DNA from: Amygdalobacter nucleatus
Lineage (GTDB): Bacteria > Bacillota > Clostridia > Saccharofermentanales > Fastidiosipilaceae
Assembly (NCBI RefSeq): GCF_029167365.1
Contig: NZ_JARFNM010000001.1
Span: forward strand, 1,170,001 to 1,234,000
Length of the DNA stretch: 64,000 bases
Direction: 5' to 3'
The translations under genes and the position numbers were made by a program. Below the pieces are notes generated by a model that did not search any database, was not told the DNA's origin, and saw only the letters and a list, made by a program, of their open reading frames with translations. Every line of letters starts with the position of its first letter. Position 1 is the first letter of the stretch. Below are positions 1 through 64,000 of this stretch, in pieces.

Positions 1-955
1 TGCCCTCGATCTGTTGAATAATCAACAGTAAAGGCAAAAACAGCAAGGCCTTATGATAATTCACTGTCAAAATCAAAACAAAGCCTAAGCCAGCTGAAAT
101 ATAAGCACCAAAGATTGGAATTAGTGCAAAAGTACTTACAATTACAGCAACCAATACAGCATACGGCACTTTGAAAATACACATTGCAATAAAGACTAAT
201 GAGCCTAAAATACTAGCTTCAAGACAGGTTGCAGCAATATAGCGTGAAAACATTTTGCTCGCAAAAATCATTAATTTCAGAAACCTATCTACTTTTGCTT
301 CGTTAAAATTAGCATAACAAAGTTTGGTCAATTCGCGTCCTAATTGTTCCTTGCCCAAGATAATATAAACAGCAAAAACTAGGCTGATAACAAATATGAA
401 TGTACTGCTTATGATGTCCAAAGCAACGTTAGACAGACGGCTAATAGCTAACTTCAAGAGATTAGCATAATTCAAACTGAACTGTTCGATTAATTCATCA
501 ATATTGATATTATTCGCTCTGGCAAATTCAACTAACTGTGGCCGCTTTTCACCTAATTCTTGAATCTTATAACTAAGGTTCCTTACAAAAAGCGGTATCT
601 GCGAGCTCAAGCGTAAGAGTGTGGCATTAAGTTCTGGCAATAGTAAAGCGAAGAAGGCATACAACAGCATTCCTAAGAAGCACAAAGCTGCTAATAGAGA
701 TACAGGTCGTTTTAAGCGCAAACGCCAAGTATCATACTTGCCCCATTTATTAGCGAAAAAGTGACGTTCAATAAAGCTAGTTGGAATATTAATAATAAAA
801 GCTAAGCAGGCACCTAAAATCAACGGTAACAGCTTGGCAGACACGCATAACAGCCAAGCTGGCACATAATTAAGATTCATACTTAGCCAATATATAAAGC
901 CAACAACCAAAACACAAGCGACAAAATCGCCCATGCTAAAACTCTTCTTCTCCAT
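1..955 (-). CDS. AI-2E family transporter (PerM/YtvI-like), C-terminus cut by window edge
   Basis: Translating the minus strand from the ATG at 955 gives about 318 codons with no stop before the window edge, so the C-terminus is missing. The protein has two N-terminal membrane segments, a hairpin near residues 70-90, a soluble alpha-helical part around 95-160, then more membrane segments ending in a run with the motif PIFGAY. This is the layout of the AI-2E/PerM/YtvI permease family, whose members carry out small-molecule or ion efflux; the substrate is not predictable. GGAAAGGG upstream supports the start at 955; an in-frame ATG at 976 has no good ribosome binding site. The gene lies 72 bases after glgA in the same direction, and I see no strong terminator between them. 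Confidence 0.85.
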   Translation of the reverse strand, partial: MEKKSFSMGDFVACVLVVGFIYWLSMNLNYVPAWLLCVSAKLLPLILGACLAFIINIPTSFIERHFFANKWGKYDTWRLRLKRPVSLLAALCFLGMLLYAFFALLLPELNATLLRLSSQIPLFVRNLSYKIQELGEKRPQLVEFARANNINIDELIEQFSLNYANLLKLAISRLSNVALDIISSTFIFVISLVFAVYIILGKEQLGRELTKLCYANFNEAKVDRFLKLMIFASKMFSRYIAATCLEASILGSLVFIAMCIFKVPYAVLVAVIVSTFALIPIFGAYISAGLGFVLILTVNYHKALLFLPLLLIIQQIEG

Positions 956-1027
956 CAGCCCGCCCTTTCCAGACATTAGCTGCAAGTGAAAAGTTGCACG
1001 CTACAAGTCAAGCTCGCTAAAGTAGGT

Positions 1028-2500
1028 TCATTGTAACATACTTTCATATAAGTCACGGTAAGCTAAACTTGCTTTTTGCCAACTGAAGTCAGCAATCATC
1101 GCCTGCTTAATTAAGCAATTTAAGTCCTGATTTTCATTATTTAGTGAAGCTCTATAAACTGCCAAGGCACGTCTGATAACATCTAAGAACTCATTAGCGT
1201 TGATGTTAGCAAACGTAAAGCCAGTACCTGTATGTGTATATTTATTGTAAGGCGTGATTGTATCGCACAAGCCACCTGTTTCACGTGCAATTGGCAAACT
1301 GCCATAGTGCATGGCAATCATCTGGCTAATTCCGCATGGTTCAAAAATTGACGGCATCAAAAAGAAATCTGAAGCTGCATACAGCTTATTAGACAGAGCC
1401 AAATCAAATTTCAAACAAGCTTTAAAGCGCTTAGGATATTTATCAGCAAAATAGCGCAACGACTCCTCATAATGAGCTTCGCCCGTGCCTAAAATGACAA
1501 CTTGACAATCTTCCGTTTGTACAAGCTCTTCGGCTATATAATTCAACAAATCCAAGCCTTTTTGATCAGTTAACCGACTGACCATAGCCAACAATGGCAC
1601 ATCCCGATCTTGTTGTAAGCCAAACAATTTTTGCACTGCTAATTTGTTTTTTGCCTTGCCCTCTTTATATGTTGCGACATCATAATTCGGACAAATATTA
1701 GGATCAGTCGCTGGATCGAATTTGCTTTCATCTATACCATTAGTTATCCCCATCAATTTGTTGCTGTAATAATTGATTACCTGCTCTAAATGTTCGCCAT
1801 AAAAATCATAGCGTATTTCATTAGCATAAGTTTTGGAAACAGTTGTTATCTTGTCAGCATAGACAATACCTGCTTTCAAGAAATTAGCCCAACCATCTTT
1901 GAGCACGCCATAATCATTGAGATAGCTATTATCTAGGCCAGTTAAATCGGCCATTTTCTCATAGCTGCAATAACCTTGGAAGCGCAAATTATGAATGGTA
2001 AGCAAGGTTTTAACGTCCTTGAAATATCCATACTTTTGATACTGAGCTTGCAACAAAACTGGGATCAACCCAGCTTGCCAATCGTTACAATGAATCAAAT
2101 TCGGACAAAAGTTCATAGCTTGCCCCAACGCTTCTAGCACTGCGCGTTGGAAAAAGCAAAAGCGTTCAATATCAAATTCGTAATCTTTGTATATTTCATC
2201 GTAATTAAAATAATATTCATTATCGACAAAATAATATTCAACGCCTTCATAGTTATAGCGGAATAAACCAGCATACAAGCTACGCCAGCCCATTCTGAGC
2301 ATAGACCAACGGATAAACTCTAATTCATCGCCATACTTTTGCTTGATGCACTTATAAAGCGGCATGATGACACGTGCATCAACGCCTAGCTTTTTAAGCT
2401 CTTTCGGCAAAGCTCCGACAACATCAGCTAAACCACCTGTTTTTACAAACGGAGTAGCTTCGGAAGCAACCAATAAAACTTTCATCTGTTTGTCGTTCAT
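1028..2500 (-). CDS. glgA: Glycogen synthase (ADP-glucose), GT5 family
   Basis: Transfers glucose from ADP-glucose to the non-reducing end of growing alpha-1,4-glucan in the cytoplasm. The product is about 490 residues, normal for bacterial GlgA. It shows the N-terminal ADP-glucose binding loop KTGGLADV near residue 22 and, in the C-terminal Rossmann domain, the conserved segment with EPCGISQMIAM followed by RETGGL. The ATG at 2500 overlaps the glgD stop codon by one base (TGATG), which points to translational coupling; a GTG at 2503 is possible. The family usually begins at the MKVL motif, so the first few residues are a short extension. It is the last gene of glgC-glgD-glgA. No branching enzyme or phosphorylase gene is present in the window. 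Confidence 0.95.
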   Translation of the reverse strand: MNDKQMKVLLVASEATPFVKTGGLADVVGALPKELKKLGVDARVIMPLYKCIKQKYGDELEFIRWSMLRMGWRSLYAGLFRYNYEGVEYYFVDNEYYFNYDEIYKDYEFDIERFCFFQRAVLEALGQAMNFCPNLIHCNDWQAGLIPVLLQAQYQKYGYFKDVKTLLTIHNLRFQGYCSYEKMADLTGLDNSYLNDYGVLKDGWANFLKAGIVYADKITTVSKTYANEIRYDFYGEHLEQVINYYSNKLMGITNGIDESKFDPATDPNICPNYDVATYKEGKAKNKLAVQKLFGLQQDRDVPLLAMVSRLTDQKGLDLLNYIAEELVQTEDCQVVILGTGEAHYEESLRYFADKYPKRFKACLKFDLALSNKLYAASDFFLMPSIFEPCGISQMIAMHYGSLPIARETGGLCDTITPYNKYTHTGTGFTFANINANEFLDVIRRALAVYRASLNNENQDLNCLIKQAMIADFSWQKASLAYRDLYESMLQ

Positions 2501-3606
2501 CACACTACAGCTCCTTTACCAATGACAACTGGATAGTCGTCGTGCCCAATCATTTTAATGCCTGAGCGAATTACACAATCCTTATCAAGGATAACATTTT
2601 CCAAATAACAATCATTGGCAATTTCAACATTTTGAAAAATCACACAGTTTTTCAATGTGGCCGACTTGGCAATTTTGACATGTCGAAAAATCAAAGAATT
2701 CGCAACTGTACCTGCAATCACGCAACCATCAGAAACAATTGAATTAGTCACTCTGGCCGTATCAGTGTAAAGCGTTGGTGCCTCATCCTTTACTTTGGTA
2801 TAGAGAATATCTTCTGTATCCAGCAGCTTGCGGCTGATTTCCCGATCAAGTAAGGAAAGTGTAGCTTGGTAATAATCACGTACAGAATTAATTCTTAAAC
2901 TCTCTCCCTTATATTCATAGCAACGAATATCAAGATTATGGCTCATATGCAACAAATACTGTGCTGTTAGCTCACCATTACCCTTACTGATCAATTCCTC
3001 GACCAATTTGAGCATAACCTCACGCTTGATAATCATGCAGCCTAAAAATAGCTTGTTGCTGACAAAGGAGCTTGGATCATTCCAGGCATTTAAAAGCTTG
3101 TCGTTTTCATCTGTTTCTAAAACAATGTATGGGCGGCTTGGGAAATTATCGTGCCGATCATACATCACTGTGACATCGGCGCCTGTTTCTTGATGGCAAC
3201 GCAAGACATCTAATAAATTAGAATTAAATACAACACTAGAACCGCAAAGAATGACATCTCTAGTCAGATTATGCCTTAAGAAATTCTCAATTGAAGCTAA
3301 ATTATCGCTCATACCTGGATGATAGGCAGACGTGACATAAGGAGTTAGCAAAAACACACCTTGATTACGGTGATCTAAGTCCCAGTTAGAACCAGTTCCA
3401 ACATGGTCAATCAGTGACTTAAATTTGTTATTGGTCACAACGCCAACCTTACTCACACCGCTATTGACCAAATCAGATAGAGCAAAATCAATTATGCGAT
3501 AACGTCCAGCAAAAGGTACAGCTGCTAAAGATCTTAACCTAGTTAAATCGCTCAGCTCAACGCCATTTCCATCGGCGAAAATCAAACCACATGCATCACT
3601 TTTCAT
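2500..3606 (-). CDS. glgD: Glucose-1-phosphate adenylyltransferase, GlgD (regulatory-type) subunit
   Basis: Partner of GlgC in ADP-glucose pyrophosphorylase, the committed step of glycogen synthesis. In Firmicutes GlgD is normally poorly active alone and modulates GlgC. Here the N-terminal loop corresponding to GlgC GGQGSRLG is replaced by FADGNGVE, so the nucleotide-binding glycine-arginine signature is lost, which fits a regulatory subunit. The C-terminus keeps the left-handed beta-helix repeats. I prefer the ATG at 3606: it overlaps the glgC stop (ATGA) and has GGGAGGG about 8 bases upstream. The longer reading from 3621 would start inside that ribosome binding site. The product is 368 residues. 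Confidence 0.93.
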
Positions 3607-4880
3607 AAATTGCCCTCCCATAAAATGGCAACTTCTTTTTCAACTACATTTTGCTCCGCACTTACATTTAGGCCAGCATTAACCATTACCTCGGCTGGTA
3701 ACTTGCTACCGGCCTTTATAGTCACGCCATGGTTGATTACAGAAACTCCCTCTGTACATAACTTGTTACGATATGGCGAATCAGTTAAGCCGCTAATTGA
3801 CCCGATAACTACGCCTTCGCCAATCACTGAATTAATTCCGGCAATAACGCGTTCCAATTTAGCACCAGCTTTGACATGGGTACCTGGCATCAAAACAGAA
3901 TCAATCACTTCAGCGCCAGCTTCCACAATACAGGATGCTGATAGTAATGAATGTTCAACTTTACCATAAATTTGGCAACCATCTGTCATAGCTGAATTGT
4001 GCACGCGTGCTGTTTCAGCAATAAAGTGAGCTGGTTTGACTGGATTTCGGCTATAAATACGCCAACTATCATCACGCAAATTAATCGCTTCAGGATAATC
4101 TAGTATATCCATATTTGCTTCCCACAATGATGCAATTGTCCCCACATCTTTCCAATAGCCATCAAAGCGATAAGCCTGCAATTTGTAACCGCATGCTAAA
4201 TAATTCGGAATAATGTTCTTGCCAAAATCATGCACACTGTTAGTATCAGCTTCATCATTGATCAGAGCCTGTCTAAGTTGATCCCAGTTGAAAATATAAA
4301 TACCCATCGAAGCTAAATTACTCTTAGCATGAGCTGGTTTCTCTTCGAACTCAATAATTCGATCATCGCTATCTACATTCATGATGCCGAAGCGATAAGC
4401 TTCTTCCATCGGCACTTCAAATACCGCAATTGTGGCACTTGCGCCTGAGTCGACATGCTTCTTCAGCATATTGCTGTAATTCATCTTGTAAATATGATCG
4501 CCTGACAAAATCAAAACATATTTCGGCGAAAACATATCAATGAATTCACGGTTTTGGTAAATTGCATTAGCTGTATTCTTGTACCAATCACTACCACTTG
4601 AGCGTTGATATGGTGGCAAAATAAAAGCACCACCCAAGCTTCTGTCCAAATCCCACGGATGACCATTACCAATATAAGTATTCAGGCCAAGTGGCTGATA
4701 CTGTGTTAGGATGCCAACTGTACTTATACCTGAATTAACACAATTACTTAAAGGAAAATCGATAATTCGATAACGTGAGCCATAAGGGACAGCTGGTTTA
4801 GCCATATTTTGCGTCAAAGTTCCTAGTCTAGAGCCTTGACCACCTGCTAAAATCATAGAAATAATTTCTTTTTTGGCCAT
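3603..4880 (-). CDS. glgC: Glucose-1-phosphate adenylyltransferase catalytic subunit
   Basis: Makes ADP-glucose and pyrophosphate from ATP and glucose-1-phosphate, the rate-setting step of glycogen synthesis. The N-terminal nucleotidyltransferase domain carries the intact loop [10 protein letters not shown] near residues 12-21, the sugar-phosphate region FEEKPAH around 190, and LSGDHIYKM around 125. The last third is a beta-helix acyltransferase-like domain. Length (425) is normal. The start at 4880 is backed by GGAGG 6 bases upstream. It is the first gene of a tightly overlapped operon with glgD and glgA and has a recognisable promoter at 4935-4963. I see no operator that can be assigned. 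Confidence 0.96.
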
Positions 4881-4934
4881 GCTTACCTCCGAACAAAGAA
4901 TTTTTCGGGCTGTTATCCACTGCCTGATAGGTTC

Positions 4935-4963
4935 ATTTTAACAAGTAATCATGTTAGCATCAA
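4935..4963 (-). promoter_or_regulatory. Promoter of glgCDA
   Basis: On the minus strand TTGATG (-35, 4963-4958) and TAAAAT (-10, 4940-4935) are separated by 17 bases, close to the sigma-A consensus, about 55 bases before the glgC start codon. It is the best match in the intergenic space. Confidence 0.6.
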
Positions 4964-4969
4964 TAATAT

Positions 4970-4993
4970 ATCGTATTTATTTACGATTTTTTT
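4970..4993 (+). terminator. Hairpin plus T-run facing away from glgC (terminator-like, or an operator dyad)
   Basis: ATCGTA, a six-base loop, TACGAT, then six T on the plus strand. It looks like a small plus-strand terminator, yet no plus-strand gene lies to the left, so it may instead stop antisense transcription or be a protein-binding dyad just upstream of the glg promoter. Confidence 0.3.
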
Positions 4994-5052
4994 GTGCAAT
5001 TTGCTATATATTTGCCAACAAAAAATAAATTTTGAATTTTCAGCGAAAAAGC

Positions 5053-5081
5053 TTGCATTTAGTCAGATTATTAAGTATAAT
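5053..5081 (+). promoter_or_regulatory. Promoter of tRNA-Pro
   Basis: TTGCAT (5053-5058) and a perfect TATAAT (5076-5081) lie 17 bases apart, 12 bases before the mature tRNA 5' end. Confidence 0.75.
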
Positions 5082-5092
5082 TGTTGAGCATT

Positions 5093-5165
5093 CGAGGTGT
5101 AGCTCAGGTGGTAGAGTGCCTGCTTTGGGAGCAGGATGTCGTAGGTTCAAGTCCTGTCACCTCGA
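5093..5165 (+). tRNA. tRNA-Pro (TGG)
   Basis: A 73-base cloverleaf. The acceptor stem CGAGGTG pairs with CACCTCG with discriminator A. The D arm, anticodon stem CCTGC/GCAGG with loop TTTGGGA (anticodon TGG), and T arm with GGTTCAAGTCC are all present. The 3' CCA is not encoded and must be added by the tRNA nucleotidyltransferase. It is a single-gene transcript with its own promoter and terminator. Confidence 0.95.
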
Positions 5166-5177
5166 TACTGATTCAAA

Positions 5178-5212
5178 CCGAAACAATTTAGTTTAAGTTG
5201 TTTCGGTTTTTT
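5178..5212 (+). terminator. Rho-independent terminator of tRNA-Pro
   Basis: A 9-bp stem CCGAAACAA/TTGTTTCGG followed by TTTTTT on the plus strand, 12 bases after the tRNA. Confidence 0.85.
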
Positions 5213-5329
5213 GTTGCAATCTAAAAAAACAGCTTCACAAGCTTATCTAACGTAATCTAATTTCCAACGTAATCATTGACTATGAATTGTATAGTTATTT
5301 TTACACCATCCTATCCTCTAATCAGCCAT

Positions 5330-5455
5330 AAAAAATAGCTCGCTAGTTGCGAGCTGTTTTAATGAAATATAACTATACACAAAAGTAAACAGCCCTTAGG
5401 GAACATACAAATAGGGGGTAATACGTCCGTGTTCAGGGCTGTTTAGCAATAAATA
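5330..5455 (-). ncRNA. Candidate small structured RNA with its own terminator
   Basis: The 396-base gap between tRNA-Pro and the nitroreductase-like gene has no convincing ORF but is full of dyads. On the minus strand a TATAAT (about 5461-5456) is followed by a 10-bp perfect inverted repeat AAACAGCCCT/AGGGCTGTTT (5388-5397 with 5434-5443). Inside that repeat a second GAACA/TGTTC pairing is possible. A terminator hairpin AGCTCGC/GCGAGCT with six T follows (5355-5330). An 11-bp repeat TGTATAGTTAT (near 5288) has its complement near 5373. This could be a roughly 125-nt small RNA, or simply the 3' UTR and terminators of the gene ending at 5609. I do not recognise a known RNA family. Confidence 0.35.
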
Positions 5456-5608
5456 TTATAAAGAAAAGCTTACATTCATTTGCAATTTTTCTATTAATTA
5501 ATTTATGCAAATCTTTAAATTATCATTTGTTCATTTGTCGTAAAATTTGCAAATCAGCAAAGTTGACTTAGTTATTTCCAGCAAGTCGATGTTAAGTTTT
5601 CTTAACAT

Positions 5609-6544
5609 TTAGAGCAATCTAAAGCTGAGTTGATAGGTTAATTTTTCAATTTCTGAAAACACCTGCTTCTCACAGAATATCTGGTATGGCAAGTTTTTCA
5701 ATTCAGCTAAGGTTGCCAAATTAGCTACTAAGGCGCCACAAGCTACTGACTCTGCAGCTTGATGCCAGTCTGACTTAAATGGCCAAGTCGTGCATGTAAA
5801 TATATGCACAGTATTATCATTTGTCCAAAAGCGCCATGGTTGACTATTGTACTCTGATGGAGCTTGACAAGCTGTCTGTAAAAGTAGCTGCAAATTCAAA
5901 TTAGGTGTTGGGCTGCCACTAATCAAGCACTTATTAACAGCTTTCTTAGGGCAAAGTTTAGCACTTTTGTCAGCATATCCTAATGCTAAGGCTAAAGGCA
6001 AACGTTTAGCTTCAGTGAAGCTATCACCTGTTTTTTCCGAAATTGTTTCACTTTTAGCTTGGAAACTCTCGCCATTTGGCTCGGTATTATCATCTGAAGC
6101 CTTAGCTTCCTCGCTCTTGGTAGTAGAAGATGGCTCAGAGGCTTTTTCAGTTGGCATAGTTTCGATATAACGTAATTTGCCTGTATGCTGAAAACAAGCT
6201 GCTAAATTATTGCAAGCTAACCAAAGGCTGGCAATTTGACCAATATAACCACAATTCAAGAAATTAGCACTATTTACTTCCCCATAGAAGAATAAATAGT
6301 ATGGTGCATAGACACAAACTTTATTCAAATTAGAAAACATTTTTTCAGCTTCAGCATGTGTCAACAATTTAAAGGCTAAGTTTTTGGAAGCTATTTTGGC
6401 TTTGTTTGTATCTGTCTCATTCTCAAATAAGCTAGGAATAGCCTCAATGCCACGCATAAAATTAGTCAATTCATTCACCTGCATCGGTAATTCTTTAAAA
6501 TGGCGCACAGAAACACGCTGATTGATTGCATCATTTAATGTCAT
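5609..6544 (-). CDS. Nitroreductase-like flavoprotein with low-complexity insert
   Basis: The N-terminal motif NQRVSVRHFK and the C-terminal segment with CQAPSEYNSQPWRFW are hallmarks of nitroreductase-fold FMN proteins, in which the two halves form the flavin site and the partner substrate is usually unknown. The protein resembles the longer putative nitroreductase families in which two such half-domains occur. Between them, around residues 131-180, sits a Ser/Glu/Lys/Thr-rich stretch of about 50 residues that is unlike an enzyme core and probably disordered. The start at 6544 is chosen because GCGAGG lies 7-8 bases upstream; a TTG at 6562 would extend it by six residues. It is a monocistronic minus-strand gene between adhE and the tRNA-Pro region. 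Confidence 0.7.
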   Translation of the reverse strand: MTLNDAINQRVSVRHFKELPMQVNELTNFMRGIEAIPSLFENETDTNKAKIASKNLAFKLLTHAEAEKMFSNLNKVCVYAPYYLFFYGEVNSANFLNCGYIGQIASLWLACNNLAACFQHTGKLRYIETMPTEKASEPSSTTKSEEAKASDDNTEPNGESFQAKSETISEKTGDSFTEAKRLPLALALGYADKSAKLCPKKAVNKCLISGSPTPNLNLQLLLQTACQAPSEYNSQPWRFWTNDNTVHIFTCTTWPFKSDWHQAAESVACGALVANLATLAELKNLPYQIFCEKQVFSEIEKLTYQLSFRLL

Positions 6545-6639
6545 ATCATGACCTCGCTTCAAAGCTATTAAGTTAGTCTAAGTATAACCTAACTAAAATA
6601 CCATATACGTTACCTAGCAATTAAAAAACTATAACCAAT

Positions 6640-6670
6640 CAAAAAGCGCAGTAGTTTTGCCTACTGCGCT
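6640..6670 (-). terminator. Rho-independent terminator of adhE
   Basis: A 10-bp GC-rich perfect stem AGCGCAGTAG/CTACTGCGCT with a six-base loop, followed on the minus strand by five T. It lies 26 bases after the adhE stop. Confidence 0.9.
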
Positions 6671-6695
6671 CAATTTATGGACAATAATGTTCAAA

Positions 6696-9311
6696 TTAGA
6701 ACCACTCTTTACCATCATAAGCGTCAATCATTATGCGCTCCATGTCTTCAACCATTGGTAGACGTGGGTTAGCTGGTGAACATTGATCTTCATAAGCCAT
6801 CATAGCAAGCTCATGCACCTTGGACATAAAGAGTTCGCGATCGAGGCCCATTTCCTTGAAGGATGTTGGCATACCCAAAGACTTATTCAAGTCACGGCAA
6901 GCCTTAGCATACTTTCTTATACCATCTTCAACAGAAGTTGGCTTCAAGCCTAACAAGTTAGCAATCTCATAATATTTCTCATCAGCACGGAAATAGTTGT
7001 ATTTTGGCCATGTTGACAATTTATTTGGACGTGAACCATTGTACATAATTACATATGGCAAGAGAACAGCATTTGTTCTACCATGAACTGTACCTAACTC
7101 ACCACCAATTTTGTGTGACATTGAGTGAACGATACCCAAGAAAGCATTAGCGAATGACATACCTGCAATTGTAGCAGCATTATGCATTTTCTCTTTTGCT
7201 TCTTTATCTTTGGCACCCATAGCAACGGAACGAGGCAAGTATTCGAAAATCATTCTGATAGCTTGTAAAGCCAAACCATCAGTATAGTCACTAGACAACA
7301 TGGATACGTAAGCTTCAGTAGCATGTGTCAAAGCATCCATACCTGTATCAGCTGCAATTACACTTGGCACACCATCCACTAAGGATGCATCGATGATCGC
7401 AATTGATGGTGTCAAAGCATAGTCAGTAACAGGGTACTTCTTACCAGCCTTTTTATCTGAAATAACGACAAACGGTGTAACTTCAGAACCTGTACCAGAA
7501 GTTGTTGGGATACAGACCATCTGTGCCTTCTCACCTAATTGTGGGAATTTAAAGGCACGTTTACGAATATCCATGAACTTCTGAACCATGTTACGGAAGT
7601 CAATTTCCGGGTGTTCATAGAACATCCACATAGCCTTAGCAGCATCCATTGGTGAACCACCGCCGATAGCAATAATTGTATCTGGCTTGAATGCGTTCAT
7701 GATTTCAACGCCACGTTGAACAGTCGTAATATCTGGGTTAGGCTCAACTTCAGAGAATAATTGGTATACGCACTTGTTACGTCTTTGATCCAATTCGTTC
7801 AAAATTGTACCGACAAAGCCAAGTTCAATCATTGACTTATCGCAGACGATCATCGCACGTGAACAATTCTGTAAAACACGTAAGTATTGAATTGAATCAC
7901 GCTCGAAGTAAATTTTTGGCGGTACCTTGAACCATTGCATATTGTTTCTTCTCCTTCCGATACGCTTAATATTGATCAAGTCAAAAGCGCTGATATTGTT
8001 AGAAACAGAGTTGTGGCCATAACTACCACAACCTAAAGTCAATGATGGGATGATTGAATTGTAAACATCACCAATACCACCGAAAGTAGAAGGAGAATTC
8101 CAAATTACACGAATCGCCTTGACCTGACGACCGAAATTATCAGCTAATTCCTTATCAGCTGTATGAATAGCGGCTGAGTGACCTAAGCCGTTAAACTCAA
8201 CCATCTGTTCAGCTTTTTTCAAGCCATCTTCACGTGAATGAGCATGTAAAAGAGCCAAAACAGGTGATAATTTCTCACGTGTAAGTGGTTCTTCCACACC
8301 AACTTTGCTGCATTCAGCAACAACCATTGTGCATTCGTCTGGTACAGTAAAACCTGCTTGCTCGCAAATCCAACGTACTGACTTACCAACTACATCTGGA
8401 TTTAATTTTGCATTGGCACATTCCTTGCTACCAGCCTTAACACCAAACATGAACTGTTCCAACATTGTCTTTTCTTTTTTGTTGACAACATACACATGAT
8501 AAGTCTGCATCTCTTTGACAAATTCATCATAAATTTCATCATCAACGATTGCAGCCTGCTCAGATGCGCAAACCATACCATTATCAAATGTCTTGGACAT
8601 TACAATATCATGTGCAGCTTGGCGAATATTAGCGCTCTTCTCAACATAAGCTGGAACATTACCAGCACCAACGCCCAAAGCTGGCTTACCGCAACTGTAA
8701 GCAGCACGCACCATGGCATTACCACCAGTTGCCAAAATCGTTGCAACATCAGGGTGATTCATCAAAGCCGTTGTAGCTTCCAAAGATGGTTTATCGATCC
8801 ATTGGATACAATCTTTTGGCGCACCAGCTTCAATAGCTGCCTCATAAACAATACGTGCAGCTTCAACAGAACAATGTTGTGCACCTGGATGGAAACCAAA
8901 GATAATTGGGTTACGGGTCTTCAAGCAAATTAGAGATTTAAAAATTGCAGTTGAGGTTGGGTTAGTAACAGGAGTTACACCAGCTACAACGCCTACAGGA
9001 TCTGCAATATAAACAAGTCCTTCAACTTTGTTTTCTTTGATAACGTCACAGGTCTTCCAGTGGCGCATCTTATTAACAACGTGCTCACATGCGAACAAGT
9101 TTTTAGTTGCCTTATCCTCAAAAACGCCGCGGCCAGTTTCTTTAACTGCTAATTCAGCCAAATAACCATGCTTATCCAAAGCAGCCACAGAAGCCTTACC
9201 GACAATGTAATCAACTTGATCTTGATTTAATTTTCTAAATTCTTCCAATGAGACCATGGCTTTTTTGACTAATTTGTCAACCATAGCCTGTGTTTCTGTA
9301 ACTTCTGACAT
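6696..9311 (-). CDS. adhE: Bifunctional acetaldehyde-CoA / alcohol dehydrogenase
   Basis: Reduces acetyl-CoA to acetaldehyde and then ethanol with two NADH, the main electron sink of many fermenters; the enzyme forms cytoplasmic filaments (spirosomes). Residues 1 to about 440 form the aldehyde dehydrogenase half, with the catalytic cysteine in DNGMVCASEQA near 245. Residues from about 450 form the iron alcohol dehydrogenase half, with GGGSPMDAAKAMW and metal-binding histidines in DALTHATEAY and in the HSMSHKIGG segment. Length (871) is normal. The start has GGAGGAC 5 bases upstream, and a TATAAT lies about 33 bases before the ATG. No Rex-type operator is evident by eye. Confidence 0.97.
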   Translation of the reverse strand: MSEVTETQAMVDKLVKKAMVSLEEFRKLNQDQVDYIVGKASVAALDKHGYLAELAVKETGRGVFEDKATKNLFACEHVVNKMRHWKTCDVIKENKVEGLVYIADPVGVVAGVTPVTNPTSTAIFKSLICLKTRNPIIFGFHPGAQHCSVEAARIVYEAAIEAGAPKDCIQWIDKPSLEATTALMNHPDVATILATGGNAMVRAAYSCGKPALGVGAGNVPAYVEKSANIRQAAHDIVMSKTFDNGMVCASEQAAIVDDEIYDEFVKEMQTYHVYVVNKKEKTMLEQFMFGVKAGSKECANAKLNPDVVGKSVRWICEQAGFTVPDECTMVVAECSKVGVEEPLTREKLSPVLALLHAHSREDGLKKAEQMVEFNGLGHSAAIHTADKELADNFGRQVKAIRVIWNSPSTFGGIGDVYNSIIPSLTLGCGSYGHNSVSNNISAFDLINIKRIGRRRNNMQWFKVPPKIYFERDSIQYLRVLQNCSRAMIVCDKSMIELGFVGTILNELDQRRNKCVYQLFSEVEPNPDITTVQRGVEIMNAFKPDTIIAIGGGSPMDAAKAMWMFYEHPEIDFRNMVQKFMDIRKRAFKFPQLGEKAQMVCIPTTSGTGSEVTPFVVISDKKAGKKYPVTDYALTPSIAIIDASLVDGVPSVIAADTGMDALTHATEAYVSMLSSDYTDGLALQAIRMIFEYLPRSVAMGAKDKEAKEKMHNAATIAGMSFANAFLGIVHSMSHKIGGELGTVHGRTNAVLLPYVIMYNGSRPNKLSTWPKYNYFRADEKYYEIANLLGLKPTSVEDGIRKYAKACRDLNKSLGMPTSFKEMGLDRELFMSKVHELAMMAYEDQCSPANPRLPMVEDMERIMIDAYDGKEWF

Positions 9312-9494
9312 AGTGTCCTCCTAACTAACATATGCTTATTATAACTTTTTATCCATTCAAATAAAATACTATTTAGCTAGTTTTTAGTCAAAAAAATACA
9401 TTTCGGACTTTTCGCAACAAAGTCGCCTTTTTCAATCGATAAATTGCGCAAGTTGCTAATATAATCTTTAATGATAAATTTTGCTAAAAGAATA

Positions 9495-10874
9495 TTATAA
9501 GTCAGTAGTTTTGGCTATTTTACGGCGACAATACCAAATATAGGCCAAAATCAGCAAAGTACTTGTGACGACCCAACTCCATGGATAAACACCGAATAAA
9601 GTTGCCAATGTATGATTAATATTCAAAGCTATGAAAACATAGATACATCTGAAAATACAGATACCAAAAATATAAATAGCCATCGGCACTACAGCATTGC
9701 CTAAACCGCGCAAGGTACCTGACAAAATTTCCATCAAGGCCATAAGAAAAAAGTAAGGTATATAAGCCATGAATAACTCACTACCAGCTTCTAAAATACT
9801 CTCATCAACGGTAAATATTGCCATCAAATTAAAGCGATAATAAGCAGCTAGTTGGCACAAAATGAATCCAGAAATCAAGCCGAAAGCAAGCAAGCTATGT
9901 ACACCACGCTTAATTCTTGAAAAACGTCTAGCTCCATAATTTTGGCCAACAAAGGTCGTGATACCGTTGCCTAACGCATTGAAATACAAGCAGAAAAAGC
10001 CATCAATTCTCGTCACAGCCGTTGAACCAGCTACCGCTGTTACACCAAAACCATTTAGCATAGTCTGAATGTAAACATTGGAATAATTAAGCACTGTTGC
10101 TTGCAAGGAGGCCGGCAAACCAATTTTGATAATTTTGATTAAAGACGGCAGATGAAGCTTTATTTTATTAATGTACAAGCGATGATCTGCTGTTACATGG
10201 GTAAGATAAAAAGTTAAAACTGAAGCTGAAACTATTTGGGCCAAAACTGTCGCTATCGCTGCTCCATCAATCCCCCAACTGAAAACAGCCACAAATAAAA
10301 GATCCAAACACAAATTGACAAATGAACAAAGTAACAAGAGTTGTAAAGGCCGACGGCTATCACCTAAAGCTTGCAAAATAGCAGCGCCGAAATTGTAAAT
10401 AATGCCAGGCACCAAGCCGATAAATGTATAGATCAAATATTTCCAAGCACCGTCAAAAATAGCTTCTGGTGTATCCTGCATGATTAAAAGCAAGCGACTA
10501 GATAAAATGCCTACTATCATCAAGATGAAACCTGCCATAATGGCTAAAGCATAGGCTGTATGGATCATCAAGCTTAAAGCACAGTAATTCCCCTCGCCTT
10601 TTAACTGGGCAATATTAACAGCTACACCACTTGCTAAGCCAAACAATAGTCCCAACAGCAATGTCACCAAATAGCCAGTTGCACCTACAGCTGCAAAAGC
10701 TTGCTTACCAGCAAAACGACCAATTATAACTAAATCGATGGTTGAATAAAGTTGCTGCAACAAATTAGTTAATAATAAAGGCGCCACAAACAAAGCCAAC
10801 TTTTGTAAAATTGGTCCCTCGGTTAAATCATTATTGCCATGCTGCCACAGCTTTTTGCCACGTAATTTAAGCAT
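9495..10874 (-). CDS. MATE family efflux transporter
   Basis: A cation-antiport exporter of the MATE family, probably for drugs or metabolites, in the cytoplasmic membrane. The 459 residues contain about twelve hydrophobic segments in two similar halves. The family motif region LFVAPLLLTNLLQQLYSTID lies near residues 28-47, with an equivalent stretch (KIGLPASLQA) opening the second half near residue 250. It stands between adhE and ppdK, in the same direction as both, with ppdK terminated upstream at 10964-10997, so it is probably transcribed alone. The substrate cannot be assigned. Confidence 0.9.
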   Translation of the reverse strand: MLKLRGKKLWQHGNNDLTEGPILQKLALFVAPLLLTNLLQQLYSTIDLVIIGRFAGKQAFAAVGATGYLVTLLLGLLFGLASGVAVNIAQLKGEGNYCALSLMIHTAYALAIMAGFILMIVGILSSRLLLIMQDTPEAIFDGAWKYLIYTFIGLVPGIIYNFGAAILQALGDSRRPLQLLLLCSFVNLCLDLLFVAVFSWGIDGAAIATVLAQIVSASVLTFYLTHVTADHRLYINKIKLHLPSLIKIIKIGLPASLQATVLNYSNVYIQTMLNGFGVTAVAGSTAVTRIDGFFCLYFNALGNGITTFVGQNYGARRFSRIKRGVHSLLAFGLISGFILCQLAAYYRFNLMAIFTVDESILEAGSELFMAYIPYFFLMALMEILSGTLRGLGNAVVPMAIYIFGICIFRCIYVFIALNINHTLATLFGVYPWSWVVTSTLLILAYIWYCRRKIAKTTDL

Positions 10875-10963
10875 CAGTTCATTGTAAACTATCTAGCCAT
10901 AAATTCGCAAGATTTAATAGCATAGTTTGCGCTAATTATATCCTTAGATTTCTCTCTGTAGGC

Positions 10964-10997
10964 AAAAAAACAGGCATACACGAAACGTGCATACCTG
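10964..10997 (-). terminator. Rho-independent terminator of ppdK
   Basis: A 12-bp stem CAGGCATACACG/CGTGCATACCTG with a three-base loop, followed on the minus strand by seven T, 38 bases after the ppdK stop. Confidence 0.9.
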
Positions 10998-11034
10998 CTT
11001 CTTTTAAGTATTAGTAAATAATATCTTCCGACAA

Positions 11035-13656
11035 TTACTTACGTTGGCTAATTGTAGCTTGAGCAGCAGCCAAACGTGCGATTGGCACACGATATGGTGA
11101 GCAAGATACATAGTTAAAGCCAAGGGTATTAACGAAGCTAATTGAAGCTGGATCACCACCATGCTCGCCGCAAACACCGAGCTTGATGTTCTTCTTGACG
11201 CCACGAGACTTCTCCGTAGCAATCTTCATCAATTGACCAACGCCCTTAACATCCAAGTGAGCTGTAGGATCAGATTCAAAGATACCTTCATTGTAGTAGC
11301 AATCCAAAATCTTACCAGCATCATCACGGCTCAAACCAAATGTCATCTGTGTCAAGTCGTTAGTACCAAAGCTGAAGAAGTCAGCTTCTGTAGCAATCTC
11401 ATCAGCTGTCAATGCAGCACGTGGGATCTCAATCATAGTACCAACCTTGTATTCCAACTTACGGCCAGACTCTTTGATCAACTTATCAGCTGTCTTAACG
11501 ATAACCTTCTTAACAAATTGCAATTCCTTAATATCGCAAACGAGAGGAATCATAATCTCAGCTACCATTGGATGCTCATCTGTAGATACCTTCAAAGCAG
11601 CATTGATAATAGCTGTTGTTTGCATCTCAGCAATTTCAGGATATGTAACAGCCAAGCGGCAACCACGGTGACCTAACATTGGGTTCAATTCATGTAAATC
11701 ATGAATTGTTGTCTTCAAATCATCAACAGAAATATTGAGAGCATTTGCTAACTCAACAATATCTTCCTCAACTTGTGGCAAGAATTCATGCAGAGGTGGG
11801 TCGAGCAAACGAACTGTAACAGGCAAGCCCTTCATTGTTTCGAAGATAGCTTCAAAGTCGCCTTGTTGAATTGGCAAGATTTCAGCCAATGCCTTACGAC
11901 GCTCTTCAACAGTCTTAGCAACGATCATCTTACGGAAAGCAAAGATACGATCTTCAGCAAAGAACATATGCTCTGTACGAACGAGGCCGATACCTTCAGC
12001 ACCCAAATCTCTAGCAACCTTAGCATCCTTAGGTGTATCAGCGTTTGTGCGAATACCTAATTCACGGATCTCATCAGCCCATTGCATAATTGTTGCAAAG
12101 TTACCTGTCAAGGAAGCTGGTTTAGTTGCGATAGGGCCATCATAAACACAACCTGTAGCACCATCCAAGGAAATCCAATCGCCCTTATGGAATACTTTGT
12201 TACCAATTGTCATTGTTTCAGCTTCTTCATTGATTGAAACTTCAGCACAACCAGAAACGCAGCACTTACCCATACCACGAGCAACAACAGCAGCGTGTGA
12301 TGTCATACCACCACGAACTGTCAAAATACCTTCAGAAACGTTCATACCAACGATATCTTCAGGAGATGTCTCTGTACGAACCAAAACAACCTTAGCACCA
12401 GATTGCTTAACTTCGAATGCCTCTTCAGCGGAGAATACGATACCACCTGAAGCTGCACCTGGAGATGCTGGCAAGCCTTTAGCAATTGGCTTAGCTGCCT
12501 TCAAAGCTTCTTGGTCAAAGTTAGGGTGTAACAATGTATCCAAGGAAGATGGATCAATTTGCATCAAAGCTCTCTCCTTAGTTACCAAGCCTTCTTTAAC
12601 CATATCGTTAGCAACTTGCAAAGCAGCGAAAGCTGTACGCTTACCGTTACGAGTCTGCAACATGAACAACTTACCGCGTTCAATTGTGAACTCCATATCT
12701 TGCATATCGCCATAGTGCTTCTCTAATGTCTTAGCAATTTCTTCGAACTGAGCGTAAACCTCTGGCATTTGCTCTTTCATGTGTGTGATAGGGAATGGTG
12801 TACGAATACCTGCAACAACGTCTTCACCTTGTGCATTCATCAAGTACTCACCAAAGATACCTGCTTCACCAGTAGCTGGGTTACGAGTAAAGGCAACACC
12901 AGTACCTGATGTCTCGCCCATGTTACCATAAACCATCTCTTGGACGTTAACAGCTGTACCCCAACTGCTTGGAATATCGTGCATATGACGATAGTAAATA
13001 GCACGCTCATTGTTCCAAGACTCGAAAACAGCCTTAACAGCTGTCAACAATTGTTCCTTAGGATCTTGTGGGAAAGGCTTACCTAATTGTTGCTCGTAAA
13101 CAACCTTCATCTTCTGAGCAACTTCCTTCAAGTCTTCAGCATTTAATTCCAAATCGCCCTTTACGCCACGAGCAGCCTTAACTTCATCCATAGCTGCATC
13201 AAAATGAGACTTGTCAATGTGCATAGCAACATCACCGAACATTGAAATGAAACGGCGATATGAGTCCCAAGCAAAACGAGGATTATCTGTCAATTTAGCA
13301 ACTGCTTCAACTACCTCATCAGTCAAGCCTAAGTTCAAGATTGTATCCATCATACCAGGCATTGAACTACGAGCACCAGAACGAACAGAAACTAAGAGTG
13401 GATTTGTAACATCGCCCAACTTCTTACCTGTAATTTCTTCCATTGTTCTCAGAGTTTTGAAAATTTCAGTCTCAATCTCTGGAGCGATTGTCTCGCTATC
13501 ATCATAGTAGCGGGTACATGCTTCTGTTGTGATTGTAAAGCCGCGTGGAACTGGCAAACCCAAACGAGTCATTTCTGCCAAACCAGCACCTTTACCACCG
13601 AGCAAATTACGCATTGAAGCGTCGCCCTCTTTGAAGAGGTAAACATACTTTGTCAT
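11035..13656 (-). CDS. ppdK: Pyruvate, phosphate dikinase
   Basis: Interconverts PEP, AMP and PPi with pyruvate, ATP and Pi. In anaerobes it can replace or oppose pyruvate kinase and recover energy from pyrophosphate. The 873 residues cover the full enzyme: ATP-grasp domain with the loop NLLGGKGAGLAEM near the N-terminus, the phospho-histidine domain with GGMTSHAAVVARGMGK near residue 453, and the PEP-binding TIM barrel with FGTNDLTQMTFG and GVCGEHGGDP near the end. GGAGG lies 8 bases before the ATG at 13656; a TTG one codon upstream is unlikely. A TATAAT is visible about 45 bases before the start. It has its own terminator, so it is a single-gene unit. Confidence 0.97.
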   Translation of the reverse strand: MTKYVYLFKEGDASMRNLLGGKGAGLAEMTRLGLPVPRGFTITTEACTRYYDDSETIAPEIETEIFKTLRTMEEITGKKLGDVTNPLLVSVRSGARSSMPGMMDTILNLGLTDEVVEAVAKLTDNPRFAWDSYRRFISMFGDVAMHIDKSHFDAAMDEVKAARGVKGDLELNAEDLKEVAQKMKVVYEQQLGKPFPQDPKEQLLTAVKAVFESWNNERAIYYRHMHDIPSSWGTAVNVQEMVYGNMGETSGTGVAFTRNPATGEAGIFGEYLMNAQGEDVVAGIRTPFPITHMKEQMPEVYAQFEEIAKTLEKHYGDMQDMEFTIERGKLFMLQTRNGKRTAFAALQVANDMVKEGLVTKERALMQIDPSSLDTLLHPNFDQEALKAAKPIAKGLPASPGAASGGIVFSAEEAFEVKQSGAKVVLVRTETSPEDIVGMNVSEGILTVRGGMTSHAAVVARGMGKCCVSGCAEVSINEEAETMTIGNKVFHKGDWISLDGATGCVYDGPIATKPASLTGNFATIMQWADEIRELGIRTNADTPKDAKVARDLGAEGIGLVRTEHMFFAEDRIFAFRKMIVAKTVEERRKALAEILPIQQGDFEAIFETMKGLPVTVRLLDPPLHEFLPQVEEDIVELANALNISVDDLKTTIHDLHELNPMLGHRGCRLAVTYPEIAEMQTTAIINAALKVSTDEHPMVAEIMIPLVCDIKELQFVKKVIVKTADKLIKESGRKLEYKVGTMIEIPRAALTADEIATEADFFSFGTNDLTQMTFGLSRDDAGKILDCYYNEGIFESDPTAHLDVKGVGQLMKIATEKSRGVKKNIKLGVCGEHGGDPASISFVNTLGFNYVSCSPYRVPIARLAAAQATISQRK

Positions 13657-13836
13657 CAATATTCCTCCATGTTTAACCTTTACGGTTATATTACATTATA
13701 ATTTCAACAGCTATAAGATTAACACAAAATCCGTCAGCAATAAATAGCTTGGCTTAGTAGAGCTTGTTAATGCTGTCAAATTTTACAGATTCTTCAAGCC
13801 TTATTACCAATCTTTATACGGTCTGACTAGGCAAAA

Positions 13837-15003
13837 TTATTTGCTTTCTGCTTTGGTCAAACGATTCATATAAGCTTGTGCCATTCCCTGTGCTTCTACT
13901 GCTTCTACCAAAATCAAATCGACATTCTCTAAATCAGCTTGGCGCAAAGCTTTGAATAGACCATTTGCAGCTTGGAACGCCATTTTATGCAAATTATCAA
14001 GTTCGCTTTCAGTTTCAGCTAATTTAGGCAAAAGCTCAGCATGACAAGCATAATCTTCGAAGAAAATCGGTTCTACTACCTTTTTCTTCAAATCTTCTGG
14101 CCAACTGTTATATAACTCGTGACTTACAAAAGTGGTTATCTTGGCCGACTTATTTTCGTTTAAACAAGCTTCGACAAACGATTCGGCTGCTTCTGTCATT
14201 TCTTGCTGATCACCATGCAAAATTTTGACTTTGGCCTCAGGCGCATAGTGGCGATATTTCATGCCAGGAGCTTTAGGTGCGTCTCCTGCTTTTAAATTTG
14301 GCAAATAGTAGTCATGTTGTTCTAGAACAAGCTTACCAAAACCACCTGCTACAAGTGCCGCATTTAGTTGCTCAGCGCTAATAGCACCGGGACGCAAAAT
14401 ATGAAATGTTTCCTGGCTCAAATCAAGAATCGTCGATTCAACGCCAAAAGCACTGTCGCCACCATCAATTATGCAAGGCACTTTGTTCCAAAAGTCATGT
14501 ACAACTGCTTGACTATTTGTCGGGCTTGGACGGCCTGAAATATTGGCAGATGGAGCAGCGATACCTTCGCCACAGTAGCTGATCAAACGTCTTGCAATCG
14601 GGTTAGATGGCATTCTAATACCAACTGTATCAAGATGAGCCGTAATTGCGTTATTTACCAATTTGCTACGCCGCATAATAAAAGTAATTGGGCCTGGCAT
14701 AAAATGTTCAATTAAAAACAATTCAACTTCATTTAATGGTTGTACATAACGTTTCAGCATAGCGAGGCTATCAACGTGCAAAATGAGGGGATTGTCTTGT
14801 GGACGCCCCTTAACTAAGAAAATATTTTTGATTGCCTGCCATTTGTTAACTAGCGCACCAATTCCATAAACTGTCTCGGTTGGAAAGACCACGAGCTGGC
14901 CTGCTTTTAAGAAATTCGCAGCTTGTAACAATTCAGCGTCATCCAAAGAATAAACGCCATCATCATTCCTTTTGGCTGTAAACAATTTTGTTGTCATCAG
15001 CAT
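13837..15003 (-). CDS. tsaC: L-threonylcarbamoyladenylate synthase (Sua5/TsaC type)
   Basis: Makes threonylcarbamoyl-AMP from threonine, bicarbonate and ATP, the first step of the t6A37 modification of ANN-decoding tRNAs. The YrdC domain occupies residues 20-220 and shows FPTETVYGIGALV, KGRPQDNPLILH and SANISGRPSPT. It is followed by a linker with PGMKYRHYAP and a C-terminal Sua5 domain, giving 388 residues, so this is the long Sua5 form rather than short TsaC. It ends the rho-rpmE-prmC-prfA-tsaC block. The ATG at 15003 has AGAAG about 10 bases upstream; Met3 is an alternative. Confidence 0.93.
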   Translation of the reverse strand: MLMTTKLFTAKRNDDGVYSLDDAELLQAANFLKAGQLVVFPTETVYGIGALVNKWQAIKNIFLVKGRPQDNPLILHVDSLAMLKRYVQPLNEVELFLIEHFMPGPITFIMRRSKLVNNAITAHLDTVGIRMPSNPIARRLISYCGEGIAAPSANISGRPSPTNSQAVVHDFWNKVPCIIDGGDSAFGVESTILDLSQETFHILRPGAISAEQLNAALVAGGFGKLVLEQHDYYLPNLKAGDAPKAPGMKYRHYAPEAKVKILHGDQQEMTEAAESFVEACLNENKSAKITTFVSHELYNSWPEDLKKKVVEPIFFEDYACHAELLPKLAETESELDNLHKMAFQAANGLFKALRQADLENVDLILVEAVEAQGMAQAYMNRLTKAESK

Positions 15004-15041
15004 TCAAATCACTTCTCTCTATTTTCCAATGCTCTTTACAA

Positions 15042-16124
15042 TCAGTTAGCTTGTTTAGCAATATTATTGCGTTCGGCTGCCTGTAATTGTTCAATAATTA
15101 AATCTAAGTCGCCATCCAAAACTTGCTGCAACTGATACAAAGTTAAACCGATTCTATGATCAGTTACACGGCCTTGTGGGTAATTGTATGTTCTTATGCG
15201 CTCACTTCGGTCACCTGTACCAATTTGTGAACGCCTCTCTTCTGACAATTCTGCCTGATGCTGTTCATTGTATAACTGTTCCAACCTCGACATCAAAACC
15301 AACATTGCTTTTTCGCGGTTTTTTATTTGTGAACGCTCATCTTGACAAGTTACAACCAAGCCTGTCGGGAAGTGCGTAATACGAACAGCAGAGTCAGTCA
15401 TATTAACATGTTGGCCACCTGCACCAGAAGCTCTATACGTATCGATACGAATATCTTTCGGATTAATTTCTACCTTAGATGTCTGAGTCGCTTCCGGGAT
15501 AACTGCAACTGTAGCTGTAGAAGTATGAATACGTCCGCCTGACTCAGTAGCTGGCACACGTTGTACGCGATGTACACCCATCTCGTACTTCAATCTGGAC
15601 CAAGCACCCTTACCTTCAACTTGGAACACAATCTCTTTGATCCCGCCAATTTCTGTTTCGTTCAGTTCAATGGTTTTGCATTTAAAGCCATGCTCACTCG
15701 TATATAATTGATACATACGATAAAGCTCATAAGCAAACAAAGCAGCCTCTTCGCCACCAGCCCCAGAGCGAATCTCCATAAAGAGACTAAGCTCATCACG
15801 CGGGTCTTTGGGTAACAAGGCAACTTGTAATTCCTCATCTACCTTGGCTAACTCTGTTTCCAAATCATGCTGTTCACTCTTCAGCATCTCAACTAATTCT
15901 GCATCTTCTGTTTCGTTGAGTAGCTCATGATTCTGCTTGATTTCTGCCTCGATCTTTTGGTATTTCTGAAATTGACTGACAATTGGTTCTATATCACCCA
16001 ACTCCTTAGATAAGGCTGTAAAACGTGGTAAATCGCTAACAATTTCAGGCTGAGAAAGTGCCTGTTCAAGTTCTTCCATACGCATACTCATGCGTTGTAA
16101 TTTCAACAGATTAACTTCTAACAT
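15042..16124 (-). CDS. prfA: Peptide chain release factor 1
   Basis: Recognises UAA and UAG in the ribosomal A site and triggers peptidyl-tRNA hydrolysis. It has 360 residues, the normal size. The catalytic GGQ motif lies in the conserved segment SGAGGQHVNMTDSAVR near residue 235. Codon-recognition domain 2 and the N-terminal helical hairpin are complete. prmC, which methylates the GGQ glutamine, lies immediately upstream, so enzyme and substrate are co-expressed. Confidence 0.96.
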   Translation of the reverse strand: MLEVNLLKLQRMSMRMEELEQALSQPEIVSDLPRFTALSKELGDIEPIVSQFQKYQKIEAEIKQNHELLNETEDAELVEMLKSEQHDLETELAKVDEELQVALLPKDPRDELSLFMEIRSGAGGEEAALFAYELYRMYQLYTSEHGFKCKTIELNETEIGGIKEIVFQVEGKGAWSRLKYEMGVHRVQRVPATESGGRIHTSTATVAVIPEATQTSKVEINPKDIRIDTYRASGAGGQHVNMTDSAVRITHFPTGLVVTCQDERSQIKNREKAMLVLMSRLEQLYNEQHQAELSEERRSQIGTGDRSERIRTYNYPQGRVTDHRIGLTLYQLQQVLDGDLDLIIEQLQAAERNNIAKQAN

Positions 16125-16214
16125 AAATTCTACCTTTTACAATTTACTAACTTTTCTAAGTTCTCTATATCCTCGCGGCCTTATTATAACAAATAGTAAT
16201 TAATTTTCTCATAT

Positions 16215-17141
16215 TTATGGACAATACTGTATAACCAGCACGCGATCTTTACCGTGATAGTCTTGGCGCCATTTTTTGATTTTAAACAGCGAATAAGCAG
16301 GTTCTGATAATAAATTAGCTAGACTTGCTTTCTGCATATAGCCGTGCTCAAACAAAATATAAGCACCAGCACGCAAATATTTTTCCGTCCTTACTTTATC
16401 CAATATACGCCGATAAACTGCTAAACCCTCTTCTTCGGCCAATAAAGCATTTTTAGGTTCAAAATTTTTCACAGACTGATCTAAATCATCCCATTCAGCT
16501 GGCGCAATATAAGGTGGATTGCTGTACAAAAGATCAATTGGCAAAAGCCCTGCTTGTTTAGCTGTATCTAAATCAGGTAAAAGATCAACTTGCCATAATT
16601 TAGCTGGTACATGTTTAGCTAGCAAATTTTCTTCACTCAATTTGATCGCCAATGGATTTATATCGCTCGCAAACAAACGTAATTGCTTATCCTTAACTGT
16701 AAAATGGCTATAAATTCCCGCTAATAAGGCAGCACTTCCAACGCCTATTTCGCAAACATTGAGCGTATTTTGCGGCACATTGGTCGCTAGATCAGTTAGA
16801 ACACGCAAGCATTCTTCTACAAGCACTTCACTATCAGGTCTAGGGATCAATACACCTTCTTTGCATTTGTAAGTCTCATCAAAGAAATCAGTTTCACCCA
16901 ATACATATGCAAAAGGCCAGTTATCCAACAATTTGGCTATATCTGCCTCGTAATTTGTCACAATTTGCGAAGATAAGGCAATTTCACCAGGCCTAGCTAG
17001 GTGAACTTTCTGTTCACTACAGGCTAAATATTTATGTGCCAGCAGCTTAATCAATTGCCCCCGTGTCAAATCAGGTCTATCTTTTGCCAAACGTTCCTTA
17101 GCCTGTATGATCAAATCCAGGTGATTAACTGTTACGGTCAC
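16215..17141 (-). CDS. prmC: Release factor glutamine N5-methyltransferase
   Basis: Methylates the GGQ glutamine of RF1 and RF2 using S-adenosylmethionine. The class I methyltransferase domain has the PRPDSEVLVE box, a degenerate SAM loop (EIGVGSAAL) and the catalytic NPPY motif in LYSNPPYIAP near residue 193. Length 308 is slightly longer than usual. The start codon is GTG at 17141 with GGAGAG 6 bases upstream. The neighbouring prfA is its substrate gene. Confidence 0.94.
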   Translation of the reverse strand: MTVTVNHLDLIIQAKERLAKDRPDLTRGQLIKLLAHKYLACSEQKVHLARPGEIALSSQIVTNYEADIAKLLDNWPFAYVLGETDFFDETYKCKEGVLIPRPDSEVLVEECLRVLTDLATNVPQNTLNVCEIGVGSAALLAGIYSHFTVKDKQLRLFASDINPLAIKLSEENLLAKHVPAKLWQVDLLPDLDTAKQAGLLPIDLLYSNPPYIAPAEWDDLDQSVKNFEPKNALLAEEEGLAVYRRILDKVRTEKYLRAGAYILFEHGYMQKASLANLLSEPAYSLFKIKKWRQDYHGKDRVLVIQYCP

Positions 17142-17204
17142 AAAATACTCTCCTTATGCCTAACCGATGGGGTAAAGAAAAAGGAGGTCGTAGCCTCCCT
17201 TATC

Positions 17205-17405
17205 TTACTTACGTGATTCACGACGTTTGAACTTATCAACACGTCCGCCTGTATCGATGAGCTTCTGACGGCCTGTGAAGAATGGATGGCACTTACTGCA
17301 AATATCAGCTGAAATGCTGTCCACTGTTGACTCAGTTTCCCAAGTCTCGCCGCAAGCACAACGAACTACGCACTTATCGTACTTCGGATGGATTCCTTGC
17401 TTCAT
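17205..17405 (-). CDS. rpmE: 50S ribosomal protein L31, zinc-binding type
   Basis: A small protein of the large ribosomal subunit. The 66 residues start MKQGIHP and carry four cysteines in the CxC ... CxxC pattern (CACG and CSKCH), so this is the zinc-containing C+ paralogue. Such copies are typically replaced by a cysteine-free paralogue under zinc starvation; none is present here. The ATG at 17405 is chosen because GAGGTG lies 6 bases upstream; a GTG within that box would add three residues. It sits between rho and prmC as in many Firmicutes. Confidence 0.95.
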
Positions 17406-17507
17406 ATCTTTCACCTCACAAAAATATAGCGTGTAGCAGCTAGCTGTACATATGCTATACCAGTAATAACTTGATTAGTTTAGCGCTAAATACCTAGCTC
17501 TGTCAAA

Positions 17508-19340
17508 TTAATTTTGATAGTTATTAGCCTTATTATTAGCATTTTTCTTAATCAACGAATCAATCACATCTTTGTCATTCAGTGACATACTGATGCATTC
17601 AACAAAATGAGCATTATTTTTAGTTTTTTGCATGAAATTAATGATTAATTCCGTGACTGAAGCTGTGTCCAAACGGCCCATCGCCTTACGAATTGACCAG
17701 ACTGCATCAAGTTCACGCTCATTCAACAATAATTCCTCACGGCGAGTACCTGAACGGTTAATATCGATAGCTGGGAAGATACGTTTCTCAGACAACTTGC
17801 GATCCAAGTAAACTTCCATGTTACCTGTACCTTTAAATTCCTCAAAGATAACTTCGTCCATGCGCGAACCAGTTTCCACCAAAGCTGTTGCTACAATTGT
17901 CAAGCTACCACCATTTTCAATTTTACGAGCTGCACCGAAGAAACGCTTCGGACCATGCAATGAACCTGGATCCAAGCCACCAGACAAAGTGCGACCAGTT
18001 GGGTTAATTGTTAGGTTGTAAGCACGTGCCAAACGAGTAATAGAATCCAACAAAATAACAACATCTTCGCCAAGCTCAACCAAACGTTTAGCTCGTTCTA
18101 AGACTAATTCAGTAATACGCACGTGATTCTCAGCTGTCTGATCGAAAGTAGAATAAACAACCTCGCCTCTGATGCGTCTTTGCATATCTGTAACTTCTTC
18201 TGGGCGTTCATCAATCAACAAGACAATTAAATGTGCTTCTGGATTGTTACGACTGATTGCATCAGCTATTTTTTGGAGCAAAATTGTTTTACCAGCTTTA
18301 GGTGGAGAAACAATCATGCCACGCTGTCCCTTACCAATTGGGCAAACTAGATCAATAATACGTGTACTCAATTCCGTACTTGTAGTCTCTAAGGTATAAC
18401 GTTCTTGTGTATAAATTGGAACTAGGCGAGCAAATTGTGGACGCTTGAACAATTTCTCTGGTGCAAACCCATTAACATCTTTGATAAAGTTAATAGCTTG
18501 AAAGCGTTCATCACCACGTTTCTTGCGCAAAAATCCATGCACTTCATCGCCTTCACGCAAATTAAATCGTCTAATCAACTGAGGGGATACAAAATAATCA
18601 TTTGCACTTAAATTATAATTTTCAGTCCGTAAGAAGCCGTAGCCATCTGGTGTAATATTAAGGATACCACCGACAAGTTCTCTTTTTTCAAGCTCTTTCT
18701 CATTTTCTTGCTCAAGTTCAACTGCTTCGGCTGTATTGCTCTCAGCTGTTTCTGCTTGTGTATTGACTTTATCTTCGGCTGGAATTTTTTTATCTTCAGT
18801 TTCTACTTCTGCCTGTTTTGGTTTGTGAAGTTTGACACTTAATCTCTGTTTACTGAAAATCTTTTTTTGCCTATTAGCTGATTTGCTCTTTGTTACAGGC
18901 CTTGAATCTGTTTTATCATCACTTAAAGTAGTGGATGCAGGCTCATCTTTTAATTCAGTTTTAGCTGTTTCTACACTGTTTTCAGTGCTTGGTGCTTGCG
19001 GGCTTTCCAAATCATTTTCTTTACTTAGCTTTGTGACTTTTTTTTCGTTCTTGGCTTGCTCTTTGACTTGCAAATTAGCTACCGCTTCCTCACTCATAAC
19101 TTGTTGAGCGGCCAATTCTTTTTTACGTGGTTTTTTGCTAAATGTATCAGGCGTAAATTCGAAATTTTGATTTGCTTCGACAATTGTTTTATAACCGTGT
19201 TTACGATCATCTTCAATCAATAAATCCATCAAAAATTGACGTTTTTTTTGCATTGCTTTACTAATTTGCATCAATTTACGCTGCACAATTAACTTGACAA
19301 GCGTTTCTTTACTAAGTTCACTATAAAAAATTGGAACCAT
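17508..19340 (-). CDS. rho: Transcription termination factor Rho with long disordered insert
   Basis: A hexameric RNA-dependent ATPase that ends transcription. The C-terminal two-thirds are canonical: cold-shock-like RNA-binding domain from about residue 223 (GYGFLR), Walker A PPKAGKT near 350, Walker [17 protein letters not shown] near 425, and the R-loop region. Between the short N-terminal helical domain and the RNA-binding domain, residues of about 70-222 are rich in Lys, Glu, Ser, Thr and Gln and look disordered. Similar inserts in some Clostridia and Bacteroidetes Rho proteins have been linked to altered activity or phase separation. The start at 19340 (610 residues) follows GGAGG; an upstream Met at 19361 lacks a ribosome binding site. 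The 5' leader contains an ACAAGC/GCTTGT hairpin that could serve autoregulation. Confidence 0.95.
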
Positions 19341-19505
19341 GAATCCTCCACAATCGAACATATAAATAAATGGGATTACTTAGATAAACTAAGCTGAATT
19401 TACAAGCCTGATGAGCAGCGGCAAAAAGCTTGTATCCTCTGTTGCTGGACTTGTGAACTTATTTATTTTAACATATCTTATATTAAAGAAACAAGGTGAT
19501 TTGTA

Positions 19506-20381
19506 ATGCTAAAATTAATTGCTTTTATTTTGATGACTATCGACCATATGGCTTGGCTTTGGCCCCATATTATTCCCTATCAGGTTAGCTATATTTTGCG
19601 CTTAATCTGTCGTCTAGCTTTTCCGCTTTTCGTCTACGATTGCGTTTTGGGCCTGAGAAGAACTAGAAGTATTCCTAAATATCTAAGTCGTTTAGCTATT
19701 TTGGCGGTCATATCACAAATATGTATTCATCTCTGTTACGTTAAGCTTAACGTGACTGATTTTGAGGGCTTTGTCAACATTTTCTTCTCACTCTTTTTCG
19801 GTTTGATCTTCATCATGGCAATCGACCTCTTATTAGCCTGTCTCTTACGCTTAAAAGTAATAAAGTCGCTACCTTTTGAATTATTTCATTATAAGAATTT
19901 CAAATTATGGCATGGTTTACTGAACAGTTTGCATTCCAAAAAGAAATCTACTTTAGCAGCCATCTTATTTTTCAGTTTAGTCATAGTTATCACATGTCCA
20001 ATCATCGTGTTTATAATTCACTGCGATTACAGTCTTTTCGGTTTAATCTTATTCGTCTGCTTACATTATCTTGTTTATGCCAAAGGTGCTTTCTCAGCTG
20101 AGCTTAGTCAAGTTGAATTGAAGAACAAAGTGCCTGCATACATTTTGTATCTAGCTATCGTCTTTGGTATTTATCTCGGTATAGCAGACTATTTGCTGCC
20201 ACGTTTGGGTGTAACAGCTTTCATGTTTGGCGACTTGCAAACTTGTGTCATCTTCTCGCCATACCTCTTCCCACTTGCTGCTAAGAGCAAAAAGCCAAAG
20301 CGGTGGTTAAGTCGACTTCTCTACTTCTATTACCCACTGCACCTAGTTTTAATCTCAATCGTGCGTTACCTGACAATTTAG
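19506..20381 (+). CDS. TraX family membrane protein
   Basis: It starts LKLIAFILMTIDHMAWLWP, the signature opening of the TraX family, in which an Asp-His pair lies in the first membrane segment. About eight hydrophobic segments follow over 291 residues, ending in YYPLHL. TraX of the F plasmid acetylates pilin, but chromosomal Firmicute members are probably acyltransferases acting at the envelope with unknown acceptors. AAGGTG lies 7 bases before the ATG. It is a single plus-strand gene, diverging from rho and facing tRNA-Val; no conjugation genes are nearby, so a pilus role is unlikely. Confidence 0.85.
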   Translation: MLKLIAFILMTIDHMAWLWPHIIPYQVSYILRLICRLAFPLFVYDCVLGLRRTRSIPKYLSRLAILAVISQICIHLCYVKLNVTDFEGFVNIFFSLFFGLIFIMAIDLLLACLLRLKVIKSLPFELFHYKNFKLWHGLLNSLHSKKKSTLAAILFFSLVIVITCPIIVFIIHCDYSLFGLILFVCLHYLVYAKGAFSAELSQVELKNKVPAYILYLAIVFGIYLGIADYLLPRLGVTAFMFGDLQTCVIFSPYLFPLAAKSKKPKRWLSRLLYFYYPLHLVLISIVRYLTI

Positions 20382-20405
20382 CATTACCAATAATTAAATA
20401 GACAG

Positions 20406-20458
20406 AGCCCCTTAATCTAACGTATCCAGAAATTCTGGTACAGTTCAATTAAGGGGCT
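20406..20458 (+). terminator. Long imperfect hairpin after traX (terminator or structured element)
   Basis: An 11-bp perfect outer stem AGCCCCTTAAT/ATTAAGGGGCT (20406-20416 with 20448-20458) encloses a second palindrome CCAGAA-A-TTCTGG (20426-20438). Only a weak T-run (TTAATATTT) follows on the plus strand. It probably ends traX transcription but is unusually branched for a terminator. Its overall shape resembles the AAACAGCCCT dyad at 5388-5443. Confidence 0.5.
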
Positions 20459-20471
20459 TAATATTTGCAAC

Positions 20472-20497
20472 AAAAAAGAGACTACAACGTAGTCTCT
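20472..20497 (-). terminator. Rho-independent terminator of tRNA-Val
   Basis: A 9-bp perfect stem AGAGACTAC/GTAGTCTCT with a three-base loop and six T on the minus strand, directly after the tRNA. Confidence 0.9.
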
Positions 20498-20507
20498 AAA
20501 ATCGAAA

Positions 20508-20581
20508 TGGGTAGTATTGGACTCGAACCAACGACCCCTTGCATGTCAAGCAAGTACTCTAACCAGCTGAGCTAACCACCC
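20508..20581 (-). tRNA. tRNA-Val (GAC)
   Basis: A 74-base cloverleaf on the minus strand. Acceptor stem GGGTGGT/ACTACCC with one G-T pair, D arm TAGCTCAGCTGGTTAGAG, anticodon stem CTTGC/GCAAG with loop TTGACAT (anticodon GAC), and T arm GTTGG-TTCGAGT-CCAAT. Discriminator A; no encoded CCA. Confidence 0.95.
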
Positions 20582-20594
20582 GCAGTGCTATTTA

Positions 20595-20622
20595 ATTATA
20601 CATGTAAAGGCTAAAATGTCAA
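20595..20622 (-). promoter_or_regulatory. Promoter of tRNA-Val
   Basis: Perfect TTGACA (20622-20617) and perfect TATAAT (20600-20595) on the minus strand with a 16-base spacer. It lies in the 48 bases between the end of the CPBP gene and the tRNA. Confidence 0.8.
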
Positions 20623-20629
20623 CCATTAA

Positions 20630-21484
20630 TTACTGTTCAACATGATTATCAGCTTCCAAATGCACTTTTTGCTGCTTATCCATGTACTGATGATATAAAT
20701 TGCCAAAAGCAAAATAGCCAACCAGAGCCAAGGTCAATAAAACTAATACATAAGGAATTTCGAATTGCGGATAGCGTAAAACAAGATGTGGAAAGACTAA
20801 GCCACAAAAATTAAATATTGCATGTAAGGCAATCGAATAATATATGCTTCCAGTCCAAACATAGACACAGGCTAACGCTAATCCAGCAGCGAAAGTATAG
20901 ACTGATTGCAACAAATTCCAATGTGCAATTGAAAAAATTAGGCCCGAAATAAAGCAAGCCCAAGTAACAGATGTAATCTGCTTCAATTCGCCTACAACAA
21001 AGGCACGAAACAGAAACTCCTCTGCTATAGGTACCATCACAACAATAGCCAACAATGTCATAGGATTTAAGGGCTGTAACTGTTGTAGAAGTAAATCGCT
21101 GTAATCTTGTAGAGCGTTCGCAAAAATTGTAAAATACTTGGCCAAGAAATTGATAAGATTCGTAAGTAAACCACTCAAGAAAAGCAAAAAGCAACATAGG
21201 CTTGGCAACTTAAACCAATTTCTCAAGCTAACTTTGTTCAGCCAGATATAACCTGTCCTCACAGTTTCCTTATACCTAAACCAAGCAGAAAAGGCAATTA
21301 TCTGTACAAAGCTATATAAACTTGCTGCAATTGTGAAGGCATAAACTGGATCACATTTAAGCACACCGTTATCAAGTAAGAGTTTAATAAATTCACTTAT
21401 CAAACTGGCACTTACTAAGAAAACTAATATACCTAAGACTAAGTGAGAAATCACCTGTCCAATATTCTTTCGTTTAGTCACCAT
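20630..21484 (-). CDS. CPBP family intramembrane glutamic metalloprotease
   Basis: A multi-span membrane protein of the CAAX protease and bacteriocin-processing (Abi) family. The three family motifs are present: EEFLFRAFVVGEL near residue 155 (EExxxR), an FxxxH-like FSIAHWNLLQ near 190, and HAIFNFCG near 225 (HxxxN). These supply the catalytic glutamates and histidines. Roles known for relatives include bacteriocin self-immunity, surface protein maturation and prenyl-protein cleavage; no bacteriocin gene is visible here. Its ATG overlaps the stop of the preceding DUF1292 gene by one base (TAATG), so it is probably translationally coupled to it. Confidence 0.9.
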   Translation of the reverse strand: MVTKRKNIGQVISHLVLGILVFLVSASLISEFIKLLLDNGVLKCDPVYAFTIAASLYSFVQIIAFSAWFRYKETVRTGYIWLNKVSLRNWFKLPSLCCFLLFLSGLLTNLINFLAKYFTIFANALQDYSDLLLQQLQPLNPMTLLAIVVMVPIAEEFLFRAFVVGELKQITSVTWACFISGLIFSIAHWNLLQSVYTFAAGLALACVYVWTGSIYYSIALHAIFNFCGLVFPHLVLRYPQFEIPYVLVLLTLALVGYFAFGNLYHQYMDKQQKVHLEADNHVEQ

Positions 21485-21831
21485 TACTCCTTAACCAAAG
21501 CTTCCATGACCATTCGTTCGTTAAATTTAGCAAAGACCTCATCCAACTCGTTACGATCCAAAATAGATTCAAATTGAATCTCTTCGCCTAATTGCTTAGA
21601 TTTTTTTCTTTGTACTGATGCGTGCAGAATACGCATAATCACAATATCTGGGGCATTATGCTCGCCATCAGCTGGCTCAAACGGAGCAAACACAATATAT
21701 TCCTGCCCGTTATAGGCGAACATATCTAATTTGCGCATATAAAATTCATAGCCGTTATCTAGATCTTCTAGCACTATCAGCTTTTCATCATCAGAAATTT
21801 GTTTATTAGTTTGCTTTTTATCATCTGCCAT
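21484..21831 (-). CDS. DUF1292 domain protein (second copy)
   Basis: An acidic soluble protein of 115 residues with the core pattern of DUF1292: DLDNGYEFYMRKLDMFAYNGQEYIVFAP followed by a VIMRILH strand, a small beta-rich domain common in Firmicutes with unknown function. It is commonly found near ruvX/yqgF and alaS, which are not in this window. It is a paralogue of the next gene upstream (18-base gap) and overlaps the CPBP protease start downstream. No catalytic residues are evident. Confidence 0.85.
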   Translation of the reverse strand: MADDKKQTNKQISDDEKLIVLEDLDNGYEFYMRKLDMFAYNGQEYIVFAPFEPADGEHNAPDIVIMRILHASVQRKKSKQLGEEIQFESILDRNELDEVFAKFNERMVMEALVKE

Positions 21832-21849
21832 TATTAGATAACCTTAAAC

Positions 21850-22272
21850 CTACTCGTTATAGACTATATCAGACGCTTCTCCTGGCTCAATCTCTGTTTC
21901 ATCATCCATCAAATCACACAAGCGCTCATATTCAGCTGCAACTTTTTCAAATTCGTTATCAGTTAATGTTTCAAAGCCATCTGTACCATCTTCCAATTTA
22001 ACAGAACGGGCAAAAAGTGCTTCTGGTTCTTTCTGATTTACAGAAACTAGAACATAATAATACTCATCTTCAAACGGGAACTCATAAGCAACATAGAACT
22101 GTAAGTCCTCGCCTGTCTCGCAATCTGTTAATGTCACGGTAGAAGTTGCTAAGAGATCTTCATCACTTAGCTCACTTTCGTCCAACATAACCTCAGCCTC
22201 TTCACCTGTTAAAGATTGCTCATTCTGAACATCTGTTTGAGCTGTTTTCAATTCGGACTCTTCCTTTTTCAT
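21850..22272 (-). CDS. DUF1292 domain protein (first copy)
   Basis: About 140 residues and very acidic. The first ~40 residues are Glu/Asp-rich and probably disordered. The DUF1292 core follows, with VTLTDCETGEDLQFYVAYEF then EYYYVLVSV, equivalent to the core of the neighbouring paralogue. Function unknown. I place the start at 22272 because GGGAG lies 9 bases upstream; a reading from 22323 would add 17 basic residues without a ribosome binding site. It is the first gene of a three-gene unit with the second DUF1292 protein and the CPBP protease. Confidence 0.85.
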   Translation of the reverse strand: MKKEESELKTAQTDVQNEQSLTGEEAEVMLDESELSDEDLLATSTVTLTDCETGEDLQFYVAYEFPFEDEYYYVLVSVNQKEPEALFARSVKLEDGTDGFETLTDNEFEKVAAEYERLCDLMDDETEIEPGEASDIVYNE

Positions 22273-22344
22273 AAAGCTTAACTCCCGTATTTTTCTAAAA
22301 TTATAGCATATGCAACTAAGCAATTAGCTTAATATCTCATATAT

Positions 22345-22373
22345 AAAAAAGTCGCTATCTTAAATAGCGACTT
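22345..22373 (-). terminator. Rho-independent terminator of tRNA-Glu
   Basis: A 10-bp stem AAGTCGCTAT/ATAGCGACTT with a short loop and six T on the minus strand, directly after the tRNA. Confidence 0.9.
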
Positions 22374-22378
22374 AAAAG

Positions 22379-22450
22379 TGACTCTACCGAGAATCGAACT
22401 CGGGATTCCGCCTTGAGAGGGCGGCGTCTTAACCGCTTGACCATAGAGCC
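22379..22450 (-). tRNA. tRNA-Glu (CTC)
   Basis: A 72-base cloverleaf on the minus strand. Acceptor GGCTCTA/TAGAGTC, anticodon stem CCGCC/GGCGG with loop CTCTCAA (anticodon CTC), T arm CCGAG-TTCGATT-CTCGG. Glu with CTC is a minor isoacceptor beside the usual TTC. No CCA encoded. Confidence 0.93.
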
Positions 22451-22459
22451 ATATTTTGT

Positions 22460-22488
22460 ATTCTAGCAAATTAATTAGTTGGCTGCAA
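22460..22488 (-). promoter_or_regulatory. Promoter of tRNA-Glu
   Basis: TTGCAG (22488-22483) and TAGAAT (22465-22460) on the minus strand with a 17-base spacer, 9 bases before the tRNA. The -35 lies in a small hairpin (TGCAAG/CTTGCA). Confidence 0.65.
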
Positions 22489-22582
22489 GTACTTCTTGCA
22501 AATTTTACATTTGTCCAGCCAATTAATTTGTCTTTGTCGCTATAATTATGAGTAGTTGTGCTTATAATGTGAAAGGTCACCT

Positions 22583-23425
22583 ATGCTATATCAATTCTTT
22601 CTCAACTTGTTATCCTATCCTTTTTTCCGTAACGCACTACTTACTTCTATCCTCTTAAGCATAGTTTGCGCTTGTTTAGGGCAAGTTCTCTTATTGAAGC
22701 ACCTTTCTTTAGCTAGCGATGCTTTTTCCCATAGCGCCTTGACTGGCGTAGCTTTAGGCTTAGCCCTGGGCTATAACCCAACTGTTATAGCTATTATAGT
22801 CTGTATTGTCGCCTCCTTACTGATTGAATTTTTCCGCTACTTCTTCAAAAGCTATGCCGAATTAGCCATCGCAATCATCATGAGTCTATGCATCGGTCTA
22901 GCTGGTATTTTCAGCAAGTACATGCCTTATTCAGCTGATCTCAACTCATTTCTATTCGGTAGTATCGTCAGCATTAACAATCAAGATTTAGTCAGTATAT
23001 TCGTTCTATGTGGAGTGATTCTAATTATTTTCGCCTATCTCTATTATCCCTTATATTTAGTTTGTCTTGATGCACGCAATGCAGCTTTACTGGGTATAAA
23101 CGTTAAATTACTTAACTGCGTATTTAACATATTGACAGCTGTATGCATTGCAGCCTGCAGCCATAGTGCAGGTACATTAATAGTTTCTAGTTTGCTTGTC
23201 TTACCTGCTGCTAGCGCTTTTGTCTGGAAATTAAGCTATTTTCAGACATTACTCTTAGCTATCAGCTTCGGTATAATCAATACAATTACTTCCTTCTTCC
23301 TTGCTTTTGTACTTAACTGGCCAACTGGTGGCAGCTTAGTAATCGTAAGCACGCTTAACCTGCTTTTATCACTCACCATCTACCAATTAATTCAACATTT
23401 GCCAAATAACAAGCAAAAAGTCTAA
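22583..23425 (+). CDS. ABC-3 family metal transporter permease, orphan
   Basis: The integral membrane subunit of a zinc or manganese ABC importer (ZnuB/MntB/TroC family). The 280 residues have about eight membrane segments. The family's early motif LLKHLSLASDAFSHSALTGV near residues 38-57 and the later ALLGINVKLLNC coupling region are present. Such permeases need an ATPase and a substrate-binding lipoprotein, yet neither lies in the window, so this gene either works with subunits encoded elsewhere or is a leftover. It converges with the polymerase gene and overlaps its stop by four bases. AAAGGT lies before the ATG, and two TATAAT boxes lie about 20 and 45 bases upstream. Confidence 0.88.
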   Translation: MLYQFFLNLLSYPFFRNALLTSILLSIVCACLGQVLLLKHLSLASDAFSHSALTGVALGLALGYNPTVIAIIVCIVASLLIEFFRYFFKSYAELAIAIIMSLCIGLAGIFSKYMPYSADLNSFLFGSIVSINNQDLVSIFVLCGVILIIFAYLYYPLYLVCLDARNAALLGINVKLLNCVFNILTAVCIAACSHSAGTLIVSSLLVLPAASAFVWKLSYFQTLLLAISFGIINTITSFFLAFVLNWPTGGSLVIVSTLNLLLSLTIYQLIQHLPNNKQKV

Positions 23426-24663
23426 TCGACATAAGTAAAAGAAGATGTCACACTATTTTCCTTCATTTTAGGAAACAAATCATTATATTTAACTTGTACC
23501 GCATAATTAGCTGCCGATTGCCCATACGTTGAGCGAATCTCTTGCAAAGTTAAATCTAAACGTCTATTTCGTTCAAATCTTACATAGTCATCAGACCAAT
23601 CAATTTGTTGGGCTTGCCTAGTCGTTAGATTACTAGCTCTAAGCGATAGGGCGCGGATAGGAGCAAATAATAAATCACATTTGTAGACTAACGGTAATAT
23701 ATTATCGACAAAATAGCGTGCAGATGCCGCTGGATAAGCTAGTGGCACTTGAATCTGTTTATGATTAAAGTCTTGATACCGTACATTTAGCTGTAAAACT
23801 CTTGCCAAATAATCATGCTTAGCTAAACGAGCTTGTACTTGTTCAGCTAAGTTCAAAAGTACAGCTTCTAATTCCGTTAAATGCACAATATCACGAACGC
23901 AAGTCATCCCATTACCGATACTTTTAATTGGTATTGCCTGTGCGTAAGAATGGACTTGGCTCATGTCGCGGCCATTGGCAAAATACCATAATTTTAGTCC
24001 ATTAATACCTAATAAGCTCTCAAGGAATTTAGCATCTGCCTTGGCATAATCTCCAATGGTATTTATTTCGTATTTGGCTAGTAATTTACGCGTGTGGCGG
24101 CCAACTCCAAGCAAATTAGCTATATCCAATGGCCAAACTTGCTCTCTGTAATGAAGAGGACTTATGGTAAGTAAACTAGCATTATCTGCTAAATCACTAG
24201 CTAATTTGGCAAATATCTTGTTGTAACTATATCCAACTGAAATAGTTAAACCTAATTCCTGCTTGATTCGCATGATAATCTCCCGCGCAATCTGTTCTGG
24301 GGAGCCAAACAACTTCTCACTATGTGTAATATCTAGCCAGCATTCATCCAGGCCGAAACTTTCAACTTGATCAGTGTAGCTCAAATAGATTTGCTTAGCT
24401 AAGTTAGAGTATTTTAGATATTTGTCATAATGGGCAGCTAATAAATACAAATTGCCATTGCACTTAGCTTCGGCCTGTTGAATGGTTTCACCAGTTTTCA
24501 CGCCCAACGCCTTAGCTTCAGGTGATTTAGCCAAAATGATGCCGTGACGTTCTTTGGGATTGCCGCAGACAGCTACCAGCTTGCCCAGTAAATCAGGCCT
24601 GTCCAATAGCTCTACTGAAGCAAAAAAATTGTTCATATCACAATGCAAAATTCGCCTATACAT
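23422..24663 (-). CDS. dinB: Y-family DNA polymerase (DinB / Pol IV type)
   Basis: An error-prone translesion polymerase. It starts RRILHCDMNNFFASVE, with the first catalytic aspartate and the aromatic steric-gate region of DinB. The second catalytic pair is in SFGLDECWLDITH near residue 105 (DE). The thumb has the helix-hairpin-helix LLGVGRHTRKLL, and a little-finger domain completes 413 residues. AAGGAG lies 7 bases before the ATG. The gene is divergent from an XRE regulator and ImmA/IrrE peptidase, and its promoter overlaps theirs with a palindrome between, which suggests damage- or stress-controlled expression. No beta-clamp tail motif is obvious at the C-terminus. Confidence 0.93.
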   Translation of the reverse strand: MYRRILHCDMNNFFASVELLDRPDLLGKLVAVCGNPKERHGIILAKSPEAKALGVKTGETIQQAEAKCNGNLYLLAAHYDKYLKYSNLAKQIYLSYTDQVESFGLDECWLDITHSEKLFGSPEQIAREIIMRIKQELGLTISVGYSYNKIFAKLASDLADNASLLTISPLHYREQVWPLDIANLLGVGRHTRKLLAKYEINTIGDYAKADAKFLESLLGINGLKLWYFANGRDMSQVHSYAQAIPIKSIGNGMTCVRDIVHLTELEAVLLNLAEQVQARLAKHDYLARVLQLNVRYQDFNHKQIQVPLAYPAASARYFVDNILPLVYKCDLLFAPIRALSLRASNLTTRQAQQIDWSDDYVRFERNRRLDLTLQEIRSTYGQSAANYAVQVKYNDLFPKMKENSVTSSFTYVD

Positions 24664-24704
24664 ACAAACTCCTTGCTGAACTTATTTGCATAATGCTTGC
24701 AAAC

Positions 24705-24720
24705 AAGAACTTTGTTGCAT
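24705..24720. promoter_or_regulatory. Possible second operator copy at the dinB start site
   Basis: AAGAACTTTGTTGCAT resembles the main palindrome context (same AAGAACTT, then GTT and CAT with substitutions) and covers the expected dinB transcription start. A degenerate half-site; inference only. Confidence 0.35.
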
Positions 24721-24722
24721 TT

Positions 24723-24751
24723 AGAATACGCATTTCGTTGTAGTTTGTCAA
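24723..24751 (-). promoter_or_regulatory. Promoter of dinB
   Basis: On the minus strand TTGACA (24751-24746) and TATTCT (24728-24723) with a 17-base spacer. The -35 shares its bases with the -35 of the divergent regulator promoter. Confidence 0.7.
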
Positions 24752-24773
24752 GAACTTAAGTTCATGCTATACT
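24745..24773 (+). promoter_or_regulatory. Promoter of the XRE-ImmA operon
   Basis: TTGTCA (24745-24750) and TATACT (24768-24773) with exactly 17 bases between. The palindrome at 24752-24763 fills most of the spacer. Confidence 0.75.
24752..24763. promoter_or_regulatory. Palindromic operator GAAC-TTAA-GTTC
   Basis: A perfect 12-bp palindrome in the spacer of the XRE promoter and touching the -35 of dinB, so one bound dimer could block both. The GAAC-N4-GTTC core equals the core of the Gram-positive LexA (SOS) box. The most likely local binder is the neighbouring XRE protein, but LexA is a real alternative. Confidence 0.65.
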
Positions 24774-24837
24774 TTGAGCATGCAACATTGTTCCTTTTTA
24801 GAGCTATTGAATGTTGATCATTATACGAGGTGTAAGT

Positions 24838-25230
24838 ATGAATTTTGGCGAAAAACTGAAGAAATTAAGAGCCGAACATAATATGAAGCAGGAAGAACTA
24901 GCTCAAATGCTCGGTGTTAGCGTGCGTAGCCTATCTAATTATGAGAATGGCTTACGCTTTCCTAAACACAAGGAAACTTATGAAAAATTGTCTCATATTT
25001 TTCAAGTAGACTATAATTATTTGCTCGATGAGAACAGCGCTTTCGTCAATCAAGTCTATCAAGAGTACGGTACCCAAGGAAAAGACGAGGCTTTCAGTCT
25101 GCTTAACAATCTCACCGCCTTGTTTGCTGGTGGCAAATTAAGTGAAGATGACCGTGACGAAATAATGCGCTTGCTGCAGCAAGCTTACTGGCAATCTAAG
25201 GATAAGGCCAAACAGAATCACAACTATTGA
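24838..25230 (+). CDS. XRE family transcriptional regulator
   Basis: A 130-residue repressor-type protein. The N-terminal helix-turn-helix spans about residues 4-60, with LKKLRAEHNMKQEELAQML and the recognition helix VSVRSLSNYENG. The remaining 70 residues are helical and probably mediate dimerisation. I take the ATG at 24838, which has GAGGTG 7 bases upstream, rather than the in-frame ATG at 24811. It is followed after 7 bases by an ImmA/IrrE peptidase. In characterised pairs (ImmR-ImmA of ICEBs1, DdrO-PprI of Deinococcus) the peptidase cleaves the XRE repressor. By analogy it would bind the palindrome in its own promoter and control the divergent dinB. Confidence 0.88.
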   Translation: MNFGEKLKKLRAEHNMKQEELAQMLGVSVRSLSNYENGLRFPKHKETYEKLSHIFQVDYNYLLDENSAFVNQVYQEYGTQGKDEAFSLLNNLTALFAGGKLSEDDRDEIMRLLQQAYWQSKDKAKQNHNY

Positions 25231-25237
25231 TACAACT

Positions 25238-25810
25238 ATGGAATCAAGAGAAATCAAGCAAAAAGTTCTTGAACTGAGGCAATTTTACGGTCAAGCAGAA
25301 CCAGCCAAATTAGCTACTAACTTAGGCGTTGAGCTTATATTTTCGTCTAATTTACAGACTGTACTTGGTATGTATAGCCAGGTAAATAATTTTCCCTTCA
25401 TTTTTATTAATCAAAAGCTCGATGATAACGTACAAAAATTAGTCTTAGCCCACGAGTTAGGTCATGCCATTCTCCACACTCAAACTCTGAAGCAAGATGT
25501 TTTCACGACCAATGACTTCTTCAAATTGAACCAAAAATTATTAGTAACTTACGAACATGAAGCAAATCTGTTTGCAGCCTTTCTCTTGATCAATGTCCCA
25601 GAATTAAATGAGCTTTTGCAGCATGGCTTAAGTTTAAACGAAATTGCTAATGCTTTGGCAGTCTGCCCAGAGCTTTTAATGTATTACTGTCGAATTATCC
25701 AGAAGGAGCCTGATTTGTGCCCAGAATTAAACTTAACTATTACCTTAAGCAATAAGTTCCAAGATTTTACGCAAACTGTCGATTTCTGGCAAAATTACTG
25801 CAAGCACTAA
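25238..25810 (+). CDS. ImmA/IrrE family zinc metallopeptidase
   Basis: A 190-residue COG2856-type protein with the gluzincin motif HELGHAILH near residue 75 and a downstream glutamate in YEHEANLFAAFLL near 110 (the third zinc ligand region). Family members cleave an XRE-type repressor to induce a regulon. The gene is just after, and surely co-transcribed with, the XRE gene. No DNA-binding or GAF domain like that of Deinococcus PprI is fused, so the activating signal is unknown. No phage or integrative element genes surround it, which argues against it being only a prophage switch. Confidence 0.9.
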   Translation: MESREIKQKVLELRQFYGQAEPAKLATNLGVELIFSSNLQTVLGMYSQVNNFPFIFINQKLDDNVQKLVLAHELGHAILHTQTLKQDVFTTNDFFKLNQKLLVTYEHEANLFAAFLLINVPELNELLQHGLSLNEIANALAVCPELLMYYCRIIQKEPDLCPELNLTITLSNKFQDFTQTVDFWQNYCKH

Positions 25811-25928
25811 GCTTAAAATTTCACTAACGTTAGACATATACATTAGCATCTTAACTAGCACATCTGGTTTTTATTTTGTAACGATAGTACGCTGCCCTTA
25901 TTTGTATACGTTATACCTACAGTCTTAA

Positions 25929-25967
25929 TTAAAAAGCAGCTCATAGTTCAATCAACTAGAGCTGCTT
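25929..25967 (-). terminator. Rho-independent terminator of htrA
   Basis: AAGCAGCTC/GAGCTGCTT with an inner TAGTT/AACTA pairing, then five T on the minus strand, 26 bases after the htrA stop. Confidence 0.88.
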
Positions 25968-25992
25968 AAAATATTAATTATCTAAATTAAAT

Positions 25993-27405
25993 TTATTTGA
26001 AAGCATCCATGTCTTTCTTCTCATGCTGAGCTAGTTTAGGTGCAGATGTTGCTTCTGGTTCTTTACCCTCAACTTTAGCATGATTATCATTAGATGACTT
26101 CTCATCTTCAAATGACTCATCTGGCTTAGATTCCATGATTTCATTAGGCTTATCAACAAATTCTGGTGTACTAGCCTCTGGCTTAACCTCGCCAAAAGTA
26201 ACTTTGATTTTCTTAAGTTCACCCTGACGCCAAACCTCAAGTTCAGCTGTGTCGCCTGCTTTGTAGCGATCCTTAACAGCATTGAGCATTGTCGAATTCT
26301 TAGTATCTTCGCCATCCAACTTCGTAATAATATCGTGGCGACGTAAACCAGCTTTATCGGCGGCTGAATTTTTCTCAACAGCAATTACGTATACACCAAC
26401 TGGCATACCATACATTGCAGAATTGCTCTCTGTTAAATCGGTGACTCGAACACCTAAATATGGTCGACCGCTCACATAACCATTCATGAGTAATTCATTG
26501 ATAATTTTCTTAACTGTATTAGATGGAATAGCAAAGCCGATACCTTCAACGCTGACGCCATCGCGTGAGGTTGCTTTGGCTGTATTGATACCAATTAACT
26601 CGCCTCTTGCGTTTAAGAGAGCGCCTCCTGAATTACCAGCATTGATTGAAGCATCTGTCTGCAAAACATTGCTGAGGCGTGTCAATTTACCACTTTGAGC
26701 TGATTTAGTATAAACTTCACGATTCATGCCTGAAATAATACCTTGTGTTACTGTACCTTCCAAATCGCCAAGCGGGTTACCAATTGCAATTGCCTTCTCA
26801 CCAATTTCAACCTTATCTGAATCGGCTAAATGAATAAATGGGAATGGGCCTTTTTTATCAACAATTTTGAGCACGGCCAAATCTGTCCGTGAATCGCTAG
26901 CTACCAATTCTGCCTTGTGTGGCTTTTCATCACTAGCTAATTTGATTGAAATATTTTGTGCCCCTTCAACAACGTGATAATTTGTAACAATGTATCCCTC
27001 TTTGTCAATTAAGACGCCTGAGCCAGCGCCAACGGCCATATCCTTGCCCCAGAAATTTTGCACTTCAACTTCTGTCTTAATAGCCACAACGGCTGAAATT
27101 GCCTGTTTGACAACTTGCTGAGTTGACATAGTCGCAGCCAAAGACTGTCCTTCATTAGACTCGTGTTCAATTTGCTCTGACTTATTAACTGGTGTCTCAA
27201 CACCATTTAACTTATCAGCTAACGTATTGTACCTTTTAAGCAAAACAAAATTGGCAAACAAAGAGAACCCGAGACCTGCTACGAGAATTAATGCGAAAGC
27301 AGTTTTAAAGAATATGCCTAGGCCGCTCTTCTTAGCTTTGGGCATTGACTTCTGCATTTGTTCGCAAAATGCTTGATAATCGAAATTTGTATTTTCATTC
27401 TCCAT
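25993..27405 (-). CDS. htrA: HtrA/DegP-like membrane-anchored serine protease
   Basis: A surface protein quality-control protease. The first 28 residues are cytoplasmic and one membrane anchor spans about 29-52. The trypsin-like domain has the triad histidine in TNYHVVEGA near 143, aspartate in SRTDLAVLK near 175 and serine in NAGNSGGALL near 260. A single PDZ domain runs from about 310 to 400 (GRPYLGVRV). The last 65 residues are a charged, probably disordered extracellular tail rich in Glu, Lys and Pro. Length 470. GGTGATC lies before the ATG. It is a single-gene unit with a strong terminator; in relatives expression is driven by envelope-stress two-component systems, none of which is here. 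Confidence 0.94.
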   Translation of the reverse strand: MENENTNFDYQAFCEQMQKSMPKAKKSGLGIFFKTAFALILVAGLGFSLFANFVLLKRYNTLADKLNGVETPVNKSEQIEHESNEGQSLAATMSTQQVVKQAISAVVAIKTEVEVQNFWGKDMAVGAGSGVLIDKEGYIVTNYHVVEGAQNISIKLASDEKPHKAELVASDSRTDLAVLKIVDKKGPFPFIHLADSDKVEIGEKAIAIGNPLGDLEGTVTQGIISGMNREVYTKSAQSGKLTRLSNVLQTDASINAGNSGGALLNARGELIGINTAKATSRDGVSVEGIGFAIPSNTVKKIINELLMNGYVSGRPYLGVRVTDLTESNSAMYGMPVGVYVIAVEKNSAADKAGLRRHDIITKLDGEDTKNSTMLNAVKDRYKAGDTAELEVWRQGELKKIKVTFGEVKPEASTPEFVDKPNEIMESKPDESFEDEKSSNDNHAKVEGKEPEATSAPKLAQHEKKDMDAFK

Positions 27406-27506
27406 AAGATCACCTGTTTTCTTCTAATGTTTTCCTAAGTTACTGTCTCAAGTATAACAAGCTTTTTTGGCTAGATTGCAAATAAAAGCAAGGCTTTTTG
27501 TGTCAA

Positions 27507-27908
27507 TTATTTTAGTAAATCCCGACGTTTATTCAAGAATAGTAACTGTTTAGTTAAAACAATCAAAACAGCCACTGCTAATGAGCAACAGATAGCTGCT
27601 ACACTGAATAAAGCAACGGCAAAAAAAGGCATCTGATGTAAATCATTAGAAAATTTATAGACTAATAGCAAGCAAATGGCTGCTAGTACCAAAATAGCTA
27701 AGCTGCATATAAGTAAACTCTTTTGCAGCCTCGTTTTTTGTAAATCAAGCGCCGCTTTCAAAATTACTTTGCTAATATTTTCATCACAATTTGGACAAAT
27801 TAAATCCGACTGAACATGCCAGCGTAAATTTAATGACCATGTTGATTTGGCAGAACAAAAAGGGCAACTAACTTGAAACTCATCCTTTGCACTTGCTAAT
27901 TCTCTCAT
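27507..27908 (-). CDS. Small zinc-ribbon membrane protein, function unknown
   Basis: A 133-residue protein with an N-terminal four-cysteine ribbon (CPFC near residue 17 and CPNC near 44), a basic helical linker and two adjacent membrane segments (about 60-82 and 90-112). The start at 27908 follows AGGAGTGAAA; a longer reading from 28067 would run inside the end of pyk and has no support. It follows pyk by 79 bases in the same direction. I do not recognise the family; a membrane-tethered ribbon protein could bind nucleic acid or protein, but nothing more can be said. Confidence 0.7.
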   Translation of the reverse strand: MRELASAKDEFQVSCPFCSAKSTWSLNLRWHVQSDLICPNCDENISKVILKAALDLQKTRLQKSLLICSLAILVLAAICLLLVYKFSNDLHQMPFFAVALFSVAAICCSLAVAVLIVLTKQLLFLNKRRDLLK

Positions 27909-27987
27909 TTTCACTCCTGATTTTACAAATTGAGCTACCGTTTTAACTAGCGGTAGCCCAGATTGTAGGTTATATTTAAAGCTTCTT

Positions 27988-29730
27988 TTAGTAGATGATA
28001 CCACGGATTGGATCCAAGGTAGCAATCGAACCATTCTTAAGAATCTTTGTTGCATTTTCACAGCCAATCAAGACTGGAATATCAAGAACTGAACCTGCAA
28101 CTTTAGCAAAATCTTCAGCATCTTGTGCCTCAACTACCAATGCTGATGCATCGCGAATGATAGGTAATTGTTTCTCACCAATTCGCTTAGCAACCAAAAT
28201 TGTTCCATTTGGCAACTGCAAATTATCAACAAAGTCCGTGCTCTTTAGCACCTTAATCTCGCCTGTCACCTGATGAGAACCAAAGCCTTGGCCTTTTGAC
28301 AAGATGTTACCAACGTTTTGTACCATCAAGCTATTAGTTGTACCGCTTAAACCAAGTGGCTTACCACAAGTTTCAACGACAACGTCGCCTTTTTCAACAA
28401 AGCCATTTTTCTCAGCCAAAGCCATTGACTCCGCAAACAACTGATCTTCCGTATCGGCAATCTTAACTAAATATGCTTGAACGCCCCATGCTAATTGCAA
28501 ATTACGTAAAACGCGTTCAGTAACAGTTGTGGCAATGATTGGGCACCATGGACGGAAACGTGAAATAGAACGAGCTGTCCGGCCAGACATAGTAACTGTC
28601 ATGATTGCCTTAGCATTCAAGTCCTTAGCTGTCGTACAACAAGCATGTGAAATAGCTGTTGATACTGAAGGTTGTTCGAAATTATTGTCCTGTTCAAAAC
28701 GGTGCCAATAGTTAATATTTGATTCTGTGTAACGTGCAACCTTATCCATCATCTGAACACTCTCAACTGGATATTTACCAGCAGCTGTCTCACCTGACAA
28801 CATGATAGCAGATGAACCATCATAGATAGCATTGGCAACATCGGTAACCTCAGCTCGTGTAGGACGTGGATTTCTAATCATAGAATCAAGCATCTGGGTA
28901 GCTGTTACGCAAGGCTTACCTGCTTTGTAGGTTGCATGAATCATCATCTTCTGAGCAGCTGGAACTTCCTCAACTGGAATTTCTACACCTAAATCGCCAC
29001 GTGCAACCATAATGCCATCAGATACAGCCAAAATTTCATCGAAGTTACGGACACCCTCGCGACTCTCAATCTTAGAGATAATCTCATAATGAGCTGCATT
29101 ATTCTCTTTGAGTACACGCTTAATGGCAATAACATCAGAAGCTTTACGAATAAAGGAAGCAGCCACAAAGTCAAAATCATTAGCTGCAGCGTATTTCAAA
29201 TCAGAAACATCCTGCTCTGTTAAAGCTGGTAAATTAGTTACAACTTCTGGCAAATTGACGCTCTTATAGTCTGAAACTGGGCCAGAATTCATACATGTAC
29301 AATAAATATCACGATCAACAATCTTATCAACTCTTAAGCCAACTAGACCATCATCAATTAAGATTTGATCACCCTTTTTCAAGTCGCGATCCATATTTTT
29401 GTAACTGACAGAGAATTTCTCAGCTGTGCCCATAACATCAGCATGTGAGATGATAACCTTTTTGCCTTCTTCTAGGAAAACTTTTTTATCTGTGAAATGA
29501 CCTGTTCTGATTTCTGGACCTTTTGTATCCATCAATGCAGCTACTGGAATATTTAATTCTTTACTTACTTTGCGCAACAAAGCTAAGCGGCGGCCATGTT
29601 CTTCATGTGTACCATGAGAAAAATTAAAGCGAGCAACATTCATGCCGTTTAAGATCAGCTTACGCATGACCTCTTCATCATCAGTAGATGGACCTAAAGT
29701 ACAAATAATTTTTGTTCTCCGATAATTCAT
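27988..29730 (-). CDS. pyk: Pyruvate kinase with C-terminal PEP-utiliser domain
   Basis: Transfers phosphate from PEP to ADP in the last step of glycolysis. It has the N-terminal RRTKIICTLGPS, the substrate loop MNVARFNFSHG near residue 30, and the catalytic lysine region IISKIESREGV followed by MVARGDLGVEIP near 245. After the usual end near residue 475 there is an extra domain of about 100 residues resembling the PEP-synthase mobile domain, as in Bacillus and Geobacillus enzymes; the phosphorylatable TSH motif is absent. Length 580. The presence of ppdK in the same window means both directions of the PEP-pyruvate node are encoded. Confidence 0.96.
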   Translation of the reverse strand: MNYRRTKIICTLGPSTDDEEVMRKLILNGMNVARFNFSHGTHEEHGRRLALLRKVSKELNIPVAALMDTKGPEIRTGHFTDKKVFLEEGKKVIISHADVMGTAEKFSVSYKNMDRDLKKGDQILIDDGLVGLRVDKIVDRDIYCTCMNSGPVSDYKSVNLPEVVTNLPALTEQDVSDLKYAAANDFDFVAASFIRKASDVIAIKRVLKENNAAHYEIISKIESREGVRNFDEILAVSDGIMVARGDLGVEIPVEEVPAAQKMMIHATYKAGKPCVTATQMLDSMIRNPRPTRAEVTDVANAIYDGSSAIMLSGETAAGKYPVESVQMMDKVARYTESNINYWHRFEQDNNFEQPSVSTAISHACCTTAKDLNAKAIMTVTMSGRTARSISRFRPWCPIIATTVTERVLRNLQLAWGVQAYLVKIADTEDQLFAESMALAEKNGFVEKGDVVVETCGKPLGLSGTTNSLMVQNVGNILSKGQGFGSHQVTGEIKVLKSTDFVDNLQLPNGTILVAKRIGEKQLPIIRDASALVVEAQDAEDFAKVAGSVLDIPVLIGCENATKILKNGSIATLDPIRGIIY

Positions 29731-29745
29731 AAGTTATCCTCTATT

Positions 29746-30471
29746 CTATTTATTTCGCTTGAATGACTTTTTGTTATGTCGACCTTCATTCTGCCGTTGC
29801 ACACGGCTGACATGTTGAACTAAGCTCAACATCTGTTTAGGTACAACAATTTTTTTCTTGCGTACCAAGACACGCGAAAAATCAACACAAATCCACATTA
29901 TGTCATCAACGACTGCTTGCAACCAACGTAATAATTTAAAGTACAAGAAAGGTAGGCAAATGCACATGCTTAGCAGCAAAATTCCGACAATCAGTGCAAT
30001 TAAGCCCAAAACTGCTGTACTTGCAAACAAGCCTGATGTTTGATAGCGCTCTGTATAATACTCGATGGCTGTACCAACTGTATCATTCAAAAATACAGTT
30101 ATTGAAGTTAAAGCATTGGCAAAATCTATCTCCAAGCTTGGTGCCAACCACTTAAAGAACGCTAAATAAAGAGCTACATATTTACCAAACTGAACAGACA
30201 GAATGGCAAAACGAGCTACCAAAGGGCAACGATAATAAATCAAGCAAAGTAACGGTGAAGCAAGGAAAAGAACGCAACCGATAAAGGTCCAATTAAGGAA
30301 ATTGTCTGCTAACAAAAATGGCGTTCCAGAACTGTTAATCCGATAGAAAGCATAGAACAAATAGAGCCAAAAAGTAAGTGAGATTAACAAATTAAAGCCC
30401 GTATGGCGGCGGGTTTGATAATCTGTATCGCTCCACAATGGTCCCAGTAGGGTACCTTCCAAAAAATCCAT
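29746..30471 (-). CDS. Membrane protein of unknown function, upstream of pyk
   Basis: About 241 residues with five or six hydrophobic segments and a strongly basic C-terminal tail (KNKKSFKRNK-type end) likely facing the cytoplasm. It has regions reminiscent of YggT-like or generic Firmicute integral membrane proteins but no motif I can name. The start at 30471 has AAGGAGG about 8 bases upstream; a longer reading from 30516 lacks one. It ends 15 bases before pyk, so it is almost certainly co-transcribed. Confidence 0.65.
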   Translation of the reverse strand: MDFLEGTLLGPLWSDTDYQTRRHTGFNLLISLTFWLYLFYAFYRINSSGTPFLLADNFLNWTFIGCVLFLASPLLCLIYYRCPLVARFAILSVQFGKYVALYLAFFKWLAPSLEIDFANALTSITVFLNDTVGTAIEYYTERYQTSGLFASTAVLGLIALIVGILLLSMCICLPFLYFKLLRWLQAVVDDIMWICVDFSRVLVRKKKIVVPKQMLSLVQHVSRVQRQNEGRHNKKSFKRNK

Positions 30472-30558
30472 GGATGACCTCCTTGTCCATTTATATTTTA
30501 GCAGAAAATAGCGCAAAGGTATAAGTAAAATAATTAACTTTCATTGGCAGCCTGCCAA

Positions 30559-31287
30559 TTAATTTCGCTCCAAAGCCACCTCTGCATAGAGTTTTGCATA
30601 TTCAGCGGCATTAAGTGGCCTAATTTCGCCAGTTTGCAAGTTGCCTAATTCAATTGGCCCTTCACACAAGCGAATCAGGCTTGTAACTTCATGCGCAAAA
30701 TGAGCCATCATGCGCCTAACTTGATGAAACTTGCCCTCGCTAACTGTAACTAACGCTGTATTTGCACTTAAAGCTTGAAAAGTCGCTGGTTTACAGATTA
30801 AATCTTTCATCTCTAAGCCATTAGCAAATTGTGAAGTTATAAGTTCAGCTTCTCCAGCTTTAAGTTCTGGGCTAAAAGTTACTTTGTATGTTTTCTTAAT
30901 CTGCCATTTGGGTTGGGTCAAACGATGAATAAGTTCGCCATCATTAGTCAATAGCAATAAACCCTCTGAATATTTATCTAAGCGACCGACACAGCTATAT
31001 TTCCGCGTCTGTAAATTACTAGGTAAATAATCAAGCGCACAAGGGGATTTATCATCTTTGGCGGCACTTAAAACTCCAACTGGCTTATACAGCATGAAAA
31101 CCTGCTTGCTATAAGGTGACAAATTAGTAGCTTGATAAACAACCTGCTCTAATTCAAAATCAGCTAATTGGTATTTCGCTTCTTTCACAACTTTTCCATT
31201 GATGGTAACTAAATCCTTACTAAGCAAAGCTTTTATTTCGCTCCGTGTACCTAAGCCGCGCTCGGCCAAAAATTTATCAAGTCGCAT
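30559..31287 (-). CDS. rsuA: 16S rRNA pseudouridine synthase, RsuA family
   Basis: Converts a uridine of 16S rRNA (U516 in the model enzyme) to pseudouridine. The S4 RNA-binding domain occupies residues 1-55 (RLDKFLAERGLGTRSEIK). The catalytic aspartate lies in VGRLDKYSEGLLLLTNDG near residue 100, and the later FHQVRRMMAHF motif binds substrate. Length 242. It could also be an RluB/RluE-type enzyme; RsuA is favoured by the short, tail-less form. It is followed by the pyk-containing group in the same direction. Confidence 0.88.
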   Translation of the reverse strand: MRLDKFLAERGLGTRSEIKALLSKDLVTINGKVVKEAKYQLADFELEQVVYQATNLSPYSKQVFMLYKPVGVLSAAKDDKSPCALDYLPSNLQTRKYSCVGRLDKYSEGLLLLTNDGELIHRLTQPKWQIKKTYKVTFSPELKAGEAELITSQFANGLEMKDLICKPATFQALSANTALVTVSEGKFHQVRRMMAHFAHEVTSLIRLCEGPIELGNLQTGEIRPLNAAEYAKLYAEVALERN

Positions 31288-31357
31288 AATTTCCTCACAT
31301 TTTAATTGCTGCTCAAATTATCGCATAAGCTAAGCTCGGGTAACAAGTAAAAAATGA

Positions 31358-31382
31358 AACAGCTTACATAATGTAAGCTGTT
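31358..31382 (-). terminator. Terminator of the yitT-like gene
   Basis: A 12-bp perfect stem AACAGCTTACAT/ATGTAAGCTGTT with a single central base, then TTTCATTTTTT on the minus strand, about 33 bases after the gene. The loop must open a few pairs in RNA. Confidence 0.8.
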
Positions 31383-31414
31383 GTCTAAACTACTATGGAA
31401 TGCTTGAGATTAAA

Positions 31415-32098
31415 TTATTCAACTGTTACGCTCACATTGTTCTTTACCTTTGACTTATTTCGAGCCAACTGACTACGCAAGTATGTGGCAATCTTGGATG
31501 TTTCAAATTTACCAACTACACCAGATGAAATAGTTGTCGTCAAAATTGACCACAACACGTTGTAGAATGGCAGATATGACAATGACATACCCAAAACAAT
31601 TAAATCAAGTGCCATATAAGTGATGCCCATTGGAATTTTGAGCTTGTTGAACATCAAGATAACGAAAGCATCATCACCACTCGTTGCAAAGCCTAAAAGA
31701 ACGACTAATGAACAGCCAACACCGATACCTAAGCCTCCGACCAAAGCTGCCAAAGCTGGCATATTTTCTAGACTTGGTAAAATTGGTCCGATTGCCAAAA
31801 ATACTTTCAGCATTAAAGCATATAAGCATGCAGAAAATAAAGCTTTTTTTATAAAGGCGGCACCTAAGAAAGAAAAGGCTAATAAATAAATTGTACCGTC
31901 TATAAACAAGCCACAATAAGATGGCTCAATTCCCGTAAAATGGGACACTAGTAACGATAATCCCAGCATACCTCCTTCAGTTATTTTGGCCTGCATATCA
32001 ACATTAACCATTGCAAAGGCCATGATGGTACAGCCCAAAAATAGGCTCAAAAAAGAAACCTTGTTCAGGCCCAAATGACGTTTAAAAAACTTCAGCAT
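31415..32098 (-). CDS. YitT family (DUF161) membrane protein
   Basis: About 227 residues with five or six membrane segments. It shows the YitT pattern: a first segment followed by ITEGGMLGLSLLVSHFTGIEP, then LPALVGGLG-type glycines in GGLGIGVGCSLV, and a FATSGDDAFVILM stretch. The C-terminal cytoplasmic DUF2179 ligand-binding domain of long YitT proteins is missing, so this is the short YczE/YitT form. Transport of an unknown anion or metabolite is likely. The start at 32098 has GAGGTG 7 bases upstream. A structured leader lies just before it. Confidence 0.82.
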   Translation of the reverse strand: MLKFFKRHLGLNKVSFLSLFLGCTIMAFAMVNVDMQAKITEGGMLGLSLLVSHFTGIEPSYCGLFIDGTIYLLAFSFLGAAFIKKALFSACLYALMLKVFLAIGPILPSLENMPALAALVGGLGIGVGCSLVVLLGFATSGDDAFVILMFNKLKIPMGITYMALDLIVLGMSLSYLPFYNVLWSILTTTISSGVVGKFETSKIATYLRSQLARNKSKVKNNVSVTVE

Positions 32099-32126
32099 AT
32101 AACACCTCTTACCAGTTACGGTATTA

Positions 32127-32183
32127 GAGACCGGCACCTTAACAAAGCTTAAAGTCACCTAAGCTATTAAAAGCTAGGTCTCC
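32127..32183 (-). promoter_or_regulatory. Candidate structured 5' leader (three-way junction) of the yitT-like gene
   Basis: On the minus strand, GAGACC (32182-32177) pairs with GGTCTC (32132-32127) to close a 56-base element. Inside it, TAGCT/AGC(T)TA forms a weak hairpin and ACTTTAA/TTAAGGT (one wobble) forms a 7-bp hairpin, giving a three-way junction that ends about 28 bases before the start codon. I do not recognise it as a known riboswitch class. Pairing is by eye only. Confidence 0.35.
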
Positions 32184-32557
32184 AGTTCTTTGGATGGTGG
32201 TTGATGATATTTGTTTGCTGATTTTTTCTTGTAAAAACTCTGCCTCGTTTGAACTTTTTCTCTGCCGTCAACCTACATCAGGATCAACGTAGCGCTTTGA
32301 ATCGCCCAAATCAGTATCAGATAAAAACTACTTGCGAAGTCACAAAGCAAATAAAAATTTCTGCCCGTCTTGCAAGCAACCATCGCGCGACTTTTGTCGC
32401 TACTCATGCATATATTTTGCCACAAAATTACTAGATTTGCAAATTTGGCAGGTTTTTGGTCAAATGAATCAATATATAGTCCAGCAATTATTTGCTTTAT
32501 ACTTGTTAAATATTATTTATTTTTACTTACGCCTCTAATGAATTTTATTTTACATAT
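32184..32557. other. Non-coding stretch between trpS and the yitT-like gene
   Basis: About 370 bases with no credible gene. Short plus-strand frames of 60-73 codons here have no ribosome binding sites and translate to biased, unmatched residues. A few weak repeats (TTTGCAAATTTGGCA) are seen. It presumably contains the promoter of the yitT-like gene, but I cannot name a convincing -35/-10 pair. Confidence 0.5.
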
Positions 32558-32590
32558 AAAAATAAGCCTAAACATTCAAGTTCAGGCTTA
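32558..32590 (-). terminator. Rho-independent terminator of trpS
   Basis: TAAGCCT/AGGCTTA stem with an A/T-rich loop, followed by TTTTT on the minus strand, 22 bases after trpS. Confidence 0.8.
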
Positions 32591-32611
32591 GAAAATAAAA
32601 CTTGCTACTTA

Positions 32612-33706
32612 TTATTTCGCACTAAATCTAACTTTCTGTTCATCCAAGAAATCAGAGCCATCAAAATAATTAATTTTCATCGCAGCTCTAACTTCAGCCA
32701 ATGTCTTGCTAGCAGCTTCTTCCGCTTGCAAGGAACCTGTTTTCAGAACGTCATAGACATAGTCAAGGTTCTTCGCTAATTCTTTGCGGCGTTCACGAAT
32801 TGGCTTGAGTGTAGATTCCAAAACGGCTAACAAGAAGCGCTTGACTTTGACATCACCAAGGCCACCTCTAGTATAATGTTCTTCCATCTCAGCCAAATTC
32901 TTATAATCAGGACAGAATTCTAAGAAATGCTCATCTGTCGCAAAAGCTCGCAAATAAGTAAAGACAGGGTTGCCTTCAACTTCACCAGGATCACTTACCC
33001 GTAAATGCTTAGGATCAGTGAACATAGACATAACTTTTGTCTTTAATTCTTCTGGTTCATCAGATAAATAAATGCAATTGCCAAGTGACTTACTCATCTT
33101 AGCTTTGCCATCGATACCAGGTAAACGGTTACAGACAGACTTTTCTGGTAATACAGCCCTAGGATTTACCAGCACCTCACCATATATATTATTAAATTTA
33201 GCTACAATTTCCTGACATTGCTCAATCATAGGCAACTGATCTTCACCAACAGGAATAATGTTGGCCTTAAAAGCCGTGATATCAGCCGCCTGACTGACTG
33301 GATAATTCAAGAAACCGCTTGGAATTGTGGCAGCAAAATCACGCATTTGAATTTCACTCTTAACCGTTGGATTACGTTGCAAACGGGCAACTGTGACCAA
33401 ATTCATGTAATACATTGTGAGCTCACAAAGTTCAGGGATCATAGATTGTACGAAGAAATTTATCTTTTTGGGATCAAGTCCGCAAGCTAGATAATCTAAT
33501 GCTACTTCTAGCACGTTATCACGAATCTTGCTCGGATTTTTTGCATTATCAGTTAAAGCTTGAGTATCAGCAATCATGACATACATTTTCTTAATATCAA
33601 GCTCATTCTGCAATTCCACTCTTCTACGCAAAGAACCAACATAATGGCCAACGTGCAAGCGTCCAGTCGGACGATCACCAGTCAAAATAATCTTTTCCAT
33701 CTTCAT
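32612..33706 (-). CDS. trpS: Tryptophanyl-tRNA synthetase
   Basis: Charges tRNA-Trp. A class I synthetase with the ATP-binding signature [15 protein letters not shown] near residue 12 (HIGH-like HVGH) and KMSKS in [12 protein letters not shown] near 205. The 364 residues are slightly longer than typical bacterial TrpS. The start could be Met1 (33706) or Met3 (33700); AGAAGAG upstream fits either. It follows the P-type ATPase gene by 30 bases, leaving no room for a T-box leader, so control is presumably by the upstream promoter. Confidence 0.95.
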
Positions 33707-33736
33707 CTCTTCTCTACGTCCAAGCGTCTATGACTG

Positions 33737-36163
33737 CTAAGACAAATATTTAGTAAAAATTGGCATTAATTTTAACACGAACCTAGTCAACAAGTAAACT
33801 AAGCTAAACCATAAGCCACAATACATGATGTCAAATAAATTCAAAACTGGCAAGCTAAACAAGTTTGGTAAGTAAATTATCGCTAAGCTAAAAGCAAGGC
33901 CTAACGTTATAGCCAAGCCCAATTTCAGCTTATCTAACGGCTGAGCTTTGTAAACTAATAAAGCAAAGGCAGGTGCTGCTAAACTAAGTAAGATATAAAT
34001 TTGCCGCCATTTAATGTAAAATGCGTTGCCAGTTAATAATAATTCGGCACTAACAAGTAAAATCAAACTGACAGTTGCTGTAAGGCCAGCGCTACTCAAA
34101 ACATCACGCCAAAAATGCCCTGTTAGACGCTCTTTGTTCGCCTTTAATGTCAAACAGAAACCAGGTATACCTATCGTCAAAGTTGAAAGCAAAGTCAGTT
34201 GAATTGGATAAAGCGGATAAAGTTTACGGCTGAACAGATAAAACACAGCCATCAGCGAGGCATAGATGGTTTTGTTCAAGAAAAGGCTTGCTACTAACTT
34301 AATATTGTTAATCACGCGTCTACCTTCATAAACAGCTTGAATTAAGACGGCGAAATCATTATTTAGCAAAACTAAATCTGCGCTCTTACGACAAGCATCA
34401 CTACCGGAACGCATAGCTACGGCACAATCAGCTTTTTTCAAAGCTGGCACATCATTAACACCATCGCCTGTCATTGTTACAACATGGCCTGTCGCTTGCA
34501 AAGCCTCGACCAAGCACTCTTTTTGAGCTGGACTTACCCGCCCAAACAGCTGATATTCATTGACTAACTTTGTATAATCAGCTACTTTAGAGAGCTTGCT
34601 CAAATCAATGTATTTTGCATTTTCAACCAAGCCAGCTTGTTTGGAAATTGCACTTAACGTTTCTGGATTGTCGCCAGATATTATCTTAATATCTACACCC
34701 TGCTTGCGAAAATAATCAAACGTCTGTTTAGCCGTTTGCCGAATTTCATCTGTCAGTAAAAGGAGCGCTAATGGCACAATTTCACTTGTTGCATTCGGCT
34801 TATATGCCACAAGTAAGACCCGATATGCCGCCTGACTGTATGTTGATATTTTTTGAGTTAAGCTAGCTGGTATTGCCTGATTTAAATAGATAAATTCAGT
34901 TGCACCGATATAAAACGTCCCCAAGGCAAATTTTAAAGCTTGATATTTCCTAGCCGAATTAAAAGGCTGCTTCATGATAGCTTGACCTAATTTCGCTTCC
35001 ACCTGCCTACAATCAATCTTAGACCAAGCTTTAAGTAAAGCTTTAGCTGTCTGATTGTCGCTATCATTAGAAATAAGCAAATACTTAGTTAAGGCAGCCA
35101 AATCAAAAGTGGCTAATTGTTGTGGAATTTCTAAAGGAACTAATTCAATTAATTGCATCGCGCCAGTTGTAATTGTGCCGGTTTTGTCCAAGCATAAAAC
35201 ATCTGTACGTGCTAGCATTTCAACCGCCGATACATGTTGAACCAAGCAATCAACTTTGGCTAACTTCATGGTTGCTACGGCAAATGCCACCTCACTCAAT
35301 AGAATCAAGCCCTCAGGTATCATGCCTATGACAGTTGCTACGGTCAAAACTAAGTTTTTAGCTAAATCAATATTTTGCAGATAGTTTTTGTAAAACAAAA
35401 TAAGGCCAAGCGGTAAAATCAAACTAGCTAAAATAGCAATTAGGCGGCTTAAGCCCAAGCGAAGCTCAGATTTCTCGCCTTTTACTTTCTTAGCCTGTAA
35501 CGTAATTTGGTTAGCGAACGAATCTTTTCCAACCAAACAAGCTTGGACAAGCGCAGAGCCACCTGTACAGTTAGAACCTGCAAATATATAATCGTGAGCT
35601 TGCTTAGTGACAGCTACCGATTCACCTGTCAAAAGTGATTCATCAACAGTTAAGCCTTGGCTCTCAACAACTATGCCATCAACGGGCAACTGTAAACCAC
35701 TTTTAACTTGGAAAATATCGTTAACAAGCAACTTATCACTACTAATCTCTTTGGCTTTGCCATCTCTTATAACCGTTACATTCAGATTAAGTAAAATCGA
35801 TAGCTTATCTAATATCCGTTTAGCCTTTAATTCTTGACTGAGTGCAATTAGTAAATTGCTCAAGACAACACCCATGAACAAGCCATTTTTTAGGTAAGCT
35901 ATATCATAACTAGCTGCCCACAAAATGAAAAAAGCCAATAGAAAATTGACAATATTAAAGACGTTAAAAACATTGCGCCAAATTATAGTTCCAACTGAAG
36001 TGCTATTAGGATTTTTGCAGACATTAATCTGGCCTGTCGCTTCGCGCTTACTAACTTGCTCTACGCTTAAACCGCTTTTAGGGACAGCCTGATATGCTGC
36101 TTTAATCCTCGTTAAATGCTTATATATTTCAGGCACAACGCTTTTATTCGCACGCTTCAGCAT
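33737..36163 (-). CDS. P-type ATPase, CtpE-like
   Basis: An ATP-driven cation pump of the plasma membrane. It has LTGESVAVTK (A domain) near residue 175, the phosphorylated aspartate in LCLDKTGTITTG near 325, the hinge motif MTGDGVNDVPALKKAD near 560, and about ten membrane segments. The opening GLSVEQVSKREATGQINV and the membrane motif GMIPEGLILL are those of the CtpE group, proposed calcium transporters of Actinobacteria and Firmicutes. Heavy-metal CPx motifs and binding domains are absent. 808 residues. Its start overlaps the preceding dCMP deaminase gene by 20 bases. The ion cannot be settled by sequence alone. Confidence 0.88.
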   Translation of the reverse strand: MLKRANKSVVPEIYKHLTRIKAAYQAVPKSGLSVEQVSKREATGQINVCKNPNSTSVGTIIWRNVFNVFNIVNFLLAFFILWAASYDIAYLKNGLFMGVVLSNLLIALSQELKAKRILDKLSILLNLNVTVIRDGKAKEISSDKLLVNDIFQVKSGLQLPVDGIVVESQGLTVDESLLTGESVAVTKQAHDYIFAGSNCTGGSALVQACLVGKDSFANQITLQAKKVKGEKSELRLGLSRLIAILASLILPLGLILFYKNYLQNIDLAKNLVLTVATVIGMIPEGLILLSEVAFAVATMKLAKVDCLVQHVSAVEMLARTDVLCLDKTGTITTGAMQLIELVPLEIPQQLATFDLAALTKYLLISNDSDNQTAKALLKAWSKIDCRQVEAKLGQAIMKQPFNSARKYQALKFALGTFYIGATEFIYLNQAIPASLTQKISTYSQAAYRVLLVAYKPNATSEIVPLALLLLTDEIRQTAKQTFDYFRKQGVDIKIISGDNPETLSAISKQAGLVENAKYIDLSKLSKVADYTKLVNEYQLFGRVSPAQKECLVEALQATGHVVTMTGDGVNDVPALKKADCAVAMRSGSDACRKSADLVLLNNDFAVLIQAVYEGRRVINNIKLVASLFLNKTIYASLMAVFYLFSRKLYPLYPIQLTLLSTLTIGIPGFCLTLKANKERLTGHFWRDVLSSAGLTATVSLILLVSAELLLTGNAFYIKWRQIYILLSLAAPAFALLVYKAQPLDKLKLGLAITLGLAFSLAIIYLPNLFSLPVLNLFDIMYCGLWFSLVYLLTRFVLKLMPIFTKYLS

Positions 36164-36656
36164 CTAAATTCACCGTCAAAGATTTGTGCTTTACTTTTAA
36201 CTGACGCATTTTAACAGAAGCTGCTTCTAACATTCGTCTAGAAGCTTGCATATTAGGCGATTTGGCATACTTGTCTGACAGATAAATCACTTCCTTGATG
36301 CCTGTCTGAATAATTGCCTTTGCACATTCATTGCACGGGAAAAGCACAACGTAAATGCGACAAGCTTTTAAATTTTGGCCAGAATTGTTCAAAATTGCAT
36401 TTAGTTCGGCATGACAAACATAGGCATATTTGGTCATACTAAAGTCACCATCACGTTGCCATGGAAATTCATCATCGCTGCAACCAAGTGGGAAGCCGTT
36501 GTAGCCAGTTGAAACAATTTTATTTTGTTCATTAACGATACAAGCGCCCACTTGTGTATGCGGATCTTTACTACGCTTAGCTGCTAAAGCAGCCACAGCC
36601 ATAAAATACTCGTCCCAATCAATATAATCTTGTCTTTTGCCACTTTCAACTGTCAT
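36144..36656 (-). CDS. Deoxycytidylate (dCMP) deaminase family
   Basis: Zinc hydrolase that deaminates dCMP to dUMP, feeding thymidylate synthesis; the group also includes ComEB. The zinc site is complete: histidine and catalytic glutamate in CHAELNAILN near residue 88 and two cysteines in PCNECAKAI near 115. The N-terminal WDEYFMAVAALAAKRSKDPHTQVGACIV is diagnostic. 170 residues. GGTGAAC precedes the ATG. Located between PBP1A and the P-type ATPase in one direction. Confidence 0.92.
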   Translation of the reverse strand: MTVESGKRQDYIDWDEYFMAVAALAAKRSKDPHTQVGACIVNEQNKIVSTGYNGFPLGCSDDEFPWQRDGDFSMTKYAYVCHAELNAILNNSGQNLKACRIYVVLFPCNECAKAIIQTGIKEVIYLSDKYAKSPNMQASRRMLEAASVKMRQLKVKHKSLTVNLDAEACE

Positions 36657-36690
36657 AGTTCACCTCGTTCAATCGAGCGCAAGCACACTT

Positions 36691-39483
36691 TTAGTTGTTA
36701 ATCTGCCAGCTGTCATCGTGTTGCCCACTGTTACTATCACTTGTTGTCTCTGTCTCTTTATCCTCAGGCTCTTCTTCTCGCTTGTGGCGACGTCTCAAGC
36801 CTCTTAAGCCACGCTTTTTCTTCTTAGGCACACGCTTAACTTCGCCATCTACAAGCACCTCTTCATAATCCTCATCTGAATCAGACTCTTTCTCATCATC
36901 AGTATCCCAATAATCGCCAGGATAAATCTTATCAAGAGCGTCATAGTAGCTCTCCAAATCTTCCTCACTTGAAACTGTCGTTGGTTCCAACTTCGAGCCT
37001 TTGACGAAGAATTCTTGTTCAGCATAATTACTTGCAACTTCAGATTCACTTGCTAATTTACCTGTGATGGTTGAAATTGTATGCGCCACAATATTATCTG
37101 GCTTGATCCAACCTTTCGGTGCTTTATCTTTATGAATACGGTTCATTACATCTTGCCAAATGTAAACGACATTACCATTATCCGCTTCCGAAATTTCAGT
37201 TGTTTTGAGGCGGTTATCAAAGCCATACCAAGTAGCAGCAGCATAATATGGCGTGTAGCCGCAGAACCAACGGTCAACGATTGCATCTGTCGTACCAGTT
37301 TTAGCAGCTACTGGAATTGCCTGGCCCTGTCCATTTTGAATCCCACGGACATTCCACAAGTAAGCCAAACCAGCTGTATCATTAGCTGAAATAGCGCCCT
37401 GGAAATAGCCTTCCAACATTTTCGTAATCATATAAGTCGTAGCTGGACTGTACACTTGTTGGGTTCTTGGTTTAACTTCAAGAACAACATTATCTTCAGC
37501 ATCAACAACTTTACTGAAGCAAGTTGGCTCAATGTACTGTCCAGCATTAGCTAAGACGTGATAAGCAGTTGCCATTTCAAGTGGGCTTACACCGTATGTC
37601 AAAGCACCTAGAGCTAATGACAACCAAGACTGGTCATCTTTCAACTCCATACCTTGCATGTGTAAATATTCTTTGGCTTTCGGCACAGTCAACTGATTCA
37701 ATACTTTGACAGCCACAACGTTGTTAGATTGTTTAAGAGCATGGCGAACTGTCATTGGTCCACGATGCTGACGATCGACGTTGTTTGGCCACTCCTCAGT
37801 TGGATTATCCTTGTTCATAAACACAGGCTCATCAACCACCATCGATGCACCTGTAATTAGGCCTTCTTCTACAGCTGGGGCGAAGACTGCTACTGGTTTG
37901 ATGGCAGAACCTGGCTGTCTGCGAATGTCAGTTGCACGGTTGAGATAAAAGTTACCAGTCTTAACACCAAAGCCACCTCCTAAACCAACGATACGCCCTG
38001 TCCCAACTTCAATAACAGCCATACCAGCTTGTGGTTTTTCAGGCTCATTAGCAAAAGCTTTCGGATTTTTTTGGAAAAGTTTTTCGGTATTAAAGCTCTC
38101 ATCTATTTCATTTTGAATTTTAGGATCAAAATATGTGTAAATTCTTAAGCCGCCAGAGCCTACCAAGCGTTGTGCTAATTCTAAGGAATAGCCCTTTTCT
38201 TGTTGCAAGGCCCTAACTACCTGCTGATACGCATATTCGACATAATAAGTATTAACAGAATAATTTGCATTAGTGCTCTTATTCTGACTAAATACAATCT
38301 CTGTATTTAACGCATCTTTGTATTCTTCTGCGCTGATAAAGCCTTGCTCAAACATCTTAAGCAGCACTTGTCTTTGGCGTCTCAAAACATTGCGTCTACC
38401 ACTTTCACGGAACGGATTGTATGTAGATGGACTCTTAGGAATACCAGCTAAAAGCGCACATTCAGCTAAATTCAAGTCTTTAGCATCTTTGTCAAAATAA
38501 GCCCGTGCCGCACTCTTAATACCATAGAACGAGTTGGCCATAGGTACCAAGTTTAGGTAGTTTTCCATAATCTTTGATTTGCCTAATTCTTGCGTTAATC
38601 TAATAGCACGATACCATTCTTGGACTTTACGCTGAGCACTCGTACGATCATCGCCTGTCAACAATTTGACAGTCTGTTGGGCAATTGTCGAACCGCCATG
38701 GCTATTTTCAAAATTGAAGATGAAGCCAGCAACAGCTGACAAAATACGTCTAGGGTCAATACCGATATTACTTGCAAAGCGCTGATCTTCAATAGCGATA
38801 AAGGCCTTAGCAATATAAGTATCTGCCACTTCACTCAGTGATACATAGTCACGGTCAATGTTTTGCGCACCAGTCTGCTTACTAATCTCATTCCCATCCT
38901 TATCGTAGAAATACGAAGTTTGCGCACCTCTAGCAAGTAAAGCTGATGAAACAGGTTCAGTGGTAGCAACATATCCAGTGACAATGCCCAAACCAATCGA
39001 ACCTAAAAAGATGACTAGCGCTAAGACCAAGACTAAGCCTAATTTGACGACTTTGAAAAAGCCCTTAGACAAAGCTGAAAGCATCGGTAATGAATATGCC
39101 GCCCTAATTGGACGTCCTTTTACCCTTTTTTTCATGCTCTTCTCTAAATTTATGCTCAATTCTTTCGCCTCTTTTATCTCTTCAGGCGATAAATTTTGCA
39201 AGGCGCTTTGATATTCTTGCTCTAAAGCTGTCTGTTGCAAAACCATACTATTGAATTCAGAATTGACAGCTGTACTACTTTGGGTTGCGTTTTCGTTTAC
39301 GTTATTTAGATTGCTATCCAACTTTCTACTAGCTATATCAGTTAATGCCTGTGTTGCTTGTAAATCATCATTTTTCGGCTCAGTTTGCTGAATTTGCAAG
39401 AAAGCTTTCGTTTCGGACAAATCTTCAGGTTTGACTTCTTGCTGATTTTTTTCAGCTTGCTGCTTGTTATTATTTTTAAGCAT
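36691..39483 (-). CDS. Class A penicillin-binding protein (PBP1A type)
   Basis: Polymerises and cross-links peptidoglycan outside the membrane. About 135 residues of polar, Gln/Asn/Glu-rich cytoplasmic tail precede a single anchor (about 143-172). The GT51 transglycosylase has the catalytic glutamate in FIAIEDQRFASN near 230. The transpeptidase has the serine in PGSAIKPVAVF near 530, SNNV as the SxN motif near 595, and AAKTGTTDA near 720. The last 70 residues form a very charged tail with a basic cluster (RGLRGLRRRHKR) that would lie outside the cell and may bind anionic wall polymers. Length 930. GGAGGAG precedes the ATG. Confidence 0.94.
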   Translation of the reverse strand: MLKNNNKQQAEKNQQEVKPEDLSETKAFLQIQQTEPKNDDLQATQALTDIASRKLDSNLNNVNENATQSSTAVNSEFNSMVLQQTALEQEYQSALQNLSPEEIKEAKELSINLEKSMKKRVKGRPIRAAYSLPMLSALSKGFFKVVKLGLVLVLALVIFLGSIGLGIVTGYVATTEPVSSALLARGAQTSYFYDKDGNEISKQTGAQNIDRDYVSLSEVADTYIAKAFIAIEDQRFASNIGIDPRRILSAVAGFIFNFENSHGGSTIAQQTVKLLTGDDRTSAQRKVQEWYRAIRLTQELGKSKIMENYLNLVPMANSFYGIKSAARAYFDKDAKDLNLAECALLAGIPKSPSTYNPFRESGRRNVLRRQRQVLLKMFEQGFISAEEYKDALNTEIVFSQNKSTNANYSVNTYYVEYAYQQVVRALQQEKGYSLELAQRLVGSGGLRIYTYFDPKIQNEIDESFNTEKLFQKNPKAFANEPEKPQAGMAVIEVGTGRIVGLGGGFGVKTGNFYLNRATDIRRQPGSAIKPVAVFAPAVEEGLITGASMVVDEPVFMNKDNPTEEWPNNVDRQHRGPMTVRHALKQSNNVVAVKVLNQLTVPKAKEYLHMQGMELKDDQSWLSLALGALTYGVSPLEMATAYHVLANAGQYIEPTCFSKVVDAEDNVVLEVKPRTQQVYSPATTYMITKMLEGYFQGAISANDTAGLAYLWNVRGIQNGQGQAIPVAAKTGTTDAIVDRWFCGYTPYYAAATWYGFDNRLKTTEISEADNGNVVYIWQDVMNRIHKDKAPKGWIKPDNIVAHTISTITGKLASESEVASNYAEQEFFVKGSKLEPTTVSSEEDLESYYDALDKIYPGDYWDTDDEKESDSDEDYEEVLVDGEVKRVPKKKKRGLRGLRRRHKREEEPEDKETETTSDSNSGQHDDSWQINN

Positions 39484-39712
39484 TTTCTCCTCCGCCGCTA
39501 TTTAGCTTAGCTTATTTTAGCAAAGTTTAGGCAGTGAAGAAAGGTTAATTGCAAGCAAAGCATAAACATATAGTGTATTTTTTGCTTATAATTAAGTTTT
39601 CAAATCAGATCTGTCTATTTACACCATTTAGTGTTTTAGGTGCTTTTAACTTGTGAGAATCGCTTATCTAGTGATACACTAAAAGAAAATCCAACAGATT
39701 GGGATGACTAAT

Positions 39713-40681
39713 ATGGACACAAATTTAAAACACCAAAGTAGTTCCTGGGCCTACCTCTTACCTAGATTAGCGCTCTTAACGACAGCTATTTTATGGGGTA
39801 CGTCTTTGACCTTTGCTAAGTTTGCGATCGATGACATTCCAACCAATACACTTTTAGCTTTGCGTTTCACAATTGCTGCCCCTATCACGGCTATCATCTT
39901 TTGGAAGCGCTTGAAGAACTTAAAGCTAAAAGACGCTATCGTTGGTTTTATCTGCGGTACTTTCCTCTATTCTTCCTATGCTTTGCAGACATTCAGCATT
40001 AACTTCACTACACCTGGTCGAGCTGCTTTTCTCAATACGACTTATTGCGTATTAGTACCATTTTTGGCTTATTTGATCATGAAAAGTAAATTAGATCGTT
40101 ACAATATCATCGCATCAATTTGCTGCTTTGCCGGCGCTAGTTTGATTGGCATGACAGGTAGTAATGTTGCAGATATTCAAACGCAATTAAGCGCTTCTTC
40201 TGTCTTGTTAGGCGACGGAATTGCTCTATTTAGCGGCATGCTCTTTGCACTCTACATAATAATTATAGGTAAATATACGAAAGATATTGACCCATTTGTT
40301 TTGACAACAGTTCAGTTCTTCACTGCTGCAATTGAAGCATGGATCTGCCGTTTTGCTATTCAAGAGGAAATCACAGCTAATATTATGAATTTCAAAGTCA
40401 TCGGTAGTGTTATCTACTTAGGTATAGCTTGCACAATCTTGGCTTTAATATTACAAGGTATTGGTCAAAAATATACCGACCCTTCAACTGCAGCTATTTT
40501 TCTCAGCACCGAATCAATTTTCGGCTTAATCTTTCCGGCTATCTTCGGGATGGAAGCTATCACACCATTAGTGATTTTAGGGTTTGCCTTAGTCTTCATG
40601 GCTACCATAATTTCCGAAACGAAGTTAAGCTTCCTTAATTTAGGTAAGAAGAAGGATGCAGCTTCTACGCCTAAGGAATAA
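39713..40681 (+). CDS. EamA family (DMT superfamily) transporter
   Basis: A ten-segment membrane carrier with two EamA repeats: the first opens near residue 18 with LLTTAILWGTSLTFAKFAI, and the second starts near 160. Family members export amino acids, nucleotides or drugs; the substrate is not predictable. I use the ATG at 39713, for which GGGAT lies 7 bases upstream; the ATG at 39704 would sit right on that box. Divergent from PBP1A, followed by a clear terminator, so it is a single plus-strand gene among minus-strand ones. Confidence 0.88.
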   Translation: MDTNLKHQSSSWAYLLPRLALLTTAILWGTSLTFAKFAIDDIPTNTLLALRFTIAAPITAIIFWKRLKNLKLKDAIVGFICGTFLYSSYALQTFSINFTTPGRAAFLNTTYCVLVPFLAYLIMKSKLDRYNIIASICCFAGASLIGMTGSNVADIQTQLSASSVLLGDGIALFSGMLFALYIIIIGKYTKDIDPFVLTTVQFFTAAIEAWICRFAIQEEITANIMNFKVIGSVIYLGIACTILALILQGIGQKYTDPSTAAIFLSTESIFGLIFPAIFGMEAITPLVILGFALVFMATIISETKLSFLNLGKKKDAASTPKE

Positions 40682-40704
40682 TAATTCTAAGACAAGCAAT
40701 TAAG

Positions 40705-40731
40705 AAGCTCAAGCATTAACTTGAGCTTTTT
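40705..40731 (+). terminator. Terminator of the EamA transporter gene
   Basis: AAGCTCAAG/CTTGAGCTT stem with a six-base loop and five T on the plus strand, 23 bases after the stop. Confidence 0.88.
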
Positions 40732-40874
40732 GTTTGCTTGTTTCCGCCTAGATGGATCTGCTAGAGTAAGCACTACTCCCTAAATCTCCACGCTAACAAC
40801 TCTTCTACTTCTCACTATCTGCCACACCTAGATATAACTACTATATTCACTTATAAAAGCTAAAAATAAAGCAA

Positions 40875-40904
40875 CAAAAAGAGGAAACTCTAAAGTCCCC
40901 TCTT
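40875..40904 (-). terminator. Terminator of mgtE
   Basis: A 10-bp stem including two G-T pairs (40879-40888 with 40895-40904), loop of six, and five T on the minus strand, about 60 bases after mgtE. Confidence 0.75.
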
Positions 40905-40963
40905 ATAACTAAGCTCTACTTATAACTAAGTCTTCCTGTAACTAAGCCAGCCATTTGGCCAAA

Positions 40964-42355
40964 TTAGAACACATGCTCCAACAAGAAAATAGCAGCTAGA
41001 CCATAATAAGTTATAACAGCAACAAGGTCATTGATTGTGGTGATCAGTGGACCTGAAGCAACAGCTGGATCGACGTGAATCTTATCAAAGAAGATAGGTA
41101 TTAAAGCGCCAATCAAGCCAGAAACTAGCATTGCTATACAGAGTGAAATACCAACACAGGCAGCAATTGAAGCAGCGGCGGCAAATAGATAGCCTTTGAA
41201 CAAGCAAAGATAAACTGTAACTGCAAACAGCGCCATACCGCCTAAAATTAAGCCGTTGATCGCACCAATCTCAAGCTCTTTCAACATAAATAGTAACTTC
41301 TCTTTGCCTGAAATATCCTTATCCATCAAAATACGAATCGTGACAGCCAAAGATTGCGTGCCAACGTTACCAGCCATATCCAAAACAAGTGATTGGAAGC
41401 TTACAATAATGGCCAGTTTCATGACAATTTTTTCAAAGATACCTACGACACCTGAAACGCCCATACCTAAGAATAGCAAAAGAATCAACCAAGGTAAGCG
41501 CTGCATAGCACTTTTAAATATCGGCTGATGGTCCTCTTCTTCTGCCGTCAAACCAGCTAACTTAGCATAATCTTCGCTCATCTCATCATCGACAGCTTCA
41601 ATCACATCTTGAGCTGTGATAACACCGACAATCTCATCTTTTTGGTTCAAGACAGGTATAGAGTCTTCTGAATAATCTTTGATATCTTCAATACATTCTG
41701 TGATGTTTTCATCAACTCTTAAGAATGGATAATTACACTGTATGATGCTTTCAAGTACGGTATTTTCTCTAGCGCGGATCAAATTACGCAAATCGATAGC
41801 ACCGTAATATTTGCCATCTTTGTCTTTGACGTAAATTGTACTGACATTGTCATTGTCTTCAGCTTGACTAATGAGTTGCCGCATCGCAGCTTTAACTGAC
41901 AAGTCATTTTGGATCAAGATATAATTGGTCGTCATCATGTTACCAATCGTATCTTCCTCATAAGAACTAATTAACTTAACGTTCTTAGAAGCCTTGTCAC
42001 CCATCATGGCGACTAATTTCTCGCGGACGCTTGAATCCTCGATCTTATCAAGAATATCAACCGCATCATCGGAATCCATGTTGGCGAGAATTTCAGCCGC
42101 ATCAGCCAAAGGCATATGTTGAATTTCTTCAGCACCATCTTCTAAGTACGAAAAGACATCAGAAAAGCGTTCAATGCCCAAGGCTTTGAACAGTTCTTCT
42201 CGTTCTTCGTCATTCAGGTCCTGTAAAACATCAGCGATATCTCGATCATGGAAGTCATCTAAGCGATGGCGAATTTCTATGAGCGGTAGATCGCTGCGAA
42301 TAATTTCTAAAATATTGTCGTAACTGACGTTGTCTGTGAGCTTTTCGTTGTTCAT
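40964..42355 (-). CDS. mgtE: Magnesium transporter MgtE
   Basis: A gated Mg2+ channel. The N-terminal superhelical domain (about residues 1-130) contains DDAVDILDKIED-type repeats; two CBS domains follow (about 135-260) and then five membrane segments from about 285, with the pore stretch GNVGTQSLAVTIR near 345. Mg2+ bound between the N and CBS domains closes the pore, so control is partly built in. 463 residues from the ATG at 42355, which has GAGGG 9 bases upstream; a reading from 42379 would add eight residues without a ribosome binding site. Confidence 0.95.
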   Translation of the reverse strand: MNNEKLTDNVSYDNILEIIRSDLPLIEIRHRLDDFHDRDIADVLQDLNDEEREELFKALGIERFSDVFSYLEDGAEEIQHMPLADAAEILANMDSDDAVDILDKIEDSSVREKLVAMMGDKASKNVKLISSYEEDTIGNMMTTNYILIQNDLSVKAAMRQLISQAEDNDNVSTIYVKDKDGKYYGAIDLRNLIRARENTVLESIIQCNYPFLRVDENITECIEDIKDYSEDSIPVLNQKDEIVGVITAQDVIEAVDDEMSEDYAKLAGLTAEEEDHQPIFKSAMQRLPWLILLLFLGMGVSGVVGIFEKIVMKLAIIVSFQSLVLDMAGNVGTQSLAVTIRILMDKDISGKEKLLFMLKELEIGAINGLILGGMALFAVTVYLCLFKGYLFAAAASIAACVGISLCIAMLVSGLIGALIPIFFDKIHVDPAVASGPLITTINDLVAVITYYGLAAIFLLEHVF

Positions 42356-42572
42356 GCTAACACACCCTCTTATTGCCAAGAGACTTTCTATTGAATTAAT
42401 AAGCTTGCAGATTCGATCACTCAGCTATCTAAGCTTGTTAGTGAGCCAATCTCCATTTGTGAATTTTACTTAGCCCTCCTCAATGAACTTCATCTCTAAC
42501 TAGTATATACCATTTGCCACCTAAAGCCGACTCATATTATCTTTTTCAAAGCTAAATTTTGAGTTCAAACAT
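42356..42572 (-). promoter_or_regulatory. Probable 5' leader and promoter region of mgtE
   Basis: A TATACT-type -10 lies at about 42508-42503 on the minus strand, implying a leader of nearly 150 bases. It contains repeated AAGCTT, AGCTGAG and GGGCTAAG segments able to pair. mgtE genes often have a Mg2+-sensing M-box leader, but I cannot match the M-box core here, so its role is only a suspicion. Confidence 0.3.
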
Positions 42573-42608
42573 AAAAACAGCAAGTTGCCGATTGGCAGCC
42601 TGCTGTTT
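42573..42608 (-). terminator. Terminator of the maltodextrin operon
   Basis: AAACAGCA/TGCTGTTT stem with further inner pairing (TTGCC/GGCAG) and a T-run on the minus strand, 30 bases after the last permease gene. Confidence 0.85.
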
Positions 42609-42637
42609 CAAAAATTATAGCTAATTTAATCTGTGAG

Positions 42638-43489
42638 TTAGCCTTTTACACCGCCTGTTTGTAAACCAGACACGAAATACTTTTGCATACTGATGAAAAC
42701 TATTATGACTGGTATTAAGCTTGATACAGACATGGCAAACACGTATCCCCATTGCGTGAACTGATGTTGGCCAAAGAAACCAGATATAGCAATAGGTAAT
42801 GTGCGTTTAACATTATCGTTGATTACCGTCAGCGCCCACTGATATTCATCCCAAGCTGTCAAAAAGTTAAAGATGCTGACTGTGGCAATGGCAGGACTTG
42901 CTAAAGGTACAACAATTTTAAAGAAAACTGTATACACACTACCACCATCTACATAAACTGCCTCATCAAAATCTCTCGGAATTGTCTCAATATAATTTTT
43001 AATCATAAACGTTGAAAATGGTATTACCCATGCAACGTAAAATGGTACCAAACCTAACAGTTTATTAGTTAAATTAAAGGTATTAGCCAACTGATACTGG
43101 GTAATTATCAAGGTTGTACCCGGAATAATCATGGTAGCAATAACTAAAGCAAACAAAATTTTACGACCCCAAAATTTAAATCTAGCAAGACAAAAAGCTA
43201 AAGCTGTCGAAATAAATGCAGCCAAAGTAACCGTCAGTACTGCCACAACTAAACTGTTTAAGAAATTACGATAGAATTTCTCTTGACTAAAGATAAAAGT
43301 ATAGTTAGCAAAAGTTATTTCTTTCAAGCGTGGTAAAAAACGTGGTGGATATTCATATAGCGCACCATTCGGACGCAACGACGTGCTAATCATATACAGC
43401 ATCGGCAATAACGAAATAATTGCGCCAATTATCAATAAGCCATACATGCAAATATGCTTAACCAACTTATTCGATTTATTATTTAGCAT
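42638..43489 (-). CDS. Sugar ABC transporter permease, MalG type
   Basis: Second membrane subunit of a carbohydrate ABC importer (CUT1 family). Six membrane segments in 283 residues. The EAA loop that docks on the ATPase is EAVYVDGGSVYTVFFKIVVP near residue 180, and the last segment ends in MQKYFVSGLQTGGVKG, typical of MalG. It is the last gene of the lacI-GH13-SBP-malF-malG set. No ATPase is encoded here, so a shared MsmX-like ATPase elsewhere is expected. Confidence 0.93.
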   Translation of the reverse strand: MLNNKSNKLVKHICMYGLLIIGAIISLLPMLYMISTSLRPNGALYEYPPRFLPRLKEITFANYTFIFSQEKFYRNFLNSLVVAVLTVTLAAFISTALAFCLARFKFWGRKILFALVIATMIIPGTTLIITQYQLANTFNLTNKLLGLVPFYVAWVIPFSTFMIKNYIETIPRDFDEAVYVDGGSVYTVFFKIVVPLASPAIATVSIFNFLTAWDEYQWALTVINDNVKRTLPIAISGFFGQHQFTQWGYVFAMSVSSLIPVIIVFISMQKYFVSGLQTGGVKG

Positions 43490-43499
43490 ATCTTACTCC

Positions 43500-44384
43500 T
43501 TAATTTTTCGCTTTATCTTGCTGCATAAACTTAAACTGCAAAATAGCTAAAAGCATCAATGTTATGGCAACAATGAAAGATAAGGCAGCTGCATAAGAGA
43601 AATCTCCAGCATTAAAGGCCTTATAATACATCCAAGTTAGAACCGTTTCAGTTTGGTGCATAGGATTGCCATTCGTGATTAATTTAATCGACGTAAATGA
43701 GTTAAAGCCGCCAATTGTCAACATAACAAGCACGAAAAATATAGTTGATTTGATACAAGGCAGGGTAATATAAAAGAACTTGGCAATACTACCACAACCA
43801 TCCATCTCGGCCGATTCGTAAAGTTCTTTACTAACACTTTGCAAAGCAGCTAGAAAAATTACCATATTCCAGCCAATGCCTTTCCAAATGCCCAAGATAA
43901 TTAAAACAAACAAGGCCCCTGAACGTGTATCTAGCCAAGCTATATTCTCTGCTGACCAATGTAAAATATTCGTCAATACATAGTTCAGCATGCCTTCGGT
44001 GTTAAAAATATAGCGAAAAACGAGCGAAACGATAACCCACGATGTAATAACTGGCAAGTAGTACATTATTCTGAAACTAATTTGCAATTTAGGAATTGCA
44101 TGTATAAACGTTGCCACTAGCAAGCCGATAATCATTTGACCAGGTACAGTTGTAATCGTATAAATCAGTGTATTCATAAAAGCTACTTGAAAGTTCTTAT
44201 CACTTAGGACATTAAAATAATTTTTCAAGCCGCAAAAATTAGTACCCATACTTGAAAAATCCCATGTATAGAAACTCATAAATAGTAATTTCAATATAGG
44301 ATAAATTGTAAATAAGACAAACACTAAAATACCTGGTAAAAGTAAGGAAAGAACCTGCCATTTTTCCTTATTTAATTTACCCAT
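43500..44384 (-). CDS. Sugar ABC transporter permease, MalF type
   Basis: First membrane subunit of the same CUT1 importer. 294 residues with six membrane segments and the EAA loop ELYESAEMDGCGSIAKFFYITLP near residue 200. I prefer the ATG at 44384, with GGGGG 8 bases upstream; the ATG at 44399 lies within that region and has no spaced box. It is separated from malG by 10 bases and follows the binding protein. Confidence 0.92.
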   Translation of the reverse strand: MGKLNKEKWQVLSLLLPGILVFVLFTIYPILKLLFMSFYTWDFSSMGTNFCGLKNYFNVLSDKNFQVAFMNTLIYTITTVPGQMIIGLLVATFIHAIPKLQISFRIMYYLPVITSWVIVSLVFRYIFNTEGMLNYVLTNILHWSAENIAWLDTRSGALFVLIILGIWKGIGWNMVIFLAALQSVSKELYESAEMDGCGSIAKFFYITLPCIKSTIFFVLVMLTIGGFNSFTSIKLITNGNPMHQTETVLTWMYYKAFNAGDFSYAAALSFIVAITLMLLAILQFKFMQQDKAKN

Positions 44385-44454
44385 TTTAAGAACCCCCATC
44401 CTAGCTAAGAACGAATGGGAGATAAACTCCCATTCGCAAATTAAATAGTCACAT

Positions 44455-45795
44455 TTACTTAGCTAATAATTCATCTACCTGCTTAGCTAATTGATCAAGG
44501 CTGCTCTGTACATCTTGTCCATCTTTAATAATGGCTGTCATTGTACTCTGCAAAGCATTATCAATTTCTGTCCATGTTGCAACTTGTGGACGTGCTTTAG
44601 CTGTTTTTAGAGCCTCTAAGAATGGTGCATAATCAGCTTGTTTAACTACGTCACTGGCAAGAACTTTATTATTTACAGGAATTTGGCCGCATTTAGCCAT
44701 CTCGGTTTGCGCAAATTCGCTAGTCATAAATTTCATAAACTTCCAAGCACCCTCTTTATTAGCAGTATTGAACATGGCAATATCTTCACCGCCTAATACA
44801 GAAACGGATCCTTTTTCGCCCTTAGGAATTGGACATGTAGCATACTTAAAATCCGGATATGCTCCCTTTAATTCAGCTGTTTTCCATGGTCCTTCCAATA
44901 ACATTAGATAACGACCTGTACCAAATCCATCAGTCATAGGAATATCACCGCTATTGAAACCAGTAAATTGTTTGTTAGCATAAAGGTCCTTGAGCATTTG
45001 CACAGCCTTTACAGTAGCTGGTCCATTCAATATGCCGCTAGCCTTAGTATTATTTGCATCGCAAATATCACCGCCATTGCTCCAAATCCAAGGTAAAACG
45101 TTCCATCCAGATAATGCTGGTTCATTCAAAGCCCAAACTTGTTGACCGTTTGCGTTTTTACCAGATAATTTAGCTGCTGCTGTAACTAGTTCGGCCATAG
45201 TTGCAGGTGCCTTAACCTGAGCTTTTTCTAAAGCCTCAACGTTGTAAAACAAAATCTTTGTATTGGTGTTCAACGTTAAAGCATAGTAATTATCTTTAAT
45301 TTTGCCTGTGCTTATAGCACTTTCTAACAAACTATCCTTTACTTGCTTGAAATCAACTTGTTCTTTGTCAATAGGAGCTAAAACATTAAGCTTTTGTAAT
45401 TCAGGTACCCACGCTATATCTAGGCGAGCCACGTCTGGTAGAGTCTTTGAACTTGCACTAATTAACAATTTATCATGCAAGCCTGCCCAGTCATGTGAAA
45501 CTGCATTTATCTTGTAACCTGGATTTTCTTTCTCAAATTCAGGAATCAAGACATTCATCAATGTTTCGTTCTCTTTAGATTGCGCACTGTAATGGTGCCA
45601 AAAATTTAAGGTAACAGTCTTTCCAGCTGGTTTAGCTTCAGAACTCGTTGCCTGACTTGCACTAGTTGTCTGAACTAGCGTATTATTAGTTTTGCTGTCT
45701 GGCACTTGTTTAGAGCTGCAAGCACTTAATGCCGTCAACATGAGGCTTGCTGCACTAATCAGTGCTAGATTTCTTCTTGTGGTTAGACATTTCAT
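44455..45795 (-). CDS. Maltodextrin-type extracellular solute-binding lipoprotein
   Basis: Captures the sugar outside the cell and delivers it to the two permeases. The N-terminus is a lipoprotein signal with LMLTALSAC, so cleavage would be before Cys26, followed by a Ser/Thr-rich linker. The body (family 1 SBP) has NFWHHYSAQ at its start and the typical WKFMKFMTSEFAQTEMA near the C-terminus. 446 residues. The neighbouring intracellular GH13 enzyme suggests malto-oligosaccharides, although other alpha-glucosides are possible. Confidence 0.92.
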   Translation of the reverse strand: MKCLTTRRNLALISAASLMLTALSACSSKQVPDSKTNNTLVQTTSASQATSSEAKPAGKTVTLNFWHHYSAQSKENETLMNVLIPEFEKENPGYKINAVSHDWAGLHDKLLISASSKTLPDVARLDIAWVPELQKLNVLAPIDKEQVDFKQVKDSLLESAISTGKIKDNYYALTLNTNTKILFYNVEALEKAQVKAPATMAELVTAAAKLSGKNANGQQVWALNEPALSGWNVLPWIWSNGGDICDANNTKASGILNGPATVKAVQMLKDLYANKQFTGFNSGDIPMTDGFGTGRYLMLLEGPWKTAELKGAYPDFKYATCPIPKGEKGSVSVLGGEDIAMFNTANKEGAWKFMKFMTSEFAQTEMAKCGQIPVNNKVLASDVVKQADYAPFLEALKTAKARPQVATWTEIDNALQSTMTAIIKDGQDVQSSLDQLAKQVDELLAK

Positions 45796-45804
45796 ATGTC
45801 ATAC

Positions 45805-47616
45805 CTACCTTTCTAAACTTATTACTTTCACACTATTTGCCGGCATTTCACAAAGTAAAACACCTGTTTTCACATCAGTTACCGCTTCTTCTGCAAGGCT
45901 TGTTACTCTAATCTCACCAGTTTCAGCATCAGCGGTTAAAATCGGCCTTGTTTGCTTATAATTGTCTAGTTCTAGCTTAAATTTGCTACTCTGTTCGCTA
46001 GCATTAATCAAACACAAAAGAGCTTCATCAGCATACGAACGCAAAAAGGCATAACAATTAGCTTCTTCCGAACAATAAACGGTTTTGAAATCGCCTCGCA
46101 TTAAAGCAAGATTATTTTTGTATAAACTAATCAATTGTTTATACCAATTAAAAGTTACATTTTCTTTTTCATATCTCTGCCACGGCATAGCTTGGCGGCA
46201 ATCAGGATCATTAGCACCAGATACTTCTAGCTCATCTCCATAAAAAATAGCTGGGCAACCTGGCAAAGTCATCTGTAGAAAAACTGCTAAACGTAAACAA
46301 GTCACATTGTTGTCAGACTGATAAAGGAAGCGTTCAGTATCATGACTATCAATTAAATTGTACATGCGCAAACAAATTTCATACGGATATAGCATCAGCA
46401 TCTTATTAATTCGCTCATCAAATTCTACTGCTGTAAGTGTACGTTTAGCCAACCATGCTGTAACGGCATCGCGGAACACATAATTCATAGCGCTATCTAG
46501 GCGTTTACCGGATAATAGTTCTGTTGCATCACTCCATGTTTCGCCTAACAAAAGTAGTTCAGCATTTTCCGCTTTCAGAGCTTGGCTCAACTTATCGATA
46601 AAAGTAATTGGTAGCTCATCTGCAACATCGAAGCGCCAACCGTCAATTTTAAATTCACGGCACCAATACAACGCAACCCTAATCAAATAATTCTGCACGT
46701 CTAAATTAGCATGATTGAATTTAGGCATATATTTATAATGACCAACACAGTCATAATTAAGTGGCTCGCTAGTCAAAGGATAAGTATAAGCTGTAAACCA
46801 GTTGGCATAAGGTGAAGCAGCACCATTTTTCAGGACATCCTGAAAATAAGGAAATTCATAACCGCAATGGTTAAATACAGCATCCAATATTATTTTGATT
46901 CCAAGCTCATGCGCATGTTCAACCAATCTTCTAAAATCAGCCTGCGTACCGAACTCAGGATCTATCGTGAAATAGTCTATCGTATCGTATTTGTGATTAG
47001 AAAAAGCCTTAAAAATCGGGGTTAAATAAAGGCAAGTACAACCTAGATTGCTAATATAGTCTAATTTGCTATCGATACCAACTAAATCGCCACCCATGAA
47101 ATTACTGCGGCTTGGTTTAGATCCCCATTTCACAACCGTCTTAGGTGAAAGCTGCGAATTACCATTATAAAAACGTTCGGGAAAGATTTGATAATAAACC
47201 TGTTCGCTAGCCCAGCTTGGCACAGAATAGTTGACAAAGTCCAAACTGTTAGGCCATAAAAATTCAAAATAATTCTTACTTTCCGTAACAAGAGCTAAAT
47301 CAAAGCAATTTACAAAGCCATTGGCTGAAAAGTATACCGTTTCATCAGAGCTAGAAACCATGAAACAATAGCGTAAGTAACTTGCTAACGGCGCAAATTG
47401 GATATTTGCTTGAAAGCATTTATGCTCTTTATCATTCAAATAATTCGTCATGACTTTGCGTTTAACTTGTGTCGGGTCACCGTTAGAACGTTCCCAATAA
47501 AATAATTCTACTCGACTAATATCTTGGCTGGTAAACAGCCGTAAACAGATTTTCTCACGATCAAGTGGATAAATATAGCTATCAGTCGCTTTATGAAAAA
47601 TTGCTGCTAGATTCAT
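45805..47616 (-). CDS. GH13 alpha-glycosidase (neopullulanase / cyclomaltodextrinase type)
   Basis: Cleaves alpha-1,4 (perhaps also alpha-1,6) bonds of imported maltodextrins. No signal peptide, so cytoplasmic. An N-terminal beta domain (about residues 1-125) of the CBM34 type precedes the barrel. Catalytic residues: nucleophile Asp in GWRFDVADE near 320, acid Glu in LLLGETW near 350, and Asp in LIDSHDTERF near 415. VFNHCGYEFPYF is typical of the neopullulanase subfamily. 603 residues from the ATG at 47616, preceded by GAGG with 6-base spacing. It directly follows lacI and precedes the binding-protein gene. Confidence 0.92.
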   Translation of the reverse strand: MNLAAIFHKATDSYIYPLDREKICLRLFTSQDISRVELFYWERSNGDPTQVKRKVMTNYLNDKEHKCFQANIQFAPLASYLRYCFMVSSSDETVYFSANGFVNCFDLALVTESKNYFEFLWPNSLDFVNYSVPSWASEQVYYQIFPERFYNGNSQLSPKTVVKWGSKPSRSNFMGGDLVGIDSKLDYISNLGCTCLYLTPIFKAFSNHKYDTIDYFTIDPEFGTQADFRRLVEHAHELGIKIILDAVFNHCGYEFPYFQDVLKNGAASPYANWFTAYTYPLTSEPLNYDCVGHYKYMPKFNHANLDVQNYLIRVALYWCREFKIDGWRFDVADELPITFIDKLSQALKAENAELLLLGETWSDATELLSGKRLDSAMNYVFRDAVTAWLAKRTLTAVEFDERINKMLMLYPYEICLRMYNLIDSHDTERFLYQSDNNVTCLRLAVFLQMTLPGCPAIFYGDELEVSGANDPDCRQAMPWQRYEKENVTFNWYKQLISLYKNNLALMRGDFKTVYCSEEANCYAFLRSYADEALLCLINASEQSSKFKLELDNYKQTRPILTADAETGEIRVTSLAEEAVTDVKTGVLLCEMPANSVKVISLER

Positions 47617-47631
47617 TTTATGCCTCATTAC

Positions 47632-48675
47632 TTATTTTATTTTCTGTGTCGATAAACGTGGACAAACTGCACTATCTAATAGAATATGTTCTATCTTGCT
47701 CTCGCCCTTAGCCTTAGATTTGGCTTTAGCAAGTTGCTTAAACAACAATTCCGCTGCCTTAACTCCTAAGTCGTATGTATCAATCTCTAGGCAGCTAACT
47801 GCTGGCTCATAAAATTGGGTTAATTCTGTATTGTCATAGCAAAAAACGCCCAAATCCCTAGGCACAAGCAAGCCTAAGCTTTTGGCCATTCGTAACGTAG
47901 TAATAGCCAACTTATCAGAACTGCAAACAATTGCATCTGGTCTCGTACTTGAGCCCAACCAAGCACTTAATACTTGTCTTGCATCTCTTAACGTATTGAC
48001 CGACTGCTTAATATAATTCCGCTCTGCCCTAATTCCATGACGGATACATTCCTCACTAAAGCCTTTTAGACGAGCCTGATTAAAAAACTCCTTGTCACAA
48101 TTGCTGATAAAGGCTAAACGTGTATAACCTTGTTGGTAAAGATGGCGAACTGCATAAGCTCCAGCTTGAACGTTATTAATATCAACCCAGTTAATTTGCT
48201 TAGTATACTCAGTATCATTACTACCAAGCACAACGTAAGGGAAAGCATATTGCGCCAGTTTGTTAGCCAAATTCCGGCTAATTAAAGCCTCTGGCAAAAT
48301 TAGGCCGGCGATTTTTTTGCCTAAAATTAATCGTTCAAGATTTTCCATATCTTCACTTGAATCTGTACAATTAATAATCAATAAATTGTGTTGCTTCGCG
48401 TGTGCTGTCCGCTCAATGCCAAAAATTGTAGCATTGAAGAAATTGTTAGCATAACTTTCCAACTTAGTTGAATCTATAGCTAAAGCTATTATCTTGACCT
48501 TGCCAGTAGCAAAAGTACGTGCAAATTCATTAGGTACATAATTAAGTTTTATCACAGCTGCTTCTACTGCTTTGATAGTTTCTGCAGAAATTTGAGCGCT
48601 GTGATTCAGCACCCTTGAAACTGTTGAAGGCGAAACTTTGGCTAATTTAGCTACATCTCTAATGCTTGCAGACAT
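47632..48675 (-). CDS. LacI family regulator of the maltodextrin operon
   Basis: A 347-residue repressor (MalR-like). The helix-turn-helix spans residues 4-26 (IRDVAKLAKVSPSTVSRVLNH), then a hinge helix and a periplasmic-binding-protein-like sugar domain. It is the first gene of the operon, 15 bases before the GH13 gene, so it regulates its own transcription unit. A LacI-type palindrome lies 70 bases upstream. Maltodextrin or a breakdown product is the likely inducer. Confidence 0.92.
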   Translation of the reverse strand: MSASIRDVAKLAKVSPSTVSRVLNHSAQISAETIKAVEAAVIKLNYVPNEFARTFATGKVKIIALAIDSTKLESYANNFFNATIFGIERTAHAKQHNLLIINCTDSSEDMENLERLILGKKIAGLILPEALISRNLANKLAQYAFPYVVLGSNDTEYTKQINWVDINNVQAGAYAVRHLYQQGYTRLAFISNCDKEFFNQARLKGFSEECIRHGIRAERNYIKQSVNTLRDARQVLSAWLGSSTRPDAIVCSSDKLAITTLRMAKSLGLLVPRDLGVFCYDNTELTQFYEPAVSCLEIDTYDLGVKAAELLFKQLAKAKSKAKGESKIEHILLDSAVCPRLSTQKIK

Positions 48676-48745
48676 ATACTTTAATCCCAGCTAAAATCAT
48701 TTAGCGAACAAACTGGCTTGGTTTATGCATAATAGCAATGTTTTT

Positions 48746-48761
48746 ATGCAACCGTTTGCAT
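48746..48761. promoter_or_regulatory. LacI-type operator upstream of the maltodextrin operon
   Basis: ATGCAA-CCGT-TTGCAT, a 16-base dyad with a CG at its centre, the usual look of LacI/MalR operators (TGCAAN4TTGCA). It lies upstream of lacI, where it could overlap the -35 region. A catabolite-control CcpA site has a similar form, so that reading is also possible. Confidence 0.6.
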
Positions 48762-48901
48762 TAACTATTTTAGACCCCTACTAATAATTTGTCAAAACAA
48801 AATGTTATAAATTATCATTTTTCCCAAGCATGAAAAATAGACACATATTACTTAGCCGTAAAGATATATGTTTATAGCCAATCAGCAAATGAAGCAACTA
48901 A

Positions 48902-49364
48902 CTAAAAATTTAGAATCAAACAAATTATATGCGCTGAAATTCCGGCAACAAGACCGCCGATGGTATGGCTAATTAGAGCTTTGCCAGTCGCCTCTTTTGT
49001 ACCCAAGGCATCCATCATGCAATTTGTGTAGAAATATAACTGCTCCAACACATACAAATAGCTGTGAATACGGCAATACCATTAGCATTAACTCGCCCAC
49101 CTCAGCCATTTTGGCAACTGCTGCTATTGCTGCGCCTGTAGAACCTAGTGCTGTAATTGGCACCGCTATCGCCTCAGGTGCACTAAAGCCAAATAGTGGA
49201 TTTATGATAAACCTCAATTTATCACCTGGCCATGGCAAAAAAGCAATGCCTTCATTGGCAGCTCCTGTGTAAATACCGCCTGCTGACGGTCCTTTCGTAA
49301 GAATTGTAACAATGGTACAGATGATTACAACACCGGGGATAATAGATACGCCCATCTCTACAAA
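48902..49364 (-). pseudogene. Remnant of a multi-span membrane transporter (CD0519/CD1768-like), truncated and frameshifted
   Basis: The frame from 49355 starts at a segment that is internal in its probable family: SSFVEMGVSIIPGVVII lies in-frame across the apparent start and even into the end of parC. It continues for about 105 residues (GIAFLPWPGDKLRF, PLFGFSAPEAIAVPITALGS) and then loses homology near 49025. One frame over, MMDALGTKEATGKALIS and a final membrane segment ending LILNF follow to a stop at 48902. So one frameshift plus loss of the N-terminal two-thirds are seen, with the deletion edge at the 3' end of parC. The family name is from memory and less certain than the broken state. 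Confidence 0.65.
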
Positions 49365-49365
49365 A

Positions 49366-51657
49366 CTACTTAAATAACGTCACTTGCCTCTCGCCTAAGT
49401 CAGCACTCTTCAGCGTAATGCCTGTCGTACATAACTTTAAGCTTCTATGCCGTTGCCACTCACTAGGATCACTCATTGAACTTAATGGCAAGAAGCTGAT
49501 CACCTTGGCCTGCTTTTTCAATTTAAGCACCTGATCGCCGCGATTGCTTCTAGTTGTTTTTTTGTTGACCAAATTGATGTTAAACAAAATAGCTCTCTGC
49601 TGATCGCTAATCATGATAAAGTCACTTGTTGCAGGATCATTTAACATTTCGTCTGTTAAATAATAAACTGCCACAACAGGACTGTGACTGCTTACAGCTT
49701 TAACGAGCTTTTTACGATTCTGTTTAGTTTCATAGTTGCTCAAATCAGCCCGGCTGACACGTCCATCAGCATAGGCAACGGCTATTTCGCCCTGATAATC
49801 ACTCGTGATAACCAAGCCGACAATTTTTTCATCACTGGCTAAATCAAGCAAATTTGGCAGATACGTACCCCAGTCTGAAGGTTTGTCATCATTCAAATCG
49901 GCTAATTTCAGCTTATATAAATTGCCTAAAGAGCTGAACAACAAAACTTCCTGCTTGTTGCTACCTTCCATCATGCCAATGATGGCATCATTATCCTTCA
50001 GCTTTAATTCAGCCGTACTTCTCAAAGATGTTAAAGCTATCTTCTTCAGGTAACCGTCACGAGTTAAGAAAGCTTTCAAATTGAAATCAGCAATGAAGTC
50101 GCTCTCTTTCACTGTCACAACAGAATCGGCTGAAATTAACTTGGTTTTGCGCTCTTTACCGTAAGTTTTGGCAATTTCTTTTAATTCTTGCGCAATCAAA
50201 TGATCTAATTTCGTCGTCGAAGCTAAAGTAGCTGCTATATCGGCTAATTCAGCCTGCAATTTATCTTTTTCTGCCAAGCGCTTAAGCAAATGCTCCTTGT
50301 TTAATTGTCTAAGTTTAATCTCAGCCACATACTCAGCTTGCGCTTGATCAATCCTGAAGGCCGCTGCCAAATTTGGCACAACTTCACTATCTAATTCCGT
50401 ATTTTTAATGATCTTAATGGCTTTGTCGACATCTAACAAAACTTCAGCCAAAGCAGCTAATAAGTGCAATTTGTCTTTTAACTTAGCTTCTTTGTACAAA
50501 AGGCTACGTTTCACACAATTTCTGCGGAAAACCAGCCACTCAGAAATAATCCCGCGAATGCCTAAGACAACTGGTCGGCCATTAATCAGCAAATTGAAAT
50601 TGCACGGGAATGTATTTTCCAATTCACTTAAGCTGAATAATTTCTGCATAAGTTGCTCAGGATCAGCACTCTTTTTGTAATCAATCGTAATGCAAAGACC
50701 ATTAATGTCCGTTTCATCACGCACATCGACAATTTCTTTAATTTTATTCGTCTTAACAAGCTCAGCTAGCTTATCGATAATGCCCTCAATTGTTGATGTA
50801 TATGGTATCTTGCGAATTTCAATGCAATTTTCAGCTTTATTGATCGTATAAGTTGCTCGCAATTTAAAGCTACCACGACCACTATTGTAAATTTCACGCA
50901 TTTTAGCTTGGTCATAAATTAAATTAGCACCAGAGGCAAAGTCAGGCGCTGGCATATAAGTCAACAGATCACATGTTGGATCATCGATATAAGCAATAGT
51001 AGCTTCACAAACTTCCTTCAAGTTAAACGAGCAGATATTGCTAGCCATACCGACAGCTATACCCTGATTTGCATTCACAAGCACACTTGGGAAAGCGGCA
51101 GGCAATAAAGTTGGTTCCTGCATCGTGCCATCATAGTTTGGCACAAAATCGACCATATCTTCATCAATTCCGCGAAATAGCAATGCAGCAATTGGGTCTA
51201 ACTTAACTTCTGTATAACGAGGAGCAGCAGATTGCATATCTTTGGAATACTGCTTACCCATGTTACCCTTAGAATCAATATAAGGGTGTAGCAAGCTTTC
51301 ATTGCCTCTAGTTAAACGCACCAATGTATCGTAAATTGCCTGATCGCCGTGCGGATTTAACTTCATTGTAGCACCGACAACATTGGCTGATTTACTTCTT
51401 GGGCCAGTCAATAGACCACTTTTATACATCGTATATAGTAATTTACGGTGAGCGGGCTTGAAGCCGTCAATTTCTGGAATTGCACGTGAAATAATTACGC
51501 TCATGGCATACGGCATGTAGTTATTTTGCAAAGTCTGGCTGATGCGTTCCGTACTGATTGAACCAGCTTCATCTGCCAAATAGCTTAGTTCTTCTGGTAA
51601 AGCCGCCAAGCTCTGCTGCTTCTTTGCTGATGTATGTTCTTTATGCTGTCTTTTCAT
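49366..51657 (-). CDS. parC: Type IIA topoisomerase subunit A (ParC-like)
   Basis: Cuts and rejoins DNA in the A2B2 topoisomerase; with ParE it decatenates chromosomes. The winged-helix domain begins near residue 45 (YAMSVIISRAIPEIDGFKPAHRKLL), and the active-site tyrosine is in AAPRYTEVKL near 152. A coiled-coil and a short C-terminal beta-pinwheel region follow. At 763 residues it is shorter than GyrA, and the GyrA-box is not evident, so ParC is preferred. It lies 22 bases after parE. The last codons coincide with the edge of the transporter remnant, so the C-terminus may have been reshaped by that deletion. Confidence 0.88.
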   Translation of the reverse strand: MKRQHKEHTSAKKQQSLAALPEELSYLADEAGSISTERISQTLQNNYMPYAMSVIISRAIPEIDGFKPAHRKLLYTMYKSGLLTGPRSKSANVVGATMKLNPHGDQAIYDTLVRLTRGNESLLHPYIDSKGNMGKQYSKDMQSAAPRYTEVKLDPIAALLFRGIDEDMVDFVPNYDGTMQEPTLLPAAFPSVLVNANQGIAVGMASNICSFNLKEVCEATIAYIDDPTCDLLTYMPAPDFASGANLIYDQAKMREIYNSGRGSFKLRATYTINKAENCIEIRKIPYTSTIEGIIDKLAELVKTNKIKEIVDVRDETDINGLCITIDYKKSADPEQLMQKLFSLSELENTFPCNFNLLINGRPVVLGIRGIISEWLVFRRNCVKRSLLYKEAKLKDKLHLLAALAEVLLDVDKAIKIIKNTELDSEVVPNLAAAFRIDQAQAEYVAEIKLRQLNKEHLLKRLAEKDKLQAELADIAATLASTTKLDHLIAQELKEIAKTYGKERKTKLISADSVVTVKESDFIADFNLKAFLTRDGYLKKIALTSLRSTAELKLKDNDAIIGMMEGSNKQEVLLFSSLGNLYKLKLADLNDDKPSDWGTYLPNLLDLASDEKIVGLVITSDYQGEIAVAYADGRVSRADLSNYETKQNRKKLVKAVSSHSPVVAVYYLTDEMLNDPATSDFIMISDQQRAILFNINLVNKKTTRSNRGDQVLKLKKQAKVISFLPLSSMSDPSEWQRHRSLKLCTTGITLKSADLGERQVTLFK

Positions 51658-51679
51658 CTTTATCCTTGCCCTATAAACG

Positions 51680-53668
51680 CTAATCTAAATCTAACAAATC
51701 AAGATAATTGTGGCCCTCTTCAGCAATAAACTCTTTACGACCATTCAAGTTATCACCTAACAACAATTCAAAGCAATCTTTAGTTGTCACGGCATCTTCA
51801 GCCTGCACTTGTACCAAGCGCCGAGTTTCGGGGTTCATTGTCGTCAGCCACATCATCTCCGGCTCATTTTCACCTAACCCTTTTGAACGTTGCAATTTAC
51901 AATTACTTGAGCCTAAAACTTTTAGAAAATCGGCTTTTTCTTTCTCATCGTAAGCAAAGTAAGTAACAGTTTCTTTTTTGGCCTTGTTCGTGTATGTCAA
52001 TTCATACAACGGTGACTCTGCAATGTAAACTTTGCCCAATTTCAATAAGCTCGGCACCAAACGATAAAGCATTGCTAAAACTAATGTCCTAATCTGGAAG
52101 CCGTCAACATCGGCATCGGTACAGATAACAATTTTGTTCCAACGTAATAAATCTGGATCAAACTCGCCAACACCTTTGAGCTGCTTGTGTTTCAATTCAA
52201 CGCCACAGCCAAGTACACGAATGAGGTCCATGATGATGTCATTTTGGAAAATCTTCGTAAGTTGTGCTTTTAAGCAATTCAAAATTTTACCACGCAAAGG
52301 GATAACAGCTTGAAATTCTGCATCGCGGCCTAATTTGACTGAGCCTAAAGCTGAATCACCCTCAACGATGTAAAGTTCACGTTTGGTTGCATCTTTGGAA
52401 CGGCAATCGATGAATTTCTTGATCCGGTTAGTAATATCGACCTTGCCCTGTAACTTACTTTTGACGGTAATTCGCTGTCTTTCAGCACTCTCACGGGCCC
52501 GTTTGTTGATCAAAACTTGTTCCAATACTTTATCAGCCACAGTTTTCTGTTCGATGAACCAAAGCTCTAATCTTGATTTCAACAAATCAGTCATGAAATC
52601 TTGAATAAATTTGTTGTTGATCGCTTTCTTCGTCTGATTCTCATATGAAGTGCTGGTTGAAAAAGAGCTTGTAACCAACAAAAGGCTATCAGCAATATCG
52701 TTAAAAGTTATTTTGCCCTCATTATTCTTGTATTTGTCTTGCTCTTTGCAGGCTTTGTCAAAGGCGTAGGTAAAGGCCTGACGGCAAGCTTTCTCTGGTG
52801 AACCGCCATATTCTAGGTAGCTAGAGTTATGATAAAATTCCATGCGTGGTGATTTGTTGTTAAAGGCGAAAGCTACTTCAACTTTCACATCATATTCTGG
52901 CCGATCTTGCTTATCGCGGCCTCGTCCTTCATCTTGAAAGGAGAAAACATCTGTCAAACCATCATCCACATTGATTTCTGTAAGGTAACCAACTATGCCT
53001 TTATCATAACAATACTGCTCAGTTTGGCCAGTTTTTTCATCGATATATGTGAATGTGATACCAGCATTAACGACAGCCTGTTGTTTAAGGACAAGCTGCA
53101 AATATTCATCGCTGATGTTAATATCCGTAAACACTTCTGTATCTGGTAGCCAGCGCTGGAAAGTGCCTGTAGCTTTACCTTTGTATGGTGTTTTCTTCAA
53201 GCCACCAATGTTTTCGCCGTGCTCAAAATGTAATTCGTATACGTAGCCGTCACGCTTGACTTTGACATCAAAATAGCTTGAAGCGTACTGCGTTGCGCAA
53301 GCACCCAAACCATTTAAGCCAAGGCTGTAGCTATAATCCTGTCCCGCTGCATTGTTGTATTTGCCGCCAGCGTAAAGTTCCATGTAAACCAATTCATAGT
53401 TATAGCGCTTTTCACGTTCGTTATAATCAAGCGGAATGCCACGGCCGAAGTCCTCAACTGAAAATGAACCATCTAAGTAACGCTTAACGATAATTTCATG
53501 TCCGAAGCCTTCACGAGCCTCATCAATTGAGTTAGATAAAATCTCAAAAAAAGCATGTTCGCAGCCATGTAAATCATCCGAGCCAAAGATAACAGCCGGA
53601 CGCAACCTGACACGGTCAGCGCCTTTTAACGCGGAAATTGATGCATTGTCATACTGTCTTTTCGTCAC
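51680..53668 (-). CDS. parE: Type IIA topoisomerase subunit B (ParE-like)
   Basis: ATPase subunit. The GHKL ATP site has ISNSIDEAREG (as ILSNSIDEA) near residue 45 and DFGRGIPLDY near 73; GLNGLGACATQY supplies the lid. The TOPRIM domain has YIVEGDSALGSVKLGRD near 435, where most gyrases have EGDSAGGSAK, and TDADVDGFQIRTL near 510. These changes mark a divergent Firmicute clade rather than GyrB. 662 residues. GGCTAGATAAGTG precedes the ATG, a weak ribosome binding site. Confidence 0.88.
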   Translation of the reverse strand: MTKRQYDNASISALKGADRVRLRPAVIFGSDDLHGCEHAFFEILSNSIDEAREGFGHEIIVKRYLDGSFSVEDFGRGIPLDYNEREKRYNYELVYMELYAGGKYNNAAGQDYSYSLGLNGLGACATQYASSYFDVKVKRDGYVYELHFEHGENIGGLKKTPYKGKATGTFQRWLPDTEVFTDINISDEYLQLVLKQQAVVNAGITFTYIDEKTGQTEQYCYDKGIVGYLTEINVDDGLTDVFSFQDEGRGRDKQDRPEYDVKVEVAFAFNNKSPRMEFYHNSSYLEYGGSPEKACRQAFTYAFDKACKEQDKYKNNEGKITFNDIADSLLLVTSSFSTSTSYENQTKKAINNKFIQDFMTDLLKSRLELWFIEQKTVADKVLEQVLINKRARESAERQRITVKSKLQGKVDITNRIKKFIDCRSKDATKRELYIVEGDSALGSVKLGRDAEFQAVIPLRGKILNCLKAQLTKIFQNDIIMDLIRVLGCGVELKHKQLKGVGEFDPDLLRWNKIVICTDADVDGFQIRTLVLAMLYRLVPSLLKLGKVYIAESPLYELTYTNKAKKETVTYFAYDEKEKADFLKVLGSSNCKLQRSKGLGENEPEMMWLTTMNPETRRLVQVQAEDAVTTKDCFELLLGDNLNGRKEFIAEEGHNYLDLLDLD

Positions 53669-53777
53669 TTATCTAGCCTCATCTTAAACAATATTAGCCG
53701 CCTGAATAAAAGCAAGCTGTCTATCAGTTTAAGCTTAAAAGGGGGATTTTGGCAAATAAGGCTTTGTATTGGTCAAT

Positions 53778-53809
53778 AAAAAAGTCGACAGTTACATGAA
53801 CTATCGACT
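53778..53809 (-). terminator. Terminator of the tRNA-Gly / tRNA-Arg unit
   Basis: AGTCGACAGTT/AACTATCGACT (one G-T pair) with a short loop and six T on the minus strand, right after tRNA-Arg. Confidence 0.88.
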
Positions 53810-53814
53810 ATATA

Positions 53815-53888
53815 CGAGCCCAAAGGGATTCGAACCCCTGACCCACAGCTTAGAAGGCTGTTGCTCTATCCAACTGAGCTATGAGCCC
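53815..53888 (-). tRNA. tRNA-Arg (TCT)
   Basis: A 74-base cloverleaf on the minus strand. Acceptor GGGCTCA/TGGGCTC with two wobble pairs, D arm TAGCTCAGTTGGATAGAG, anticodon stem ACAGC/GCTGT with loop CTTCTAA (anticodon TCT), T arm AGGGG-TTCGAAT-CCCTT. Discriminator G; no CCA. Reads AGA/AGG codons. Confidence 0.95.
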
Positions 53889-53898
53889 ATATTGACGA

Positions 53899-53969
53899 AG
53901 CAGGTGAAGGGAATCGAACCCTCATAGTCAGCTTGGAAGGCTGGAGTTTTACCACTAAACTACACCTGC
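53899..53969 (-). tRNA. tRNA-Gly (TCC)
   Basis: A 71-base cloverleaf on the minus strand. Acceptor GCAGGTG/CACCTGC, short D arm TAGTTTAGTGGTAAAA, anticodon stem CAGC/GCTG with loop CTTCCAA (anticodon TCC), T arm GAGGG-TTCGATT-CCCTT. Discriminator T; no CCA. Ten bases before tRNA-Arg in one transcript. Confidence 0.95.
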
Positions 53970-53982
53970 ATGTGCAGATGTG

Positions 53983-54012
53983 ATTATACTACAAAAAGTC
54001 TAATATAGGCAA
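53983..54012 (-). promoter_or_regulatory. Promoter of the tRNA-Gly / tRNA-Arg unit
   Basis: TTGCCT (54012-54007) and TATAAT (53988-53983) on the minus strand with an 18-base spacer, 13 bases before tRNA-Gly. Confidence 0.65.
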
Positions 54013-54171
54013 ATTGCCTACGCACATCACGTAAAATACCGTGAAATAAAAGCCACTGGTAAACATAAGCTTTGCCAAACAACAAACTCAAAACTGTTTG
54101 AATATTTTCATGGCAATTAAGCAATAATTACCAATGGCTATATTAAAAGTGCTTCTTAATGTTATAGCTAC

Positions 54172-54744
54172 TTAAGCTTGAAAATGCACCTTGCCACCCT
54201 CAAAGCTACTAATCATCGCCTGACTATAAACGTCATAGCCTAAATCTCTAAAATATTTACCGCCATTTTGGAAGGTTTTTTCAATCGCTATACCATAGCC
54301 TACAATTTCTGCCTCAGCCTGCTTGCAAATCTCACTTAAGCCCTGCAAAGCTGCGCCCGTAGCTAAAAAGTCGTCAACGATTAAAACTTTATCACCTGGC
54401 ACAAGGAACTTTTTGTCAACTTTAATATCGTAGGTTATTTTTTTCGTAAACGATTTAACCACACTCGTGTAAACTTCATCAGTCAAAGTGACAGACTTTG
54501 TTTTCTTGGCGTAAACCATCGGCACATTAAGATATAAAGCGGTTGTAAAAGCCAAAGGGATACCTGAAACTTCCAACGTTAAGATTTTAGTTACGCCCAA
54601 ATTGGCATAGTGCTTAGCCATATCTTCGCCCATCTTATTGAGCAAGTTAGGATCAACCTGGTGATTCAAAAAGTTGTCTACCTTCAAAATATCGCTATCT
54701 AACACATGTCCTGCTTCTAAAATTTTCGTTTCTAATAGTTTCAT
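54172..54744 (-). CDS. xpt: Xanthine phosphoribosyltransferase
   Basis: Salvages xanthine to XMP with PRPP in the cytoplasm. The PRPP-binding motif VLIVDDFLATGAALQGL lies near residue 122. The N-terminal MKLLETKILEAGHVLDSDILKVDNFLNHQVDP is characteristic of Xpt. 190 residues. Its start overlaps the stop of pbuX by four bases (ATGA), so translation is coupled; the usual Bacillus order xpt-pbuX is reversed here. Controlled through the purine riboswitch ahead of pbuX. Confidence 0.95.
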   Translation of the reverse strand: MKLLETKILEAGHVLDSDILKVDNFLNHQVDPNLLNKMGEDMAKHYANLGVTKILTLEVSGIPLAFTTALYLNVPMVYAKKTKSVTLTDEVYTSVVKSFTKKITYDIKVDKKFLVPGDKVLIVDDFLATGAALQGLSEICKQAEAEIVGYGIAIEKTFQNGGKYFRDLGYDVYSQAMISSFEGGKVHFQA

Positions 54745-56141
54745 TGTCTATTTCCCTTTCTGTTTGGCACTAATACGATGTTTAGGATTAAAGCTGCTAA
54801 TGTACCAGTTGAAATACCTGATGCCAAAATCATCTTTAAAGCTGTTGGCAAGCTAGCCAGAATTTCAGGTTTGACTGTAACGCCAATGCCGAGTGCAAAA
54901 GCAACTGAGATGATCAACAACTCGCGATCACCTAAATGACAAGTAGCTAATGTTTTGATACCCTGAGCTGCTACTAAGCCGAACATGATTACGCCAACAC
55001 CACCTAAAACAGGTTGCGGCATGACAGCAATTAATGCACTTAACTTAGGGAAAACACCTAAAATCATCAGGATAACGCCCGCCATAGCCATGACATTCAC
55101 ACTAGCGACCTTCGTCAATGTGATTAAGCCAACATTTTGCGAGAAAGAAGTGTTAGGACCAGCGCCAAAGACACCAGCTAAAAGCGAACCTAAGCCATCA
55201 CAAAGCACTGCGCCTGCTGATTTATTACTAGAAACTTTGGTATTAGAAGCAGCTCCGATTGCTAGCATAATACCCACAGTGCCAATAGTTGAAACAATAT
55301 AAGCTGGTACGAAAGCAAGGCTGCTTGCTAAATCGAAATGGATACCATATCTAAATATTCCTGGTAAAGCAATCCAATTGGCCTCATAAACTGAGCTTAA
55401 GTCGACCATGTCAAGTGGCAAACAAATAATGTAACCAAAGACAATACCAACAAAAACAGCAGCTGTTTTCATTAAGCCCTTACCATAATGATTAAGGAAC
55501 AAAGTAAAAAGCATAATAACAAAGGCAACCAGCAAATTACGCAATGAACCGTAATCAGCCGCACCCGTGCCGCCTGCTGCCCAGTCGATGCTAACAGGCA
55601 ACAAGGTAATACCAATTAAGGAAACAACAGTACCTGTAATCAAAGGTGGGAAGAATTTCTGTAAAGGCTTAATAAAACGGCTCAAAATAATTTCAGCAAA
55701 GGAGGCTGTTATAGTCGCACCAACTATACCAGGGATACCAAATTTGGCGCCCACACTAATTGCTGGATTAACGAACGTAAAATCGGTTCCCATCATAGCT
55801 GGCAGACGAGAACCGATTGGACCTAAGCCTTTTGATTGTAATAGAGTTGTTAAACCTGAAACGAAAATCGTTGCACTGACCATAATTGCAGTCTGCGTAA
55901 CATCAAATTTCAAAGCTGCGCAAACGACCAAAGGCACAGCAACTATTCCAGCAAAAGCTGCTAAAACATGTTGAAGTGCTAGGATAATTGTCATGATTAG
56001 AGGTGGTCTATCTTCTACCCCATAAAGCAACTCGGACTCTTGATTTGAGCTTGTTGGCTGAACTTGTGGACATTTTTCAATATGCCCTGCTGAAGCTGCC
56101 TGCACTTTGGCAGACAGCAAAGTTGAATTTACGCTTTGCAT
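54741..56141 (-). CDS. pbuX: Xanthine/uric acid-type purine permease (NCS2)
   Basis: Proton-coupled uptake of xanthine or a related purine. 466 residues with about 14 membrane segments in the NCS2 fold. It opens with RPPLIMTIILALQHVLAAFAG near residue 46, and the substrate region includes FGAGPNTSFSQNVGLI near 320 and the closing motif QPVLGGVGVIMFG near 375. GGAGGG lies 8 bases before the ATG. The leader holds a guanine-class riboswitch, and xpt follows with overlap, which strongly supports a purine rather than uracil substrate. Confidence 0.93.
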   Translation of the reverse strand: MQSVNSTLLSAKVQAASAGHIEKCPQVQPTSSNQESELLYGVEDRPPLIMTIILALQHVLAAFAGIVAVPLVVCAALKFDVTQTAIMVSATIFVSGLTTLLQSKGLGPIGSRLPAMMGTDFTFVNPAISVGAKFGIPGIVGATITASFAEIILSRFIKPLQKFFPPLITGTVVSLIGITLLPVSIDWAAGGTGAADYGSLRNLLVAFVIMLFTLFLNHYGKGLMKTAAVFVGIVFGYIICLPLDMVDLSSVYEANWIALPGIFRYGIHFDLASSLAFVPAYIVSTIGTVGIMLAIGAASNTKVSSNKSAGAVLCDGLGSLLAGVFGAGPNTSFSQNVGLITLTKVASVNVMAMAGVILMILGVFPKLSALIAVMPQPVLGGVGVIMFGLVAAQGIKTLATCHLGDRELLIISVAFALGIGVTVKPEILASLPTALKMILASGISTGTLAALILNIVLVPNRKGNRQ

Positions 56142-56214
56142 AAATACCCTCCTACTATAAATTCAATTCACTTGAACTAAAGCGTCATTGAGAATATCCA
56201 GCAAAATGGTTAAT

Positions 56215-56275
56215 CTCATAGTCTAAGATTAGGTCTTAGGTAGAAACGCCTTGCCAAATTCAAGGCTTATATGAG
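56215..56275 (-). promoter_or_regulatory. Purine (guanine-class) riboswitch aptamer
   Basis: On the minus strand: P1 CTCATA/TATGAG, J1/2 TAA, P2 GCCTTG/CAAGGC with loop AATTTGG, J2/3 with GTTTCTACC, P3 TAAGA/TCTTA with loop CCTAA, then GAC. These match the purine aptamer core. The specificity base before TATGAG is C, which predicts guanine (or hypoxanthine/xanthine) rather than adenine. The GG in L2 and CC in L3 needed for loop kissing are kept, though L3 is two bases shorter than usual. No terminator is seen between it and the start codon 74 bases on, so control may be translational. Confidence 0.9.
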
Positions 56276-56302
56276 CTTTGTTCTCTCCATGAATAAGTTA
56301 CG

Positions 56303-56331
56303 AGTATAAACTAAAAAACTAAAATTGGCAA
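56303..56331 (-). promoter_or_regulatory. Promoter of pbuX-xpt
   Basis: TTGCCA (56331-56326) and TATACT (56308-56303) on the minus strand with a 17-base spacer, about 28 bases before the riboswitch aptamer. Confidence 0.75.
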
Positions 56332-56345
56332 ATTTACAGTTAAAA

Positions 56346-57731
56346 TTATTTAACATCTGCCACTATCTGCAATTCACCTTTTTGACTGCTTTCCTTTCTC
56401 TCTACTATTCCTTTGTCCTGTAATTTACCGATATAATATTTAACGCTGCTTAATTTCCAACCTAAAATAGCTGCCATCTTGCTTTGACTAAGTTTAGCCT
56501 GTTCACTTATAAGCTTGAGTAATTGTTTTTCTTTATCGGTAGCTTGGTCAGTTTTTGCCTTGCCCCTATACAAGTTAATACGCAAAGCAATGCCCATATC
56601 AACAAACTCCAGCTCAGCTAAGCCATAGTTTCGCATTACTTTCATTAATCTTGGTATGCCACTTCCCCACGCTTCAATTAAATTCATGTACAAAAAGGAA
56701 TGCGCGAGTGCACGGTTTCTAATCTTGGAATAACCTTCTTTCATACGTTCTATCGTAACGCCTGGCATTAAACCGCCTGGTGATGTTATTTCCAAACGAT
56801 TATCATAAATTGCAACTTGAAAACGTGTATTCTGTAAAAAACTACAATTCATAACCGCATTTATAATTAACTCTCTTATACTATGGCAATTCGTAAATAT
56901 AATTTCTATATATTCCGTCTAAGCATGCACCTAAATGAATATTACTTAACACAAACCTAAAAGCACCTTCTATTTGTTGCCATAAAGCACCTTTATATTC
57001 GCGTTTATCAATAAATATAGTCCTTGTTTCATCTTTAAACATTGCACATTGAATTTGCGAAAGGAAATTATCTTCTCCTCGTAAAAAAAATAAGCATTCG
57101 TTGGATGAATAACACCTACTTTGTCTTCTGCTAACAATCCCCAACTTATAAGTACATTCCTCGTTAGATCTCTTACGGCTGCTTTTTGCGTTAATGATTG
57201 CGCATTGTCCAAAGCTACTTATTTCATCTGTTGACACAAGTCAACAATATCAGCATCGGAAACAGTTAAATCATTACGTACAACGCTATCATATGAACAA
57301 ACAGCATTTTCATAATACATCTCAGCCGTTAAATCTCTACTAGCCAAACGTGTAGTACCTGCAACACGTATATACGTGCCTGATTGAATACCCTTGGCTT
57401 TAAGATAATATGGCCTTTGTTTTCCAGGCGCAATTTCTACAATAATAATTGTTTTATCATCAATTGTTTGTGAGTAAATATCGGGTATTATAACTGGCTC
57501 ACACGCATCTGAAATAGCTGACGTTATGGCATCCATTTCTGAAAAAAACAAGCTCTTTAGAGATACCAACGACTGAATGGCTCTTATCATCGATACCAAA
57601 AACTAATCTTCCACCTAATCCATTGGCAAACGCCACAACAGTTTTTAGATATTTTGAGCTATCTTCAGAGGCGTCTAACTTTAAACTCTACATTTTTTGT
57701 TTCACCCTGCAGAATTTCGTTCTCAGTCATA
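56346..57731 (-). pseudogene. Decayed AlbA_2 / HATPase-type ATP-binding regulator
   Basis: Pieces of one protein of about 460 residues lie in order but in different frames. The start MTENEILQGETKNVEFK (57731) is followed, after a frameshift near 57675, by DSSKYLKTVVAFANGLGGRLVFGIDD; after another near 57590 by EMDAITSAISDACEPVIIPD and the IRVAGTTR region. Past a break near 57220 come NAQSLTQKAAVRDL, then after a shift near 57090 RGEDNFLSQIQCAMF. After a further shift near 56880, SIRELIINAVMN leads to the RNRALAHSFLYMNLIEAWGSGIPRLM part and a winged-helix end. This is the Schlafen AlbA_2 plus HATPase_c4 layout of poorly known ATP-dependent regulators. At least five lesions make it non-functional. 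Confidence 0.85.
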
Positions 57732-57780
57732 AAAGCAAGCTCTCTTTTCAGTCTTATTCTCAGTTACCATTAACATCGCT

Positions 57781-58929
57781 CTAAAGCTTCTTTTTACATA
57801 AGTAAGTCAGGAAAACACCTAATACTAACAAGCCACAGCTTGCTAAAAGCATAGCCCTAGTGCCAGCTTGCCCTAACAAAATGCCAGCGCCTGTTGATCC
57901 AAACATGATGGCAAAATTAAAGGAAGAAGATTGCAAAGAATTAGCTACTGCCGCACCCTCTTTTACCTGTTTGGCCGTAGCTGTCTGGAACAAACTACTC
58001 AAAGAGCCGAAGCCTAATCCCCACAAAATAAAAGCAATATGGAACAGAATCTGAGCATGATTAAACACAAAAAGTAGCATCGTGCAAGCGCCAACTGCAA
58101 ACACAGCTAGCATTATACCGTACATATAGCGGTCAATAAAGCGCATCACCAGCAAAACTGAAATCACCGACCCAATGCCAAAAAAGAATTGCGCCGTTGC
58201 AACACTTGGATACTGAGAATCGCTGACCAAATTAGTGATAAAAGTATAAACGCCATAGTTAGCGCCCACACCCAAAAACGTTAAGCCAAGCATCCACAAA
58301 ACACCTTTGTTTTTGAACATCGTAAATGGTGAATTAGACTTTGAGGCCTTTTCACCTTGTACACTAGGTAAGTACAAATGGCAAAGGATCGCAATTAAAA
58401 CTAAGCCGACAACTAGAGCCAAAAATTCCAAGTGAAAGCCATAAATCGTGCCTATCAAAGTCATAGCTGGCACGCCCAAAGCCATGCCAACTGTAATACC
58501 AGACATAACAATAGTTATCGCTTTACCCGCTTCTTCTTTGGAAACTAACTCCATGGCATAAGCTGTTATCATGGGCCACATCGTACCAGCACATGCTCCA
58601 CCTATAGCCCGGCCAATAAGTGCTAGAGTGAAATTAGGAGCTAAGCCAACAATCAAATTGGCACAAGCAAAACCGATCAACAAAATTTCAAGTAGCAATT
58701 TCCGATTCCAACTGATGGTTATAGAAACTAACGGAATACCTAAAAAAGCGGAAGCAATCGCATAAGCTCCAATTAAGCCGCCTGCTGTTCCTTTAGAAAT
58801 ATTAAAGTAGTTAGCCATATCGGGCAAAACGCCAGATGGCATAAGCTCAGCCAAAATAGCCATAAAAGTTATACTTGCCATCAGAGTCAAAATTGCTAAT
58901 GAACTTTTCTTAGTTTTCACATCTGTCAT
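57781..58929 (-). CDS. MFS transporter, DHA1-type (AraJ/YdhP-like)
   Basis: A 382-residue carrier with twelve membrane segments of the drug or sugar efflux branch of the major facilitator superfamily. It has AELMPSGVLPDMANYFNIS after helix 1 and the helix 4 stretch GRAIGGACAGTMWPMI, characteristic of AraJ/YdhP-like permeases. The start at 58929 follows AAGGAC with 8-base spacing; an upstream Met at 58956 is not supported. It is isolated between the pseudogene and the P-loop/Asp23 gene, so the substrate is open. Confidence 0.88.
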   Translation of the reverse strand: MTDVKTKKSSLAILTLMASITFMAILAELMPSGVLPDMANYFNISKGTAGGLIGAYAIASAFLGIPLVSITISWNRKLLLEILLIGFACANLIVGLAPNFTLALIGRAIGGACAGTMWPMITAYAMELVSKEEAGKAITIVMSGITVGMALGVPAMTLIGTIYGFHLEFLALVVGLVLIAILCHLYLPSVQGEKASKSNSPFTMFKNKGVLWMLGLTFLGVGANYGVYTFITNLVSDSQYPSVATAQFFFGIGSVISVLLVMRFIDRYMYGIMLAVFAVGACTMLLFVFNHAQILFHIAFILWGLGFGSLSSLFQTATAKQVKEGAAVANSLQSSSFNFAIMFGSTGAGILLGQAGTRAMLLASCGLLVLGVFLTYLCKKKL

Positions 58930-59024
58930 AAATTCGTCCTTCACAAAAACGATCATCTCTATTTTAGCACATAAAAGTTAAACTAAAATCCACCAAAAAG
59001 AGAAACTTTGTCTGCATAGACAAA

Positions 59025-60521
59025 TTATTCCTGGGCATGTCTAGGTTTGTCCATCTGCACTAGTTTTTCAGCCACCAAACTTACTTGCAAAATATTCATA
59101 GCTGTCAGACGGCTGACGGCATCTACAATTGCTGCTTGCGCCTCTTTAAGAGCTGTTTGGGCATTAAAGCCGTAATACAACGACAAATTTATATTAAAGA
59201 CTAAGCCAGTTGTCTCTTGGCGCACCTTACACTCACTCATTTTTTGCACAGCCTCGACTTTTTGCAAACTGAACAAGACAATGTTTTTCAAAGCTTGGTC
59301 CGTGATACTATAATGCCCCAGAACCGAGAAACTAGGTCTAACAATACTCTGCTCAACTGCCAATGGTCGACTGCCACTACTTGTTAGAGCATAAGTTGTC
59401 AAAACTGGCAAATTCTGGCTAATCTCTTTTACGCCATTTTTAATATCTTTGGCTGAAAAACGTTGCTTCAATAATTGTAATGGTTCAAAAATTGAGCCTG
59501 AAAATTCATGTTTCAGTTCCATCGAAGGCACAGGAATGGCATGCTGGCCAGTGTGAATCCGATTGTAACGTGCTTGCTTAATCTCAGTTTCAGTTGCTAC
59601 ATCGCTGATATTGATCCACTCTTTGGGGGCGGTTAAGCTGAGCGCCTGACAAATTTTATTGATCATGGCCTTGCTTGTACCTAAGATAAGCAAACGATCA
59701 GGCAAATGGCTCGCTAAGGCACGTTTCATCGTTTGGGCACGAATTGGATCTAAGAAAATTGCTTGCCGTACAGACTCAATTTTGGTTTTAGCGCGTTTAG
59801 CTGAACTACCTGCCACAATATGGTTATCCTTGATTAGCAAGGCATCGTCAATAATGTAATTGCACTTAGACAAAAATGCCACTTGGCTGGCACGCGTAGA
59901 CTTGCCAGTTCCTGAAGGGCCAACAAAGGCAACAACTGTTATTGCGGCCAATAATTCAGCTATCTCCGCTTCACTTAACTTGCTAAGCTCGACCTGACTC
60001 TTCTTTTTTACTTTTTTACCTTCCTGCAAATCTTCTTTGCTATTCAAAAAATCAAGATTAAGCTTTTTCTTCAAATCAGCCAAAACTTCTGGCATTTGGC
60101 TGCTTTCAGCTGACGTTTCAGCTAGGACTTTTTCAGCCTGAGCATTTGGGAAATTCTTCAAATCAGCAAAATTAGGATTTTCTTGTTGCAAAAATTCAGG
60201 TAATTTTGAACGTTGTTTGTCCTCTTTAACATCCTTAGGCAGATCTTTAGGTTGTTTATGGCTATTACGCCAACTTGGTAATGAGCTAGGCCAATTAATA
60301 ACAGATTGCGCTTTCTCTTGCCCCGTTTTGGAAGCTTGGTTATTATCGCTGACTTTTTTTGGCAATCTAGCGGCCAATTTATTGACTAGCTGACGCGCTC
60401 TTAACTCAACGTCATTTAAGTTTGGTAATTTGCCATTCCACATAGCAAACAAGCCAAGTCGTTTGTTTCCTGACTCAGCTTGTTTCTCTGACTTATTTCG
60501 CTTAGGCAAATTAATCGGCAC
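59025..60521 (-). CDS. P-loop NTPase fused to an Asp23/Gls24-like domain
   Basis: Three parts are visible. Residues 1 to about 185 are Lys/Pro/Gln/Glu-rich, probably disordered. A P-loop domain from about 190 has Walker A GPSGTGKS at 201-208, then CNYIIDDALLIKDN, AKRAKTKIESVRQAIF and ILGTSKAMINKI; it resembles HPr-kinase or PEP-carboxykinase-like folds. The last ~120 residues (SFSVLGHYSITDQALKNIV, NINLSLYYGFN, ALKEAQAAIVDAVS) match the Asp23/Gls24 alkaline-shock and envelope-stress domain. GTG start at 60521 with GGAG 5 bases upstream. 30 bases after yebC. Function unknown; a nucleotide-gated envelope-stress scaffold is a guess. Confidence 0.75.
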   Translation of the reverse strand: MPINLPKRNKSEKQAESGNKRLGLFAMWNGKLPNLNDVELRARQLVNKLAARLPKKVSDNNQASKTGQEKAQSVINWPSSLPSWRNSHKQPKDLPKDVKEDKQRSKLPEFLQQENPNFADLKNFPNAQAEKVLAETSAESSQMPEVLADLKKKLNLDFLNSKEDLQEGKKVKKKSQVELSKLSEAEIAELLAAITVVAFVGPSGTGKSTRASQVAFLSKCNYIIDDALLIKDNHIVAGSSAKRAKTKIESVRQAIFLDPIRAQTMKRALASHLPDRLLILGTSKAMINKICQALSLTAPKEWINISDVATETEIKQARYNRIHTGQHAIPVPSMELKHEFSGSIFEPLQLLKQRFSAKDIKNGVKEISQNLPVLTTYALTSSGSRPLAVEQSIVRPSFSVLGHYSITDQALKNIVLFSLQKVEAVQKMSECKVRQETTGLVFNINLSLYYGFNAQTALKEAQAAIVDAVSRLTAMNILQVSLVAEKLVQMDKPRHAQE

Positions 60522-60550
60522 AATAGCTCCTTTGATAGAAGACTAATAAA

Positions 60551-61300
60551 TTAATCTTCATTCTCGTCCCAGTTATGATACACAGCCTGTACATCATCAT
60601 CTTCTTCTAGGGCATCAATCAAATTTTCCAACTTCTTAACTTGTTCAGCATCCGTTACGCTGATGTAATTATCAGCTACTTGATCAATCTGACTCTCAAG
60701 CACCTTGTGGCCTGCATCTTCCAAAGCTTGTTTAACAGTGTAATAGTTCTCAACGGCTGTGCTAATGCAATAGCCAACTAACTCACCATCTTCATCGCGT
60801 TGAGCTTGCAAATCTTCAGCACCTAAATCGATAGCTTCAAGCATTAAGCTCTCTTCATCCTCACCTGTTGGATCTAATAGAATTGAACCTTGACGCTTGA
60901 ACATGAAAGATACGCAACCATTTGTACCCAAGTTTCCGCCATGTTTATCGAAAGCATGACGTACTTCACCAGCCGTACGATTGCGGTTATCTGTTAAGCA
61001 TTCAACCAAAACAGCTACACCAGCTGGGCCATAACCTTCATAGATAACTGACTCATAATTATCATTGGCACCTGAACCAGCTGCTTTTTGAATTGAGCGT
61101 TGAATTGTATCGTTTGGCATATTATTGCTCTTAGCCTTGGCGATAACATCTTTCAGCTGGGAGTTTACGTTAGGGTCAGGACCACCCGATTTAACAGCCA
61201 CTTGAATTTCGCGCCCGATTTTAGTAAATACAGCTCCACGTTTTGCATCGGCTGCGCCCTTTTTACGTTTAATATTATTCCACTTTGAATGTCCTGACAT
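60551..61300 (-). CDS. yebC: YebC/PmpR family protein (transcription or translation factor)
   Basis: 249 residues starting SGHSKWNNIKRKKGAADAKRG, the family hallmark, with the acidic C-terminal half ending in EEDDDVQAVYHNWDE. YebC proteins were annotated as DNA-binding regulators; recent work on family members points to relief of ribosome stalling at proline-rich motifs. Both functions are reported for the family and cannot be told apart here. GGAGGACAAA precedes the ATG. Confidence 0.95.
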   Translation of the reverse strand: MSGHSKWNNIKRKKGAADAKRGAVFTKIGREIQVAVKSGGPDPNVNSQLKDVIAKAKSNNMPNDTIQRSIQKAAGSGANDNYESVIYEGYGPAGVAVLVECLTDNRNRTAGEVRHAFDKHGGNLGTNGCVSFMFKRQGSILLDPTGEDEESLMLEAIDLGAEDLQAQRDEDGELVGYCISTAVENYYTVKQALEDAGHKVLESQIDQVADNYISVTDAEQVKKLENLIDALEEDDDVQAVYHNWDENED

Positions 61301-61435
61301 TTTGTCCTCCCATATATATCATCACTTGCGCCCAAATTGCTCAGAATAAGGGTCCAGTGAAATTTCAGTTAATAAGCATTCCTATTTTAGCACAAATTGT
61401 TTGAAAGATAGTTGTTGTGAGCACATTAAGACAAT

Positions 61436-62194
61436 TTACGTCACTTTTAGCTTGATTGTTCTGACTAATTGCTTGATTTCTTTGTCTTTATCAGCATAGT
61501 AAGTATGGAATTCCTTGAGTTCGATTGTCTGTGCATCTAGCGAGGCAAACTTGAATTTAAGAAGTGCAGGCGTACCTCCATCTAATATTACGGGTGAAGG
61601 TAAGTAATACTTATCTCTGGGATAAATTATAGTTGACTTGCCAGCTCTATTAGTTGTCAATTCCCAGCTAAAAAAAAGGCATCCTCCTGGTACAATTATT
61701 TCTAATTCTCTATCTGATACAGATTTTCTATCCAATGTAATCACTTTGGTTTTATTCTCATCAAGCTCATTATCCATAATGGTATACGCTACACCATTTA
61801 GCATAATCACACTATTTTTAGATCCAAGTGGAAATTTAGCGTAGGCAGATCGGTCCATATACCTATTTTGCAAAATTTCGAGTAATGCTTCTGGTAAATT
61901 CTCATATGTGTAATACTTTAAGCTGTGGAAAAGATTATATAAAGGTGCTTCTCTAGGCAATTGAACAAGATAAGCTTTCATAGTATTGCCATGTTTGACG
62001 CTTATTCCGTCTTTTTGTATCGATACGGAACTCTGGCCATCTTGGCTTAGCAAAGTATAAGCTATATCGCCCTTTGGCAATTTGGCAACTTGAGTGAAAT
62101 AAGGTTCTGGCTTACTATCAAAGAATTCTCGCTGAAAAGCATAAAGTTTGGCATTTAAGCAGCTAAATTCCTTAGGGTTCAAATTACGTGTCAT
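61436..62194 (-). CDS. Hypothetical protein, second gene of a phase-variable unit
   Basis: 252 residues, no signal peptide or membrane segment, with a helical first 120 residues and beta-rich remainder (alternating Val/Ile/Lys strands near the end). I do not recognise the family and see no catalytic motif. Its ATG overlaps the stop of the upstream membrane gene by four bases (ATGA), so it is almost surely translationally coupled to it and would follow its ON/OFF state. No other promoter is obvious upstream. Confidence 0.6.
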   Translation of the reverse strand: MTRNLNPKEFSCLNAKLYAFQREFFDSKPEPYFTQVAKLPKGDIAYTLLSQDGQSSVSIQKDGISVKHGNTMKAYLVQLPREAPLYNLFHSLKYYTYENLPEALLEILQNRYMDRSAYAKFPLGSKNSVIMLNGVAYTIMDNELDENKTKVITLDRKSVSDRELEIIVPGGCLFFSWELTTNRAGKSTIIYPRDKYYLPSPVILDGGTPALLKFKFASLDAQTIELKEFHTYYADKDKEIKQLVRTIKLKVT

Positions 62195-62690
62195 TCGACA
62201 ATTTTATCTTTCTCATACAAGCGCCAAAAGCGTTGGACTAAATCACGCAACTTGTTATTCACCTGCAAATTTACGATATTCTCGTTGATATAGCTCTGCA
62301 GACTAGCTAGTTTTTCAGCCTTTTCTGGCTTAATCTGATAACATGTATTCTGTTTAATCAGATTGTGGTCATTAAACACAAGCTGTTCATTACTGCTTAG
62401 ACAATAAAATTTTTCGCCTAACTTAGAATTTACCTTAAAGAAATCATCAGCTTGTAATTCCTTGATATAATTTTGCAACTTTTCTTGCTGTTCAGTAGTT
62501 AATAAATGCCCATAAGTCAAATTAAGTGGTCCACAGATGATGTTCAAGATAAACATGCTCACAGTTAGAGATAGGCTTATCCAATTTTGCGTCAGCAAAT
62601 TTATTAGAAAAACTACAAGCAGCCAAAAGGAAAGAAAGAAAGAAAGAAAGAAATAGAACTTACGATCAAGATCTGACGAAGCTTCAACAT
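62191..62690 (-). CDS. Hypothetical membrane protein, phase-variable and out of frame as read (OFF)
   Basis: An ATG at 62690 sits 18 bases after a likely transcription start and opens a basic N-terminus (MLKLRQILIVSS). After 12 codons the frame enters (TTTC)6 and stops at TAG soon after it, giving 25 residues. The long open frame that covers 62191-62598 reads back through the same repeat with no start of its own except a weak TTG at 62598. Adding one TTTC unit, or losing two, joins the two into 167 residues with two adjacent membrane segments (FWLLVVFLINLL and ISLSLTVSMFILNIICG) and a soluble C-terminal part of about 100 residues. The family is not recognised. Confidence 0.65.
62630..62653 (-). 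repeat. Tetranucleotide repeat (TTTC)6
   Basis: Six perfect tandem TTTC units on the coding strand (GAAA on plus), 12 codons into the ATG frame at 62690. Such tracts change length by slipped-strand mispairing, and each unit shifts the reading frame by one. Confidence 0.95.
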
Positions 62691-62714
62691 AAATCGTCGC
62701 CTACTATTCTTGGA

Positions 62715-62723
62715 ATTATAGCA
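62715..62723 (-). promoter_or_regulatory. Extended -10 promoter of the phase-variable unit
   Basis: TGC-TATAAT on the minus strand, just after the recO stop, with a poor -35. The expected start point is about 18 bases before the ATG at 62690. Confidence 0.6.
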
Positions 62724-62737
62724 TAAAAACAAAACGA

Positions 62738-63694
62738 TTACGGATTTTTATGGCTCTCTATATCCCTCGCGTTTTTATCTTTCCGCTTTGCCTGTAACTT
62801 GGCAAGCAAGCTTGCAAACTCTAATTGCTCACCTATCAATTTGGCCAAAGCATCCTGACTTTCATAATGCCGATCTAAGCTATAAATTAACCAGCATTTG
62901 GCAAAGTCATAAAGTTTGGTGGAAAGTTGCTCACTTAGCTCAATATTGGCCATTTTTTCTGGTTGGCAAGATAAAACGACATGCAATAAATTGGAGAATT
63001 TGAACGAAACTGTCTGTTGATTTAGCTTTTTCTCAACTTCCGCCAAAGTCTGCTCACGCGGCAAAACATTGGAAGTGACACTGTAATTTGTCGCTAGTTT
63101 TCCCTCAGCAAAGGAAAATTGATAAGCTTGTTTAGATGAATCTTTGAATAACTCATCAATATCAGGTTTATAGCCACTTTCAGCTAAAACACGCAAGATA
63201 AAAATTGCTAAAAAGCTCAACAATTCAGCTGATTTTATCGTGTTTTCACTGGTTGCTAACTTCTGTAAAGCATATAAAGCATGCAGATAAAAAGGCCATA
63301 ATTTCTTAGCCTGATCAGCATCCGTGACTAAATCCACCAAAAGGTCATTAAAGACCTGACTGCACGTGTAAGCTAAGATATTTTTAGTCAAAGCCTGAAA
63401 ATGATAAATCAATGTAAAATCTTTTAGATAGTACTTATTCTTGTAGCGAAACAACTTACATTCAGCATAGCTATACTCTGGCCAGTAATAACTCTTGTTG
63501 GAGATAAACTGCGCATAGATTTTATCGCTGTCAATTTTGGCAAAGGCCCGCTTTTCGACGCACTCAATTAAGCCTAGTTCTGGACTGAATAAGCGCAAGT
63601 AACGGCTATGTTTGACTTTAGCCGTTACCCTTAACAAAAAAGCTTTACAGGTTATTTCAGAGGCTGCTTTCGCCTCGACAACTGTTTCTAACAT
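62738..63694 (-). CDS. recO: DNA repair protein RecO
   Basis: Loads RecA onto SSB-coated DNA in the RecFOR pathway. An N-terminal OB fold (CKAFLLRVTAKVKHSRYLRLFSPELGLIECV) is followed by a helical body with the usual LLSFLAIFILRVLAESGYKPDIDELF. The four zinc cysteines of many RecO proteins are absent. 318 residues, longer than average. It follows era by four bases, the conserved era-recO order in Firmicutes, and supports the assignment despite low conservation. Confidence 0.88.
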   Translation of the reverse strand: MLETVVEAKAASEITCKAFLLRVTAKVKHSRYLRLFSPELGLIECVEKRAFAKIDSDKIYAQFISNKSYYWPEYSYAECKLFRYKNKYYLKDFTLIYHFQALTKNILAYTCSQVFNDLLVDLVTDADQAKKLWPFYLHALYALQKLATSENTIKSAELLSFLAIFILRVLAESGYKPDIDELFKDSSKQAYQFSFAEGKLATNYSVTSNVLPREQTLAEVEKKLNQQTVSFKFSNLLHVVLSCQPEKMANIELSEQLSTKLYDFAKCWLIYSLDRHYESQDALAKLIGEQLEFASLLAKLQAKRKDKNARDIESHKNP

Positions 63695-63698
63695 TGCC

Positions 63699-64000
63699 TT
63701 AGCGTAATGGCCGATTCTGAGCTTGTTTCAAGTTATAACCGAAGTTATTCAAGAACATCTCTTTGTCGCGCCAATTTTCCCTAACCTTTACCCGAATTTC
63801 CAGATAGACTTTACAATCTAGCAAATCTTCCATCTTGATCCTGGCTGAAGATGCCAAACGTTTCAGTGCAAGTCCGCCCTTACCTATCAACATCTTCTTG
63901 TGGCCCTCGCGCTCCGTAATGATCGAAGCTTGAATTTTAGCTAAAACTCGTTGGCCATCTTCATCGTATTCTTCTGCAAATTTCTCAATTTCAGTTGCTA
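63699..64000 (-). CDS. era: GTPase Era, C-terminal part, start beyond the window
   Basis: Only the KH domain is in the window: EIEKFAEEYDEDGQRVLAKI, then ASIITEREGHKKMLIGKGG (GxxG loop GKGG) and the closing YLEIRVKVRENWRDKE typical of Era. The G domain lies past the right edge. Era binds the 3' end of 16S rRNA during 30S assembly. Confidence 0.93.
   Translation of the reverse strand, partial: ATEIEKFAEEYDEDGQRVLAKIQASIITEREGHKKMLIGKGGLALKRLASSARIKMEDLLDCKVYLEIRVKVRENWRDKEMFLNNFGYNLKQAQNRPLR

Follow-up and report, generated by a model that had tools for sequence, protein, structure and literature searches.

Bacterial DNA-damage responses are commonly treated as being under LexA control by default, and life after its loss is an open question. 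This question is raised by a locus of Amygdalobacter nucleatus, situated in the 64,000-nucleotide stretch of contig NZ_JARFNM010000001.1 that was analysed here (hereafter, the window), in which genes for an XRE-family repressor and an ImmA/IrrE-type metallopeptidase are divergent from the gene of an error-prone polymerase. An initial annotation of this DNA had proposed that the pair resembles DdrO-PprI and acts as a dedicated switch of the polymerase, as a compact alternative to LexA control. Throughout the text, G000 designates the genome holding the window, and the other G numbers designate genomes of the same order.

Results

Gene content of the xre-immA/dinB locus

Both Pfam searches and open reading frame (ORF) coordinates bore out the divergent layout of the pair and the polymerase gene (Table 1). 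The dinB product, which carries DMNNF and GLDE motifs, matched the Pfam families IMS (1.5e-41) and IMS_C (6e-20) as well as the NCBIfam model PRK03103 for DNA polymerase IV (6e-87, under that model's cut-off). Since the ribosome-binding site GAGGTG directly precedes position 24838, the xre gene most likely starts there rather than at the upstream ATG at 24811.

The pair is flanked by an ABC-3 permease gene and an HtrA-like protease ORF. Inspection by eye revealed no integrase or phage genes among the ORFs of the 14-40 kb portion of the window, and no CBASS or other defence operon adjoining the pair, whose neighbouring ORFs are housekeeping-like. Hence, the earlier statement that prophage genes are lacking around the pair holds for the window locus itself; the same block is, however, known from prophage-like contigs and mobile elements (see below).

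Table 1. Coordinates of genes, predicted promoters and predicted operator copies at the xre-immA/dinB locus (positions within the window)
Feature	Coordinates	Strand	Remarks
dinB/YqjH-type Y-family DNA polymerase gene (dinB), 413 aa	23422..24663	-	Divergent from xre
Predicted operator copy 1, CTGAACTTATTTGCAT	24676..24691	+	dinB 5' leader; one mismatch to RTGMAN6TKCAY; score 15.3
Predicted operator copy 2, AAGAACTTTGTTGCAT	24705..24720	+	Directly past dinB -10, over expected dinB +1
Predicted dinB promoter, TTGACA-17-TATTCT	24723..24751	-	-35 overlaps xre -35
Predicted xre-immA promoter, TTGTCA-17-TATACT	24745..24773	+	
Predicted operator copy 3, AAGAACTTAAGTTCAT	24750..24765	+	Contains palindrome 24752-24763; in xre spacer, abuts dinB -35
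Predicted operator copy 4, ATGCAACATTGTTCCT (reverse complement AGGAACAATGTTGCAT)	24780..24795	+	Directly past xre -10, over expected xre +1
XRE-family repressor gene (xre), 130 aa	24838..25230	+	Pfam HTH_3 7e-13, also HTH_19
ImmA/IrrE (M78, COG2856) metallopeptidase gene (immA), 190 aa	25238..25810	+	Pfam Peptidase_M78 4e-14

Features of the XRE and ImmA proteins

An alignment of 47 relatives showed that the XRE protein consists of an N-terminal helix-turn-helix (HTH) and of C-terminal helices with the conserved motif LFAGG.L.E.DRD....Q.AYW. In the structural model, which is reliable in the HTH alone, this HTH portion, and only this portion, matched DdrO (6jq1/6rnz) and ImmR (7t8i); the C-terminal part, where a DdrO-like dimerisation domain would be expected, was of low confidence.

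ImmA harbors the motif HELGH at residues 72-76, and H72, E73, H76 and E106 were invariant in 45 relatives. Its model (mean pLDDT 88) was closest to IrrE (3dte, Z 12.8), followed by CapP (12.7) and PprI-ssDNA (12.5), and IrrE/PprI and CapP are proteases which cleave XRE repressors (PMC8072749, PMC10904395). A C-terminal GAF-like domain, which PprI requires for activation by ssDNA (PMC10904395), was absent from ImmA: the protein ends at 190 aa, and the alignment with PprI stops at chain residue 209. The switch of the mobile element ICEBs1 depends on RecA, and by analogy a similar RecA dependence may be one option for damage sensing here.

Promoters and operator copies in the intergenic region

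The two promoters with overlapping -35 hexamers that had been described for the intergenic region were recovered, although matches of this class are, as such, near chance (6 found versus 4.3 expected). Likewise recovered was the 12-bp palindrome GAACTTAAGTTC, filling the xre spacer and abutting the dinB -35 hexamer. It is the sole exact GAAC-N4-GTTC of the window, where one such match is unsurprising alone (0.46 expected; at least one in 35 of 100 shuffles). However, the operator proposed in the initial annotation had to be redrawn: the palindrome is present, but instead of one GAAC-N4-GTTC the region holds a 16-bp element, RTGMA-N6-TKCAY, which occurs four times. The score of these four operator-like sites was matched in 0 of 500 shuffles, and their placement is the geometry predicted for a repressor that would close both promoters.

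The same 16-bp pattern was enriched in the matching xre/dinB regions of five relatives (G006, G013, G018, G029 and G064). G000 and these five, all of them LexA-less, hold two to four good operator copies each, with the score being reached in 0-5 of 500 shuffles; for G018 and G029, in which the pattern was first spotted by eye, these counts are non-independent.

A site shared with the recA promoter

A matrix was built solely from the four xre/dinB sites and scanned against 464 kb of G000, a background in which the recA stretch had been included deliberately. The recA promoter contained a site, ATGAACTTTAGTTCAG, 49 bp upstream of the start, with a score of 16.8 that was exceeded only by a training site. 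It was the sole non-training intergenic site scoring above 13, all remaining non-training matches above this value being coding. In the whole of G000, exact matches to GAACTTNAGTTC occurred at three places, namely xre/dinB, recA and upstream of an exported ORF. Thus, the genome-wide search for palindrome-like sites that the initial annotation had envisaged led to the recA promoter, and the notion of a switch dedicated to the polymerase had to be abandoned, since recA has the same predicted operator in both the matrix and the GAACTTNAGTTC searches.

The third occurrence (AAGAACTTCAGTTCTT, G000:C1:1426065-1426076) lies 18 bp upstream of the exported ORF, which encodes 239 aa without a family match and has an ORF for an ABC transporter ATPase behind it; this site may mark a further member of the regulon or merely belong to the end of the YaaA-like gene that precedes it. 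The 12-bp form was discarded as a regulon marker: exact GAAC-N4-GTTC occurred at 20 places in G000, mostly coding, and the reversed control at 56. Beyond xre/dinB, recA and the 239-aa ORF, a one-mismatch search returned only matches that were coding or had no convincing downstream gene.

A recA site was also found in family f3, where it (GTGAAAGTCCTTGCAC) matches the xre operator of G018 and G029 and is unlike any Cheo box. Searching whole genomes for GTGMAN6TKCAC yielded two places in G018 (recA and one coding) and five in G029, where xre/dinB had two, recA and nrdJ had one each and the fifth was coding; both genomes belong to one genus and were therefore counted as one further lineage. The nrdJ site of G029, an XRE-type operator (GTGCAAAGTCTTTCAC, L139:1501-1516), is located about 70 bp upstream of this class II ribonucleotide reductase gene, which is possibly a further gene of the damage regulon. 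No clear operator was present at recA of G006 and G013, both LexA-less and equipped with the pair; therefore, the capture of recA is not universal.

Absence of LexA and co-occurrence with the XRE family

The G000 assembly comprises 1.61 Mb in three contigs and is 95.5% complete. Searches for the LexA family and for Peptidase_S24 gave no match in it, and the same searches were positive in control genomes. When 188 genomes of the order were searched, 13 proved to encode full-length relatives of the XRE protein, and LexA was missing in nine of these 13, including G029, which was counted as LexA-less with only partial S24 matches. Among 106 good genomes, six had the XRE family and no LexA, four had both, two had neither and 94 had LexA only (Fisher p = 3e-6, uncorrected for kinship). 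By genus, the comparison was 5/9 versus 0/21 (Fisher 9e-4, or 3e-3 when g3 is left out on account of its incomplete genomes; likewise uncorrected for kinship), and all four to five LexA-less genera carried the XRE family.

In Gram-positive bacteria, GAAC-N4-GTTC is known as the LexA (Cheo) box, and canonical Cheo boxes were found at recA of the LexA-positive relatives G001, G004, G007, G008 and G011. G158 and G134, the two genomes in which both LexA and the XRE family were missing, keep a Cheo box and a near-Cheo site at recA, respectively, which suggests that LexA was missed in the assembly or fell under the threshold. Among named relatives (Proteocatella, Peptoniphilus, Parvimonas and others), no replacement was seen at the recA promoters, and three of these promoters keep Cheo boxes. 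Four LexA-positive genomes have the XRE family as well, and so do mobile elements; in these settings, it cannot act as master of the SOS response.

The LexA-less genome G065 provides a natural control, which is fitting although it is only one case: it kept the chromosomal xre and lost the immA and dinB genes beside it, and no full operator was found at its recA. A different contig of this genome carries a second module, xre-immA-polymerase of the UvrX type.

Conservation and wider distribution of the block

Ten other genomes of the order also have the xre-immA-polymerase block, which in eight of them is arranged divergently as in the window, and the block is kept across families f1 and f3; its co-conservation is therewith supported. 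Together with the absence of LexA, which the XRE family tracks, this conserved block lends strong comparative support to the earlier suggestion that an XRE protein and a metallopeptidase serve as an alternative to LexA.

More widely, XRE-ImmA pairs are frequently encountered in Clostridia, Negativicutes and Tissierellia, and a Y-family polymerase lies beside it, divergently or within the operon, in about half of 58 sampled cases. In the trees, the f3 clade was firm (100/100) and the grouping of G000 with G006 was weak. A single clade for all LexA-less XRE-ImmA pairs was not retained, its support being 0.88 in FastTree but an UFBoot of 47 in IQ-TREE.

Near-identical XRE-ImmA modules (L161-L170, L174) were observed in Eisenbergiella, Gemmiger, Fournierella, Oscillibacter, Angelakisella, Faecalibacterium and Negativibacillus, and probably represent a recently spread mobile element. 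The divergent dinB/xre block was also present in the prophage-like viral contigs L275, L276 and L278, the latter two of which also showed immA. In G000, another XRE gene (161 aa) occurs in three equal-scoring copies, one per contig (G000:C1:8966, C2:8010 and C3:1825), which suggests a repeated element.

Discussion

The gene identities, the operator copies, the recA site shared with them, the LexA absence and the co-occurrence across genomes are read directly from the DNA. With these at hand, we consider it likely that the XRE-ImmA pair regulates xre-immA, dinB and recA as a damage switch in the LexA-less G000. The XRE protein would repress the three transcription units through 16-bp RTGMA-N6-TKCAY operators over their promoters; upon DNA damage, the ImmA-type metallopeptidase would cleave or otherwise inactivate it, and xre-immA, dinB and recA would be derepressed. 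Because no LexA is detectable in G000, the pair would then govern a minimal SOS-like regulon consisting of the repressor, recA and a Y-family polymerase.

Alternatively, the palindrome and the recA site could be ordinary or relic LexA (Cheo) boxes, with LexA recently lost or missed in the assembly and XRE-ImmA unrelated to them. GAAC-N4-GTTC fits the Cheo pattern, the recA boxes of LexA-positive relatives lie near the same place, and the assembly falls short of full completeness. We nevertheless regard this explanation as quite unlikely, given that neither LexA nor an S24 domain was found in G000 and that the four intergenic sites share one 16-bp register, in which CTGAACTTATTTGCAT, AAGAACTTTGTTGCAT and AGGAACAATGTTGCAT are non-Cheo and agree with the operator seen at related XRE loci. 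Moreover, the inner TT..A common to dinB and recA differs from the Cheo boxes of relatives (GAACAATTGTTC, GAACGATTGTTC), and the f3 recA site, un-Cheo-like as it is, matches the xre operator. Similarly unlikely, in our view, is that XRE-ImmA is a domesticated or resident mobile module acting for itself and dinB only, so that the recA match would be chance and the coincidence with LexA loss a founder effect. Its occurrence on mobile elements and prophage-like contigs, some with dinB, the recA genes of G006 and G013 without a site and the low IQ-TREE support for one clade of LexA-less pairs are in line with such a module. On the other hand, no promoter in the 464 kb, the training region aside, matched better than that of recA, the recA of a second lineage was matched again with a different operator sequence, and no LexA-less genus is devoid of the XRE family.

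Xre-COG2856 pairs have also been proposed to be toxin-antitoxin-like (PMC2701414), and the pair might accordingly be of type II, in which case the metallopeptidase would be the toxin and the XRE protein would serve both as antitoxin and as autorepressor. This we deem very improbable: no toxin gene adjoins the pair, its partner is a polymerase kept across genera, and the nearest solved folds are those of repressor-cleaving proteases.

Returning to the damage switch, we lean slightly towards the broader view that a two-protein proteolytic switch, descended from a prophage or mobile element, displaced LexA as master of the SOS core, and that it did so in several lineages of a single order, recA having been rewired at least twice from the LexA box to the operator of the new switch. 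The XRE-ImmA module itself occurs widely in Firmicutes and also on mobile elements there, and in the literature searched no report of XRE-ImmA as a LexA replacement in this phylum was found. Here, the putative replacement can be named, its operator can be written down and the rewiring of recA can be traced across genera with and without LexA. If true, the DdrO-PprI principle would extend from Deinococcus to Firmicutes, the expression of a mutagenic polymerase would be tied to a protease, and a mobile-element-type switch would be able to turn into the cell's own master regulator.

The predicted regulon is reminiscent of the LexA SOS core (lexA, recA, dinB/umuC) in that it comprises the repressor, recA and a Y-family polymerase; unlike in the LexA system, an XRE protein and a separate protease take the place of a self-cleaving S24 protein. 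The CapH-CapP system of CBASS likewise combines an XRE repressor with an M78 protease, and weak matches to the capP and capH profiles accompany the structural likeness to CapP (Z 12.7), but it governs an anti-phage operon, none of which adjoins the pair. With ImmR-ImmA of ICEBs1, our pair shares the xre-immA order, the short GAF-less protease and an XRE HTH near that of ImmR (7t8i); that system, however, governs the excision of a mobile element, whereas here the neighbours are chromosomal and the predicted targets are recA and dinB. PprI-DdrO reportedly evolved from ImmA-ImmR, according to a 2025 paper in Protein Sci.

The likeness to DdrO-PprI put forward at the outset stands as regards the protease fold, the HExxH/Glu residues, the XRE HTH and the recA operator, but not the GAF-like domain. 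Both systems pair a separate M78 metallopeptidase with an XRE repressor that is autoregulated (predicted here), and in both recA is among the regulated genes (again predicted here) and LexA is not the regulator of recA (PMC8072749, PMC10904395). In Deinococcus, PprI-DdrO controls about twenty genes via the RDRM palindrome and coexists with LexA homologues, whereas here xre-immA forms one operon divergent from dinB, the operator is another one, LexA was not found and the protease does without the domain needed by PprI for ssDNA activation. As this GAF-like domain was tested for and is missing, the pair is classed as a variant that works like DdrO-PprI and not as a member of that system.
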